Made by a program: the position numbers and the translations under genes. DNA of 64,000 nt, taken from positions 13,022,701-13,086,700 of the forward strand of contig OZ038450.1 in the NCBI GenBank assembly GCA_964036195.1, given 5' to 3'. Shown here in pieces: positions 1 through 64,000 of the stretch. The notes under the pieces were generated by a model, which saw only the letters and a program-made list of their open reading frames with translations, ran no database searches and had not been told where the DNA came from. The first letter of the stretch is position 1. Every line of letters starts with the position of its first letter. This DNA is from Sphaerolaimus hirsutus. Taxonomy: Eukaryota; Nematoda; Chromadorea; Monhysterida; Sphaerolaimidae.

Positions 1-229
1 CTTGATATTTATTGACAACAAGTAGTGATCATGAAATGTGAGCAATGTTGAATTGTCACCAATTTTCCTTCTTAATCGGATGCGCTTGTGGTAAACATTG
101 CTGCCTCAATTATGAAAAATTCAAACTAAATTTCGAACATCAAATTGGGAACTTAATAATATTTATGCAAAGCGTAGTTTTGGGGACCCTTTGTTTTGCC
201 TAGCACCTTCTGGTTTAGGTTGTTTGGGT

Positions 230-889
230 TAGGGATGGCCAGCGCTTTTATTCAAGCGCTTTTTTTTTAAACGCCGCTTTTTAAAAAAAGCGCTAGGGGC
301 CCAGCGCACTAGGGCACTAGGTATTTTGCTATTTTTTTGTGTGCAAGCGCGAAATTTCACATGAAAATTACCACTGGTGGCTGTTTTAATTGGTTTTGTG
401 GCATTTTAGTGTCATTGCTTCTATTCCTGCATGCTATCACGTAATAATAAGTTGTGATATGTCACTGTAGTATAGAATTTTCAGCCAAATTTGCTCCCAC
501 ATACTTCTACAGTGGGAAACATTAGTAGTCTTCTCTTTTAGCCTTATTTATAAGCACTATTGTATGCCTCACTTCACTTGAAGTCACGAAACATTCACAA
601 ACAGCGATATACATAATGAGTCAACATAAAAGGTTGTTTTTTTTGGCAGAAATAACCACTTATCATGTTATCCCATGACTACACAGCCATTCTATGGCTA
701 TCTATCATCACAAGTACTGCCACTTGTCTGATATACCTGTATACATTGATACAGAGCCATATTTGGGAGCTTTTTAGGGAACGATTCCAAATTTTTTTGA
801 AAAAAAGCGAAAAAAGCGAGTTTTTTTATTAAAAAAGCGCTTGTTTAAAAAAAGCGGGGCCGTTAAAAAAGCGCTTTTTTCCATCCCTA
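230..889. mobile_element. hAT-like MITE with 8-bp TSD
   Basis: A 660-bp non-autonomous element starts TAGGGATGGCC and ends CCATCCCTA. It is flanked by an exact 8-bp duplication, GTTTGGGT, at 222-229 and 890-897. The ends are inverted arrays of AAGCGC words and poly-T/poly-A. The roughly 500-bp core is shared with the elements at 28563-29224, 37383-38042 and 38222-38889. The TSD length and TAGGG ends point to the hAT superfamily. There is no transposase ORF. It lies upstream of the first CLIP-170 exon in the window, so probably in an intron of that gene. Confidence 0.9.
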
Positions 890-963
890 GTTTGGGTTGT
901 TAAAATCTCTCCGGTATAAAAATCAATTTATGCTTTCCCAAACAACGCTCAAATTTTTCACAG

Positions 964-2391
964 ATCGCCAGCCACGGTTCCTCCACTCCACCTCAAGATC
1001 CGCCCACAACTGCGGCCCAATCTGAAGCGGCAACTTCAAAGGAAATTGTCGCCGGTGCGGCCGCGGCCGTCGGCGCCGGATGCGGTCACGATGAAGAGAT
1101 TGGGCAGTTGAAGCAGGAGATTGGCTTTTTGAATTCGGTCATTGTCGATCAGAATAGAAAAAAATTGGAGTTGGAAAAGAAAATCGAGAATATGTACAAA
1201 CTGGATTTGAAGGTGACTGGGTGGTTTAGGTTTGAATTTGTTGGACTTATTCTTGAGATGATTGTATTTAGAATAAAATCTGTCTTGTCCAAAAGATTCA
1301 TTTTGAACACCAGAGCGCTTTGAAACAATATTTAAAGAATGGCACCTCGCACACTAGTATTTACACCGCCGAAATTAGGAAAACTCAAATCTGTTTTGCA
1401 CACATTTGAGTTTACCACAACGAGAAATCTGTCAATTACTGTTGACGGCGATCAAAAATAATTCATTCTGGTAAACTCAAATGCGTTCAAAACAGATTTA
1501 TGAGTTTCCCAACTTTCGATGGTGTATTGTGTGCGTGGTCACAATGGTCAATTCGCAGTTCCAGCTAGTGAGTTGACACCATTGAGTTTTCGGCGTTGCA
1601 CACCAGTTGACACTCGCTGCCAACTGGTTTCGATGTCAGTTCGTAATTTAGTTGACGGTTGGCTGAATGATCTTCATTTGTAAATGCCGAAATAGTGAGA
1701 AGTGAATATTTGAAGTGAAGTGCGTTTGAACATCGTGCAGTCACCTGTCACCTAAAATCTGAATTGACTTCGGAACCAGTTGAAATCCGGTCAACGAATG
1801 AACATACGCGCCTTTATTTCCCCCACACACCTTCACCCACACAGCCACTTCCCAACCGCGTAGATGCCCACCCTCCCCGCACTCTCGACTCCGTCGCGCG
1901 CGGCCAAGCTGCGCACCTACTGCGACATCTGCGAGCTGTTCGACCAGCACGAGACCGAGGACTGTCCCACGCAAGAAGGCGGAGCCGAGGCTGGGGAAGT
2001 GACCGATTCGGATGTGCTCGATACGATGATTAGGGTGGCTAGGGAAAGACCCGATTTGATGGATGCTGATGCTGTGGTGAGGGGGGTTTATTGCAGGGGG
2101 GGGGTTTCGTTTAGCGTTGTTTCAACATTTTCGGTAACAATGTGACAAATGAAAAAATCGACATTACCGTCTAACCCTGTGCGGAAATGTATTTTTTCCT
2201 GCAGAAAGAGGCAGCCGGACATTCTGCGCGTAAAAAGAAACCGGTCAACAGGGAATATTGTGACAATTGTGAAGGTTCGTTGTTTTTAAAATTCGTAATT
2301 CTATATCTAAATTTCATCGATCGAACTTCTCCTTTTTTCAGTATTTGGCCACGATACTGACAACTGCACGGCGGAACCAGAAGAATACTAA
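964..2391 (+). CDS. CLIP1: CLIP-170 / CAP-Gly linker protein, last four exons
   Basis: This is the 3' end of a CLIP-170 family microtubule plus-end tracking protein. Exons are 964-1212, 1864-2076, 2205-2274 and 2342-2391, with GT-AG introns and agreeing phases; the gene starts left of the window. Exon 1 encodes the end of the coiled coil, with the FLNSVIVD block that vertebrate CLIP1 also has. Exon 2 encodes the first zinc knuckle (YCDICELFDQHETEDCP). Exons 3-4 encode the second (YCDNCEVFGHDTDNC) and the extreme C-terminus EPEEY, stop at 2389-2391. In known CLIPs these knuckles bind p150Glued and the CLIP's own CAP-Gly domains for autoinhibition. The terminal EEY resembles the EB1/tubulin EEY tail rather than the ETF of vertebrate CLIP-170. 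Exon GC is far above that of the flanking DNA. The family call is very secure. Confidence 0.94.
1342..1545. repeat. Foldback element in CLIP intron
   Basis: Inverted segments around GAAAACTCAAATCTGTTTTG face AAACAGATTTATGAGTTTCC, with outer ends CGCACAC and GTGTGCG. It fills part of the 651-bp intron between CLIP exons 1 and 2. Related CACACNCTAGTT ends recur near 6938, 17211, 45955 and 61775. The rest of this intron (1546-1863) contains only similar GTTGACA-rich repeat sequence. Confidence 0.5.
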
Positions 2392-2718
2392 TTATTTTTA
2401 TTGATCTTAGTATACTCTGCAGACAGCACTTAAAATTCGCACTTAAGTCTTGCGCAACGACGCAACAACGTAAATATTTAATATTTACTTATGCACACAA
2501 TTTCACGAAAACGAAAAATGCTTGAAAAAAGGCTGGGTCTGATACATGGTTGGTACATGGTCTGATGCGTGGTTCGTGCCTCAGACTTTCTCCTTTTTTG
2601 AACAATTTTTTAACGATGACGTCATTATGGAGTGTGTCGCAAAGAAAAACGTATAACGTGCTGTCCGCGGAGTACAATTATTTTGAGATTGCCTTTGTGA
2701 CTTTTGCGTTTACGCTTA
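2392..2718. other. CLIP 3' flank
   Basis: AT-rich sequence follows the CLIP stop codon. It presumably holds the 3' UTR, but I see no clear AATAAA signal and no exon. Confidence 0.4.
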
Positions 2719-2726
2719 CTCTTTTC

Positions 2727-3172
2727 CAAGGACGTAGCCAGGGGGGGGGCGGGGGGGGGGGGCGGCCGCCCCCCCCCCCTTCCCGGGCCGGACCAAAAAA
2801 GTGCCAGAAATGGCACTTTCAGACGACGATTTTGTCGACAGTTTGAAAAAATTTTGCGCGCAAGCGCGCATTCTCCCTTCACAACATATCTTTTTGGCTG
2901 ACCAGTCTCCGCGGCCTAAAAGCCAGTGAAAATGGACTCTATTTCTGTCCATGTCGCTGTATATGCCTGTAAAATACAGGCATATACTGCTGTTTTAGCG
3001 CCAATGCCAACGCCAGTGGCGCCATGGCGTGGCGCCTACGAATGGCGCAAGCGCCATGGCGCCATTCCCCTACAACAGGGGTAAAATTTTAGGGGGGGGG
3101 CGCCGCCCCCCCCGTTCGCCGGGCTCCGTATACAATCCGCCCCCCCGCTCAAAAATCCTGGCTACGTCCCTG
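2727..3172. mobile_element. hAT-like element, CAGGGACGTAGCC family
   Basis: A 446-bp element has ends CAAGGACGTAGCCAGG and CCTGGCTACGTCCCTG (inverted) and an exact 8-bp TSD, CTCTTTTC, at 2719-2726 and 3173-3180. Just inside lie long poly-G/poly-C runs, then GCGCGCAAGCGCGC at 2856-2869 and a GGCGCC-rich inner block near 3000-3065. Relatives occur at 12712-12873, 36794-37179, 50085-50940 and 54955-55800. No ORF is credible. Confidence 0.9.
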
Positions 3173-3640
3173 CTCTTTTCATATGTATTTATGAGTTTTG
3201 AGTGTTTGACAGACTTTACTCAGGTTTGCGAATTGAGTCTTAACTTTTTTATGATTGTTTGATGACTTTGAAGATGATATTTATCGGCCAAATTGCAGCT
3301 TAATTTGCAGCTAAATCGAATGATTGTCGTTTCTTGCTCAATTACGACTGGTGAATATTTATATTTTATCTTTTTACTGATGTGGTTTAGTAGACTCCGA
3401 ATCTTATATTTAATCCTCTAATTTATCTTTTGTCGAACCCTGAAAATAATTGATTGATAGATTTCGCTTTTTCGAACCATAAATATGTTTTAAAAAATTT
3501 ACATATATTAAAAAATGCCTTCAAAGTATTTTACGTGCTTTTTGTCGCGTATTTTGCAATGGTTGTGCACCCGGTCAAAAATTATGTTTTCCATTTATTT
3601 AGATGTTTAATGCTAGATGGATATAAGCGATCAATAGATA

Positions 3641-4037
3641 CCGTATTTCTTTCAAATACCCCCCCCCTCTTCTTGAATTAACCCTCCCCCTCGAAATACC
3701 CCCAGGTGTTTTCGAACTGGGGAAAAAATAACCCCCCCTCGAAATCCCCCCGTCTGGAATGATGTACATCATGTATGCAATGTACATGATGTATTTATTG
3801 CTGCCAGTTTGCATCGCAGATAGAAATATACACTAGTTTGTGTAGGGATGTACGTTGAATGTCCCAATTTATCATATTTAGTCACGTTTATTACCGTTTT
3901 TAGGTATGTAAAAGCGTCTTCCTTAGTATGAATTTCGCGGAAAATTTCGACGGAATAATACCCCCCTTGAATAAGCCCCCCCAAAAAATTCCACTCTGAA
4001 AAAATAAACCCCCTGGGGGCATTTCGAGGAAATACGG
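3641..4037. mobile_element. CCGTAT/ATACGG element
   Basis: The left end is CCGTATTTCTTTCAAATACC and the right end is ATTTCGAGGAAATACGG, with C-rich subterminal runs. The flank is TA on the left and TC on the right. It belongs to the same family as the elements at 39971-40091, 44283-44620 and 45403-45841. No transposase is visible. Confidence 0.75.
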
Positions 4038-5043
4038 TCAATTTTGCGAAGAAACGGGAAGCTATGAAAATTCTTTTCGATTTTTATGTAGGTACGCTTT
4101 GTGTGTGTCGTGAATAATAAAATGTATCTAATTTTTCTAAATGGCTAGCACAAAATTTTTAAATTTTGCGCAAACTTAGAACAATTTTTATTCTCATTTT
4201 ATTCACTCTTTAATCTGGTAAACTCAAATGCGTCAAAATATGATTCATCAGTTACCGAAAATTTGTTCGTAAACTAGTGATCGTTCGCCCATTGTAAACC
4301 GATGTTCTTCCTGTGTGCGCTTTCCCGTGTGCAAATATTGTATAGCACTATAAACTACTGAAACTGAAGATGTTTATTCGAAGTCGATATCACCACTGGC
4401 TGGTCTGAACTGTATCAATAATCCAACGTCGCAAACGATTATATTATAAAAAAATCATTTTTATCCATAAATATAGATTAAAAATGAAACCTAAATGCAG
4501 TTTTTTCGTTAAAATGATTTGAGGATTTGTCGCACGACGGCAAGAAGCTATTCAGATTCTTATATAACAGGTCCGTGTTTTTTTTGTTCCTGTTTCAGTG
4601 TGAGATTTTTTTTCCTTGTGCGCTGTCTGGATGCACTCTGGACAGTTGTTTTGATGCTTATTTGTATTAGCGTTTGGAGGAGTTTCTTTTGTGAAAGCTG
4701 CAGTTGGCAGCTGCGTTTGAGATGCACTCTTTAGGTAGACTAAATTGATTCATTTCCATCGATATACTTTTCCTTTCTGGCCATTTTCTGAATATAATTT
4801 GCGCAGCGCCATAGACCGAATTTTTTTCAAACGCTAGCGACCGCTCTTGAAGTGCCAGCTTCAAAACAGCATTTTCCAGAAAACCCTCACTCTTGTCGTT
4901 CTTCATAATGACGAAATGTACGGCTGAATTTTCAGGTTTTTCAGATTGAAATTGCACGGGAAATCTACGCGAATTATGCCGCTGAATTTGGCGAAAAATT
5001 ACTGGATGCAAAATTAGAGATTTTTTTGTGAATCGACGCAAAA
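4038..5043. other. Region upstream of phosphorylase kinase alpha
   Basis: About 1 kb of AT-rich sequence without recognised repeats or exons. It should contain the promoter and 5' UTR of the downstream gene, but I could not pick out a convincing core promoter. Confidence 0.4.
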
Positions 5044-7758
5044 ATGCGCGCTCGCAGTGGTTCAGGGGTCCGGTTGGACAGACTTATGTATCTTTTGGAG
5101 AAAACTGTATTGTCTAAACAGGTGAGTACGTACATTGACGTACCCAGGGGGGGCTTTGGTTTTTGAGGAGTATACTTTTGTTGAAGTCTATGAGTATACT
5201 TTTGTTTACTGGACTTTTTCCGGAATGCGTTTGGAAAGGCCACTCCTAGCATACATTTAAATATGTTGGGAGTATAGGCAGAAAACGTACCTAATCAACA
5301 TTTGGAGCTTTACAATGATCAGCGAGCGCGACCATTGGACTTGCATCACTGGCAGAAAATCAGCAATGAAACCTTAAATGACACTTATCGGAATCGGTGT
5401 TTGGACTTATCGACTTTTAGAAGTAGAGGCTTCAAATGTATCAAGTGTAAATTAGAAGACACAATCACCCTCCCAAACCCGGCCCAAATTTCCGCCCTTC
5501 AAGACTTTACATCATAAAACCCTAAAAATCCTTTTTCAAAATGCCCAGCACCCGGTGACCGCCCTACTAGGAGCCGAGGACTCTAGATTCGCTGGACATG
5601 CCTGGCTCAGGGACAATGTTTATGTTGCACACGCTGTCTGGGGGCTGTACTTGGCTTATACTAAGTCGGCCGATTTCGATGAAGATGTAGCCAAGGCGAA
5701 TGAACTTAGATTGACGGCTGTGAAGATTATGCAGGTGGGTGAACGGTTAAAAACGTCGGCCATCTGTTGGTGGATGTTTTTCCTTGTGTTTAGGTCTATT
5801 GAGCGTTGTTACTATTGAATTTGGTGCTTTGGATTCTATCCGGAATTTTATCTATCTAATGTATTCCGCAACTGGATGTGCGGCAAGAGAAGTGTTAAGT
5901 GTAACACAACCAAGTCGCTCCAATTCACCCACTTTCACAAAAAAAGCAAAAACACACTGAAAACCCGAACCAACCCCCAGAGTTTACTAGAGTGCATGAT
6001 GCGTCAAGCGAACAAAGTGGAGCGGTTCAAACGTACAGCGGCGCCGGAAGATTCATTGCACGCGAAATTCTCCGCCAGTGACAAGGGCGCCTGCGTTGGG
6101 GATCGGGACTGGGGCCATTTGCAAGTGGATGCCGTCTCGTTGTATCTGCTTACTTTGGCGCAGATGACCGCTAGTGGTTGGTTACTTGGGTGTGGAGGTT
6201 AAGTATTTAGGGTGGGGGTAGGGATGACCAGCGCTTTTTTCAACTAGTTTTTTTAAAGTCGCTTTTTTCAAACGCGGGAGGACCTATCGCTCTTTTTAAA
6301 AAAAGCGCTGGCCAGAAACTTTCCGGATTTTTTATATTTTTTGATTCGTTTGGTCAGTTGTGGGTAACCTTTCCGGGCTCACTATTTTCCAAAAAATACC
6401 CACTTATAATGCTATCCCATGGCTCCACAGCCATGTTATGGCTATATAACATCAATCATAAAGTACTTGCACTTTTCTGATATACCTGTATGTGTTGACT
6501 CATAACCACATTTCACTTTTTTCAAAACTTTTTATTTATAAAAACTGTCGTTAAACTAGAAATTTTTATTTTTAAACTAGAAATTTTTTCCATCTTATCT
6601 TGACACAACAAGTCTTGGCACTATTTTTGCAGGTCTACAAATTGTGCGCAACTTTGACGATGTGGCCTTTATTCAAAATCTAGTCTATGTCATTGAAAGT
6701 GCCTATAGGATTGCCGTGAGTTTCTAAAAAAAGAACGGTGTATACTTTTGCTTAGGCAAAATTGAGTTTGGGATATTTTATGCCGTTAAAAGGTATGCTT
6801 CCATGCAGTTCATCACATTTTCAATGATGGGACGTGTTTCAAATCTAGTTTCTATCATGCATAGTTGGCTTTGCATATTCAAAAGTTTGGGCCTGAACCA
6901 TATTCATGCATTGCATCACGCCATATAGCCATTCACACACTAGTTGACAACGGCACCAAATTAACGATGGCAAACCGTATGGAAACAGTGTTTTTGTAAA
7001 ATTATTTTTTCGATAATTTTTTTGTTTTGTAGCTGTTAACCGCATAATGCGGTCCGCATTCACATTTATAAATACATTTCTTGTTCTGCCACGGAAATAT
7101 ATTCGTGTAAAATTGATGTTCTTGCTGTGATCGCTGATTGATGAATTGCGTTTCTGCATTTTGCATGCGTTTTCAATAAAAAAGCGGGGGGGGGAATCCA
7201 TTTTAAGTGTTTTTCTAGTGGTGCTAAAAATTCGAAAACTCTAAAAAAAAATGGAAAAAAAAATTTGTTTGCCATCGATACTCCAAATGACCACTGGTTC
7301 CGAGCCCAATTCAAAGTTTGCTGGCGAGTGACACCATTGATTAGTGTATACACCCACTCCGTGCCGGCTTTGTCATTACATTACAACTACAATTGTAACA
7401 CTACAACCCCAAAGCTTCAGCACTTTTGCTTCTGATTGTCCATCGTCGGCTTGTCAGCAAGGTTTCAATTGGAATCGGGTTCGGGACCAGTTGTCATTTG
7501 TTGTTGTCGTCAACTAGTCTGTGTGTAAAGCCACACTCACTCCAAACCCCCACTCCATCCACCACCCACCCCAACCAGGACTACGGCGTGTGGGAGCGCG
7601 GCGACAAGACCAACCAGGGCATGCGCGAGCTGAACGCCAGCTCGATCGGCATGGCCAAGGCGGCCATGCAGGCGCTCGCAGACGTGGGCGACCTGTTCGG
7701 CGACGGGTCCAAGGCATCAGTCATACACGTCATGCCCGATGAGGTCCAGCAGTGCGCT
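5044..7758 (+). CDS. PHKA: Phosphorylase kinase regulatory subunit alpha, first five exons
   Basis: This encodes the N-terminus of the large regulatory subunit of phosphorylase b kinase, the cytosolic complex that activates glycogen phosphorylase. Exons are 5044-5121, 5549-5734, 5981-6176, 6633-6715 and 7579-7758, with GT-AG introns and consistent phases. The start is the ATG at 5044: [12 protein letters not shown] matches the usual alpha-subunit N-terminus. Diagnostic blocks are [20 protein letters not shown] in exon 2, [20 protein letters not shown] in exon 3, [16 protein letters not shown] across exon 4, and [20 protein letters not shown] plus [12 protein letters not shown] in exon 5. All belong to the glycoside-hydrolase-15-like domain. 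Only about 240 residues of a protein normally over 1,200 long are present. No later exon is visible in the following 56 kb, so the gene is cut by the assembly, by a rearrangement or by a very long intron. Confidence 0.94.
6220..6596. mobile_element. Decayed hAT-like element in PHKA intron 3
   Basis: It starts TAGGGATGACCAGCGC and has facing AGCGC words and the shared core (ATGCTATCCCATGGCTCCAC). The right end is degraded, near TTTTTTCCATC. No clear TSD is seen. It lies between PHKA exons 3 and 4. Confidence 0.6.
6716..7578. other. PHKA intron 4
   Basis: An 863-bp intron. It contains a CACACTAGTTGACA-type foldback remnant (about 6938-7350) and low-complexity A/T runs. No exon is seen. Confidence 0.5.
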
Positions 7759-8119
7759 GTTAGTGGGGGTGGGGGCTGGGGGTTGGCAAGTGAACTACAC
7801 GTTTGCCTACTAAACTCAATTTGTCCGAATCTACGAGACCCCTGGCTGACGGGAATTCAAGTGACAAGAAAAGTGCTGGGTGGTTAGATTTGAGGGAATT
7901 GCCATCGCAGCATATTAGCACAAGACTTGTACTAATATTTACATAAATAAACACCTTCCCGGTCAAGTAAGCCACCCATTTTTTTATTTCATTTCGGAAG
8001 CTATATCTCGGGCTATGGTGGGGTTATAGAGCTGAAACTTTGTGAATATAAACTTGTAACATCCCTCTACTCTGCATCAATGGGGGGAGGCATGGCGACC
8101 AACTACAGGGTGGGTCGCC
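7759..8119. other. Sequence after PHKA exon 5
   Basis: It begins with the GTTAGT donor and is presumably intron 5. No further PHKA exon is visible before the N gap. Confidence 0.4.
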
Positions 8120-8319
8120 NNNNNNNNNNNNNNNNNNNNNNNNNNNNNNNNNNNNNNNNNNNNNNNNNNNNNNNNNNNNNNNNNNNNNNNNNNNNNNNNN
8201 NNNNNNNNNNNNNNNNNNNNNNNNNNNNNNNNNNNNNNNNNNNNNNNNNNNNNNNNNNNNNNNNNNNNNNNNNNNNNNNNNNNNNNNNNNNNNNNNNNNN
8301 NNNNNNNNNNNNNNNNNNN
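8120..8319. other. Assembly gap (200 N)
   Basis: Exactly 200 N, the same length as the gap at 19820-20019, so probably a fixed-size placeholder of unknown true length. Confidence 0.98.
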
Positions 8320-8639
8320 AAATGATTTGTGCCGAGAGCCACTCCATTTGTGCATATGCAGCCACATCTGGGGAATAAATTTAAGGTCCACACACTGCAA
8401 TCTTGATTTTTGCGGTAAACTGTTTTTTGAATGCAGAAGTGAAACTTGGAATATTAATTGTGCAATGTTAACATGAAAAGAATGATAATTTTTGTAATAA
8501 ATAAAGGTAAATTTTGATATCAAAGCGTGCATGGTGCTTTAAGTGAACAGCATGATGACTTAGATTTATTCCTCATACATGTCTTTGTTCAATCAATGTC
8601 TCATGCCCACACCCAAAAAAACACAAAATTCCAGTGTGG

Positions 8640-10080
8640 CACACAGGTTTTGTAGATTTGGACCCCCGCGGGGGTTCATATAGATAGTAAATCGCTCCTC
8701 CGGAAGGATAGATAGCTGAAAAAGAAGTTTCTTTTGGGGGGGGGTTCAATATATAGGCTTTTCCTAGGTATAGAAGGAAGAAAAGGGGAAAAACTAGGAG
8801 AAAAACAGCTAAAAATAGGTATATAAGACATATAGTACCAAAAATAGCCAAAAATAGGTAAGACGGAACATGAATTAGAGTTTTAAAGGTGAAAAACTAT
8901 AAAACGGTACGAAAATTAGCGATTTTCAGCGGAAATTGGGGCAAAATTTCTTAAAAATCGTTAAAAATCTTAAAAATAGCTGGCCGATTTGGGGGGGGGG
9001 GGGGGTTTAGGGGATCAATGCAATGCGTTTATGGGTTTAGCGGAATGCGGTATGCGATCAAATGTAAAAAATTCCAGTAAAAATAAATACATCACTGTCA
9101 CATAATACGTTACTAATTCTTAGTTCGGCTGCCACCCCCCCAAATCTCCAGCTATCTATCTATCCCGGAGGCCGCTCATTTTATCTATCCCGGAGGCCGC
9201 TCATTTTATCTATCCCAGTGGCCACTCAGTTATCTATCTATCCCGAGGCAAAATTTTTGGTACTAACCCCTGAGTCCACCCTCCCCAATCGCTCGGCTAC
9301 CTACCTATTTGGATTTTTGAGACATTTTGACCCAATTTTCGCTCACAATCATTAATTTTCATACCAGTTTATGGTTTTTGACATTCAAAATCACGGATTT
9401 CACCAATACACATGGTTATATACCTAGTTTTAGCCAGTTTTGGCTACTTTTAACCTGTTTCTAGCGATGTTCCCCCTTTCTGCTTTCTATGCACTGAATA
9501 AGCCTATATATATTTTGTCCCCGCGAGCCCCCCCCCCTCCAAGAATAATTTACACCTATTTATCACTTTGGAGGAACAATTCAGCCCCTGCTAGTGCCAA
9601 AATCTTGAAGACCCCAGCTAATTCTGTACGCTATCCTGTGCCACTGATTTTAATTTCAATTGTTTTCATGTGCTCTTGAACAATTCACTAAGATCTTGAT
9701 TGTTTCCTCTGGAGGGATAGATAGCTGAAAATTTTCCAGGGGGGGCTCGTGGGGGCAAAATATATAGGCTTTTTCAATGCATAGAAGGCAGAAAGGGGAA
9801 AAATACCTGAAAACAGGTTAAAGGTAGCTAAAACCGGCTAAAAATGGGTATATACCCATGTGTATAGACAAAAGCCACGATTTTGAAGGTGAAGAGCTAT
9901 AAAAAAGTACGAAAATAGATGATTTTGAGAGAAAATTGGGTTGAAATTTCTCAAAAATCGCTCCAGATAGGTAGAGAGCTGGCCGATTTGTGGGATAGAT
10001 AGCCAAAAAATTTGCTTCCGGGATAGATAGATAGCTGAGTGGCCTCTGGGATAGATAGATAGCTGGGTGATTTGGCAGAA
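8640..10080. repeat. Elements with GATAGATAGATAGCTG words
   Basis: Several inverted pieces of a family marked by CTATCTATCTATCCCGGAGG and CCTCCGGGATAGATAG, separated by G or C runs and by a conserved inner block (TTTTGGCTACTTTTA). Similar pieces occur at 11085-11290, 22960-23050, 24050-24360, 26330-26540, 30111-30469 and 36690-36790. The 30111-30469 copy has hAT-like ends and an 8-bp TSD, which probably classifies the family. No gene is seen. Confidence 0.65.
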
Positions 10081-10084
10081 ACGG

Positions 10085-10560
10085 GTTTGGGTTTGACAAA
10101 AGTCAATATACATAATAAGTCAATAGTAAAACAGATATTTTTGACAGAAATGCTTACAATGCTATCCCATGACTCCATAGCCATTCTATGGCTACATATA
10201 ACTTCACAAAGTACTCTAACCTGTCTGATTTACCTGTATATGTTGACTCGTGGTCGTGACTAGGGTGTCAACTTTCCCCTTTCCACAGGCAAACATTTTT
10301 TCCGTTTCTATTTTACAGCTGCTAATTTTTTCCATTTTTCCGGCTCATTTTCTGTTTTCCACCAGATTTTCAGTTTTTCCAGATTTTCAGTTTTTCCATT
10401 TTTTTCCGTTTTCCGGCTCAATTTGTCTGTTTTTCCAACTTTTATAACGTTGACGTTGTTGACACCCTATCATATCTAGGAGCTTTTGAAAAAAAACAGT
10501 TTTTTTATTTAAAAATACCTGCATTGGAAAAAAACCTTTTCGGCCATCCCTATGCTGTAG
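10085..10560. mobile_element. hAT-like core interrupted by a GGAAAACGG-type element
   Basis: 10085-10260 matches the core of the 230-889 family (GCTATCCCATGACTCCATAG). It is interrupted at 10261-10469 by an element starting TAGGGTGTCAAC and ending GTTGACACCCTA, with a body of TTTTCCGTTTT words. The first element then resumes at about 10470 and ends near GGCCATCCCTA at about 10551. Confidence 0.65.
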
Positions 10561-10803
10561 ATATATGAATGAAATAGGCTCAAAATAGCTTTGAAAGGGA
10601 TATAACCATGTATATAAACAAAAATAGCAATTGTGATGGTGAAAATTGGCAAAATGGATCTAAATTTCGCGATTTTCAGCAAAAAAATTTTTAAAAAGGC
10701 TTCGACGTGGATCAAATCGCACCCAAGTGCGAAGTCCAAGTGCCCGATCCGGGTTACTTGTCACGTCAGTGAACGAACTTCTACGAACGAGAAGTGAGTG
10801 GAT

Positions 10804-11038
10804 GGGGCCGCGCACACTGAAACCGAATATTTCGGCATACACACGTTTTTGACAAATGCCGAATTGAATGCTGAATAGAAAAAAACTTGCCGAACCAAAA
10901 TCGTCCAGACGTTTGAAAATTCAATATTAAATGCTTAAAATGCTGAACTCAAACCGTCCAAATGGCAATTCTTCGATTCAGATTCGGCAGATGAAAAGTG
11001 CTTATGCCGAAATATTCGGTTTCAGTGTGCGCGGCCCC
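10804..11038. mobile_element. Foldback element with CGCACACTGAA ends
   Basis: Near-perfect inverted ends: GGGGCCGCGCACACTGAAAC against GTTTCAGTGTGCGCGGCCCC, then ATATTTCGGCAT inside. Related elements are at 32362-32906 and 36368-36630. No TSD was resolved. Confidence 0.75.
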
Positions 11039-11299
11039 AACATGGACGAGAGTGGAAGCTGGCCCTGCAAATCCGCCATCTATCCACCTATCCCGGAGGC
11101 CGCGCCTCTCTCGATATATCCCGAAGGCCACTCAGCTATCGATCGATCCAGGGGGTAAAATTTTTCGCTGCTATCCCCTATCCCCCTCACGAAATCGCTC
11201 AGAAGCGATGTATCTAAGTGTAGCAGATTTTGAGCGACTTTTCCCCAAATTTTTGCTCAAATTTGATCCATTTTGCAAACGTTTACCTTGCTAATCACT

Positions 11300-11740
11300 T
11301 TTTTCACCTTTATACATGTTTAGATACATATTTAACCATATTTTATGTACATTGATGGCGATTTCGGAATTTTTGGCAGGCTGCCATCGGAGATATCCCC
11401 CATTTTTATTTTTATTTTCCGGGGTGCCCGACCCGCCTGTCGTGCCAGGTGCCTGACAGCGGCCACCGGCACGCAATTAGATCTCGATCTGCCGGGCGGT
11501 CCGGCGGCGGCTGTCAACTCCTGGCGGGACGGGCGCCATGTCTTTCGACATAAATATTTCGTCACTTTTTCTTTTTCTTTTGTTTTTACCATTTCGACGA
11601 TGTACGCTTAAAGACGTCATGATGGAGTGGTTCCTTCCAGATATTGATTCCCATAATGTCTGCCGAGTTTATGCATATATCAGATCTGCACCTAACTCAT
11701 TTTTTGTCATTTTGGTCCTTACCGACATACGGAACTAGAT
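11300..11740. other. Unassigned stretch
   Basis: It contains a short GC-rich island (about 11400-11540) in AT-rich surroundings. No reading frame with recognisable protein similarity and no clear splice-flanked exon are seen. Confidence 0.3.
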
Positions 11741-12127
11741 GCCTCAAATACCCCCCCCCCCTCAAAATGGACACTATGAAATAATAACCCATCCCCTCGA
11801 AACCCCCCCCCCCAAATTGAGTGTACAGAGAACATACATGACAAAACTTCAGTTTGTGATTCGGGCTATGCAAAACACACGTTTCAAACAATGAATTGGT
11901 ACATTAGAACAGTGTTACACACTTGAATAAGTCAATAGACTCTTATATATAGCGGTTATTGTTGTATTTTTCTACGTCTGCGTACGACAATTTAGTACTG
12001 GAATTTCAAAAAATTTCTGGCGAAATAATAAGCCCCCCTCAAAATACCCCCCCTCGTTTAACCCCCCTCAAAATTCTCACTCTGAAACAATCAACCCCGG
12101 GGGGGTGTATTTCGAGGAAATACAGTA
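11741..12127. mobile_element. CCGTAT-type element, decayed left end
   Basis: C-run-rich body with right end TATTTCGAGGAAATACAGTA, matching the right end of the 3641-4037 element. The left end is degenerate (CTCAAATACC). Confidence 0.6.
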
Positions 12128-12427
12128 TGTTATTTAGCTATTTTTACCCTGTTATCTCACAGTTTGCACTTTAAATCTTGAAATATCCAATAGATTGAAA
12201 CGCTGCAACCCCCAACCCCAAGACAATCTTTCAGCTTCTACCACTTCAGAGAGGCAATTTGCTATCTATTTGAACCAGTCTTAGTTACACTTGTGTGTTG
12301 AGCAAGAAAACTTATTGATTTCCATTATTTGACCACTTTTGTCTTTTTGGAGGCAATACAAGTTGAAATTGGCATTGAAACTGAAGAAAATAGTACTTTG
12401 TCTCACCTGCATCATTAAAGGCAATAT

Positions 12428-12665
12428 CATTTTGGCGCTGGCGCCATTGGCGCTTGGCGCCATGGCCCGCTGGCGCCTTTGGCGCTTGGCGCTAAGGTCC
12501 AGAAAAGCGCCAGACTTTTGGTGCTTGGCGCCATTTTGCTGTGGCGCCATTGGCGCTTGGCGCTGGTTCCGGAAAAGCGCCATGGCGCTTTTCTGGACCT
12601 CGGCGCCAAGCGCCAATGGCGCCAGACGACAATGGCGCCAAGCGCCAATAGCGCCAGCGCCAAAA
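12428..12665. repeat. GGCGCC / GGCGCTTGGCGC word array
   Basis: About 240 bp built from GGCGCC, CATGGCGC and GCCAAGCGCCAA words in inverted orientation. It gives spurious Ala/Pro/Met-rich ORFs on all frames. The same words form the bodies of the blocks at 13567-13780, 43723-44932, 48340-48600, 57290-57530 and 63042-63111. Confidence 0.85.
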
Positions 12666-12711
12666 ATTTGTTCAGCAATTTTGGGTAGAATAATGAGTAT
12701 ACAGGTAAATG

Positions 12712-12873
12712 AAGGGCCGTATCCAGGGGGGGGCGGGGGGGGCTGCAGCGCCATGGCGCCATTCCGCCACTATGTAGCTGAAATTTTAGGGGGGGGGGCT
12801 GAGCCCCCCCCCCCTTCGCCGGCCTCCGTAAACAAGCAGCCCCCCCTGCTCAAAAATCCTGGATACGTCCCTG
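12712..12873. mobile_element. Short hAT-like element, CAGGGACGTA family
   Basis: Ends AAGGGCCGTATCCAGG and CCTGGATACGTCCCTG. Flanks are GGTAAATG (12704-12711) and GGTTAATG (12874-12881), an 8-bp TSD with one mismatch. Confidence 0.75.
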
Positions 12874-12881
12874 GGTTAATG

Positions 12882-13566
12882 TAACATAAATATGTGCCCA
12901 TACTACCGATGTTATAGTGTTAAGTGAAAATAATTTACTACAAAGTACTGCAACTGTATTTTTTTCTAATAGAATACCTCCAATAGAATGGCAACTCCAA
13001 TATAACGGCAGGTTTTGACAGGTTGTTGCACCCACGAAAACAAACGAACGGCAGGTGAATATTACATTGAAAGGGTGCCAAAACACAAAAATATAAAAAT
13101 GTATGGTTAGAACATTCAGAGCATTCAAATAGATATTAAATTTCAAATCAATGCTCTGATATTGAAACACTTTTTTAAGTTTCATTAAAAATAAAACAAT
13201 GTTAAAATGAAAAACGTGTGAAGAAATAGAATGTCAGCTTCCAGTTCCAATAGAACGGCACCTCCAATAGAATGGCAGGTAAAAGGTTGACAAAAATAGA
13301 ACATCAAGCTTCTATTAGAATAACTACATTATTTATACCTAATAGTGATCTAGATCACCAACAAATTGTTTTGTCTGATACTTCTTAAAAATATCATGTA
13401 AATATTCACTGAAAACTGATCATTATAAAAAATAAATACCAGTAAATATTTTGGGTGCAAACAAAGGCACATTTTCTCACTGTCTAAATATAAACACCTT
13501 AAGTAAAATACCTAAACACTTTATGAACTTAGTATTTCAACAGTGTTGAACAAATTTTTATTGTTA
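12882..13566. other. AT-rich stretch with TTCTAATAGAA remnants
   Basis: It contains scattered copies of CTCCAATAGAATGGCA-like words (12975-13320), also seen at 25121-25200 and 39971-40091. No gene is seen. Confidence 0.4.
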
Positions 13567-13785
13567 TTGTTGGCGCTTTTTTGGCGCCATTTAAAATGCT
13601 GGCGCCAGGCGCCAATAGCGCCACAGGAAAATGGCGCCAAGCGTCATGGCGCTTTTACAGATGCCGGCGCCAAGCGCCAATGGCGCCAGAGCATTTTAGC
13701 GCCAAGCGCCAAAAGCGCCATGGCGCTTTTTGGTTTGGCGCTAGCGCCAGGCGCCAGCGCCATGGCGCTTTTCCATCACTACCCC
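13567..13785. repeat. GGCGCC word array
   Basis: Dense GGCGCC, AGCGCCAA and GCGCCATGGCGC words ending TTTTCCATCACTAC. The CATCACTA end matches the right end of the 43723-44932 element, so this is probably a truncated member. Confidence 0.75.
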
Positions 13786-13798
13786 CGCGTATAAATTT

Positions 13799-13978
13799 GC
13801 CTGGGAGCGCCATATTAAGAAGCGTGAAGTGCCTTCACGCATTTTTTCGTGATGTGTGTGGAAGCGCTGGCATGCTTGGAGAAGCGTTCGGGAAGTGTTG
13901 GCGTGAAGACACTTCCCGACGCTTCACCGCGCATCCACACACCCATTTTTTGCTGTGTATCTAATACTCCGCTCCCAG
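13799..13978. mobile_element. Foldback element ending at a splice acceptor
   Basis: Inverted ends CTGGGAGCGCCATATTA and TAATACTCCGCTCCCAG, with GAAGCG and CGCTTC words inside. The last bases, CTCCCAG, lie directly against the exon starting at 13979 and would serve as its 3' splice site. Confidence 0.6.
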
Positions 13979-16900
13979 AAATGTGCACATATGTGGGCGT
14001 GCACTGTCGAAGGGGCGATTTTGCACTACCTGGTGCCAGTCCCAAACCCTGAAAACCCCCCTGAAAAGTGATTAAGACCCTTTAAAATGTCATGTGTCAT
14101 GCAAAAGTCCCTGTAAAATGTTAGGTGTCATGTAAAGGACCCTGTAAAGTGTCATCTGTCATGAAAAATCCCCTGTAAAGTGTCATGTGTATCTAAATAT
14201 TATTGCATCGTATCCAAATCTTACTTTTAGACATGATTTGAATGAAAATCGTAAGATTTGTATATGATACAACACTATTTGGATACACATGCACTTTACA
14301 GGGTCTTTTAAATGACATTTGACACTTTACTGCTTTTTTACATAACATCTGGCATTTTACAGCATCTTTTACATCACACATGCCATTTTACAGGGTCTTT
14401 TACACTTTAAAGGGTCTTTTACAGGGTCTGGAACTGCCCCTTGAAAAATATGAATTTGGACATGAGGCTGCAAGGTCATCATATTTACACAGGGCTGTAG
14501 TGTATTTTAGGCAAAGGTTAGTCCTGAGTAACTTAATTGGTTTTTATCTTTTGCGAGTCAATTTTATGTTTAAGAATTCAATTTTTGACATAAATATCAT
14601 CGAAACCTAACTGGAACAAAATTATCTCACAAGAAGTAGACTGAGTTAAGTGATGAACACAATGATGATTGTTCCAAACACTAGCTAGTGCCAAAGTAAA
14701 AAGGCACTGTATGCAGCAAGTGGTGTTTTTGTCATTTTTACAGCACCAATATTGTTGGTGCAATATGACCATAAAAAGTGTCATGGTAATTCACTTGCAT
14801 GGCACCAAACTCAAAAAGACCCACTTGTAAAGAGCCAAAGCAAAAATAAATGTCACATTTTTTTGCACCAAACTGCTAAAATGTAGCCAGTTCTTAAATC
14901 ACTAGTGACCAGTTTTGAATGTTTCCATGGTGCTGTGTACTGTGAATTTTTTTTACAGCCATTTTTCAAAATCTTTATTGCATGTGAGCAAACATTAGGT
15001 TGTGTGGAGACTATAATGGCAACTGTTTTTCAGGAAAAAGCTGAATTTTTGTATCTGCAAAATGTGGCATAACTGGGGATTGGCACAAGATTCCTTCAAT
15101 AAAAATAATACCAATTTTGATAAATTTACCAATTTTGCAAAATTTGTACTTCTTATCGTTCACTCTACTCTGTCTACTCACATATTGATTTTCATAATTT
15201 TCTGTTTTACAGCACCTGAAAATCGTGTCAGTTACATTTCACACTTTATTACATCAAAACATGTCACAAACAATGTTTCAGGTTAACTGACACACCGTGT
15301 ATCCGTTTCATTGTGTTGGGAAATGAAGAAAAGTGGAACAGGTGCCAGTCCCAGACCCTGTAAAATGCCCTGTAAAGTGTCAAATGTCATGCATAGTGTC
15401 AAAAGACATGGAAAATGCCGTGCGAAATGGCAACCGAGTTGCCATTTTGCAGGGCATTTTCCATGACTTTTGACACTTTATGGGGATTTTACAGGGTCTG
15501 GGAGTGTGTGCCCCCACAGAGCTGCAATGCCAAATGACACTGATGTCATCATAATGGAACCGCATAAAGATGCTATTGTGGATTTGTGCATTTTGGCGCA
15601 GTGCAATCATACGATTAGTGAGTGTGGGTTGAGATTTTTTCATATTTTATGTTTGTATGAACTCCACACTGTTTTTCAGTTTGATCAGGGTGTTTTTGAG
15701 AGACCTAACAACCTTTGCCCAGCTGGCTTGCATGCACAGCAGTTTTTCAAAACATGTTTGCTGAGCATTTGCAACGGAATAAAATGTTACTTCAGCTTTA
15801 GAGGACATTTTAGGTACCTTTCTGATGCCTTCCAACCATGGTGAACTAGGTATACTCGGCGGACATGACACTTAGAATGGAAACCTACCATAACCCATCT
15901 GAATAATGAACCAAAAATTATGCGGTTTTTACATCATCATATTTCATTCTTCCTATGTAGTAATTAATTACGAATTTACCACAATATTTTATTCATTAAA
16001 TTACTATATATCCTCGAATTAGTCCCCAGGGAAGTTATTTGTTCGTCAGAGTTTTTGAGGGGGAGTTATTCAAGGGGAGGAGTTATTCAAGGGGAGGAGT
16101 TATTCAAGGGGGGGGGGAGTTATTTTTTCCTCAGAAAACTTGATTTAATTCATTGTATGAATGCATTCTGTTAGCTCATGTAAACCAGGTATTTAATAGT
16201 TAAACCACAACAACAAAACAGTGTGTATACACTGCGTATACGTTATGTATCTGCTGTCGCTGCTACACGTTAACATTATTTTGTATTTCCATCGTTCATT
16301 TTTGTAAATTTTGTAAAATATTTTTCACCCAGAGGGGGGAGTTATTCGGAGGGGGGAATTATTTTTTTGTCAGACTTTTTGAGGGGCGTTATTCAAGGGG
16401 GAGGAGTTAGAGGAGTTCAAGGAGGGTCTTATTCGAGGATATACGGTATGGTAGGATTCCGCGTTAACTTTGTGGTCCGCCGAGTATATCAACTTTTTGT
16501 TGAAATCAAAATTCAGTTTTAAACTTCCTCCTGAACTCGTATGTGCACTCATCGATTTATTTCTTGTTAAGTCGTAGGAGCAATACATTGGACCCATCCA
16601 CCCCATTATCAATTACGTATACCTAATCCATTATCCACTCCCAGTCTTGTCCAACTCAACTTTGTAACTGCAAACATATTTTCAAGAAAAAATCTAGAAA
16701 ATGCACAAACATCTCAACCTGCAGGCACCACAGGCACATTCAGCTGGTGCCACTCCCAGACCCTGTAAAGAGCCCTGTGAAATGTCAAATGTCAAATGTT
16801 ATGCAATGTGTCAAAAGTTATGGAAAATGCCCATTTTGCAGGGCATTTTCCATGACTTTTGACACTTTGCATGACATTTGACATTTTACAAGGCTTTTTA

Positions 16901-17052
16901 CAGGGCCTGGAACTGTCCCCTGGTTTGCAGCTTTCTTGGCAAATGGCCATACCACATACCAGAAGCCTTGGGTAAGACCTAACAGCCCATTGGAACAGCA
17001 GTTTGATAAGGATGACTTTTTCCCCAAACACTGGGTGCCTTTAGAAGCTTAG
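13979..17052 (+). CDS. GT11-type alpha-1,2-fucosyltransferase-like gene
   Basis: Coding pieces: 13979-14031, 14440-14516, 15282-15341, 15520-15617, 16725-16746 and 16923-17052 (TAG 17050-17052). Read in order they give the GT11 signature: YVGVHCRRGDF (donor-binding HxRRGD motif), SSYLHRAVVYFRQR, RFIVLGNEEKWNR, the block NDTDVIIMEPHK then DLCILAQCNHTI, STTGTFSW/FAAFLANG, and a DFFPKHWVPLEA C-terminus. Known relatives are Golgi type II enzymes that add alpha-1,2-fucose from GDP-fucose; the membrane-anchor exon is not visible here. Phases agree throughout. However, pieces 1/2 and 5/6 are separated by foldback elements (14032-14439, 16747-16922) without usable GT-AG ends. Either the gene is broken by insertions or these elements are removed in an unusual way. 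The next tryptophan of the usual SWW motif is phenylalanine. Confidence 0.85.
14032..14439. mobile_element. Foldback element 1 inside fucosyltransferase coding sequence
   Basis: It starts GGTGCCAGTCCC and ends GGTCTGGAACTGCCC. The body is built of CCCTGTAAAGTGTCATG words in inverted orientation. It separates GDFALP from LEKYEFG, and removing it restores a continuous frame. The left edge of the large inverted duplication (14210) falls near its centre. Confidence 0.75.
14517..15281. other. Fucosyltransferase intron
   Basis: A 765-bp intron, donor GTTAGT and acceptor TTTCAG. AT-rich, with no element or exon recognised. Confidence 0.6.
15342..15519. mobile_element. Foldback element 2 acting as a complete intron
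   Basis: It is 178 bp, starts GTGCCAGTCCCAGACCCTG and ends CAGGGTCTGGGAGTGTGTG followed by CCCCCACAG. The whole interval between two phase-matched coding pieces is this element, with GT at one edge and AG at the other. It is the best introner-like candidate in the window. A mirror copy lies at 46196-46373. Confidence 0.75.
15851..16488. mobile_element. Foldback element TATACTCGGCGG with nested CCGTAT element
   Basis: Ends TATACTCGGCGGACATGACA and TGGTCCGCCGAGTATA are inverted. Nested inside is a CCGTAT-type element at about 16004-16446 (TATATCCTCGAATTAG to TTATTCGAGGATATACGG). A related outer element occurs near 23430-23632. It lies in the fucosyltransferase intron before the last exon. Confidence 0.7.
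16747..16922. mobile_element. Foldback element 3 inside the fucosyltransferase last exon
   Basis: It starts GTGCCACTCCCAGACCCTG and ends CAGGGCCTGGAACTGTCCC, then CTG. It splits the conserved GTFSW/FAAFL motif exactly. A 3-bp repeat, CTG, lies on both sides. Removing 176 bp restores the frame, but the interval ends in TG, not AG. Confidence 0.75.
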
Positions 17053-19539
17053 GCTTTAGATTAGCATTGATTGAATGTTTTTTTTTGCGTATCAATATTT
17101 CTGTGGTGCTACTATTGATGACGAAATGTGATAATTGATCACTGTTTTCATGTTTTTGGAGCTATTTTTATGTATCCATTGATATGAAAATAAACACTGC
17201 GGTAATGGGTCCACACACGCTAGTTGACAAATTTGTGTCAACTCAATGTCAACTAAATAACACAAAAAGAATTTTAACAGCAGCACACTTAACAGAATCA
17301 ATGAGAATCAATTGTCATTATGTAAAATTAACTATGCTCCACCAGACATGAAAGTTGAAATCATAAAATTCATCAAAATTTAATTGACACGAGGTCAGTT
17401 GACATTCAGCATGTGTGGCTCCATTTTACCATCCGACCAGCTCTTCGCGACCAATCTGAAGCACATGTGCACTTTTGGAAATGAAATTATTTTTTTCGAA
17501 ATATGCACCTTCAAAATTAAACTCGGGCGGTGTGAGATGAACTTATGCATTTTGACATGAATGAGACTGGTCATGGATGTGCACATTCGAAGTGAAAATT
17601 GTGATTTTACTGAAAATCAGTACCAATGTTTCTGCTAACAACATAGACTGCAATGCAATTGTTTGTCTCAAATGTGAAAGTATACATGTATGTCAAATCC
17701 ACGCTTCAATCGTGCTCTTTCAGAACGGTAGTCCTCAAATACGGGTCGGGTCACGTATGATAAATTGGCCGTATGTCACGTTGTCGATTGTCACGTATGA
17801 TCCAAGTTATCGGTTGCGTATTGTAAATATGAACGAGAGTGAAAGCACTCAACTCAAAGTGCTCAAAATCGCTGAAATGAGCTCCATTTTGTCAATTTAA
17901 ATCTTCATAATCGCTATTTTCGTCTAAATATGTAGATGGTTATATACCTACATTTAGCTATTTTATTTATAGCAATTTCGAAATAATTTTTGGCCGACTG
18001 TTTTTGGCCCGACCGATGACCTTATGTGAAGTTGGCATAAGTCCAATTTTCTGCTTGGATGCAAAAACGGGAACCATGCCGTATGATGACTTGGCAGCTG
18101 TGCGAAAATTTCGAAATCCTAAAAAAATATGAATGAAATAGGCTAACAATAGCTATATAACCATGTATAAAAACGAATATAGCGACTATGAAGGTGGGAA
18201 TTGGCAAAGTGGAGCACATTTGAGCGATTTTGAGCTAACTTCGAGCTTTTACGCTCATTCGTATAATAGGCAAGTGATAACTTAGGAATACGGCCAAGTC
18301 ATCATAAGTATAATACATCGATCCGCAATAACGTATTCTACGAACAAGAGTTCAAACGAAGACAAACGAACGAGAACGAAGACACAGAATCACCGTCCCA
18401 GCAACCAGTAATGGCCGCGGAACGCAATACAGCTACCGGAATTGGTCGCTAATGGGGCCCACAGCCTATGCTCATGTTCACCATCGTCAGCCGCTGTATA
18501 CAAACGGGTGTATCTAAAAATGTTTTTTTTGGACAGGTGCCAGCTGTACATACGGTCCTTCCTCGTTTTGGCCAGCTGCCAATTTGAGATACGGGTGTCT
18601 CCGTCAAATAGGATCGGGCCACGTATGAGTACCTGGCCATGATTCCAAGTTACCACTTGCGTATTATACGAATGAGCGTAAAAAATCAAATTCAGCTCAA
18701 AATCGCTAAAATGTGCTCCACTTTGCCAATTCCCACCTTCGTAATCGCTATTTCCCTTTTTTATACACGGTTATATAGCTAGTGTTAGCCTATTTTATTC
18801 ATATTTATTTCGGATTTCGAAAATTTGGCACAGCTGCCAAGTCCTCATATGGCATGGTTCCCGTTAAATACCAGTTCCGCGAATTTAAAAAAAAGAAAAC
18901 TGCGTCATTAGCAAGGTGCCAGTTCTTTGGGTCTACTCCCGCGATTTAACGCGATTACCCATTTGAGCCGCACGAAAACCTCGTCTTTTCGTCGGCTTAC
19001 CGCGTTCTTTGTGCATTTTAGTTGAGTGTCACTTTACACGTTTGGAACTATGCCAATTTCGCAATCGTTCGTAACGGATCGGGCTATTGGATTGGGCTAT
19101 TTATGACAAATTGGCCCACGTCCAAGTTATCGGTTACGTATTGTAGAAGTGAAAGTGAAAGCCCCAAAGTGCTCTCAATCATTCAAATTAGCCACATTCT
19201 ACCTGCTCGCACCTTCATAATCGCTATTTTCATCTATATACATGGTTATTTACCTATTTTTTAGCTATTTTATTTATAGCAATTGCAAAATAATTTTATG
19301 GCAAGCTGCCAACTTGTCATACGTGGTATTTCCCGGTACATCCCCGCATTTCTCGGCTGTTTTCGCCTTGCTACAGTGCCGCGTGCAAATTATTAGATTT
19401 TTTGACTCGATTATTCGCGCGGCGGAGCCATGCAAAGCGTGGGTAAACGGCAGAGCAGCGGCAGCCGCCGCGACGGCGGTCAGTTTGTGGGGTTCAATTG
19501 TCAATGCGGGGTTCGGTCGTTTTTTAGGGGGGTGTAGCG

Positions 19540-19614
19540 GCCGTAATGTAAACCCGGCCGTAATGTAGGCCCAGCCGTAATGTACGCCGACCCGGCCGTA
19601 AAGTAGGGGGTGCT
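19540..19614. repeat. GGCCGTAATGTAAACCC word array
   Basis: Tandem GGCCGTAATGTAAACCC and GCCGTAATGTAGGCCC units. Larger inverted arrays of the same word lie at 40196-40385 and 41233-41400. Confidence 0.8.
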
Positions 19615-19615
19615 A

Positions 19616-19819
19616 TTAGGGTTGGGGAACCGAACCGAGAACCGAGCACAATTTTGGAACCGAGAACCGAGAACCGGAACCGAAAAAAATACCCGAACCG
19701 GAACCGAGAACCGGCACTTAGACCCGGAACCGAACTAAAGAACCAAAAGAACCGAAATTTTTTACAATAATCGGCAGCCCCCCCCCCCTTCCCGGGTGAG
19801 AGTAGGAAGATGCATGGAA
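19616..19819. mobile_element. TAGGGTTGGGGAACCG element, cut by the gap
   Basis: It starts TAGGGTTGGGGAACCG and continues with AACCGAGAACCGGAACCG words, then a C run, and runs into the N gap. The end type matches the other TAGGG-type elements here. Its right end is not visible. Confidence 0.6.
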
Positions 19820-20019
19820 NNNNNNNNNNNNNNNNNNNNNNNNNNNNNNNNNNNNNNNNNNNNNNNNNNNNNNNNNNNNNNNNNNNNNNNNNNNNNNNNN
19901 NNNNNNNNNNNNNNNNNNNNNNNNNNNNNNNNNNNNNNNNNNNNNNNNNNNNNNNNNNNNNNNNNNNNNNNNNNNNNNNNNNNNNNNNNNNNNNNNNNNN
20001 NNNNNNNNNNNNNNNNNNN
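19820..20019. other. Assembly gap (200 N)
   Basis: Second run of exactly 200 N. Confidence 0.98.
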
Positions 20020-20144
20020 CCAAAAATTTTATATTTTCTTTAAGTGTTGCCTACATAGAACTGATAAAAAAATCATATTCCATTTTTTCAGTTTCCTCTT
20101 ATATATAGCATAATTGAGCATTTTAACATGAATTGATAGAAACG

Positions 20145-20818
20145 TGATTCACGCCTTAACCGTTCTTGGGGAACGGGGGTAGACATGCACCATTGCGTAG
20201 CTGATGTTGTATGCTTTCAGAAAATGTACATGTTTTGGGGTGTTTGCCGTAGCCACTTTATACCTAAGAAACAAAAACATGAAAAAAGGTCGATTCCAAT
20301 CGATTGAATCGTGATTCACGCCTGAACCGTTCTTGGGGAATGGGGGTACACACACACCATTGCGTAGCTGAGGTTGTGCTCTTTCAGAATCTGTAGAGAG
20401 GTATAAAGTGGCTATGGCAAAACCCCAAAACATGTACATTTTCTGAAAGCACACAACCTCAGCTATGTAATGGTGTGTGTCTACCCCCGTTCCCCAAGAA
20501 TGGTTAAGGCGTCAATCGCGATTCAATCGGCTGGAACTGACCTGCATTCACGTTTTGGTTTCTTAGGTATAAAGTGGCTATGGCAAACACCCTAAAAACT
20601 ATGCAGATTCTGAAAGAGCACACTCAGCTACGCAATGGTGCGTGTTTACCCCCATTCCCCAAGAACGGTTAAGGCGTGAATCACGATTCAATCGGTTGAA
20701 ATCGACTTTTTTTCATGTTTTTGTTTCTTAGGTATAAAGTGGTTATGGCAAACACCCCAAAGCGTGTACATTTTCTGAAAGAGCACACTCTCAGCTACGC
20801 AATGGTGTGTGTCATCCC
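20145..20818. repeat. ~165-bp tandem repeat, with inverted first units
   Basis: Units are marked by GTATAAAGTGGCTATGGCAA and by CCCCAAGAACGGTTAAGGCG. Units start near 20401, 20567 and 20732 on +, and two earlier units (about 20150-20400) run inverted. The array continues at 22220-22705 after the insertion at 20819-22219. Confidence 0.85.
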
Positions 20819-22219
20819 TAGGGTGTCAAATTTCCGTTTCCGTTTTCCGTTTCCATCTTTACGCAGGAAAATTTTTTACCTTTCCGTATTCCGGCAGCTG
20901 AAAATTTTTTACCTTTCCGTTTTCCGTTTTCCGGCAGCTGAAATTTTTTTACCTTTCCGTTTCCATTTTTCCGGCCCATTTTTCCGTTTTCCGGCCAAAA
21001 AAATTTTTACCTTTCCGTTTCCATTTTTCCAGGCCATTTTTTCATTTTCTGGCTCGATTTCCAGTTTTCTGGCATTTTTCCATTATTTTTTTAATCTGTA
21101 TTTATCTTTTTCCACTATGGTGTTTTTTTACCAGGTTCTTGTGTCATTCATAATTTTTATCTGTATCCAAATCTGTATCAGACGTGCTCACAAAGACGTG
21201 AAGAGAGAGACATGCTCTCAAAACTCAGAGTCAAGATGTTTGCTGCCGATGGCTTGATTCTGCTTGGAAATCCCAACTACCTGGCCAGTCTGCGCAACAT
21301 CACCACACAAACTGATTTGGCTGATTTGTCAACCTGCGACATCAAGTTACGACCACCCGCCTATCGATTTGGGAAGACTGCTGATTCTGCAAATGTTGCC
21401 GAATGGTCAAGCCCTCATGCAACACATCAAGGAAAGTGCAGCAGAAGTCCAAGTAGATGGATGTTGGATAAAAGACCTGCTGTCAATGCAAGACATGAAA
21501 TTTGTTCATTTGATTGAGGAAACTCTTTTGTGTATAAGCTTTTCTGTTTTCCCATGCAAACATTGTTCAATTGGTTTTTGTAACTTCAGATACGTGAAAC
21601 TTTGTTGTATCTCTTACTTTTTTATGATTATCCAAGGTCATATAATCCAGTTACCCCCCGAGGAGTTGAGTAGTAGTGTAGATGGGGTTATCACCAAACC
21701 CGCGATTGTTATGTTTCAAGTGAACACCACGTGTGACCTTTTCTGATGCATGTTCAGTTCAGCACTGTGCAATAAACTTGCTCTCCCAACTGTGTCTTGG
21801 GGTTGTGGGCCCCTGTGTCCACCCACATCTACTCAAACTTTATTGTTGTTGTAGTGTATTTTTGCTACCTTTTGATGATTTTTTGTTGGTTCAGTTAAGC
21901 TTGAACTACAAGTGAAGTTACTGGCATGATCCATAGTTGCAGAATGTACATCTACCACAATCAAAGCCGAACAGGCAAACCAGTATGCAAATTTGTCCAT
22001 TTCTGTGCAAATTTCACTTTATTTTTTCTGTTTCCGTGAAAATTTTGCTTTCCATTTTCTGGCATTACATTTTTCCGTTTTCCGTTTTCTGGCTGATAAA
22101 TTTTTTTTACCTTTCTGTTTTCCGTTTTCCACTGAGTGAAATTCTTATACCTTTCCGTTTTCCGGCAGAAATTTTTTTTTTACCTTTCTGTTTTCTGTAA
22201 AAAAATTTTTTGACACCCT
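20819..22219. mobile_element. TAGGGTGTCAA element with TTTCCGTTTTCC body
   Basis: It starts TAGGGTGTCAAATTTCCG and ends TTTTTTGACACCCTA, interrupting the 165-bp satellite. Both ends are arrays of CCGTTTTCCGGCAGCTG words. The middle (about 21230-21500) is more complex and has a short open frame beginning near ATGTTTGCTGCCGATGGC. I do not recognise the protein; it may be a captured or decayed coding fragment. Confidence 0.7.
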
Positions 22220-22705
22220 AGATCCCCTGTTCCCCAAGAATGGTTAAGGCGTGAATCGGGATTCAATCGGCTGGAACTGACCTGCATTCATGTTTCGGTT
22301 TCTTAGGTATAAAGTGGCTATGGCAAACACCCCAAAAACTCTGCAGATTCTGAAAGAGCACACTCAGCTACGCAATGGTGTGTCTACCACTGTTACCCAA
22401 GAACGTTTAAGGCGTGAATCGCAATTCAATCGGCTGGAACTGACCTGCATTCACGTTTTTGTTTCTTAGGTATAAAGTGGCTATGGCAAACACCCCAAAA
22501 ACTCTGCAGATTCTGAAAGCACACAACCTCAGCTATGCAATGGTGTGTGTCTACCCCCGTTCCCCAAGAACAGTTAAGGCATGAATTGCGATTCAATCGG
22601 TCGCGATTGACTTTCTTCACGTTTTTGTTTCTTAAGTATAAAGTGGCTGTGGCAAAAGCCCCAAAAGTTTGTAGATTCTGATAGAGCACACTCTCAGCTT
22701 CACAA
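22220..22705 (+). repeat. ~165-bp tandem repeat, second block
   Basis: Three further units start near 22309, 22471 and 22637, in the same orientation as the + units before the insertion. Confidence 0.85.
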
Positions 22706-23059
22706 CGATATAAAATATTGTTATAATAGTTTTATAGTTAGGTGCCCAACAGTGAATTATGTCAGAAATATTCAATTTTGTAAAAATTCGCTTCCAAGTA
22801 TATGCAATATATTTATATGAATGCAAATTCTTCATGTATTTTATTACTCACTGGACCCATTGGGGTACCTTAGGACAATTTTTGCAATTTTCAATTTTTT
22901 ATCGATGTCCAAGTTTTTTTCCCGAAGTGGCCATCGACTCGTGGACAGACTCATATAAAGGTATGAAAAATAGCGATTTTGAGCGAAAATTGTGGTATAG
23001 TTTCTCAAAACTCACTCCAGATAAATAGATAGCTGGCCGATTGGTGGGGGGGGGGTTAG
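22706..23059. other. AT-rich stretch
   Basis: No gene. The end carries a GATAGATAGCTGGCCGATT piece and a G run of the family described at 8640-10080. Confidence 0.4.
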
Positions 23060-24044
23060 CACAGCGATTCAGCAACGTGCTGACAATTAGAAACAACATG
23101 GGGACAACGTGGAAACAAGGCCTTGTTTTCCACGTTGTTTCGATGTGTCATTTCATTACGTTGTTTCTACGCTGGGGTACGCGGCTGGTCATGCGGCAAA
23201 TGGTTTGTCACCACGTTAGCCCCACGCTGGGTGTGTGTGCGGCAGCAGACGTTAAATTTGCGGCAAAAAATGGAGCCTAACCGCATTAAAAAATTATTTT
23301 TCTATCACTGGCAGATGCATAAAAAAACATTCCATAGAAAAACCGGATGTGCTTTTAGCGCAGAGAATGGATTTTTTTGCATTCACATTTTTGCCGCGTG
23401 GAATGTGTGCATGAAGTGAAATGTTCGTTTTCGATGTATGCTCAGTGGACCAAAAAGTATGTGCAGTTTCCTACCATAATTTAATGAATAAAATCTTTTG
23501 AGAAATTTAGAAATTAATTTTTACATAGTAAAAACAAAATATTTTGATGAAAAAACTGTCTAATTTTTTGTTTACTATTCAGATAGTTTATGGTAGGTTT
23601 CCATACTAAGTGTCATGTCCACCAAGTATAAATATTTATGTGGCACACTGGGTGTTTAAGCAGAGGGTGCGCAAACAATTTCGCACAATTTACATATGCA
23701 ACAATGTGAACGTTCTTTTTGCAGGGTTCTGTAAAAATGTTTATCAAAAAATCAATTACTCATCAATTACGTGCAAGGGCGGTACTTTTTCAAACAAAAA
23801 TAGCTGCATAAAAATCTACATTTATTTATAAACATGACTGTGTGCAGTAAAATCTGCCGCACAACTATGCATCATGTTGTCTCCACGTTGTCCACAACGT
23901 GTGTCCCACTTCCGGCACAAATTGCAATGTGGTGGCACGTTGTTGTCCCCACGCTGAGAATTTATCATCACGTTGTTTCCACATATGGTGTCTAAGTTGT
24001 AACCAATTTGTTTCTAATTGTCAGCGCATTGGTGAATCGCTGTA
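23060..24044. mobile_element. 985-bp hAT-like element with CACGTTGTTTCC words
   Basis: Inverted ends run CACAGCGATTCA / TGAATCGCTGTA and then GACAATTAGAAACAA / TTGTTTCTAATTGTC. Flanks GGGGTTAG (23052-23059) and GGGGATAG (24045-24052) are an 8-bp TSD with one mismatch. The body is rich in ACGTTGTTTCCACG and GTGGAAACAA words. A TATGCTCAGTGGACC foldback (about 23430-23632) is nested inside. Confidence 0.75.
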
Positions 24045-24440
24045 GGGGATAGTAGCCTAAAATTTTGCCTCCGGGATAGATAGATAGCTGAGCAGCAGCC
24101 TCCGGGACAGAAAGATAGCTGGGCGGTTTGGCGGGGGGGTTACCCCCCCCCCCCCCAACCCCCCCTTTCCTCCCCTGGTTCTAAGTGTGATGTCTCGAAT
24201 GGGGTCTCGGGGGAGGGGTCTCGAATGGGGGGGAGGTTGAACACCCCCAAACCGCCCAGCTATCTATCTATCCCAGAGGCAAAATTTTAGGCTACTACCC
24301 CCTAACCCCCCCCCCAAATCGCCCAGATTTCTACCTATCTGGAACGATTTTTGAAAAACTATACCCCAATTTTCGCTCAAAATCGCTATTTTTCATACCT
24401 TATTATATGTTTTCACTTCCAAAATGATAGTTCTGGTTGA
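24045..24440. repeat. GATAGATAGCTG / poly-C element pieces
   Basis: Inverted CTATCTATCTATCCCAGAGG and GGGATAGATAGATAGCTGAG pieces around C and G runs. No gene. Confidence 0.6.
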
Positions 24441-26285
24441 CCCTGTGCCCCTGTGCATTTTTACCCGCCGTGCGGGGTTACCCGGCGTGCATTTTTCGCT
24501 GCCCTGTGTGCATTGTTGCCCGGTGTGCATGGTATCCGGGCACAGCGAGCCGACATGCACGCCGGGTAGTGAACATGGAGGTCGGCTGCGGAAATATATC
24601 ATGTGACCAGGGCGGCAAACACAAAAGATATTGTAAATACACAATCCTATTGTTTGCCTTTGTGTTCGCCGGCCGGCCCACGTTTGAGGTCATGGACGGG
24701 CATACCACTGATACCGACATACACCTCTGGCAACATGCAGATTTGAACAGCACTTGTTGGAGCGGGTGGAACATTTAAACCCATTTTCGCGTTGTGCTAT
24801 GCACGCGTTGTGGAATGCAAATGCATGTAATTCATGTGGTGTATTGCCAGCGCAGAGTAATTATAAAAAAGTGTTTGCAGTTCACGGTTGGCGCGTGGCG
24901 TAATGCCAGCACAGAGTGATTATAAGATAAGTGTGCCAGTTTGCAGCTGGCGCATGGCATAATTGTAGGCTTATTATGCCATGCAATTCATGGGTAATTA
25001 TCACACTGATATTTTGGGGTGGAATTATTCAATTTTCCAATTACACGACTGGCAAACAAAATGGTCAAATGAAAGAAACTGTAATGTACCAATTAATTAT
25101 CATTAATTGTCATTTCTTCTAATAGAATGGCACCTCCAATAGAATGGCAGGTAAAAAGTTAATTAAAAAATAGAACGGCGATCTTCTATTAGAAGAAATG
25201 CCATACATACATTTGATTAGAACAATAAGCAACAACAATAGCAAGAAAACAATAGAGAGTACAACAAATGACTATCAGCTGCGGCGGGAAACAATAAGCC
25301 ATGTGGCAGCGTGGGGGTGGGCGCACGCCCAGCGTGCATGTCGGCTCGCTGTGCACAGATACCCGGCGCGCATGGTGTTGCCCGGTGTGCATGGGGGCCC
25401 GGTGTGCATGGATAGGGTGGCAGAATTTACCGTACCGTACCGTACCGCATTTTTGGGAAATTTACCATACCGTACCGTACCGTTTACCGCACTTTTAGAA
25501 ATTTACCGTACCATACCGCGTACTGCATTTTCCAAAATTTACCGTACCGTACCGCGTACCGCACTCATTTACAGCAGAAAATGCGGTAAATTTTACTCAG
25601 ATTGACATTAAATATGCCAATTTATTGATCACAATTAGCGAGGTGTTTTGAAATTTTTTTGCGCGCAAGCACGCAAATTTCACAGCGCTGTTTTCCTGAT
25701 TTGAAGCCCTTTCATTTCATTGATATAAGTCATGATTTACATTAGTATAATAATGTGTTTATAAAATCAATCCATGTGCTTCAACACGCTCTTAAGGTGT
25801 AAATTTCACTTACTTTTAGCAATTTTTCACCCACTTTTAGTAATTTTTCTTCATTTTCTTCCTTCTGCACCTTGAATAAACCTATATATTGAACCCCTAC
25901 ATTGTGGGTAATGGAATTTTGTGTCATCATACTGTTATTGTGTTCTTAAGTCCATTTATCAAATTGAGTCACTGAATTTGGTGTCAATTTATGAAGTAAA
26001 AGTTCTCTGTAGTCCGGCACTGATACAGTTCTGACAATCGGAAATTTACCGTACCGTACCGCGTACCGCACTTCACAGATTTACCGTACCATACCGTTTA
26101 CCGCAAAATTGAAGATTTACGTACCGTACCGTTTACTGCAAAATAGTAAATTTACCGTACCGTACAGTTTACCGCAAGGCCGTACCGTCTGCCACCCTAT
26201 GCATGGAGGGGCGGCCGCCATGCACACCGGGCAGTGAAAAATGCACGCCGGGTAACCATGCACAGCGGGTAAAAATGCAGAGAGT
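24441..26285. mobile_element. Element with CCCGGTGTGCAT words
   Basis: The left end region (24441-24575) and the right end region (26207-26280) hold inverted CCCGGCGTGCAT and ATGCACACCGGGC words, with GTGCATTTTTACCCG facing CGGGTAAAAATGCA. A middle block of the same words lies at 25315-25412. The inner sequence is non-repetitive and has no recognised gene. The CCGTACC element at 25413-26199 is nested inside. Confidence 0.6.
25413..26199. mobile_element. hAT-like element with CCGTACCG words
   Basis: Ends TAGGGTGGCAGA and TCTGCCACCCTA; exact 8-bp TSD TGCATGGA (25405-25412, 26200-26207). Both ends are arrays of TTTACCGTACCGTACCG. The inner part contains GCGCGCAAGCACGC at 25661-25674. No ORF of note. 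Confidence 0.9.
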
Positions 26286-26329
26286 CTGACCCGTTCTGGT
26301 TCCTATTTTAGTACTATATGCACTCTTGT

Positions 26330-26870
26330 ATACTAATTTTGAGGTACTTTACACCTACTTTTAGCGATTTTTCTCCCTTTTCTTCCTTCTATGCCCCGAA
26401 AAAGCTTATATATCGAACCACCAAACACCCCACAACCCCCCCCAGAAAAATTTGCAGCAATCTATCCCTCCGGAGGAATGATTTGTTATCTATCCAACCA
26501 CACAGAGGGTCGAAATTCAAGATACCCCTGCCGCCGTATATACAAAAATGTGCCAGCGTGCAGCTAACTCACGAAATGGCATTAGCTTGGTGCAAACCGA
26601 TCTGAGCTTCCACAGCGACTGCATTGTTCACAATCAACGGTGAGTCCTGCGTGCGAGTAAGTGCTTGTCGGGTAAGGTCTAAGGCATGTACCAATAATCT
26701 GTCATAGAGTCAAGGGTGCAATTTCAGGGTGTCAATCCATCAAACTTCTCGCCACTTATAAACAATGATTCTAATTCTTTGTTCAACCCAAGAAGTCAAA
26801 ACAGAGGAGCAAATCAGTATCTTTATGAACACCTCAAAAGTTGAAATCCTGCCAAGTTATGAGCCGGGGA
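26330..26870. other. Repeat pieces and unassigned DNA
   Basis: A CTATCCCTCCGGAGGA piece (26460-26500) with the TACTTTTAGCGATTTTTC inner block, then AT-rich sequence without a gene. Confidence 0.4.
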
Positions 26871-26940
26871 CGTTGCCGGGGGGGGGGGCGCTTCCCCCAC
26901 TTCACGGGCCCATTAAAAAAAATATGCCAGTAATGGCACT

Positions 26941-27525
26941 TAGGGTTCAAACGGGATTGACTTTTCGGGATCGGGATCGGGATTCACTTTTTGAGATTTC
27001 GGGATCGGGATTGGGGTTTCGGGATCGGGATCGGGATCGGGATTGGTTTTTTGAGATTTCGGGATCGGGATCGGGATTGGCCGGGATTGGGGTCACGGGA
27101 TCGGGATCGGGATTGGGATAGGCATTTTTCCGGGATCGGGATTGGGTTCTAGGGATAGAGATTTTGGCCATTTTTCTGGCATTCACAGTTGTTCATAAAG
27201 GTCTCAAAACACTGTTGGATGCCCGAAAAGTGGCATAAAATTGACGCTGGGGGTTTGCATCCACTTTTTTGCATGCAAAAACGTCATTATTTCACTTTTT
27301 ATAATTTCCACTAATTTTTCCGGGATCGGGATCCCGGACTTGGGAGTTTCTCGGGATCGGGATCAGGATTTGAAAACTTTCGGGATCGGGATCGGGATTG
27401 GTATTTTTAAGATTTCGGGATCGGGATCGGGATCGGGATTGGGGTTTCGGGATCGGGATCGGGACTGGTAAATCCCGGAATTTCACGGGATCCGGGATCG
27501 GGATCGGGATCCCGTTTGAACCCTA
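26941..27525. mobile_element. hAT-like element with CGGGATCGGGAT words
   Basis: Ends TAGGGTTCAAACGGGA and TCCCGTTTGAACCCTA; exact 8-bp TSD ATGGCACT (26933-26940, 27526-27533). The body is mostly GGGATC repeats. It is inserted inside a CAGGGACGTA-family element whose halves flank it (about 26870-26932 and 27534-27580). Confidence 0.92.
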
Positions 27526-27582
27526 ATGGCACTGTCATAAAACGATTTTGTTAGTAGTTTGAGAAAAAGTTGCGTTCTAGCT

Positions 27583-27853
27583 AGGGATGGCCAAACAATT
27601 TTTTTTAACGACCCTGTTTTCAAAAAAGAGGTTGTTTTTAAAAAGCTCCCAAATATGGTTATGGGTCAACAAATACAGGTATATCAATACTTTGTGATGT
27701 TAAACATAGCCATAGCATGGCTGTGGAGACATGGGATATCATAACAGGCGGTGATTTCTGCCAAAAATATCCGTTTTTGTCGAATCTTTGTGACTTCAAG
27801 TGAAGTTTGGCATGGAATAGTTATCAAACAAGGTTATAAAAGGAGGTTGTAAC
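27583..27853. mobile_element. Left half of a hAT-like MITE
   Basis: It starts TAGGGATGGCCAAAC and has the core shared with 230-889 (AGCTCCCAAATATGG, GAGACATGGGATA). It is cut at 27853 by the GGTCCC-word element; the matching right half is not seen afterwards. Confidence 0.65.
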
Positions 27854-29320
27854 TAGGGTACAAACGGGACCGCGGTCCCGGTACATGGTTCGGCAAAAAG
27901 TCGGGACTGGGACGGTCCCCGTCCCGACACCCCAGTCCCGGTCCCGGTCCCGACAATTAAAAAAAGCCAGTCCCGGTCCCGGTTCGATCCCCCAGTCCCG
28001 GTCCCGGAATTTTATAGCGGTCCCGACAAGGCATGAAAAAAAACGTATTTTTCAATAACCTGGGTTTAAAGAATTACGTTGTTTTTTTAATAAAACGTTT
28101 TTTTAGGCTCCCAAATATAGTTACAATGTTGTCAACATATACACCTAAATATGTCAGACAAATAGCAGTATCTTATGATGTCATATATTTATATAGCAAT
28201 GTAATGGCTATGGAGCCATGTTGTAGTACTATACGTGGTGATTTCTGCCAAACAAATCTATTTTAGGTGTTGTTACAAGTGCCTTGTCAAATTTGTTACA
28301 TAAATACATTGCTTTTCATCAAATATTCACGACTTCAAGTGACGATGGGAATGGAATAATGTTATAAGAAAAGGCTCATACATTGAGTGTTCCTTCGCAC
28401 AGTGGGGGTGTGTGGAAAAACACTGGCTGGATATTACTTACCAATAGGGTTCAAACGAGACCGCGGTCCCGGTACATGGTTCGGCAAATCCCAGCCCCGG
28501 TCCCGACCCTCCAGTCCCGGTCCCGGTCCCGACAATTGAAAAAAGCCAGTCCCGGTCCCGGTTAGGGTTGGCCGATGTTTTTTTTAAACGTTTTTTTTAA
28601 AAAAAAAAACGTTTTTTTTTAAAAAAAAACATGACGTCCGAAATGTTGTTTTTTTAAAAAAAACATCGGCTGAAATTTTTAGTACTAAGCACTAGGTATT
28701 TTGCAAAATTTTTGCGCGCAAGCGCGCAATTTCACACACAAATTGACATTGGTGGTTGTTTTCATTGGTTTTGTTGCATTTTTAGTATCAAAACATCCAT
28801 TTCTATGTGCTACCATGGGTGAATAAGCCGACATATGTTGCTGTAATATATAATATTGAGGTAATGTGCTTCCATGTACCTCCACAGTGTGTAACTTCAC
28901 TCCCAAAGTAACAACCTCCTTTTATAACCTTGTTTGATCACCATTCCGTGCCAAACTTTACCTGAAGTCACGAACATTCGACTATAAGGCGATATACGAA
29001 CGATATGTCGACGAAAAATGGATATTTTTGACACAAATCACCACTTATAATGCTATCCCATGGCTCCACAGCCATTATATGGTCATATTTAACATCACAG
29101 AGTATTGCCAGTGTCTGATATACCTATATATGTTGACACTAGGTCATATCTGGGAGCTTTTAAAAAAAACGTTTTTTTTTAAAAAAAACATCGAGTTAAA
29201 AAAAACGTTTTTTTTCCAACCCTAGTCCCGGTCCGACCCCCCAGTCCCGGTCCCGGTCCCGACATAAGAAAATTTTTGGTCCCGGTCCCGGTCCGAAAAA
29301 GTGGTCCCGTTTGAACCCTA
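27854..29320. mobile_element. GGTCCC-word hAT-like element complex
   Basis: It starts TAGGGTACAAACGGGACC and ends GGTCCCGTTTGAACCCTA, with TSD GTTGTAAC at 27846-27853 and 29321-29328. The body is GTCCCGGTCCCG words. Inside is a hAT-core fragment (about 28033-28440). A second internal start, TAGGGTTCAAACGAGACC (28446), suggests two merged copies. The element at 28563-29224 is nested in it. Confidence 0.8.
28563..29224. mobile_element. Nested hAT-like MITE, AACGTTTTTT-ended
   Basis: Ends TAGGGTTGGCCGATG and TTTTTTTTCCAACCCTA; exact 8-bp TSD GTCCCGGT (28555-28562, 29225-29232), so it landed in the host element's own repeat word. It is nearly identical, inverted, to 37383-38042. It contains GCGCGCAAGCGCGC at 28714-28727. 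Confidence 0.93.
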
Positions 29321-29328
29321 GTTGTAAC

Positions 29329-30050
29329 TAGGGATAGCCAACGGTTTTTTTCAAAGGTTTTTTTTTATAAAAAACGTTGTTTTTTTTAAAACCTTACCAT
29401 CGAAACCGTTTTTTTTAAACCTTGGCCGAAATTTTTAGTACTAAGCACTAGGTATTTTGCAAATTTTTTTCGCCCAAGCGCGCATTTTCACCTGCACTTT
29501 AGTATTTGTGGTGGTTTTCATTGGTTTTGAAGCATTTTTAGTGTAAAAGCTTCCATTTGTTTGTGCTATAATGTCATATTAAGCCTTAATATGCTAGTGT
29601 AGTGTATAATATACAGGCAATGTGCCCCCACATACTTGTACAGTGTGCAACACCACTGCCAATGTGTTAGCCTTCTATTGTAACCTAATTTAAATACTAT
29701 TCCATGGCCAACTTCACTTGAAGTCACAAATGTTCGACAAAAGCCGATGTGATGTTTCACACTGTAGAAGTATGTGGGAGCTTATAGGCTGCATATTATA
29801 TACTACCCTAGCATAGCACGGCTTATAATTACATGGTAACATGAATAAATGGAAGCTTTTACACTAAAAATGCCCCAAAACCCATGAAAACACCACCAAT
29901 GGTAACGTGTATGAGAAATTGCGAAATACCTAGTGCAAGTCTACCAGAAGTTTTGCGTTTTGATTTTTTTAAATTAAAATCAGTTTACCCCCTGATTTAA
30001 AAAAAAATCAGATTAAAAAAAATCAGTTAAAAAAATCAAGTGCCAACCCT
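29329..30050. mobile_element. Chimeric hAT-like MITE
   Basis: The left end TAGGGATAGCCAACGG carries AAACC words. The core is followed, from about 29761, by an inverted core copy that ends in AAAAATCAG words and GTGCCAACCCTA. Two family members seem to be joined head to head. Confidence 0.65.
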
Positions 30051-30110
30051 AGATGTTACTCAGGCTACATTATATACAGGTGGAGGCTACATTATATACA
30101 TACATTGTAT

Positions 30111-30469
30111 CAGGGGTCTCCTAGGGGGGGGCTGGGGGGGGGCTCCCCATTGCCCCAATTTTCGCTCAAAATCACTAATGTCCGCACCTTTTTATAGTTT
30201 TTCACCTTCAAAATCGTGCTTTCCGGCTATATACATGGTTATATGCCTATTTTTAGCCATTTTATATCTACTTTTGGCTACTTTTAACTGATTATTAGCG
30301 ATTTTTTCCCCTTTCTGCCTTCTTAACCTTGAAAAAGCATACATATTGTGCCCCCGCCAGCCCCCCACCAAGCCCCCCCCCAGAAAATTTTTCCAGTTAT
30401 CTATCCCTCCGGAGGAGCGATTTGCTATTTATCCAGCCCCCGCGAGGGCCAAAATCCTGGAGACCCCTG
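30111..30469. mobile_element. hAT-like element CAGGGGTCTCC
   Basis: Ends CAGGGGTCTCC and GGAGACCCCTG; exact 8-bp TSD CATTGTAT (30103-30110, 30470-30477). The body holds CTATCCCTCCGGAGGA and G/C runs, linking the widespread GATAGATAGCTG family to hAT. It sits inside another hAT-core copy whose right part runs 30470-30740. Confidence 0.9.
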
Positions 30470-30740
30470 CATTGTATACTACAGCAACATATGACGGCTT
30501 ATTAACCCATGGTAGCACATAGAAATGCATGCTTTGATACTAAAAATGCCACAAAACCAATGAAAAAACCACCAATGTCAATTCGTGTGTGAAATTTCGC
30601 GCTTGTATGCAAAAATTTCGCAAAATACCTAGTGCTTAGTACTAAAAATTTTGGCCAATGTTTTTTAACATTTCGGACATTGTGTTGTTTTTTAAATGTT
30701 TTTTTAACATTACAAAAAAAATAGCGGCCAACCCGAGGCG

Positions 30741-31317
30741 CCGCCAAGTGGAAGAACTAACGCAAGACAGCAGATTGGGTAATCCGAATGCAGATCTGCC
30801 TTGATGGCAGAAACCCCATTGCTTTTTCTGCGGTTAAATGGCAAATGCATTGCGAAAGATTATCGCAGTATGTAATCAATTACTGTATATGCTCGAATAA
30901 GACACTCTCCTCCAATAACCCCTCTTGAAAAACTCCCCCTCTGGGTGAAAAAGATGCTAGAAATTTACAAAAATATTGAACAGAATACAGGCTATAGCAG
31001 TGGCAGCAGATAGAAAACGTGTACACAGTGTATTTTTTGTTGTATCTAGTTGATGAGCCATCAAATAACTGGACTACATGAATTAACTTCATACTTGAAT
31101 TGCATTCATACAATGAATCAGATCCAAGTTTTCTGAAGGAAAAATAACTCCGCCGCTCGAAAAAAAACCCTTGAAAAACTCCACCCTCAAAAAGTTCTGA
31201 CGAAATAAAACCCCCCCTGCGGTTTATTTGAGGCCTTGGGGGTAAACGGTATCGAGAAAATCACAACTCACGCGCTGTCCAGCGATGCAGATTGAAAAGC
31301 CATAGCACAACGCCCAC
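30741..31317. mobile_element. CCGTAT-type element and flank
   Basis: 30886-31250 has a degraded left end, CTGTATATGCTCGAATAAG, C-run blocks, and a right end GGTTTATTTGAGG then AAACGGTA. No gene. Confidence 0.5.
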
Positions 31318-31413
31318 CTGGGGGATTTGTTGCCCCCCAGTGACATGGGCCACACGAAGGCACCGATGCAAGCAGGCCGCCCTTGTGTCTCTTCTCGGGT
31401 GACAGAAAGCACC
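31318..31413 (-). CDS. Orphan exon-like segment, unknown protein
   Basis: A GC-rich 96-bp island in AT-rich repeats. On the minus strand it is bounded by TTTTTACAG and GTGGGC. The best frame reads VLSVTREETQGRPACIGAFV then WPMSLGGNKSP, with no stop. I do not recognise the family. It could be one exon of an otherwise unseen minus-strand gene or a captured fragment. The other two frames are also open over this short length, so the frame choice is uncertain. Confidence 0.3.
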
Positions 31414-31812
31414 CTGTAAAAAGCACGCGAATTGTGGCGCTAAACGGAAAACAAATGCAAGAAGCCAACGACGTAAACTGGTGGATGGAAAAATGGAATG
31501 GAATGGAACTAAATGGAAAATTTACAAAATAACTGTTTAAAAATCACACCAGCAAGCCTTCAGGCTGTCACTTAGTGTGAGGGTGCCCCTAAGTACTATA
31601 TGTAACCAAAGTGGCACCCCCTCAGGCCACCCTTGTTGCTGAAATTTTTTTTTCACATCTTTTTTGGTAAATATAAATGGAAAATCCATACAAATTTTTG
31701 TTCAGGACGGAATTTGATTTATTTATAACATCGGTTGGGGTTGGTTTAGGTCACTGATTTTTTGTGACATATGAGATGGTAACTTCCTGCAACTTTTCCA
31801 CAACCTCACAAC
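31414..31812. other. Unassigned stretch
   Basis: AT-rich sequence with short A-rich words (AATGGAATGGAA). No gene or element was recognised. Confidence 0.4.
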
Positions 31813-32345
31813 TAGGGTGTCAACAAAAACTTTTTGGCGGAAAACGGAAACGGAAAAAAATTTGCACTTGCCGGAAAACGGAAATGGAAACGGAAAAAAA
31901 TTTGCACCTGCCGGAAAACGGAAAAAAGAAAGGCCGGAAAACGGAAACGGAAACAGAAAAATTTGCTGAAATTATGCCGGAAACGGAAAAAATTTGCTGA
32001 AATTTTGCCAGAAACGGAAAAAAATTGCAGAAATTTACCCAGAAATCAAAAAATTTGAAGAAATCTTGCTAGAAATAGAAACAATTCACATAATTGAGAA
32101 CCTGCATGCATGTTTACCAGTTTGGCTGAAACAGAAAACAAAGAATTGAGCCAGAAAATGAAAAAAAGTTGGAAAAACAGACAATTGAGCCGGAAAACGG
32201 ACAAAAAGCGGAAAAACTGAAATTTTAGCCGGAAAACGGAAAATGAGCTGGAAAAACGGGAAAAAAATTTAGCAGCCGGAAAACGGAAACAGAAAAAAAT
32301 TTGCCTGCAGAAAGCGGAAACGGAAAACGGAAAGTTGACACCCTA
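31813..32345. mobile_element. hAT-like element with GGAAAACGGAAACGG words
   Basis: Ends TAGGGTGTCAAC and GTTGACACCCTA; exact 8-bp TSD CTCACAAC (31805-31812, 32346-32353). The body is nearly all GCCGGAAAACGGAAA words in one orientation, producing Lys/Arg-rich spurious ORFs. Confidence 0.92.
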
Positions 32346-32361
32346 CTCACAACCCACACAA

Positions 32362-32906
32362 TGGCGCTACGCACACTGAAGCCGAAATATTCGGCATATG
32401 CACGTTTTTGACAAATGCCGAATTAAATGCTGAATAGAAAAAAACTTGCTGAACTAAAATCGTCCGTACTCTTGAAAATTAGGCGGTTTGTCAATTCAGC
32501 ATGTATTTCAGCATTCAAAAGATGTGTACACTTTTTCATGCAGAAACCATTCGGCAAAATCAGAAAATGTTGAATGCTGAACTGCAAAAAATGTACAAAA
32601 TTGCGAGTGCGATTTCATGATTTAGTGGTGAGGCAGGTGACAAATGTTGTTTACCACTTACATTCAGCTATCGTACTTATCATAGAAAATGCCGAAGTAT
32701 GTTGCTTTCGACATACTTCAGAGTCTAAAAATTAACGCTCAAATTTGTCCGAATTCGTCCGAATATCGTGCGCACGCTTTCAAAATTCAATATGGCAGCC
32801 CCTAAAATGCCGAACTTAAAACGTCCGAATGGCAATTTTTCAATTCGGATTCGGCAGATGAAAATGTGTGTATGCCGAATATTTCGGCTTCAGTGTGCGT
32901 AGCGCC
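32362..32906. mobile_element. Foldback element TGGCGCTACGCACACTGAA
   Basis: Long inverted ends TGGCGCTACGCACACTGAAG and CTTCAGTGTGCGTAGCGCCA, followed by ATATTCGGCATA. Same family as 10804-11038. Confidence 0.8.
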
Positions 32907-33813
32907 AATCCCCACACCAAAATTTTGCCGAAGATCAAACCTGAAATATTTTTTTGAACAAAACATATATTGGAACTAATGTGTCTTATGCAGCTCCAGG
33001 CTTATCATACAGCACATGGCGGCCAGGACTGGCTTCCTAAGTGTCATGAGCAACATGTGGCTGGTCCTGCACCACATTGTTGCACAAAGTTTGCATTTAT
33101 GGCCATCAGTGGAAATACCACTGTTCAAAAACAGCATTTCCATAAAAGCGTGACCGGCCTCTGCAGAATCTGCATGCAAATCATTAAATGCTAGTGCCCA
33201 TTGAATTCAGGCAACAATTATCTGTTAAAGATATACCAGGGGACAATTGGCAATGTGTCCTGTATTTTGTGTAAATGGGCCAGAAAGATGAAGAGGTCAT
33301 TCCCAAAAGTGTAAATTTGTGGTTTTTGCAATCACAATCAAAATGTTTGCACTTATAAAGTTCTCAATATGTTTGAATGTCATGAAGTGGCTGATATCTG
33401 CAATTTAGGATGGATTTTTGTGAGGCAGCAGCAGTGGGGGGGACAGTAGCGGGAAAAAATCACCCTGCAACCTATGTGCGGCTCTGAGCGATCCATCAGT
33501 GATTTTTTTCAATCAAAAAACTGTCAGAACAAGCGTATCCAATAGTTGTGTTGGCAGCATGCCAAAAATGGCAGCACGCTTTCCCGCAGCAATATGCTGT
33601 GGGATTCCAAAATTTTCCATTTATATTTGCCAGAAAAAAATTGCCAAAAATATATAGAAGGCTGTCACAGCTGGCCAGGGGGTGCTGGGGGGTGCCATTT
33701 GGGGACAATGTAAAGAAATGTTGGCTGCACATTCACACAAAATTTTAGCTCGATTGGGCACATGAGAATATTTTGAAAATTGATGTAGTCAATTTTCCAT
33801 TTAAATGGTCCAC
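32907..33813. other. Unassigned stretch
   Basis: Mostly non-repetitive, with short open frames that show no recognisable domain or splice framing. Confidence 0.4.
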
Positions 33814-33872
33814 CAGTTTACGCAGGGCCGGGTCAAGCCTATTACACATGTAAACCCATCACGCATGTAGAC

Positions 33873-34454
33873 TAGGGTGTCAACAACAACGTTTTGGCGG
33901 AAAACGGAAACGGAAACGGAAAAAAATTTACACTTGCCGGAAAACGGAAATGGAAACGGAAAAAAATTTTGCACCTGCCGGAAAACAGAAAAATGAAAGG
34001 CCGGAAAATGGAAACGAAAACAGGAAAATTTGCTGAAATTATGCCGAAAATGGATAAAATTTGCTGAAATTTTGCCGGAAATGGAAAAAAATTATTAATC
34101 AAGAAATCAAAAACTTTGCAGAAATCTTGCTAGAAATAGAAACAAGTCACATAATTGAGAACCTGCATGCATGTTTAACAGTTTGGCTGAAACAGAAAAC
34201 AGAGAATTGAGTCAGAAAATGGAGAAAAAAAAGTTGGAAAAACAGACAATTGAGCCGAAAAATGGAAAAAAGGCTGAAAAACTGAAATTTTAGCTGGAAA
34301 ACGGAAAATGAGCCGGAAAAACGGAAACGGAAAAAAATTTGCAGCCGGAAAACGGAAACTAGGGTTCAAACGATATCACTTTTCGATATCGATATTCGAT
34401 ATTCGATATTTTTTCAAAATTTTCAATATCGATATTTGATATTTGATATTTTTT
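33873..34454. mobile_element. Partial GGAAAACGG element with CGATAT fragment
   Basis: It starts TAGGGTGTCAACAACAACG; the GGAAAACGG body is interrupted at 34363 by TAGGGTTCAAACGATATC and CGATAT words, which stop at about 34454. 33814-34454 is a direct repeat of about 34899-35540. Confidence 0.75.
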
Positions 34455-34898
34455 CAAAATTTTGCTCAAATCGCTGATTTATATACCATTTTGTAGACTT
34501 TCACCTCTAAAATCACTAGTTTATAGGGATGGCCGAAAAAGGTTTTTTTCAACGTCAAGGTTTTTTTAAACCGTTTTTTTAAAAGCTCCCAGATATGGTC
34601 ATGAGTCAACATATGCAGGTAAATCAGACAGGTGACAGTACTTTATGATATTATATATAGCCATATCATTATATAGCTTTAGAGCCATGGGATAGCATTA
34701 TAAGTGGTGATTTCTGTCAAAAAAATCCGTTTTATGTTAGCTTATTATGTATATCGGCTTTTGTTGAATGTTCGTGACGTTAAGTAAAGTTAGCCATGGA
34801 ATGGTGTTTAAATTAGGTTTTTATATTACAATAGAAGGCTAACACATTGGCAGTGGTGTTTCACACTGTACAAGTATGTGGGGGCACATTGGCTGTAT
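34455..34898. repeat. Segment copied from (or to) 38158-38602
   Basis: Near-identical direct copy including TAGGGATGGCCGAAAAAGG and the hAT core, but without its right end. It joins the two 33.8/34.9-kb copies into a mosaic. Confidence 0.8.
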
Positions 34899-34956
34899 AG
34901 TTTACGCAGGGCCGGGTCAAGCCTATTACACATGTAAACCCATCATGCATGTAGAC

Positions 34957-36354
34957 TAGGGTGTCAACAACAACGTTTTGGCGGAAAATGGAAACGGAAA
35001 CGGAAAAAAAATTTACACTTGCCGGAAAACGGAAAAAAAATTTGCACCTGCCGGAAAACAGAAAAATGAAAGGCCGGAAAATGGAAACGGAAACAGGAAA
35101 ATTTGCTGAAATTATGCTGAAAATGGAAAAAATTTGCTGAAATTTTGCCGGAAATGACAAAAAAAATTATTTATCAAGAAATCAAAAACTTTGCAGAAAT
35201 CTTGCTAGAAATAGAAACAATTCACATAATTGAGAACCTGCATGCATGTTTAACAGTTTGGCTGAAACAGAAAACAGAGAATTGAGTCAGAAAATGGAAA
35301 AAAAGTTGGAAAAACAGACAATTGAGCCGAAAAATGGAAAAAAAGGCTGAAAAACTGAAATTTTAACCGGAAAACGGAAAATGAGCCGGAAAAACGGAAA
35401 CGGAAAAAAATTTGCAGCCGGAAAACGGAAACTAGGGTTCAAACGATATCACTTTTCGATATCGATATTCGATATTTTTTCAAAATTTTCGATATCGATA
35501 TTCGATATTTTTTCAAAATTTTCGATATCGATATTCGATACGATATGGACCCTCGATATCGATATTCGATATTCGATACTAAGAAATGGTAGATATCCGA
35601 TATCGTTATTTCGATATTCGATATTTAGCTTTTGGTATAGCAAGGCATATTTCAAGCAACATATTGTATTTTCATATGGTTGCAAATATGGTTGATTATA
35701 TCTAAACTAAAAAGTACAATTGATTTTAACAAGGTTTACAATGGTCAGAATGAGAAAATCAAAGAAAAAACATGACGAATCAAATTGTATCAGACAAACA
35801 AAAATTGGTAGATATTACAATTCATACTTATAACCCAATTGTTTAAGGGCATGTTGCAAAAAAGCAGCAATCAGCATTTTCTGGCTTCAAATTTGAGGTA
35901 GGTAGTTCAGTAGGTATGTGGCCAAACCAAATACAAGAAATGTGGAGTAAGCACTCCAACAAAGATGACATAAAATACTTTACTTTTACTTATCAACTTA
36001 GATACTATAAGCAAATCAAATTAATCACAAATCAAAACAAAAATAATAACTTAATTAAGGACATTATACAGCTTCGATATATCGAAAATATGGTCGATAT
36101 TCGATATCAATATTCGATATTTTTTCAAAATTTTCGATATCGATATTCGATATTCGATATTTTTTCAAAATTTTCGATATCGATATTCGATATTCGATAT
36201 TTTTTCAAAATTTTCGATATCGATATTCGATATCAAAAAATGGTCGATATCCGATATTCGATATTCGATACGATATATCGTTTGAACCCTAACGGAAACG
36301 GAAAAAAATTTGCCTGCGGAAAGCGGAAACGGAAAACGGAAAGTTGACACCCTA
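34957..36354. mobile_element. GGAAAACGG hAT-like element with nested CGATAT element
   Basis: Ends TAGGGTGTCAAC and GTTGACACCCTA; exact 8-bp TSD ATGTAGAC (34949-34956, 36355-36362). It is split by the element at 35433-36291. Confidence 0.92.
35433..36291. mobile_element. hAT-like element with CGATATTCGATAT words
   Basis: Ends TAGGGTTCAAACGATATC and GATATATCGTTTGAACCCTA; exact 8-bp TSD ACGGAAAC (35425-35432, 36292-36299), which is the host element's own word. Both ends are CGATATCGATATTCGATATT arrays. The middle (35640-36070) is AT-rich with no recognised gene. Confidence 0.93.
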
Positions 36355-36367
36355 ATGTAGACCCATT

Positions 36368-36630
36368 GGCGCACCGCACACTGAAATTTGGCGTTCAGCG
36401 TTCGAACGTTTTTGCACGCTGAACTACAAACGCTGAAATCAAAATCTGAAGTCCACAACGTTTTTGAAGCGTAAATAATTCGGAATTTGTAATATTTCAC
36501 GCATTTTGCATGCGAGCCGATTTTTTACGCTTCAAAAACGTTGTGTTCTTTCGATTTTGATTTCAGCGTTTGTAGTTCAGCGTGCAAAAACGTTCGAACG
36601 CTGAACGCAAAATTTCAGTGTGCGGTGCAC
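36368..36630. mobile_element. Foldback element with CGCACACTGAAATTT ends
   Basis: Inverted ends GCACCGCACACTGAAATTT and AAATTTCAGTGTGCGGTGC; inner inverted CGTTCGAACG words. Confidence 0.75.
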
Positions 36631-36793
36631 CATTATAGACACATTATACCCGCAGTGGTCACAACGGGGGGTGGATAACCCCACCCCAAACGACCCAGCT
36701 ATCTGTCTATCCCTGGGGCAAAATTTATTGGTTACTTTCCTCCGAACACTCCCCCCCCCCCGCTGCAAATTGGCTAACTATCAAGCCATCTGG

Positions 36794-37179
36794 AGCAGGG
36801 ACGTACGCAGGATTTCTGAGCGGGGGGGGGGGGAGGGGGCGGATTGTATACGGAGGTATTTATAGCTATATCGTACTTGGACCATGTTGGGCGCTTTTCT
36901 AGTGCTGTTAGACTCCATATTAATTAATGGCAGGGGTATTAAAATTTTTCAAAGTGCCTGCAAAATCGGTTTACAAAACATTTTTATGTCCGGCCCCGGA
37001 ACGGGGGGGGGGGTGGCCGCCCCCCCCCCCCTGCGTACGTCCTTGATCTGGAGCGCTTTTGAGAAACTTTACCCTTATTTTCACCAAATGTTTTATGGGG
37101 GGGGGGGCGCGTGACACCACCTCGCTCGCCGAAGTCCGTATACAATCCGCCCCCTAGAAAATCGTGCGTACGTCCGTGT
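36794..37179. mobile_element. CAGGGACGTACGCAGG element, composite
   Basis: Left end CAGGGACGTACGCAGGATT, several G/C runs, right end AATCGTGCGTACGTCCGTG. An internal CTGCGTACGTCC end near 37030 suggests two nested copies. It interrupts a CTATCTGTCTATCCC piece. Confidence 0.65.
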
Positions 37180-37382
37180 GTAGCAAGCATAGGAAACTGA
37201 GACGAGTTGACAACCAACCACTGCAGCCCGCCAATGTCAACTGAATTGGATCGGATCCCTACTTTGGTCAACTGGTCCACTCGCTGCACTTCGAGGCTCA
37301 GCTCACCCAAAGCAATCACTTCTGCGTGTGAACATTGCAATTCAGGGTTCTCTACTGGGGGGTGGGGGTTTGGGGGTGTAAC

Positions 37383-38042
37383 TAGGGTTCGACAAAAAAC
37401 GTTTTTTTTTAACTCGATGTTTTTTTTTTTAAAACGTTTTTTTTAAAAGCTCCCAGATGTGACCGAGTGTCAACATATATAGGTATATCAGACACTGGCA
37501 ATACTCTGTGATGTTAAATATGACCATATAATGGCTGTGGAGCCATGGGATAGCATTATAAGTGGTGATTTGTGTCAAAAATATCCATTTTTCGTCGACA
37601 TATCGTTCGTATATCGCCTTATAGTCGAATGTTCGTGAATTCAGGTAAAGTTTGGCACGGAATGGTGATCAAACAAGGTTATAAAAGGAGGTTGTTACTT
37701 TGGGAGTGAAGTTACACACTGTGGAGGTACATGGAAGCACATTACCTCAATATTATATATTACAGCAACATATGTCGGCTTATTCACCCATGGTAGCACA
37801 TAGAAATGGATGTTTTGATACTAAAAATGCAACAAAACCAATGAAAACAACCACCAATGTCAATTTGTGTGTGAAATTGCGCGCTTGCGCGCAAAAATTT
37901 TGCAAAATACCTAGTGCTTAGTACTAAAAATTTCGGCCGATGTTTTTTTTAAAAAAAAAACATTTCGGACGTCACGTTTTTTTTTAAAAAAAACGTTGTT
38001 TTTTTTTTAAAAACGTTTTAAAAAAAACATCGGCCAACCCTA
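37383..38042. mobile_element. hAT-like MITE, inverted twin of 28563-29224
   Basis: Ends TAGGGTTCGACAAAAAACG and CATCGGCCAACCCTA; exact 8-bp TSD GGTGTAAC (37375-37382, 38043-38050). GCGCGCTTGCGCGC lies at 37879-37892. Confidence 0.93.
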
Positions 38043-38221
38043 GGTGTAACACTCAGAATCGCACAGTTATCTATATTTTTGGCAACTATTCCCCCCCCCC
38101 CGAAATCGGCCAGCTATCTGGCTATCTGGAGCGATTTTGGAGAAATTTTACCACAATTTTTGCTCAAATCGCTGATTTATATACCATTTTGTAGACTTTC
38201 AGCTCTAAAATCACTAGTTTA

Positions 38222-38889
38222 TAGGGATGGCCGAAAAAGGTTTTTTTCAACGTCAAGGTTTTTTTAAACCGTTTTTTTTAAAAGCTCCCAGATATGGTCA
38301 TGACTCATGAGTCAACATATACAGGTAAATCAGACAGGTGACAGTACTTTATGATATTATATATAGCCATATCATTATATAGCTTTAGAGCCATGGGATA
38401 GCATTATAAGTGGTGATTTCTGTCAAAAAAATCCGTTTTATGTTAGCTTATTATGTATATCGGCTTTTGTCTAACGTTCGTGACTTCAAGTAAAGTTAGC
38501 CATGGAATGGTGTTTAAATTAGGTTTTTTATATTACAATAGAAGGCTAACACATTGGCAGTGGTGTTTCACACTGTACAAGTATGTGGGGGCACATTGCC
38601 TGTATATTATATACTACACTACATCATGGCTTATTATGACATAATAGCACAAACAAATGGAAGCTTTTACACTAAAAATGCCTCAAAACAAATGAAAACC
38701 ACCACAAATAGTAAAGTGCAGGTGAAATTGCGCGCTTGCGCGCAAAAAAAATAGCAAAATACCTCGTGCTTAGTACTAAAAATTTTGGCCAAGGTTTAAA
38801 AAAAAACGGTTTTGATGGTCAGTTCTTTTTATAAAATAAAACGTTTTTTTATTTAAAAAACCTTTGAAAAAAACCCTTGGCCATCCCTA
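38222..38889. mobile_element. hAT-like MITE, AAACC-word ends
   Basis: Ends TAGGGATGGCCGAAAAAGG and CTTGGCCATCCCTA; exact 8-bp TSD CTAGTTTA (38214-38221, 38890-38897). GCGCGCTTGCGCGC lies at 38730-38743. It has the same core as 230-889. Confidence 0.93.
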
Positions 38890-39091
38890 CTAGTTTATGT
38901 TCCTCATTGCCTAATTTCAGCTTTCTTTAGTACTTGTATATGTCCTTGTATACCTATTTTGAGCCATTTTACACCTACTTTTGGCGACTTTTCTCCCTTT
39001 TATAATTTCTAGACCTTGAGAAAACCTATATATCGAACCCCAAAACTTTCCCCCACTGACACGTCCCTGGCCTAAATAAATTTTCCACGGT

Positions 39092-39510
39092 AGAGTTCAA
39101 ACGGGGTCCGAATCCCAAGCATTTTGGGATTTTGTGGTTCTGATCCCGAAGCTCCAATCCCGATATTTTTACATTGTGCATTGTGCATTTATAGTATACA
39201 TAAGTGCCAATGCCAATGCAAACAGCGCCATGGTGCGGCGCCAGCCCCATGACTCCATCTCTCTATTTCATGGGCAATTCTTTAGGCGTGGGACGTACCG
39301 GACCCATATAAAATATGCCCTCTCTGCTAAACCCTGTTTGTGGAACCCAAATTCTTCACAAAAATCTCAATCCAAAGACCATAATCCCGATCCCGTGACC
39401 CCAATCCCGATCCTGAAATCTCAATAAAACAATCCCGATCCCGAAGCTCCAATCCCGATCCGGAAATTTCAAAAAACCATTCCCGAAAAGTCAGTCCCGT
39501 TTGAGGGTTC
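39092..39510. mobile_element. GGGATC-word element, decayed
   Basis: Starts TAGAGTTCAAACGGGG and ends AGTCCCGTTTGAGGGTTC, with AATCCCGATCCCG words. A GCGCCATGGTGCGGCGCC piece lies inside. Confidence 0.65.
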
Positions 39511-39559
39511 ACTCAATTTTACCAGTCTCCAAATTCAAGTCGTGAACTCGATTACGAAC

Positions 39560-39661
39560 CTTTGGCGCAGGCACTGTCCCCGGGGCACTTAGGCATTGGG
39601 TTCCGCTCGGGGGGACTGGGGGCGGGCGGCGTCTCGCTCGATCGCGCCCGTCGCTTCCCAC
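39560..39661 (-). CDS. Orphan exon-like segment, basic and proline-rich
   Basis: A GC-rich 102-bp island. On the minus strand it is bounded by ATTTGCAG and GTTCGT. The frame reads GKRRARSSETPPAPSPPERN then PMPKCPGDSACAK. The frame also stays open upstream on the minus strand to about 39869, so the exon may be longer. Not recognised; possibly one exon of an unseen minus-strand gene. Composition differs sharply from the neighbours. Confidence 0.35.
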
Positions 39662-39785
39662 CTGCAAATGTTTCGGAACAAAATTCAGTGAAAATGTTTG
39701 CCACTGGGCCGGGGCTGCGGAAAAAAGGGTTCTGGACGTGAACCCGCAGAAACTCGGCAGCCGACGCTGAATCGATAGATATATT

Positions 39786-39945
39786 TACGACGGTGTGTCG
39801 GTGCCCAAGTAAACCTGGTGCCCAAGTACACCCGGTGCCCAAGTTTAAATACCCGGTGCCCAAGTACACCCGGTGCCCAAGTAAAGTGCCCGTACTTGTG
39901 CACCGGGTGGCTTTTTACTTGTGCAGTACTTGGGCACCACTTGGG
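39786..39945. repeat. CCGGTGCCCAAGTACA word array
   Basis: Tandem GGTGCCCAAGTACACCC units followed by the inverted TACTTGTGCACCGGG and ACTTGGGCACC. Confidence 0.8.
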
Positions 39946-39970
39946 AACGTTTTTTTGCAAAGTGTGAATA

Positions 39971-40091
39971 CCGTATTTCTTCAATAGAAGAGCGCCGTTT
40001 TATTTATTTTATTCGTCAACTTGTTTACCTGCCGTTCAATTGAGGTTGATGAAAAAAATAGAATGACGCTCTTATATTAGAAGAAATACGG
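39971..40091. mobile_element. 121-bp CCGTAT/ATACGG element
   Basis: Ends CCGTATTTCTTCAATAGAAG and TATTAGAAGAAATACGG, flanked by TA on both sides (39969-39970, 40092-40093). It is the smallest intact-looking member of the family with long inverted ends. Confidence 0.8.
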
Positions 40092-40195
40092 TATTCATAC
40101 CTTGCCAAAAAACGTTCGTACTTATTTTAAAAATTGCCGTGTGGAGCGGCAATCATTTTTTAAACGCAGTTCCCAACACTAAAAAACGGCGGATG

Positions 40196-40385
40196 CTCGG
40201 CCGTAATGTAAACCCGGCTGTAATGTAAACCCAGCCGTAATGTAGGCCCGGCCGTAATGTACTCCCGGCCTGGCTGTAAAGTAGGGGGTGCTACATTACA
40301 GCCGGGTCTACTTTACAGCCGGGTTTACTTTATGGCCGGGTTTACATTCCGGCCGGGTCTACATTCCGGCTGAACGGGGGGATTA
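40196..40385. repeat. Inverted GGCCGTAATGTAAACCC array
   Basis: About six + units then about five inverted units around GGGGGTGCTACATTACAG, so the array can fold on itself. The same word recurs at 41233-41400, and 40386-41232 lies between the two arrays. Confidence 0.85.
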
Positions 40386-41232
40386 GCTGCTTATAGCTGC
40401 ATGAATAGAGAATCACTATTTATTTATTTTCATTTCATACTGCTATAATATAAAAAAATACACATGATATGGTTACCACCTGATTTACCGTATTTGCTTG
40501 AATAATCCCCATTGGGAATTATTATTTTGTCAAACTTTTTTGAGGGGAATTATTTTTTCGTCAAAATTTAAAGCATGTTTCTATCAACTCATTGTACAAA
40601 ATATGCATTATTCACACAATGTGTCGCGGCGCAGACGCACATGGTAGGTGTACTGTAAAGGCAATTCAAGTTAATTCAAATCAGGCAATTACATGGTCAA
40701 AAGTCATGGAAAATGCCCTGCAAAATGGCAACAGATTTTCCATTTTGCTGGGGGTTTTCCACGACTTTTCACACTTTGCATGGCATCTGACATTTTACAC
40801 AGTAAAAAGTCATGGAAAATGCCATTGCCTGAAACTGTAAAACTGACCCGAATACCTGGTTTACGTGCACCCGTTTTTGGGTCGGTATTTACAAATGCTA
40901 GCGCTGCATTGTTCTGCAAACAACGCGGCACTAGAGTTGGGAAACCAGAACTGAACTTCAGTACCTGAAACAGTTTTGGGTTTATTTTAGTTTACCAACG
41001 CTAGTTGCAACCAAAACTTCAACAACCCCCAAAACAACACATGCGTGTTTCATTTGTGACAATGCCAATCAGGGGGGTGGGGGGTTATGCATCAATCAAA
41101 AATATTGAGCTTGGAAGTGGTTGCGGTCCTGGCGGCCAAACATAAAGGGCAATGCATTGTTAGGCCTAATTTGTATTGTTATGTGCCCTTTGTGTTTGCT
41201 GCACCGCGCCCCCGTCGGTCCCGCCCGCTAAT
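40386..41232. other. Segment between the two CGTAATG arrays
   Basis: It contains a decayed CCGTAT-type left end (about 40487) and a TCAAAAGTCATGGAAAATGC piece (40690-40830) of the foldback family seen in the fucosyltransferase gene. No gene. Confidence 0.4.
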
Positions 41233-42765
41233 CCCCCCGCTCGGCCGGAATGTAGACCCAGCCGGAATGTAAACCCGGCCGTAAAGTAAACCCGGCCGTA
41301 AAGTAGACCTGGCTGTAATATAGCACCCCCTACTTTACGGCCGGGTCGGCGTACATTACGGCTGGGCCTACATTACGGCCGGGTTTACATTACGGCCGCT
41401 ACACCCCCCTAAAAAACGACCGAACCCCGCATTGACAATTGAACCCCACAAACTGACCGCCGTCGCGGCGGCTGCCGCTGCTCTGCCGTTTACCCACGCT
41501 TTGCATGGCTCCGCCGCGCGAATAATCGAGTCAAAAAATCTAATAATTTGCACGCGGCACTGTAGCAAGGCGAAAACAGCCGAGAAATGCGGGGATGTAC
41601 CGGGAAATACCACGTATGACAAGTTGGCAGCTTGCCATAAAATTATTTTGCAATTGCTATAAATAAAATAGCTAAAAATAGGTAAATAACCATGTATATA
41701 GATGAAAATAGCGATTATGAAGGTGCGAGCAGGTAAAATGTGGCTAATTTGAATGATTTAGAGCACTTTGAGGCTTTCACTTTCACTTCTACAATACGTA
41801 ACCGATAACTTGGACGTGGGCCAATTTGTCATAAATAGCCCAATCCAATAGCCCGATCCGTTACGAACGATTGCGAAATTGGCACAGTTCCAAACGTGTA
41901 AAGTGACACTCAACTAAAATGCATAAAGAACGCGATAAGCCGAGGAAGACGAGGTTTTCGTGCGGCTCAAATGGGTAATCGCGTTAAATCGCGGGAGTAG
42001 ACCCAAAGAACTGGCACCTTGCTAATGACGCAGTTTTCTTTTTTTCAAATGCGCGGAACTGGTATTTAACGGGAACCATGCCATATGAGGACTTGGCAGC
42101 TGTGCCAAATTTTCGAAATCCGAAATAAATATGAACAAATCAGGCTAACACTAGCTATATAACCGTGTATAAAAAAGGGAAATAGCGATTACGAAGGTGG
42201 GAATTGGCAAAGTGGAGCACATTTTAGCGATTTTGAGCTGAATTTGACCTTTTACGCTCATTCGTATAATACGCAAGTGGTAACTTGGAATCATGGCCAG
42301 GTACTCATACGTGGCCCGATCCTATTTGACGGAGACACCCGTATCTCAAATTGGCAGCTGGCCAAAACGAGGAAGGACCGTATGTACAGCTGGCACCTGT
42401 CCAAAAAAAAACATTTTTAGATACACCCGTTTGTATACAGCGGCTGACGATGGTGAACATGAGCATAGGCTGTGGGCCCCATTAGCGACCAATTTTGGTA
42501 GCTGTATTGCGTTCCGCGGCCATTATTGGTTGCTGGGACGGTGATTCTGTGTCTTCGTTCTCGTTCGTTTGTCTTCGTTTGAACTCTTGTTCGTAGAATA
42601 CGTTATTGCGGATCGATGTATTATACTTATGATGACTTGGCCGTATTCCTAAGTTATCACTTGCCTATTATACGAATGAGCGTAAAAGCTCGAAGTTAGC
42701 TCAAAATCGCTCAAATGTGCTCCACTTTGCCAATTCCCACCTTCATAGTCGCTATATTTGTTTAT

Positions 42766-43363
42766 TGTATTGCTACTGTTGCTATGGTTATTAGGTGGTG
42801 ATTTATGTTGGCATGAGTCCAAGAAAGTTGTTGACTTGGGTTATGGTAATTATCAGCTCAGACAGAAATGTGGGTGCGACAAGTTGTGAGTGGGCGTGTA
42901 GGTCAGTATAAAAGAGAGCGTCTGCCAGTCATTCGGGGTTCGGAACCGGAATAGTGAAAATATACCAAGCTAGCAAAGCTAAGCTGCAGCTGAAAATAGT
43001 AGCTGAAGGTCCAAGTGACTGGATTTGAGGAACCCGTATGCTTGGCAGGTGCTGTGGAAGTTCAGTGCCGTGTGATCCAAGTATTGTGAGTGTTTGATAT
43101 ATTTAAGTGTTTAACCATCAATAAACTTGTGCCAAGGGGCAACGACCGGCTGCGTCGGCTTACAAGAAACTCAGTACACGACATTGAACCTACAACTTCA
43201 TCAAGAGAGCTCTCAACCAAATCACATCAATAAACCTACATGTACAACATCACATGGTATCGGTGAAGCTGCCTGGTCTCTTTGTCCTCCTCCTGAAGCT
43301 CGTCGTAGTCAGAGTGGACGTTGGAACCTGTAAAGGTATAGGTCCAACTTCACATAGAAAACG
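42766..43363 (+). mobile_element. Insertion resembling a solo LTR
   Basis: A 598-bp insertion flanked by TTTAT (42761-42765, 43364-43368); the left arm has the uninterrupted site near 18167-18171. It contains TATAAAAG at 42907-42914, an initiator-like CCAGTCATT about 20 bp on, and AATAAA at 43120-43125, the order expected for promoter, start and polyadenylation signal of an LTR. The TG...CA ends are not perfect, so the class is uncertain. Confidence 0.6.
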
Positions 43364-43722
43364 TTTATACATGGTTATATAGCTATTGTTAGCCTATTTC
43401 ATTCATATTTTCGCACAGCTGCCAAGTCATCATACGGCATGGTTCCCGTTTTTGCATCCAAGCAGAAAATTGGACTTATGCCAACTTCACATAAGGTCAT
43501 CGGTCGGGCCAAAAACAGTCGGCCAAAAATTATTTCGAAATTGCTATAAATAAAATAGCTAAATGTAGGTATATAACCATCTATATATTTAGACGAAAAT
43601 AGCGATTATGAAGATTTAAATTGACAAAATGGAGCTCATTTCAGCGATTTTGAGCACTTTGAGTTGAGTGCTTTCACTCTCGTTCATATTTACAATACGC
43701 AACCGATAACTTGGATCATACG

Positions 43723-44932
43723 TAGTGATGTAAAAGCGCCATGGCGCTGGCGCTTGGCGCTAGCGCCAAAGCAAAAAGCGCCATGGCGCTTTTGGCGCTT
43801 GGCGCCTTTTTGCTGTGGCGCCATTGGCGCTTGGCGCTGTGCTACGGAAAAGCGCCATGGCGCTTTTGGCGCTTGGCGCTATGATGTCGTGGCGCCATTG
43901 GCGCTTGGCGCTGGTGTTTTATAAAGCGCCAAAAAAGCGCCAAGTAGTACAAAAAAAATCATTTGTCTTATGTAAAAAGACTTTGCCTGCATGAGTTACA
44001 TAAGTAAATGTGTTACTGTAAGTGTGTTACAGGAAGAACAAACCCTCTATTTGCTTATTTTTGTAAACCATGTCCATGCAATTGCAATGATATTCAAAAC
44101 TTTTACCAACAAATGGGACTACACGACCTAGTTTTCAATGACATTTTATGTCAACTGGTTTTCAACCCAATTCAAGGCTTGACGACGAGCCGACGAACAG
44201 CGTTCAAATGCATAGTGTTGCATTATATTGCAAATGAAGTTGTATTGTTGCTGTGCTATGAAGTACCGGCATGAAGTACCTACCGTATTTTCTCGAAATA
44301 CACCCAGGGGGTTTATTTTTTCAGGGTGCAAATTTTGAGGGGAGTTTCGAGGGGGGCTTATCCGGAGGGGAATTTCTATGAAGGGTCGTGGTAAAGTATC
44401 GCTTTTTTGTACCCAATACGTAATCAATTGACCAAATAGGATATATTTTGGCCATATTATCATAGATCGTTCCATAAACAAGGCCATGTATAGCTGCGAT
44501 GTAAATTCACAGCTAACAAAATCTATCATGTTCATTGGATACATAATCTACCATATTCCAGACGGGGTGTATTTCAAGGGGGGGGGGGTTAATTGAAGGG
44601 GGTATTTCGAGGAAATAGTGTATATGTATATACAACACTGGATAGTATTACTTGTCAGCAAGCTTTGAATTGGGATGGGAACCAGTTGACAAACAAATAG
44701 ATAGCACTGCATTTGCATCGCTGCACTTTATGCAGTAAATTTTTTTGGCGATGGCGCTATTGGCGCTTGGCGCCATCATCCCCTGGCGCCATGCTCTAGA
44801 AAAGCGCCATGGCGCTTTTGGCGCTTGGCGCTATTTTGCTGTGGCGCCATTGGCGCTTGGCGCTCGCATGCCAAAAGCGCCATGGCGCTTTTGGCGCTTG
44901 GCGCCAAAAGCTTGGCGCTTTTTACATCACTA
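43723..44932. mobile_element. hAT-like element with GGCGCC words
   Basis: Ends TAGTGATGTAAAAGCGCC and GGCGCTTTTTACATCACTA; exact 8-bp TSD ATCATACG (43715-43722, 44933-44940). The left IR1 arm holds the empty site (CGTATGAT, 17794-17801). Each end is an array of GCGCCATGGCGC and TTGGCGCTTGGCGC words. The inner 0.75 kb is AT-rich with a nested CCGTAT element and no transposase seen. Confidence 0.94.
44283..44620. mobile_element. CCGTAT-type element nested in the GGCGCC element
   Basis: Left end CCGTATTTTCTCGAAATAC; right end GTATTTCGAGGAAATAGTG; TA on both sides. The body has G runs. Confidence 0.75.
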
Positions 44933-45402
44933 ATCATACGTGACAATCGACAACGTGACATACGGCCAATTTATCATACGTGACCCGACCCGTATTTGAG
45001 GACTACCGTTCTGAAAGAGCACGATTGAAGCGTGGATTTGACATACATGTATACTTTTCACATTTGAGACAAACAATTGCATTGCAGTCTATGTTGTTAG
45101 CAGAAACATTGGTACTGATTTTCAGTAAAATCACAATTTTCACTTCGAATGTGCACATCCATGACCAGTCTCATTCATGTCAAAATGCATAAGTTCATCT
45201 CACACCGCCCGAGTTTAATTTTGAAGGTGCATATTTCGAAAAAAATAATTTCATTTCCAAAAGTGCACATGTGCTTCAGATTGGTCGCGAAGAGCTGGTC
45301 GGATGGTAAAATGGAGCCACACATGCTGAATGTCAACTGACCTCATGTCAACTAAATTTTGATGAATTTTATGATTTCAACTTTCATGTCTGGTGGAGCA
45401 TA

Positions 45403-45841
45403 CCGTATATCCTCGAATAAGACCCCAGGGGAGTTATTTTTACATCAGAGTTTTTGAGGGGGGACTTATTCAATGGGGAGGAGTTATTCAAGGGAGGGAG
45501 TTATTTTTTCCTCAGAAACTTGGACTGAATTCATCGTATGAATGCATTCTGTCAACTCCATGTAATCCATGAATTTAACAGTTCAACAACAACAAAGAGG
45601 TGTTTATACACTGCGTACTTGTCATGTATCTGCTGTCGCTGCCATACATTAACATTCGTTTGTATTTTCATCGATCATTTTTGTAAATTTTATAGCATAT
45701 TTTTCACCCAGAGGGGGGACTTATTCTAGAGGGGGGAGTTATTCGAGGGAGGGAGTGATTTTTTCGTCAGTGTTTTTGAGGGGGGAGTTATTCAAGGGGG
45801 AGGAGTTATTCGAGGGGGGGGTCTTATTCGAGGATATACGG
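45403..45841. mobile_element. CCGTAT/ATACGG element with TA duplication
   Basis: Ends CCGTATATCCTCGAATAAG and CTTATTCGAGGATATACGG, TA on both sides. The left IR1 arm has a single TA at 17333-17334, which proves the element's limits and its TA target. The body consists of GGGGGAGTTATTCAAGGGG words. Length 439 bp, no ORF. Confidence 0.93.
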
Positions 45842-46097
45842 TAGTTAATTTTACATAATGACAATTGATTCTCATTGATTCTGTTAAGTGTGCTGCTGTT
45901 AAAATTCTTTTTGTGTTATTTAGTTGACATTGAGTTGACACAAATTTGTCAACTAGCGTGTGTGGACCCATTACCGCAGTGTTTTTTTTCATATCAATGG
46001 ATCAATGGAGGTCTCTCAAAAACACCCTGATCAAACTGAAAAACAGTGTGGAGTTCATACAAACATAAAATATGAAAAAATCTCAAACCACACTCAC

Positions 46098-47292
46098 TAA
46101 TCGTATGATTGCACTGCGCCAAAATGCACAAATCCACAATAGCATCTTTATGCGGTTCCATTATTATGACATCAGTGTCATTTGGCATTGCAGCTCTGTG
46201 GGGGCACACACTCCCAGACCCTGTAAAATCCCCATAAAGTGTCAAAAGTCATGGAAAATGCCCTGCAAAATGGCAACTCGGTTGCTATTTCGCAGGGCAT
46301 TTTCCATGTCTTTTGACACTTTGCATGACATTTGACACTTTACAGGGCATTTTACAGGGTCTGGGACTGGCACCTGTTCCACTTTTCTTCATTTCCCAAC
46401 ACAATGAAACGGATACACGGTGTGTCAGTTAACCTGAAACATTGTTTGTGACATGTTTTGATGTAATAAAGTGTGAAATGTAACTGACACGATTTTAAGG
46501 TGCTCTAAAACAGAAAATTATTAAAATCAATCTGTGAGTAGACAGAGTAGAGTGAACGATAAGAAGTACAAATTTTGCAAAATTGGTTAATTTATCAAAA
46601 TTGGTATTATTTTTATTGAAGGAATCTTGTGCCAATCCCCAGTTATGCCACATTTTGCAGATACAAAAATTCAGCTTTTTCCTGAAAAACAGTTGCCATT
46701 ATAGTCTCCACACAACCTAATCTTTGCTCACATGCAATAAAGATTTTGAAAAATGGCTGTAAAAAAAATTCACAGTACACAGCACCATGGAAACATTCAA
46801 AACTGGTCACTAGTGATTTAAGAACTGGCTACATTTTAGCAGTTTGGTGCAAAAAAATGTGACATTTATTTTTGCTTTGGCTCTTTGCAAGTGGGTCTTT
46901 TTGAGTTTGGTGCCATGCCAGCATCCATGCCATGCAAGTGAATTACCATGACACTTTTTATGGTCATATTGCACCAACAATATTGGTGCTGTAAAAATGA
47001 CAAAAACACCACTTGCTGCATACAGTGCCTTTTTACTTTGGCACTAGCTAGTGTTGGGAACAATCATCATTGTGTTCATCACTTAACTCAGTCTACTTCT
47101 TGTGAGATAATTTTGTTCCAGTTAGGTTTCGATGATATTTATGTCAAAAATTGAATTCTTAAACATAAAATTGACTCGCAAAAGATAAAAACCAATTAAG
47201 TTACTCAGGACTAACCTTTGCCTAAAATACACTACAGCCCTGTGTAAATATGATGACCTTGCAGCCTCATGTCCAAATTCATATTTTTCAAG
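46098..47292 (-). pseudogene. Partial mirror copy of the fucosyltransferase-like gene
   Basis: Minus-strand copies of three coding pieces: 47216-47292 (LEKYEFG...YFRQR), 46374-46433 (RFIVLGNEEKWN) and 46098-46195 (DLCILAQCNHTI). The first piece (HCRRGDF) lies outside the duplicated segment. The last (GTFSW...HWVPLEA) is inside the 1,469 bp missing from this arm. It therefore lacks both the donor-binding motif and the C-terminus and should be non-functional. The intron-like foldback element 2 is conserved at 46196-46373. Confidence 0.85.
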
Positions 47293-47809
47293 GGGCAGTT
47301 CCAGACCCTGTAAAAGACCCTTTAAAGTGTAAAAGACCCTGTAAAATGGCATGTGTGATGTAAAAGATGCTGTAAAATGCCAGATGTTATGTAAAAAAGC
47401 AGTAAAGTGTCAAATGTCATTTAAAAGACCCTGTAAAGTGCATGTGTATCCAAATAGTGTTGTATCATATACAAATCTTATGATTTTCATTCAAATCATG
47501 TCTAAAAGTAAGATTTGGATACTGTAAAATAATACGGAACTTGCTGGGCTTTGTGTTCCCACTTACAGCGGGATTAGGTTTGGGATGACAAATATCGCAC
47601 CGAATACAGAGGATTTTAATCGATGTCGAAAATAATCGAACATATCGTCCAGATTCCCGAACATAAAAATATCAAGCAGTTTTTTATCGACTGTTTTAAT
47701 CCACGGAAACCACGATCGCACATTCGTCATTCAAATTCAATCAGGTAATTATACAGATAACAGTTTGCATTTTTATTCACTGCGGGAAATTTGAGCGAAA
47801 GTGCTGACT

Positions 47810-48241
47810 ATGAATCGACCACCGCAAAAGCTATCAACACCTCGCAGCTATACAGACTCACTAACCAAGTACTTCAAACACCCAAACACGGGACGTTTAT
47901 GCCCATTGGACATCAAACACCACTGGACATCTGCAGCAAATGCGATGGCACCACACAACAGCTACTACCTAAACCAGCACGTAGCGTGGCTCACATCCGC
48001 CTTTATTGCAGCCGTTGGTAATGTGTGACATGCATTTGTAAATATGTGCTGCGAATCACCTGGACTTTTTACTGCCTACCGTGCAGATGTCCAGAGGTGT
48101 TTGATGCCCAACGACTATTCGCCGATCATATCCTACACGTTTGACAAGCAAAGTCCACGAAATATGCACACGTTTATACAAGATAAAGCCAACTTTTTTA
48201 CATATTCAAATGATCTAAATTATGTTAATAAAGTAATTTAA
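47810..48241 (+). CDS. Hypothetical two-exon gene, left-arm copy
   Basis: Exon 1 is 47810-48017 (ATG, MNRPPQKLSTPRSYTDSLTK, ending in the hydrophobic WLTSAFIAAV) with donor GTAATG. Exon 2 is 48087-48241, after acceptor TACCGTGCAG, beginning DVQRCLMPNDYSPIISYTFD and ending YVNKVI, stop TAA 48239-48241. Phases match (codon split 1+2), giving about 120 residues. An AATAAA overlaps the end of the reading frame. I recognise no domain. The frame stays open across both exons in both palindrome arms, which argues mildly for a real gene. It could instead be one end of a longer gene. Confidence 0.45.
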
Positions 48242-48339
48242 TTTACACACTTCACAGGGACATCAAAGCGTAGGAAGTGCCAGTTCCGCAAGTGGATACG
48301 TGACAAGAAAAGCGCACACTCATAAGTAGTGACAGAATG

Positions 48340-48600
48340 ATGCCATAGCGCTGGCGCATTTTATTTGCGCCATTGACGTTTGGCGCCCTTTTTGCTGGCG
48401 CCATTCAATGGCGTCATGCCGCAAATTTTGCTGGCGACCGGCGCCATTGTTTTTGGGGGTGCAGTATGAATGTTTCTGTAGGGAAACACAAGTTGAAATT
48501 GTAACATTCCATTGCGGGCGCCATTTTGGCGCCGAGCGCCATTGTTTCTGGCGCCATTTTCATCAGATAGCGCCAAGGTGGCACTGGCACCTGGTGCAAT
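48340..48600. repeat. GGCGCC-type word block
   Basis: GCGCCATT, GGCGCC and GGCGCCATTTTGGCGCC words, decayed. Mirror copy at about 57290-57530. Confidence 0.7.
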
Positions 48601-48808
48601 TTTTACCGTTAAACAGCGTTAAGCCGCCGTCACTGGCAATTCAAAATTAAAATAATTCACTTTGGTGGATCAAATTCAAACTTCACGTCAAACTATCGTA
48701 CCCAATCACATGATTTACATTTCGCATCGGCACGTCGTCATCGGTGCCATCCTGCCTGAAATTCACACACAAACGTTACACAAAAAAAGAAGAAAAACGA
48801 AGAGCCAA

Positions 48809-48971
48809 TTACGGTTCAAACAGGGCCACTTTTTCGGGCTGGGACCGGGAGCACAAATTTTTCTTATCGGGACCGGGACCGAGACGGGGGTGTCGGGACC
48901 GGAACCGGAACCGCCTCAGTCTGGAAATTTTACCGAACTATCTACCGGGACCGTGGTCCCGTTTCAACCCC
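48809..48971. mobile_element. GGTCCC-word element in ATG9 copy intron
   Basis: Mirror of 56909-57071; GGGACCGGGACCG words. Confidence 0.75.
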
Positions 48972-50084
48972 AGAGCCAACGAGCGCTCACTGGTGTGCGA
49001 CCATGTGCCGCAGGAACATGAGGTGCACGCTGGTCTCCAGGTTGGTGCCCGCCAGCGCCTGGTCCGACAGCGCCGCGCCCCTGAAATGGATAATATTATT
49101 TTGAATGAGTGGCGCTGAATGAGTTTTTTTTAGAATTTTCGGATCTGAAATTGCCCACTGGGATTACAACGGGGAATTCTGCTAGTCTACTGACCTTTTG
49201 CAATGAAATCTACCATTTCTCCTATGAATAAACAAAAAATGTTTTCTCATCACATTACACGATCAAACAATGGGTGAGTCTAGTACAAATTTTTTAGGTA
49301 ACTTTGTAGAGATACGGTATCAACGCACCTGAGCGCGTATCTAGACTGAAATCGTGGTGCCAAAAAACCGGACTGGTGCAGCGAAGCCAACAGAGAGTCA
49401 GCACCGTCATTTTGCTGATCTGGCGCCTCATCTGCGAATGGGAAAATAAACGAGTTCTTCTAGAAGTTGACATTCACTTTTTGGGATTCACAATTGCGGC
49501 CCACGCACTAATTGACACATGCGTGTCAAATGGCATTTGTCAACTCAGATTTCGCCTTCACGTGTCGCTGAGCGATCGCCAAATGCACATGTGGCAATGT
49601 TGAATAATAAATATAAATGTGGGTGGAAATTTGAACTGCACCAACCAGCTGCAGCTGCGAATGGAGCTCGCCCGCCGGGCAAAACACCATGTGCAGACGG
49701 CTCTGAAATTGTTTTTGAAACACAATTCACGTCATGTTTTTCAGTCAACTCTAAATGAACCAAAACCGAACCAAAAGCGGCGTGCTGAAGCAGCGGGAAC
49801 CCAGCGACGAGCGGGGCGACACTCTGCGCCATGGCGGCGCAGGCAGCGTCGCCGGAGTCGTACATTTGCTGCACCGTGATCGCGTTGCACTGGACGGACA
49901 GCGTGTTGGCGCCGTGCAACGCCTGCGCAAAGGACACGGAAACGAAATGAGAATGCAAGAGTGTTAAAAGGCTGGATATTTCACCACTTTTACAGTTTGG
50001 AAAGGGATAACATAAGTGATAAACGAAGATGTCAATTGTCAAGTCATATGTCAAGTGGCAAGCCCACTTCCAGCAGGGCTGTAT

Positions 50085-50940
50085 CCAGGGGGGCGGGGGA
50101 GGGGCTGCAGCCCCACCCTTCCCAGGGTGGAACCGGAAAAACTCCGGGAAGGTGCAATTTTCGGTACCAAATTTCAAGGTGACGTGTAAAGTTTTCGCGC
50201 GCAAGCGCGCGTTCCTCCCGCACACCTGGAATTATCTGCATATCAGTCCCAGTATACACAAATCCCTGAAATTGCACTCAATCCTGTACCCGTCGCTGTA
50301 TATGTACGTATATTTACATACATATACAGTCGTTTCTGGCACTAGCGCCAACGCCAATGGCGTCATGGCGTGGCGCCTACGAATGGCGCAAGCGCCATGG
50401 CGCCATTCCCTCGCTTTGTAGGCAAACTTTTAGGGGGGGCCAGGGCCGTATCCAGGGGGGGGGGCGGGGGGGGCTGCAGCCCCCCCCTTCCCGGGGTGAG
50501 ACAAGAAAGTGACCGGAAAATGCGACTTTCTCAACGTCAGCGTAAATTTTTTTTGCGCGCAAGCGCGCTTTCTTCACCAGACCTAGGTATTATCATCAGA
50601 TTATCTCCATGTGGCCGCAAATCGTTACAAATACACTCAATGTTATGCTTTTTGCTGTTTTGTATGTATATTTACATACATATACAGCGTTCCATGGCGC
50701 TGGCGTCAACGCCAATGGCGCCATGGCGTGGCGCCTACTAATGGCGCCATTCCGCCACTATGTAACTAAAATTTTAGGGGGGGGCTGAGCCCCCCCCCCC
50801 TCGCAGGCCTCCGTAAACAAGCAGCCCCCCCCGCTCAAAAATCCTGGATACGTCCCTGGGGGGGGCTGAGCCCCCCCATTCGCGGGGCTCCGTAAACAAA
50901 CAGCCACCCCCCCGCTCAAAAATCCTGGATACGCCCCTGA
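50085..50940. mobile_element. Nested CAGGG-type elements
   Basis: Repeated ends CAGGGCTGTATCCAGG, CAGGGCCGTATCCAGG and CCTGGATACGTCCCTG around G/C runs, with GCGCGCAAGCGCGC at 50197-50210 and 50555-50568 and GGCGCCATGGCG blocks. It lies in the intron between ATG9-copy exons. Mirror at about 54955-55800. Confidence 0.8.
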
Positions 50941-52459
50941 CTTGCAGTGACAAGTATTTCCAACTACAAATTTATTGGTCGCTGAATATCACATTAACTC
51001 TACTACTCGACAAAGTGCAAAATGGTGCAGATCATAACGAACCTTGCTTTTCAGAGTATCCAAAAATTGTTGGTCGTATACTTTGGTCGGTTTCCAATTT
51101 GGATTGGCGCCAGCAAAACGGATTAGAGACATCTCCACTTTGCCATTTGTGGTCTAAAAGTAAGGGTAAGTCAGAAAATGAACTTGGCAATCGGTGGAAT
51201 TTTAATTGGTGAAATATTTTCTAACTGGGTATTGTCAAGCATAGTACAAAAGTCGAGTACAAGTGTATTAACTACTTCAACTTCAACATACTCAAAGCTT
51301 GTAAACTATTAACTGAAAATTTGCAACAAAATTTTGTGCATTGTAAAAATGTTAACGGCGACAAAGATGGTTGATAATTGTGCGGCTGTGTCCAATGAAC
51401 CAACCCCATAGCAGCACGATGATGTCAAGCTTTCATTTATTTTTTAACTTCATTCAATCATATCTTTTTATTCTGAATCAACCTAAATACGTCCGCGTGC
51501 GCGCTCTATTTGGCGTTTCATTCCGTTCATATATATATTGATAAATCCAAAACTAAAATTCAACTGCGCAAACCTTGGTCATGGGGTCATTTTGGACGCC
51601 AGCCAAATCCAAATCATTGGCAACTTTCTCATCAGCAGTGCCATTCTGGTCATTAGTTTCACCATCCGCAAATCTCTGGTACTTTCTGTCGCCGTTGCAT
51701 TTCAAGTCCATCAGAGAGAAACTGCACATGTCGCCCGCGCCCGGCACGCTGATCTGCGATTTTGTGGATTTTCGGCGAAAATAAATTAGCCGTTTAAAGG
51801 CAGCGGGTTCTTACTGGAGTTGGAAAAAATATTTTTTCAATGGCCTAAGAGTGGGTATCAAAAATATGGTCTTAAAATCTGATACATTTGTGAGGTTTGC
51901 GAAATATAACCTCGCAAAATTTAAAAAATCAAATGCCTTCCCTACGTGTGCTGGCGGTGAATGACGGAATTTTTCACAATAATGTTAAATAATCAGAATC
52001 TTAAGCTAGGAACACATTCAGTATTCGAAATGGTGTTCCCATCTACAATTTGGTCAACTACAATATCACTAGAAACCGCAAAAAATAACTATAAACCAAC
52101 GGTGCTTTTGTAAAAGAACTCCACAATTTTGCTCGCATTTGGCCTGATGCCAAAAATGAGCACGAGCAGCGTAACGATCGGACTGAGCACTTCCTCGGCA
52201 AATAAATACAGTTTGTATGGAAACAAATTGGAGAATTCACTGCGCACCTGCTCCCCGTGTGTGCGGCGCCTGTGAAAGTGACGAATAGGCAAAAGTTGTG
52301 AAAAATTATGCATTTGCTTGGGAAAGCGCTACAATGGCGCTCCACACGCTGGAAACGCTGGAATGTCAACTGGTTTGGAGTCAACTCATTTTAGCTTAAT
52401 TTAGGTAGCAGGATTATTTTCAAGTGCATATGTGGCAATGTTGAAAAGGAATCAATATT

Positions 52460-53435
52460 CCAGTTGAACTCCAGTCAAAAAATTAAACATACTCGCGATA
52501 TTTGTTGTAAATCAAGAGTGAAGCACTGTCCAGCTACGATCGGTGCACAACTATTTACACCCCTCCATAATGTTCAATTTTATATTTTAAAAAATCTTGT
52601 TTTCAACCCATCAATACATATGTACGTTTCAAAATAAGTGTCCCTTTTTCCAGGTGGACCACTTGCTAACAGTGATGACTGGCTGCGGTTTGCTGATCTA
52701 CGTTTGCGGCGCTTTCATCCCCGACGACAATCTCGTGTGGTGCCCCGAAGTCACGCTGCAAACTGTGGCCACCCACGTGCACTACCTGCCCACAAAGTGC
52801 ACTGGTTTGTCACTTTTCTGATGGGGCCCATGGGAAGGGTGGTAAAATTTACCGTACTGTACAGTTTACCGAAAAAAAGAAAATTTACCGTAACCGTGTA
52901 CCGCCGTACCGTCTGCCACCCTACCCATGGGGCCGGTGTTTTTACCACTATACCACTGTTTAATTTCATATTAAGTGTAAAATGTCAGACAAATTTGTCG
53001 AGTGTCCTGTAAGATGTTTGATAACTAATAAAGCCGTTTTACCTGATAACTAATGAAGCCGTTTTACCTAACATTTAAAAATTTTCCTAGCCGTAAAAGT
53101 AGAAGGTAGAAGTTACGCTATTATTTTACAAGTTTGCTTTTGTGCGCCCCCAATTGGCGCTCCACACGCTGAAATGTCAACTGGTTTCAGTGTCAACTCG
53201 ATTTTAGCTCAAATTTTGGTAGCATGACAATTTCAAGTGCACATGCGGCAATGTCGAAACAGAATCAATATTGCCATGTGCTTTTGAACATGGTTTCGCA
53301 ACCCATAAACTGAAATCTTGATGAAAACCGGTTGGTGCAGTTGACATCAGTTGACATCCCAATGTCAACTGGTCGAATGGTTTTCATCATGATTTAAGTT
53401 TATGGGTTGCGAAACCATGTTCAAATGCACATGGC
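52460..53435. other. Loop of palindrome IR2
   Basis: 976 bp present once. It contains one ATG9 exon (52654-52804), the CCGTACC element 52835-52923 and the left half of a foldback element (from 53154). No other exon is seen. Confidence 0.9.
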
Positions 53436-56400
53436 AATATTGATTCCTTTTCAACATTGCCACATATGCACTTGAAAATAATCCTGCTACCTAAATTAAG
53501 CTAAAATGAGTTGACTCCAAACCAGTTGACATTCCAGCGTTTCCAGCGTGTGGAGCGCCATTGTAGCGCTTTCCCAAGCAAATGCATAATTTTTCACAAC
53601 TTTTGCCTATTCGTCACTTTCACAGGCGCCGCACACACGGAGCAGGTGCGCAGTGAATTCTCCAATTTGTTTCCATACAAACTGTATTTATTTGCCGAGG
53701 AAGTGCTCAGTCCGATCGTTACGCCGCTCGTGCTCATTTTTGGCATCAGGCCAAATGCGAGCAAAATTGTGGAGTTCTTTTACAAAAGCACCGTTGGTTT
53801 ATAGTTATTTTTTGCAGTTTCTAGTGATATTGTAGTTGACCAAATTGTAGATGGGAACACCATTTCGAATACTGAATGTGTTCCTAGCTTAAGATTCTGA
53901 TTATTTAACATTATTGTGAAAAATTCCGTCATTCACCGCCAGCACACGTAGGGAAGGCATTTGATTTTTTAAATTTTGCGAGGTTATATTTCGCAAACCT
54001 CACAAATGTATCAGATTTTAAGACCATATTTTTGATACCCACTCTTAGGCCATTGAAAAAATATTTTTTCCAACTCCAGTAAGAACCCGCTGCCTTTAAA
54101 CGGCTAATTTATTTTCGCCGAAAATCCACAAAATTGCAGATCAGCGTGCCGGGCGCGGGCGACATGTGCAGTTTCTCTCTGATGGACTTGAAAAGCAACG
54201 GCGACAGAAAGTACCAGAGATTTGCGGATGGTGAAACTAATGACCAGAATGGCACTGCTGATGAGAAAGTTGCCAATGATTTGGATTTGGCTGGCGTCCA
54301 AAATGACCCCATGACCAAGGTTTGCGCAGTTGAATTTTAGTTTTGGATTTATCAATATATATATGAACGGAATGAAACGCCAAATAGAGCGCGCACGCGG
54401 ACGTATTTAGGTTGATTCAGAATAAAAAGATATGATTGAATGAAGTTAAAAAATAAATGAAAGCTTGACATCATCGTGCTGCTATGGGGTTGGTTCATTG
54501 GACACAGCCGCACAATTATCAACCATCTTTGTCGCCGTTAACATTTTTACAATGCACAAAATTTTGTTGCAAATTTTCAGTTAATAGTTTACAAGCTTTG
54601 AGTATGTTGAAGTTGAAGTAGTTAATACACTTGTACTCGACTTTTGTACTATGCTTGACAATACCCAGTTAGAAAATATTTCACCAATTAAAATTCCACC
54701 GATTGCCAAGTTCATTTTCTGACTTACCCTTACTTTTAGACCACAAATGGCAAAGTGGAGATGTCTCTAATCCGTTTTGCTGGCGCCAATCCAAATTGGA
54801 AACCGACCAAAGTATACGACCAACAATTTTTGGATACTCTGAAAAGCAAGGTTCGTTATGATCTGCACCATTTTGCACTTTGTCGAGTAGTAGAGTTAAT
54901 GTGATATTCAGCGACCAATAAATTTGTAGTTGGAAATACTTGTCACTGCAAGTCAGGGGCGTATCCAGGATTTTTGAGCGGGGGGGTGGCTGTTTGTTTA
55001 CGGAGCCCCGCGAATGGGGGGGCTCAGCCCCCCCAGGGACGTATCCAGGATTTTTGAGCGGGGGGGGCTGCTTGTTTACGGAGGCCTGCGAGGGGGGGGG
55101 GGGGCTCAGCCCCCCCCCCTAAAATTTTAGTTACATAGTGGCGGAATGGCGCCATGGCGCCATTGGCGTTGACGCCAGCGCCATGGAACGCTGTATATGT
55201 ATGTAAATATACATACAAAACAGCAAAAAGCACAACATTGAGTGTATTTGTAACGATTTGCGGCCACATGGAGATAATCTGATGATAATACCTAGGTCTG
55301 GTGAAGAAAGCGCGCTTGCGCGCAAAAAAAATTTACGCTGACGTTGAGAAAGTCGCATTTTCCGGTCACTTTCTTGTCTCACCCCGGGAAGGGGGGGGCT
55401 GCAGCCCCCCCCGCCCCCCCCCCCTGGATACGGCCCTGGCCCCCCCTAAAAGTTTGCCTACAAAGCGAGGGAATGGCGCCATGGCGCTTGCGCCATTCGT
55501 AGGCGCCACGCCATGACGCCATTGGCGTTGGCGCTAGTGCCAGAAACGACTGTATATGTATGTAAATATACGTACATATACAGCGACGGGTACAGGATTG
55601 AGTGCAATTTCAGGGATTTGTGTATACTGGGACTGATATGCAGATAATTCCAGGTGTGCGGGAGGAACGCGCGCTTGCGCGCGAAAACTTTACACGTCAC
55701 CTTGAAATTTGGTACCGAAAATTGCACCTTCCCGGAGTTTTTCCGGTTCCACCCTGGGAAGGGTGGGGCTGCAGCCCCTCCCCCGCCCCCCTGGATACAG
55801 CCCTGCTGGAAGTGGGCTTGCCACTTGACATATGACTTGACAATTGACATCTTCGTTTATCACTTATGTTATCCCTTTCCAAACTGTAAAAGTGGTGAAA
55901 TATCCAGCCTTTTAACACTCTTGCATTCTCATTTCGTTTCCGTGTCCTTTGCGCAGGCGTTGCACGGCGCCAACACGCTGTCCGTCCAGTGCAACGCGAT
56001 CACGGTGCAGCAAATGTACGACTCCGGCGACGCTGCCTGCGCCGCCATGGCGCAGAGTGTCGCCCCGCTCGTCGCTGGGTTCCCGCTGCTTCAGCACGCC
56101 GCTTTTGGTTCGGTTTTGGTTCATTTAGAGTTGACTGAAAAACATGACGTGAATTGTGTTTCAAAAACAATTTCAGAGCCGTCTGCACATGGTGTTTTGC
56201 CCGGCGGGCGAGCTCCATTCGCAGCTGCAGCTGGTTGGTGCAGTTCAAATTTCCACCCACATTTATATTTATTATTCAACATTGCCACATGTGCATTTGG
56301 CGATCGCTCAGCGACACGTGAAGGCGAAATCTGAGTTGACAAATGCCATTTGACACGCATGTGTCAATTAGTGCGTGGGCCGCAATTGTGAATCCCAAAA

Positions 56401-57197
56401 AGTGAATGTCAACTTCTAGAAGAACTCGTTTATTTTCCCATTCGCAGATGAGGCGCCAGATCAGCAAAATGACGGTGCTGACTCTCTGTTGGCTTCGCTG
56501 CACCAGTCCGGTTTTTTGGCACCACGATTTCAGTCTAGATACGCGCTCAGGTGCGTTGATACCGTATCTCTACAAAGTTACCTAAAAAATTTGTACTAGA
56601 CTCACCCATTGTTTGATCGTGTAATGTGATGAGAAAACATTTTTTGTTTATTCATAGGAGAAATGGTAGATTTCATTGCAAAAGGTCAGTAGACTAGCAG
56701 AATTCCCCGTTGTAATCCCAGTGGGCAATTTCAGATCCGAAAATTCTAAAAAAAAACTCATTCAGCGCCACTCATTCAAAATAATATTATCCATTTCAGG
56801 GGCGCGGCGCTGTCGGACCAGGCGCTGGCGGGCACCAACCTGGAGACCAGCGTGCACCTCATGTTCCTGCGGCACATGGTCGCACACCAGTGAGCGCTCG
56901 TTGGCTCTGGGGTTGAAACGGGACCACGGTCCCGGTAGATAGTTCGGTAAAATTTCCAGACTGAGGCGGTTCCGGTTCCGGTCCCGACACCCCCGTCTCG
57001 GTCCCGGTCCCGATAAGAAAAATTTGTGCTCCCGGTCCCAGCCCGAAAAAGTGGCCCCGTTTGAACCGTAATTGGCTCTTCGTTTTTCTTCTTTTTTTGT
57101 GTAACGTTTGTGTGTGAATTTCAGGCAGGATGGCACCGATGACGACGTGCCGATGCGAAATGTAAATCATGTGATTGGGTACGATAGTTTGACGTGA
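52654..57197 (+). CDS. ATG9: ATG9 autophagy membrane protein, 3' nine exons
   Basis: ATG9 is the multi-pass lipid scramblase that supplies membrane to forming autophagosomes. Exons: 52654-52804, 53626-53792, 54140-54319, 54740-54850, 55957-56107, 56177-56233, 56448-56550, 56800-56889 and 57125-57197 (TGA 57195-57197). All have GT-AG introns and agreeing phases. Conserved blocks in order: AFIPDDNLVWCPE, HVHYLPTKCTG, FAEEVLSPIVTPLVLIFGIR, GAGDMCSFSLMDL, EMSLIRFAGANPNWKP. A variable tail follows (DSLLASLHQSGF, TSVHLMFLRHMVAHQQ), ending acidic then IGYDSLT. About 330 residues are present. The upstream exons with the first membrane segments are missing: an inverted gene copy stands where they should be. 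The gene is therefore either split by the palindrome or misassembled. Confidence 0.94.
52835..52923. mobile_element. 89-bp CCGTACC-type hAT-like element
   Basis: Starts AAGGGTGGTAAAATTTACCG and ends CCGTCTGCCACCCTA; exact 8-bp TSD CCCATGGG (52827-52834, 52924-52931). It is a miniature of 25413-26199, 30 bp downstream of the first ATG9 exon here. Confidence 0.88.
53154..53566. mobile_element. Foldback element spanning the inner palindrome edge
   Basis: Inverted ends GGCGCTCCACACGCTG and CAGCGTGTGGAGCGCC, with AAATGTCAACTGGTTT inside. The inner boundary of the right palindrome arm (53436) falls near its middle. Confidence 0.75.
54955..55800. mobile_element. Nested CAGGG-type elements in ATG9 intron
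   Basis: Mirror of 50085-50940, with GCGCGCTTGCGCGC at 55310-55323 and 55669-55682. It fills most of the 1.1-kb intron between ATG9 exons 4 and 5 of this window. Confidence 0.8.
56909..57071. mobile_element. GGTCCC-word hAT-like element in ATG9 last intron
   Basis: Starts GGGGTTGAAACGGGACC and ends CCCCGTTTGAACCGTAA; exact 8-bp TSD TTGGCTCT (56901-56908, 57072-57079). Confidence 0.88.
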
Positions 57198-57289
57198 AGT
57201 TTGAATTTGATCCACCAAAGTGAATTATTTTAATTTTGAATTGCCAGTGACGGCGGCTTAACGCTGTTTAACGGTAAAAATTGCACCAG

Positions 57290-57530
57290 GTGCCAGTGCC
57301 ACCTTGGCGCTATCTGATGAAAATGGCGCCAGAAACAATGGCGCTCGGCGCCAAAATGGCGCCCGCAATGGAATGTTACAATTTCAACTTGTGTTTCCCT
57401 ACAGAAACATTCATACTGCACCCCCAAAAACAATGGCGCCGGTCGCCAGCAAAATTTGCGGCATGACGCCATTGAATGGCGCCAGCAAAAAGGGCGCCAA
57501 ACGTCAATGGCGCAAATAAAATGCGCCAGC
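57290..57530. repeat. GGCGCC-type word block
   Basis: Mirror copy of the block at 48340-48600, downstream of ATG9. Confidence 0.7.
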
Positions 57531-57630
57531 GCTATGGCATCATTCTGTCACTACTTATGAGTGTGCGCTTTTCTTGTCACGTATCCACTTGCGGAACTGG
57601 CACTTCCTACGCTTTGATGTCCCTGTGAAG

Positions 57631-59445
57631 CAGGCTTGCAGCTCCCATTTTCGGTGTGTGAAAAATCGTGTGAATTTGGGAGCGTGTTAAATATTTTCTT
57701 TTGTCGGGCACGATACCCTGTATTTATTTACAATGTGCAGAATTCACACACATAATAATAACGGTACATATTGCTTGTGTGAAAAAGCTGGGTTCACATA
57801 GGGGTCAAATGACGACCACAGATGCATATGCATTAAATTGTTGATGTGTGATTTACGGGCACCCCATTAGTGTGTGAAAAAAATGTGTGTGAATTTAATG
57901 CTACTTCCAGTTCATTTTTTACTGTGTGAATGTGTGAATATCACAATTTTAAATACAATTGATGTGCCTAGTGGAGTGCTGCTTGTGCTTCCCCGTGCGT
58001 GTGTGCACCCGCACCACAAAAATTTTTTTTCTAACACTTTGCACCGAAATCTACCATATTTCATCTGAATATCAACCAAAAATATTCATAACTTCAATCC
58101 ACTCCACTATGGGAACATTCTGTGCAAAATATGATATCCTTTTTCACTAGTTTGTACCTTGAAAAGTTTCTTTTCGATGTGCCCAGTTTATCAATTTATA
58201 GAATGGAATGCAAAATCACATACTGACAGTGACTCAATAAATTTCACTATTCACTAATCATTTGAAAGTTGAGCCTATTCGCACATGCTGATTTTTGCCA
58301 CATTAATCCTGCCCCGATAATTTTCGGTTCCTATCATTTGATCTCTATTTTTCACCAATAAATCCCCCTCAAAACTTGACCACAGCCCCCCCCCCCACTT
58401 ACACAACATCAAACATGCCGATCCCCTTATGTCATAAAGAAATGGCATGTGCCCAGATTGTCGCTCCAAACACAAAGTCTAATCCCATGGGAAAATATAT
58501 TTTGATCACAACAATTAAACAACAGATGGCAATCTCAAGTGCCGCGATCTGAATTGATTTTTTTAGGAGCTTAAGAATAGTGCCATTCTTTTCATAATTG
58601 TGATTTTTTTTTATTAGTAAATCGAAATTTGCAAATGCAAATGGCAATGCAAATCGAAATTTTTTGTTTTTAGAGTTTGCAAGTTTTGGGTGTTCCAATT
58701 GAATAAAATATAAGATAATTAGTAATTCAAAGTGCTTAATTAGATAATTAACACTCTTTATTAATTAGTTAATTGATTAATTAACCCTTATTAATCACTT
58801 ATGTACTAAACATAATATAATTAGTACTAATACTTGATACTCTTAATCAATTAGTTAATTAATTCATTAACCCTCAATTTGTAGTTAATTAGGAATGTGC
58901 AGTTGATAGGTTACAAATGTAATTAGGTTGTTACATGCAGCATATTCACAATTAAAGCATGTTTTGATTAGTAAAAGGTGAGACAATTTATTTTTTCTCT
59001 TTCTCAGTTGTCAAAACACTCATACACTGTCACAATTTGGTCTTTTTCCAATTATCATTGACTTATCGCCTGCCGCAAAATACATTTCTTATGCCGAAAA
59101 ATATGAAATTCACACATTTTCACTTTTCTCTCTTACTGTGTGAAAATCACATTTTACCGAAAATGTCAAATATGCCCAGTGTGTGAATTTTTTAGCCGAC
59201 AAATCACAATCACGTAAGTGTAAATGATATTCACACAATATTTTTTTTCGGCGCGCCTGTTCTGTGTTAACGAGAATCTGTTTGTCCTACCGAAAACCCA
59301 TTTATGTGTTATTTTTTTGTGTGTGATTTGACCTCTTAGGTTAAGTAAACAAATGGTGTGCAATCGAAAAATGGCTGTAATTTTCGGTATTTTTTATGTG
59401 TGTGAATTGTAAATGTGAGAATGTGTGAATTCAGCTGCAACGCTG
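57631..59445. mobile_element. 1,815-bp hAT-like element present in one arm only
   Basis: Ends CAGGCTTGCAGCT and AGCTGCAACGCTG; exact 8-bp TSD CTGTGAAG (57623-57630, 59446-59453). The left arm has the empty site at 48250-48257. The body is rich in GTGTGAA words and, near 58700-58900, TTAATTAATTA words. No credible transposase ORF. Confidence 0.95.
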
Positions 59446-59461
59446 CTGTGAAGTGTGTAAA

Positions 59462-59893
59462 TTAAATTACTTTATTAACATAATTTAGATCATTTGAATA
59501 TGTAAAAAAGTTGGCTTTATCTTGTATAAACGTGTGCATATTTCGTGGACTTTGCTTGTCAAACGTGTAGGATATGATCGGCGAATAGTCGTTGGGCATC
59601 AAACACCTCTGGACATCTGCACGGTAGGCAGTAAAAAGTCCAGGTGATTCGCAGCACATATTTACAAATGCATGTCACACATGACCAACGGCTGCAATAA
59701 AGGCGGATGTGAGCCACGCTACGTGCTGGTTTAGGTAGTAGCTGTTGTGTGGTGCCATCGCATTTGCTGCAGATGTCCAGTGGTGTTTGATGTCCAATGG
59801 GCATAAACGTCCCGTGTTTGGGTGTTTGAAGTACTTGGTTAGTGAGTCTGTATAGCTGCGAGGTGTTGATAGCTTTTGCGGTGGTCGATTCAT
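59462..59893 (-). CDS. Hypothetical two-exon gene, right-arm copy
   Basis: Exon 1 is 59686-59893 and exon 2 is 59462-59616 on the minus strand, the same reading as 47810-48241. The donor here is GTCATG rather than GTAATG, a weaker match to consensus, so splicing may differ. Function unknown. Confidence 0.4.
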
Positions 59894-60320
59894 AGTCAGC
59901 ACTTTCGCTCAAATTTCCCGCAGTGAATAAAAATGCAAACTGTTATCTGTATAATTACCTGATTGAATTTGAATGACGAATGTGCGATCGTGGTTTCCGT
60001 GGATTAAAACAGTCGATAAAAAACTGCTTGATATTTTTATGTTCGGGAATCTGGACGATATGTTCGATTATTTTCGACATCGATTAAAATCCTCTGTATT
60101 CGGTGCGATATTTGTCATCCCAAACCTAATCCCGCTGTAAGTGGGAACACAAAGCCCAGAACCCACACTAGAATTATAAAACACGCGCCACTCGACGCCA
60201 AACTCCGCCTCTCCCAAAACCTCGACTCATTGTAATTCATTCAACCAGTATAATACCACATGGCAGAAATCACTTTCTAATGTGTATTCGTGTATATTCT
60301 CGCTCGAGCAACCGCTCGTC

Positions 60321-63300
60321 TCAGTCGTTGTATTGGGTCTTGTCCGAGTCCAGCCGGTTGTCCGTCTTTGGCGCGGACATGGGCTCCAGGGATGCGTCCA
60401 CGCTCATTGGCTGCGAGTGAAGGAGTGTTGCTGGGGAGGGTTTTGGTCCGGGATTTGTGGAAATTTGGTGGTGAACTAAAGTATTTCAAAAAATTGAAAA
60501 ACTTATTGGAAAAAGTTCGCAATTCGAAAAGGGTTTTTAAGAACGTTTTCCAAACGGTTTGCCATTGCCATTGATTGATTGGATTTGCCATTGGTTGAGT
60601 GAGCGATTTCTCCCTGGCACCAATTCTGCAAATGGATGGGTTGACTCGATTCAAGTAGCCTTGAGCTATTATTGTTGTTTTCGTTTACAAATTTGCTTGT
60701 CACTTTTAACCTCACTTTTCACCTAATTTTCACTTACTTCAAGTTCGATTATCACCACCACCTTTCTGGTCACTTTCCACTACACTTCGCGGAACTGGCA
60801 CCAGCTTTTTCGTTAGTACCTTAATAGCGGTGTTATACGGCACGGCCATTTCTACCTACCGTATAAACTCTAATATGACAGAAAAATACCCCCCCCCCCC
60901 CGCCCCCGGGGACTTATTCTAATACGGTATTAATCATCTTCACCCCCGACCTCACAGTTTTGCTACCGGCTTTGCCCTTGAGCCTGTCGCGCAGTCTGTT
61001 GGTGGGCGCGGTGCGCAGGTTCCACTCGTTGCCGCCCTTGGCTATGCTGCGCGCCTTGGGCGGCTTGCTGCTGGGCGGCGGCATGGTGTACTTGCTGGGC
61101 GGCGGCATGGTGTACTTGCTGCCGCGCGGCAGAGCCACCGACTTGGCCGGGGGCACTCTGCGATCGGTGCCGCTGGTAGTAAGATGCACTCGTTAAGTTG
61201 AGCATCGTTTTGACTATTTTTTGATGGTCGCCATTGATGGCCATTTTGTGGCGGAAATTTTCGAGGCTTTGAGCACTTTTGAGTTTGCAGGAATGATCAG
61301 TCCGTCAACTACTGTTGTCGGAGATCAAAAAAGATTGATTTAGCCCCACTAGTTGGATGTCAACTAAATTAGGGTTAATTATGAGACTTCAACTATGTGT
61401 TATGGCATAGGTAGTTAATTTTATGTAGTGACAGTAAATTTTCACTGTTTCTGTAAAGTGCGATGCTCTAAAAATGTTTTTTTTTGTGTTGTAGTTGACA
61501 TTAGCTGGCATTCAGTTGACAAAAATTTGCAATGTCGACCAGCTAGTAGGGTCCCGTTCTGGCAAAACTCAAATGTCCTTTCAGTACAGATTTATCAGTT
61601 GCGAAAATTTCGGCCGTAAACTAGTGTGAGCCACACTGCGATGTACTTACCCTGTGCCGGGTTCGCCGCGTGCTTTCCGCAGGTTCTCTGTCTGTGTTTT
61701 GGTCGTGTGTTGGCTCTTGGCCGACCGGTCGGTTTGCCTGCGAGACAATGGCGGGTGAACGATAAATGTGCCTACACACGCTAGTCTTCTACAGAATTAT
61801 CAAAAAAATTCGAACACTCGCACATAAACTTTGAATGCATTCCAATTGACCGGAATGGGTCATTTTTGATCTCCGTCAACAACGGTTGGCGGACAGTTCA
61901 TTCCGGTGAACTCATCTTCGTTCATAACTGATCAACGAGTTTTCAAATTTTGAAATTTCCGCAGAAAACTATAGGTAGGTAGTTGGCTTGGGGCCAATGG
62001 CAGTACAGAAAACACAAAGCGTGGCCGAGAGCTCACCCGGCCGTGTGCGTCGACTTTGTCTTGACGTGCGACGTGGACTTGCCCTCGGCGCCGGTCTCCT
62101 CCGTCTCGTCGCACTCGGTGCGCGCGATCACGCCCGCGTCGGACAGGTCGAGAGTCTCGCCGTGGCACAGCACCGTGAACGGATGGTCCTGCGCGTGGTG
62201 TGGGGTTGTAATGGGTAATTGCATCTGGTGGCAGTTCCGCAAAATGAGAAGTGAGAAGTAAAATGCCAAAGGCGAAGTATAAGCGCAAAGGCGAAGTGAA
62301 ATGGCAAGTAAATTGGCAAGTGAAATGGCGAAAGCGAAGAGAAATTACTTTTTATTTTTTTCTTCGCTTTTGCCAATTCACTTGCCGTTACACTTCGCCT
62401 TTGCGCTTTTACTTCGCCTTTGCAATTTCGCTTCTCATTTTGCGGAACTGGCCTCTGGTGGCAGTCCCGAGCCCTGTAAGGTGTGAAGTCAAGTGCCAAA
62501 TGTCGTACCAATTTTATCAATTGTCATGTAAAGTGTCAGGGAAAGTGCAGACATGCAAATGCGCTGCATACATTTTTTTGTGACATCACAAAAGACAATC
62601 GAAGTAAGTGTCTGTTTGGCCAGCGCTTTGTCGTGGCAGCAAAACGCAGACGGGTTCAGACTGTCGCCAGTGTGGTGACGCAATTCGTACAGTAGCTTTC
62701 AATCAAAAGATAGGAAAATTCAAAATTAACCCTTCACTCTGGAAAACTCAAATGCGTTTAAAGCTGATGCAATTATCAGCTTTTCAATGAATATTTGTCA
62801 AAATTTTCGTAGAAAACTAGTGTGTGTGTGGCAATCTTTATGTATTTATGTTCAGGCATACGATAATCCTCTGGTCTGGCCGTTCTTCGGTGAGCCTGTG
62901 CAGTTCCATCTTGACGTGGTTGTAGTGGCCGCTGGCGCCGGTGGTGAACGTGCCCCAGTGGATCGCCACCGAACGTTGCGACTCCAGGTTCACGTGCATC
63001 TGTGCGTGTGCTTTCGCGGGATTTCACATATTTATGATTGGGTGATGATGTAAAAGCGCCATGGCGCTTTTGGCGCTTGGCGTTCAAGTCCTGGCGCTTT
63101 TTACACCACTAGTGAGTATTCGGAGTATTCGTGATTCGGTCTAAGAAAAGGCTGAGATTTTTATGCGATTAATTTACGATACTTTGAAATGTGAGGGCAT
63201 TCGTCATGAGCGGGGTGCGGGTGCGTCGGTTTGCATGCGTTACCACTAGTGATGGAAAAGCTATAGGAAAATAAAATTGCCGCCTAACGCCACAGAAAAG

Positions 63301-64000
63301 AGTACCAAGGACATGGCGCTGGCGCTCTTTGGCGCTATTAAAAGGCTCCAGCGCCATGGAGCCATTATATAACTAATTACCACAATGACATGACGTTTTC
63401 TGCACGTTTCTGGTGGTGTGAGTGATATTACAAATTGATACCATGCCTCTGCATTTGTCACCTTAATCGCCTGTTCCACGTCGACGTGCACCGCGCCCAG
63501 GAACTTCTGTGGTTGTGCGCACCCGGCCGGTATCAGGCACAGATCGAATGGGCCGAAAAAATCGCCGATCTGCATGCGAATGCGATAAAACATTTTTTGC
63601 AAAGAAAAGATTTTTCCGTATTTCCTTTAAATACCCCCCCCCCTCGAATACCGTAAATACCTATTATTTATTACGATTCTTCCTGAAAATTTCTGGCGAA
63701 AAAATAACCCCCCTAAAATTTTCCACTCTGAAAAATAAACCCCCTGGGTGTATTTCTAGGAAATACGGTATTTAACACTAAACTCTTGAAATGAATCCGA
63801 CGACTCAAATACTGCTGCATGCAAAATTGAAAAACCACCTTCTTAAAAATGGCCTCGCAATATCCAGTGTCTCCGGCGAAGAACACTCGTCTACTGACGC
63901 CCACAACGGCCCAGCTGCACCAGAGCGACGCGTTCCTGTCGATCAAGCTCCGCTGCGACCAGTGCAGCGCGGGCAGGCACAGCACTATCACCCGGGCGTT
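60321..64000 (-). CDS. NAPEPLD: NAPE-PLD catalytic 3' half with a long novel tail
   Basis: N-acyl-phosphatidylethanolamine phospholipase D is a metallo-beta-lactamase-fold membrane enzyme that makes N-acylethanolamines. Minus-strand exons: 64000-63839 (open at the window edge), 63569-63462, 62999-62862, 62188-62037, 61737-61651, 61172-60944 and 60410-60321 (TGA 60321-60323). All have GT-AG introns and matching phases. Family blocks: LPALHWSQRSLIDRNASLWC, FFAGDTGYC, FGPFDLCLIPAGCAQPQKF, SVAIHWGTF, FTVLCHGETL. The His of ALHW, Asp of GDTGY and His of HWGTF sit at zinc-ligand positions of the mammalian enzyme. Mammalian NAPE-PLD ends soon after the HGES segment. Here about 170 residues of Lys/Ser/Thr/Pro-rich, probably disordered sequence follow, including a tandem SKYTMPPP repeat and a last exon ending SDKTQYND. 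Confidence 0.92.
60859..60927. mobile_element. 69-bp CCGTAT/ATACGG element
   Basis: CCGTATAAACTCTAATATG to ATTCTAATACGG with TA on both sides, 16 bp beyond the donor of the NAPE-PLD exon at 60944-61172. Confidence 0.75.
62230..62455. mobile_element. Foldback element GCAGTTCCGC with GGCGAAG words
   Basis: Inverted ends GCAGTTCCGCAAAATGAGAA and TTCTCATTTTGCGGAACTG; body of AAGGCGAAGTGAAATGGC words. It is in a NAPE-PLD intron. A CAGTCCCGAGCCCTGTAAGG piece of the fucosyltransferase foldback family follows at 62462. Confidence 0.7.
63042..63111. mobile_element. Miniature GGCGCC-word element
   Basis: GTGATGATGTAAAAGCGCC to GGCGCTTTTTACACCACTA, 70 bp: the same ends as the 1,210-bp element at 43723 with almost nothing between. 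It lies in a NAPE-PLD intron 43 bp upstream (in gene sense) of the HWGTF exon. Confidence 0.75.
63616..63768. mobile_element. CCGTAT-type element in NAPE-PLD intron
   Basis: CCGTATTTCCTTTAAATACC to GTATTTCTAGGAAATACGG, C-run body. Confidence 0.7.

Follow-up and report, generated by a model that had tools for sequence, protein, structure and literature searches.

Background

Introners are known from many eukaryotes and, in the survey given in PMC9860276, from only two groups among animals; target duplications and terminal inverted repeats occur in many of their families, not in all. Here we describe three elements (E1, E2 and E3) lying in a GT11 fucosyltransferase gene of the nematode Sphaerolaimus hirsutus. 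The introners of the type drawn in Figure 2C of Gozashti et al. 2022 (PMC9860276) are likewise transposon-like, with ends that coincide with the intron borders, and there as here the 5' splice site is attributed to the element and the 3' splice site to the target duplication. The target in that figure is 4 bp long, whereas ours is a 3-bp CWG, half-way strict, whose CTG form would yield GT-TG introns.

Among transposons, CWG targets are known from NuwaI, a group of PHIS/Harbinger that PMC4482050 reports from 16 animal genomes and from animals only. The CWG target duplication is common to NuwaI and to our elements (E2, E3 and, in two paralogues, E1). The terminal repeats of NuwaI usually begin GGG; here the 3' repeats of E1 and E3, read inward, begin GGG, whereas the 5' repeats begin GTG. 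Intron-like behaviour is not among the features that the NuwaI account sets out (PMC4482050), and a scan of 20 open reading frames of our stretch gave no PHIS-like DDE transposase.

Other systems share the non-canonical ends. The introner elements of Amoebophrya, as presented in PMC7789003, are likewise hairpins with direct repeats of 3-5 nt at their borders, but over 60% of the introns there are non-canonical, whereas the introns adjoining our elements are GT-AG when read by eye. Euglenid nonconventional introns have in common with ours non-canonical borders joined by base pairing; the CAG/CTG pair that PMC4770533 describes at +4..+6 and -8..-6 is, however, absent from those places here. Euglenid-type borders were rejected, as E1 and E2, with borders fixed by paralogues, carry CAG at +5..+7 and not at the required places. 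Human TG 3' splice sites are reported in PMC2374985 solely in cases where a nearby AG can be used instead; the GT-TG combination is shared, but within the ranges tried E1 and E3 were not restored exactly by any AG border. Finally, in SOS splicing (PMC13247085) a DNA transposon is removed from animal mRNA, as we infer for the present elements. That pathway is depicted as a response to insertions, whereas the elements studied here have persisted through gene duplications.

Results

The window, by which we mean the whole stretch of 64,000 nucleotides analysed (G000:C1:13022701-13086700, in a 348-Mb assembly of 762 contigs), contains animal-like genes, and the C-terminal half of a GT11 fucosyltransferase is encoded at its positions 13979-17052. 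A Pfam match of the joined exons to GT11 (PF01531, E 1.6e-23, covering 163-296 of the 298 profile positions) is in keeping with the identity proposed in a preliminary description of this DNA. On the plus strand, exon a (13979..14032, CTYVGVHCRRGDFALP) closes with the target CTG at 14030-14032 and is followed by E1 (14033..14440), which starts GTGCCAGTCCC, ends CTGCCCC and has both junctions present in four paralogues; a second target copy, TTG in the window but CTG in two paralogues (C7:4.90 and C7:5.04), occupies 14441..14443. Exon b (14444..14516), an intron that reads as canonical (GTTAGT..TTTCAG, 14517..15281) and exon c (15282..15341, closing with the target CAG at 15339-15341) lead to E2 (15342..15516; start GTGCCAGTCCC, end GTGTGTGCCCCCA), whose second target copy, CAG at 15517..15519, has the form of a canonical 3' splice site. 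After exon d (15520..15617) and a further intron of canonical reading (GTGAGT..TGCAG, 15618..16724), exon e (16725..16746), encoding TTGTFS plus two bases of W, closes with the target CTG at 16744-16746; then come E3 (16747..16919; start GTGCCACTCCC, end CTGTCCC), its second target copy CTG (16920..16922, TG in 4/4 paralogues) and exon f with the stop codon (16923..17052).

The three elements are copies of one family. Each begins GTGCCA(G/C)TCCC and shows terminal inverted repeats with 3-nt direct repeats at its borders. The 3' ends before the triplet are CTGCCCC in E1, GTGCCCCCA in E2 and CTGTCCC in E3, and with the triplet included the borders read CCCCTTG, CACAG and CCCCTG, respectively. 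Each element folds into a single long hairpin (RNA minimum free energies of -194.9, -119.2 and -108.6 kcal/mol for E1, E2 and E3; z of -18.9, -15.8 and -16.4), with none of 100, 200 and 200 shuffles equally stable. The preliminary description had already recognised three foldbacks of one family with a common GTGCCA start and had stated their ends, all of which we recovered, as we did its extents of E2 (15342-15519) and E3 (16747-16922). It had placed E1 one base too early, at 14032: the GTGCCA begins at 14033, and the removal that matches the paralogues is 14033-14443, giving ALP|EKYEF (C2 paralogue: RRGDFTDPEKYKHGH), whereas taking out 14032-14439 would likewise keep the frame, at the cost of one additional Leu. 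Alignment of the arms lent no support to an initial suspicion that E2 and E3 are oppositely oriented.

A 3-bp CWG target flanks the elements on both sides (E1, CTG/TTG; E2, CAG/CAG; E3, CTG/CTG). Since two paralogues have CTG behind E1, the TTG of the window is probably a later change. CWG starts at 19 of the 433 positions of the joined GT11 coding sequence, so that p is about 8e-5 for all three insertions to fall at CWG, a post hoc figure; the strong site preference suspected earlier is thus one for CWG. From these features we consider it very probable that the element behaves like an introner, E1-E3 being a non-autonomous hairpin DNA transposon (MITE) that duplicates CWG on insertion.

Several GT11 family loci exist in the genome, and six paralogues (C2, C7:7.84, C7:28.80, C7:28.84, C9:10.41 and C9:10.45) are uninterrupted at one or more of the three sites, where they read RRGDFTDPEKYKHGH (E1), KWNRKAMPN (E2) and TTGTFSWFAAFLANG (E3). 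These empty sites are exact, and therefore the borders are fixed, with no residue gained or lost. The junctions of E1, E2 and E3 are all present in four loci, namely that of the window (C1), C7:5.03, C7:5.04 and C7:4.90. Over exons c-f (306 bases, the six pairs of these four loci) pS was 0.083-0.166 and pN 0.008-0.020, that is, a dN/dS of 0.06-0.15, with Fisher p values of 0.004, 2e-4 and 6e-5 in the three pairs tested, the pairs not being independent. Between C1 and C7:5.03 we counted 7 differences in the 439 bases of exons a-f, 5 synonymous and 2 nonsynonymous. Because this constraint, measured in four paralogues of one gene, is seen in loci that bear the elements, the subfamily must have stayed under selection with E1 and E3 present. 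The empty sites, the duplicated target and the purifying selection seen in element-bearing loci together favour the earlier suggestion of transposon-derived intron gain. The C7:5.03 gene is likely to be full length: it has an N-terminal-like exon (E 0.001 with a probe sequence; a second match reached only 0.54), and the 49-residue N-terminal piece alone had no Pfam match.

These values bear on the possibility that the CTG copies are ordinary gene-breaking insertions, any target-duplicating insertion being trivially restorable on paper. The window itself offers some ground for it: the N-terminal half of its GT11 gene was looked for in the window and not found, and a second, inverted GT11 copy, which retains E2 (46196..46373, minus strand, 98.3%) and the right half of E1 (47293..47522, minus strand, the match breaking near the hairpin centre), has lost the last exon and E3. 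Moreover, the exons of C1 and this second copy differ by 1 change in 231 bases, too few to show constraint. Gene destruction, as raised in the preliminary description, is not supported for the family, where dN/dS is 0.06-0.15 among four paralogues all carrying E1-E3. Taken with the open frames and uninterrupted alignments of other genes described below, this makes gene breakage quite improbable.

The inverted copy lies in one of two inverted duplications of the window (14210-19616 versus 47522-41320, and 48250-52459 versus 57630-53436, each with about 98-99% identity), and these may reflect segmental duplication or a misjoining of haplotypes. Two runs of exactly 200 N (8120-8319 and 19820-20019) are probably scaffold joins; GH15 exons (PF00723), which we take to be of the phosphorylase-kinase type, lie at 5.5-7.8 kb and the gene stops short of the first of these runs. 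A Lactamase_B_2 gene (PF12706, 60900-64000, minus strand), presumably of the NAPE-PLD type, carries the decayed end of a family member within or close to one of its introns; at 62458..62480 on the plus strand, near exons of a minus-strand gene, a diverged family end follows CTG, and 40696..40823 holds a truncated family copy devoid of terminal repeats. Another repeat family, whose terminus GTGCCAGTTCCGC is similar, occurs at 62232-62450 and 60804 (minus) and at 48277-48590 and 57290-57603, one copy being flanked by CAG, and palindromic repeats of GGCGCC/AGCGCC units are found in several copies (12430-12665, 13554-13782, 43722-43959). Rfam and tRNA searches gave nothing useful.

With E2 as the query, 1394 first-look candidates were obtained in the genome, of which the best 40, that is the most E2-like, were scored; leaving out the GT11 copies (L001-L003, L041 and L042), 37 copies were tabulated. 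These include two near-identical loci (L016 and L027), one copy anchored wrongly by the finder (L010) and one of 169 nt with CTG/CTG flanks (L008), which reaches 507 nt when paired with a further element's end downstream. The flanks of these 37 were CAG/CAG in 14, CTG/CTG in 10 (24/37 for both kinds), CTG/CAG in 2, CCG/CAG in 2, CAT/CAT in 2 and seven single combinations in the remainder. CWG was the 5' flanking triplet in 30/37 copies versus 3/111 control triplets, and both triplets were identical in 26/37 versus 3/111, six of these 26 pairs having needed a one-base 3' shift that was denied to the controls (20/37 without it). E1-E3 and the 37 copies, which are putative introns, are alike to near both splice borders. 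The flanks were GC-rich (0.53 or more) in 27 of the 37, the window average being about 0.42. A crude open-frame test favoured the sense strand in 19/37 and the antisense in 12/37, and from the latter figure many copies may be something other than sense-strand introns. At one locus, L032 (G000:C16:19804600-19806600), GTGCCAG stands at either end, and on the opposite strand, where the copy would read CAG..CAG, there is an open frame of 358 codons. Exact-ended copies numbered 196 for CAG..CAG, 113 for CTG..CTG and 56 for CTG..CAG genome-wide, exonic or otherwise, and 0 for the reversed controls; CTG ahead of the longer 5' end was found 434 times. Given that CTG..CTG is less frequent than CAG..CAG and that CTG..CAG occurs at all, AG may be favoured at the 3' end.

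Several copies interrupt other conserved genes. When the flanking peptides were joined by exact removal of the element, the frames were open and the alignments to proteins of solved structure gap-free at the junction for a CTG/CTG copy in IFT70 (8bd7, E 1e-23), a CTG/CTG copy (8xiu, 1.5e-23) and a CAG/CAG copy (8jsw, 1.4e-26) in VMAT, and a CTG/CTG copy in an ABHD10-like gene (6ny9, 2.8e-9; listed as mycophenolic acid acyl-glucuronide esterase, which we take to be ABHD10). The elements lie in the sense of the gene in 7/7 copies of known strand (E1-E3 plus these four), all chosen as coding-looking in sense. Below the cut-off, Pfam hinted at a GPCR-like gene for one CTG/CTG copy (0.025) and at an ANF-receptor-like gene for one CAG/CAG copy whose element starts GCGG (0.0043); other joined peptides in the same scan had no match, and that of L012, with no domain match above the cut-off, was not counted as a verified gene.

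The 3' end follows the target. E1 and E3 end in TG in 4/4 element-bearing paralogues, and the AG or TG agrees with the target triplet; on these grounds the earlier proposal of introns caught at different stages was rejected. From the borders it is the target triplet, not the stage of decay, that is predicted to decide the intron class, CAG giving GT-AG and CTG giving GT-TG. Within the donor and acceptor ranges tried, one GT/GC-AG pair restores E2 exactly, and none was found that does so for E1 or E3. A canonical rescue can nevertheless be drawn, in which an AG acceptor in the terminal repeat (TTTTACAG|GG) bypasses the CTG copies and leaves slightly altered proteins. The inner terminal repeat of E3 has a good-looking acceptor of this kind at 16900-16903 (TTTTACAG is also in E1 and E2); joining the donor at 15618, after exon d, to the acceptor 16903 is in frame (HTI-RPGTVPW-FAAFL), and so is the GC donor of E1 at 14035 with 14424. 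The exon e that would be skipped is, however, constant (STTGTFSW in 4/4 paralogues, all changes being silent), whereas the residues of the bypass differ among them (RPGTVPW, RSGSAPW, RSGSAPW, RSWSAPW). On account of this silent change in exon e against drift in the bypass residues, we argue that E3 is excised at GT..TG. The IFT70, VMAT and ABHD10 alignments, from peptides joined by exact removal, likewise have no insertion at the junction. Canonical rescue is hence highly improbable as the general explanation, and minor bypass transcripts through TTTTACAG|GG, in frame from exon d, are possible.

A different reading is that the CTG copies, or all copies, leave the transcript by hairpin-guided, spliceosome-independent excision of the SOS type, by cutting and RTCB ligation. 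E1-E3 and nine other copies sampled (-136 to -169 kcal/mol) fold as strong hairpins, CAG and CTG copies occur side by side in VMAT, and PMC13247085 gives an account of a metazoan route by which transposons are cut out of mRNA. On the other hand, the 5' GT is retained in 4/4 copies of E1, E2 and E3 although the following bases have changed (in E3, GTGCC to GTTCC), and the 3' ends remain pyrimidine-rich, as expected of splice sites. We therefore regard SOS-like excision as unlikely.

The stability of the hairpins was also compared with random substitutions of the C1 copies. In six comparisons of E2 or E3 with a C7 copy, 0/60 simulated sequences were as stable. For the second C1 copy of E2, which is nearly identical, the figure was 8/60, and for E1 it was 0, 5 and 1 of 25; the hairpins of two copies of E1 and one of E3 were clearly weaker than those of C1. 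Selection on the hairpin was set aside, as the null takes a copy of today as its starting point, and the stability is also explained if the copies descend from a better hairpin, such as the nine above.

Discussion

The borders suggest how a single insertion could yield an intron. The terminal GT of GTGCCA, placed next to CWG, would create CWG|GT as a 5' splice site, and the pyrimidine-rich 3' end, CTG(C/T)CCC, followed by the second CWG would serve as the 3' splice site, the coding sequence being restored exactly once the element and one CWG are removed. At a CAG target ordinary GT-AG splicing would follow, giving a standard intron in one step. At a CTG target the product would be a GT-TG intron, and we find it slightly the better wager that the spliceosome excises it with the hairpin holding the ends together; hairpin-guided excision like SOS splicing, independent of the spliceosome, is a rather doubtful route for these copies, as is any other. 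That the elements are removed from the mRNA at the CWG borders is deduced from coding constraint. Our leaning towards the spliceosome comes from the fact that the GT is kept while the adjoining bases change.

On balance, we are inclined to think that one transposon family generates two intron classes in an animal genome, distinguished solely by the middle base of the target triplet, with CAG targets yielding GT-AG introns and CTG targets constitutive GT-TG ones, and that the GT-TG class, possibly a hundred introns or more, sits in conserved genes and is tolerated by virtue of the element's own hairpin. The open PMC literature gave no recognisable paper on a CWG-target introner and, as far as that literature shows, three things are apparently new: such an introner, its division into two classes set by the target, and conserved genes with GT-TG ends.

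It is the GT-TG ends in conserved genes that are surprising. The copies provide paired natural experiments, in which element, hairpin and 5' end are the same and the 3' end is AG in some copies and TG in others, even within VMAT. With a CWG target next to the terminal GT, the target preference itself would encode both CAG|GT and the 3' AG. The system may thus offer a route to study the birth of introns, in which a one-step conversion of transposon to intron, and the possible substitution of RNA structure for the AG normally required of a 3' splice site, would both be testable.
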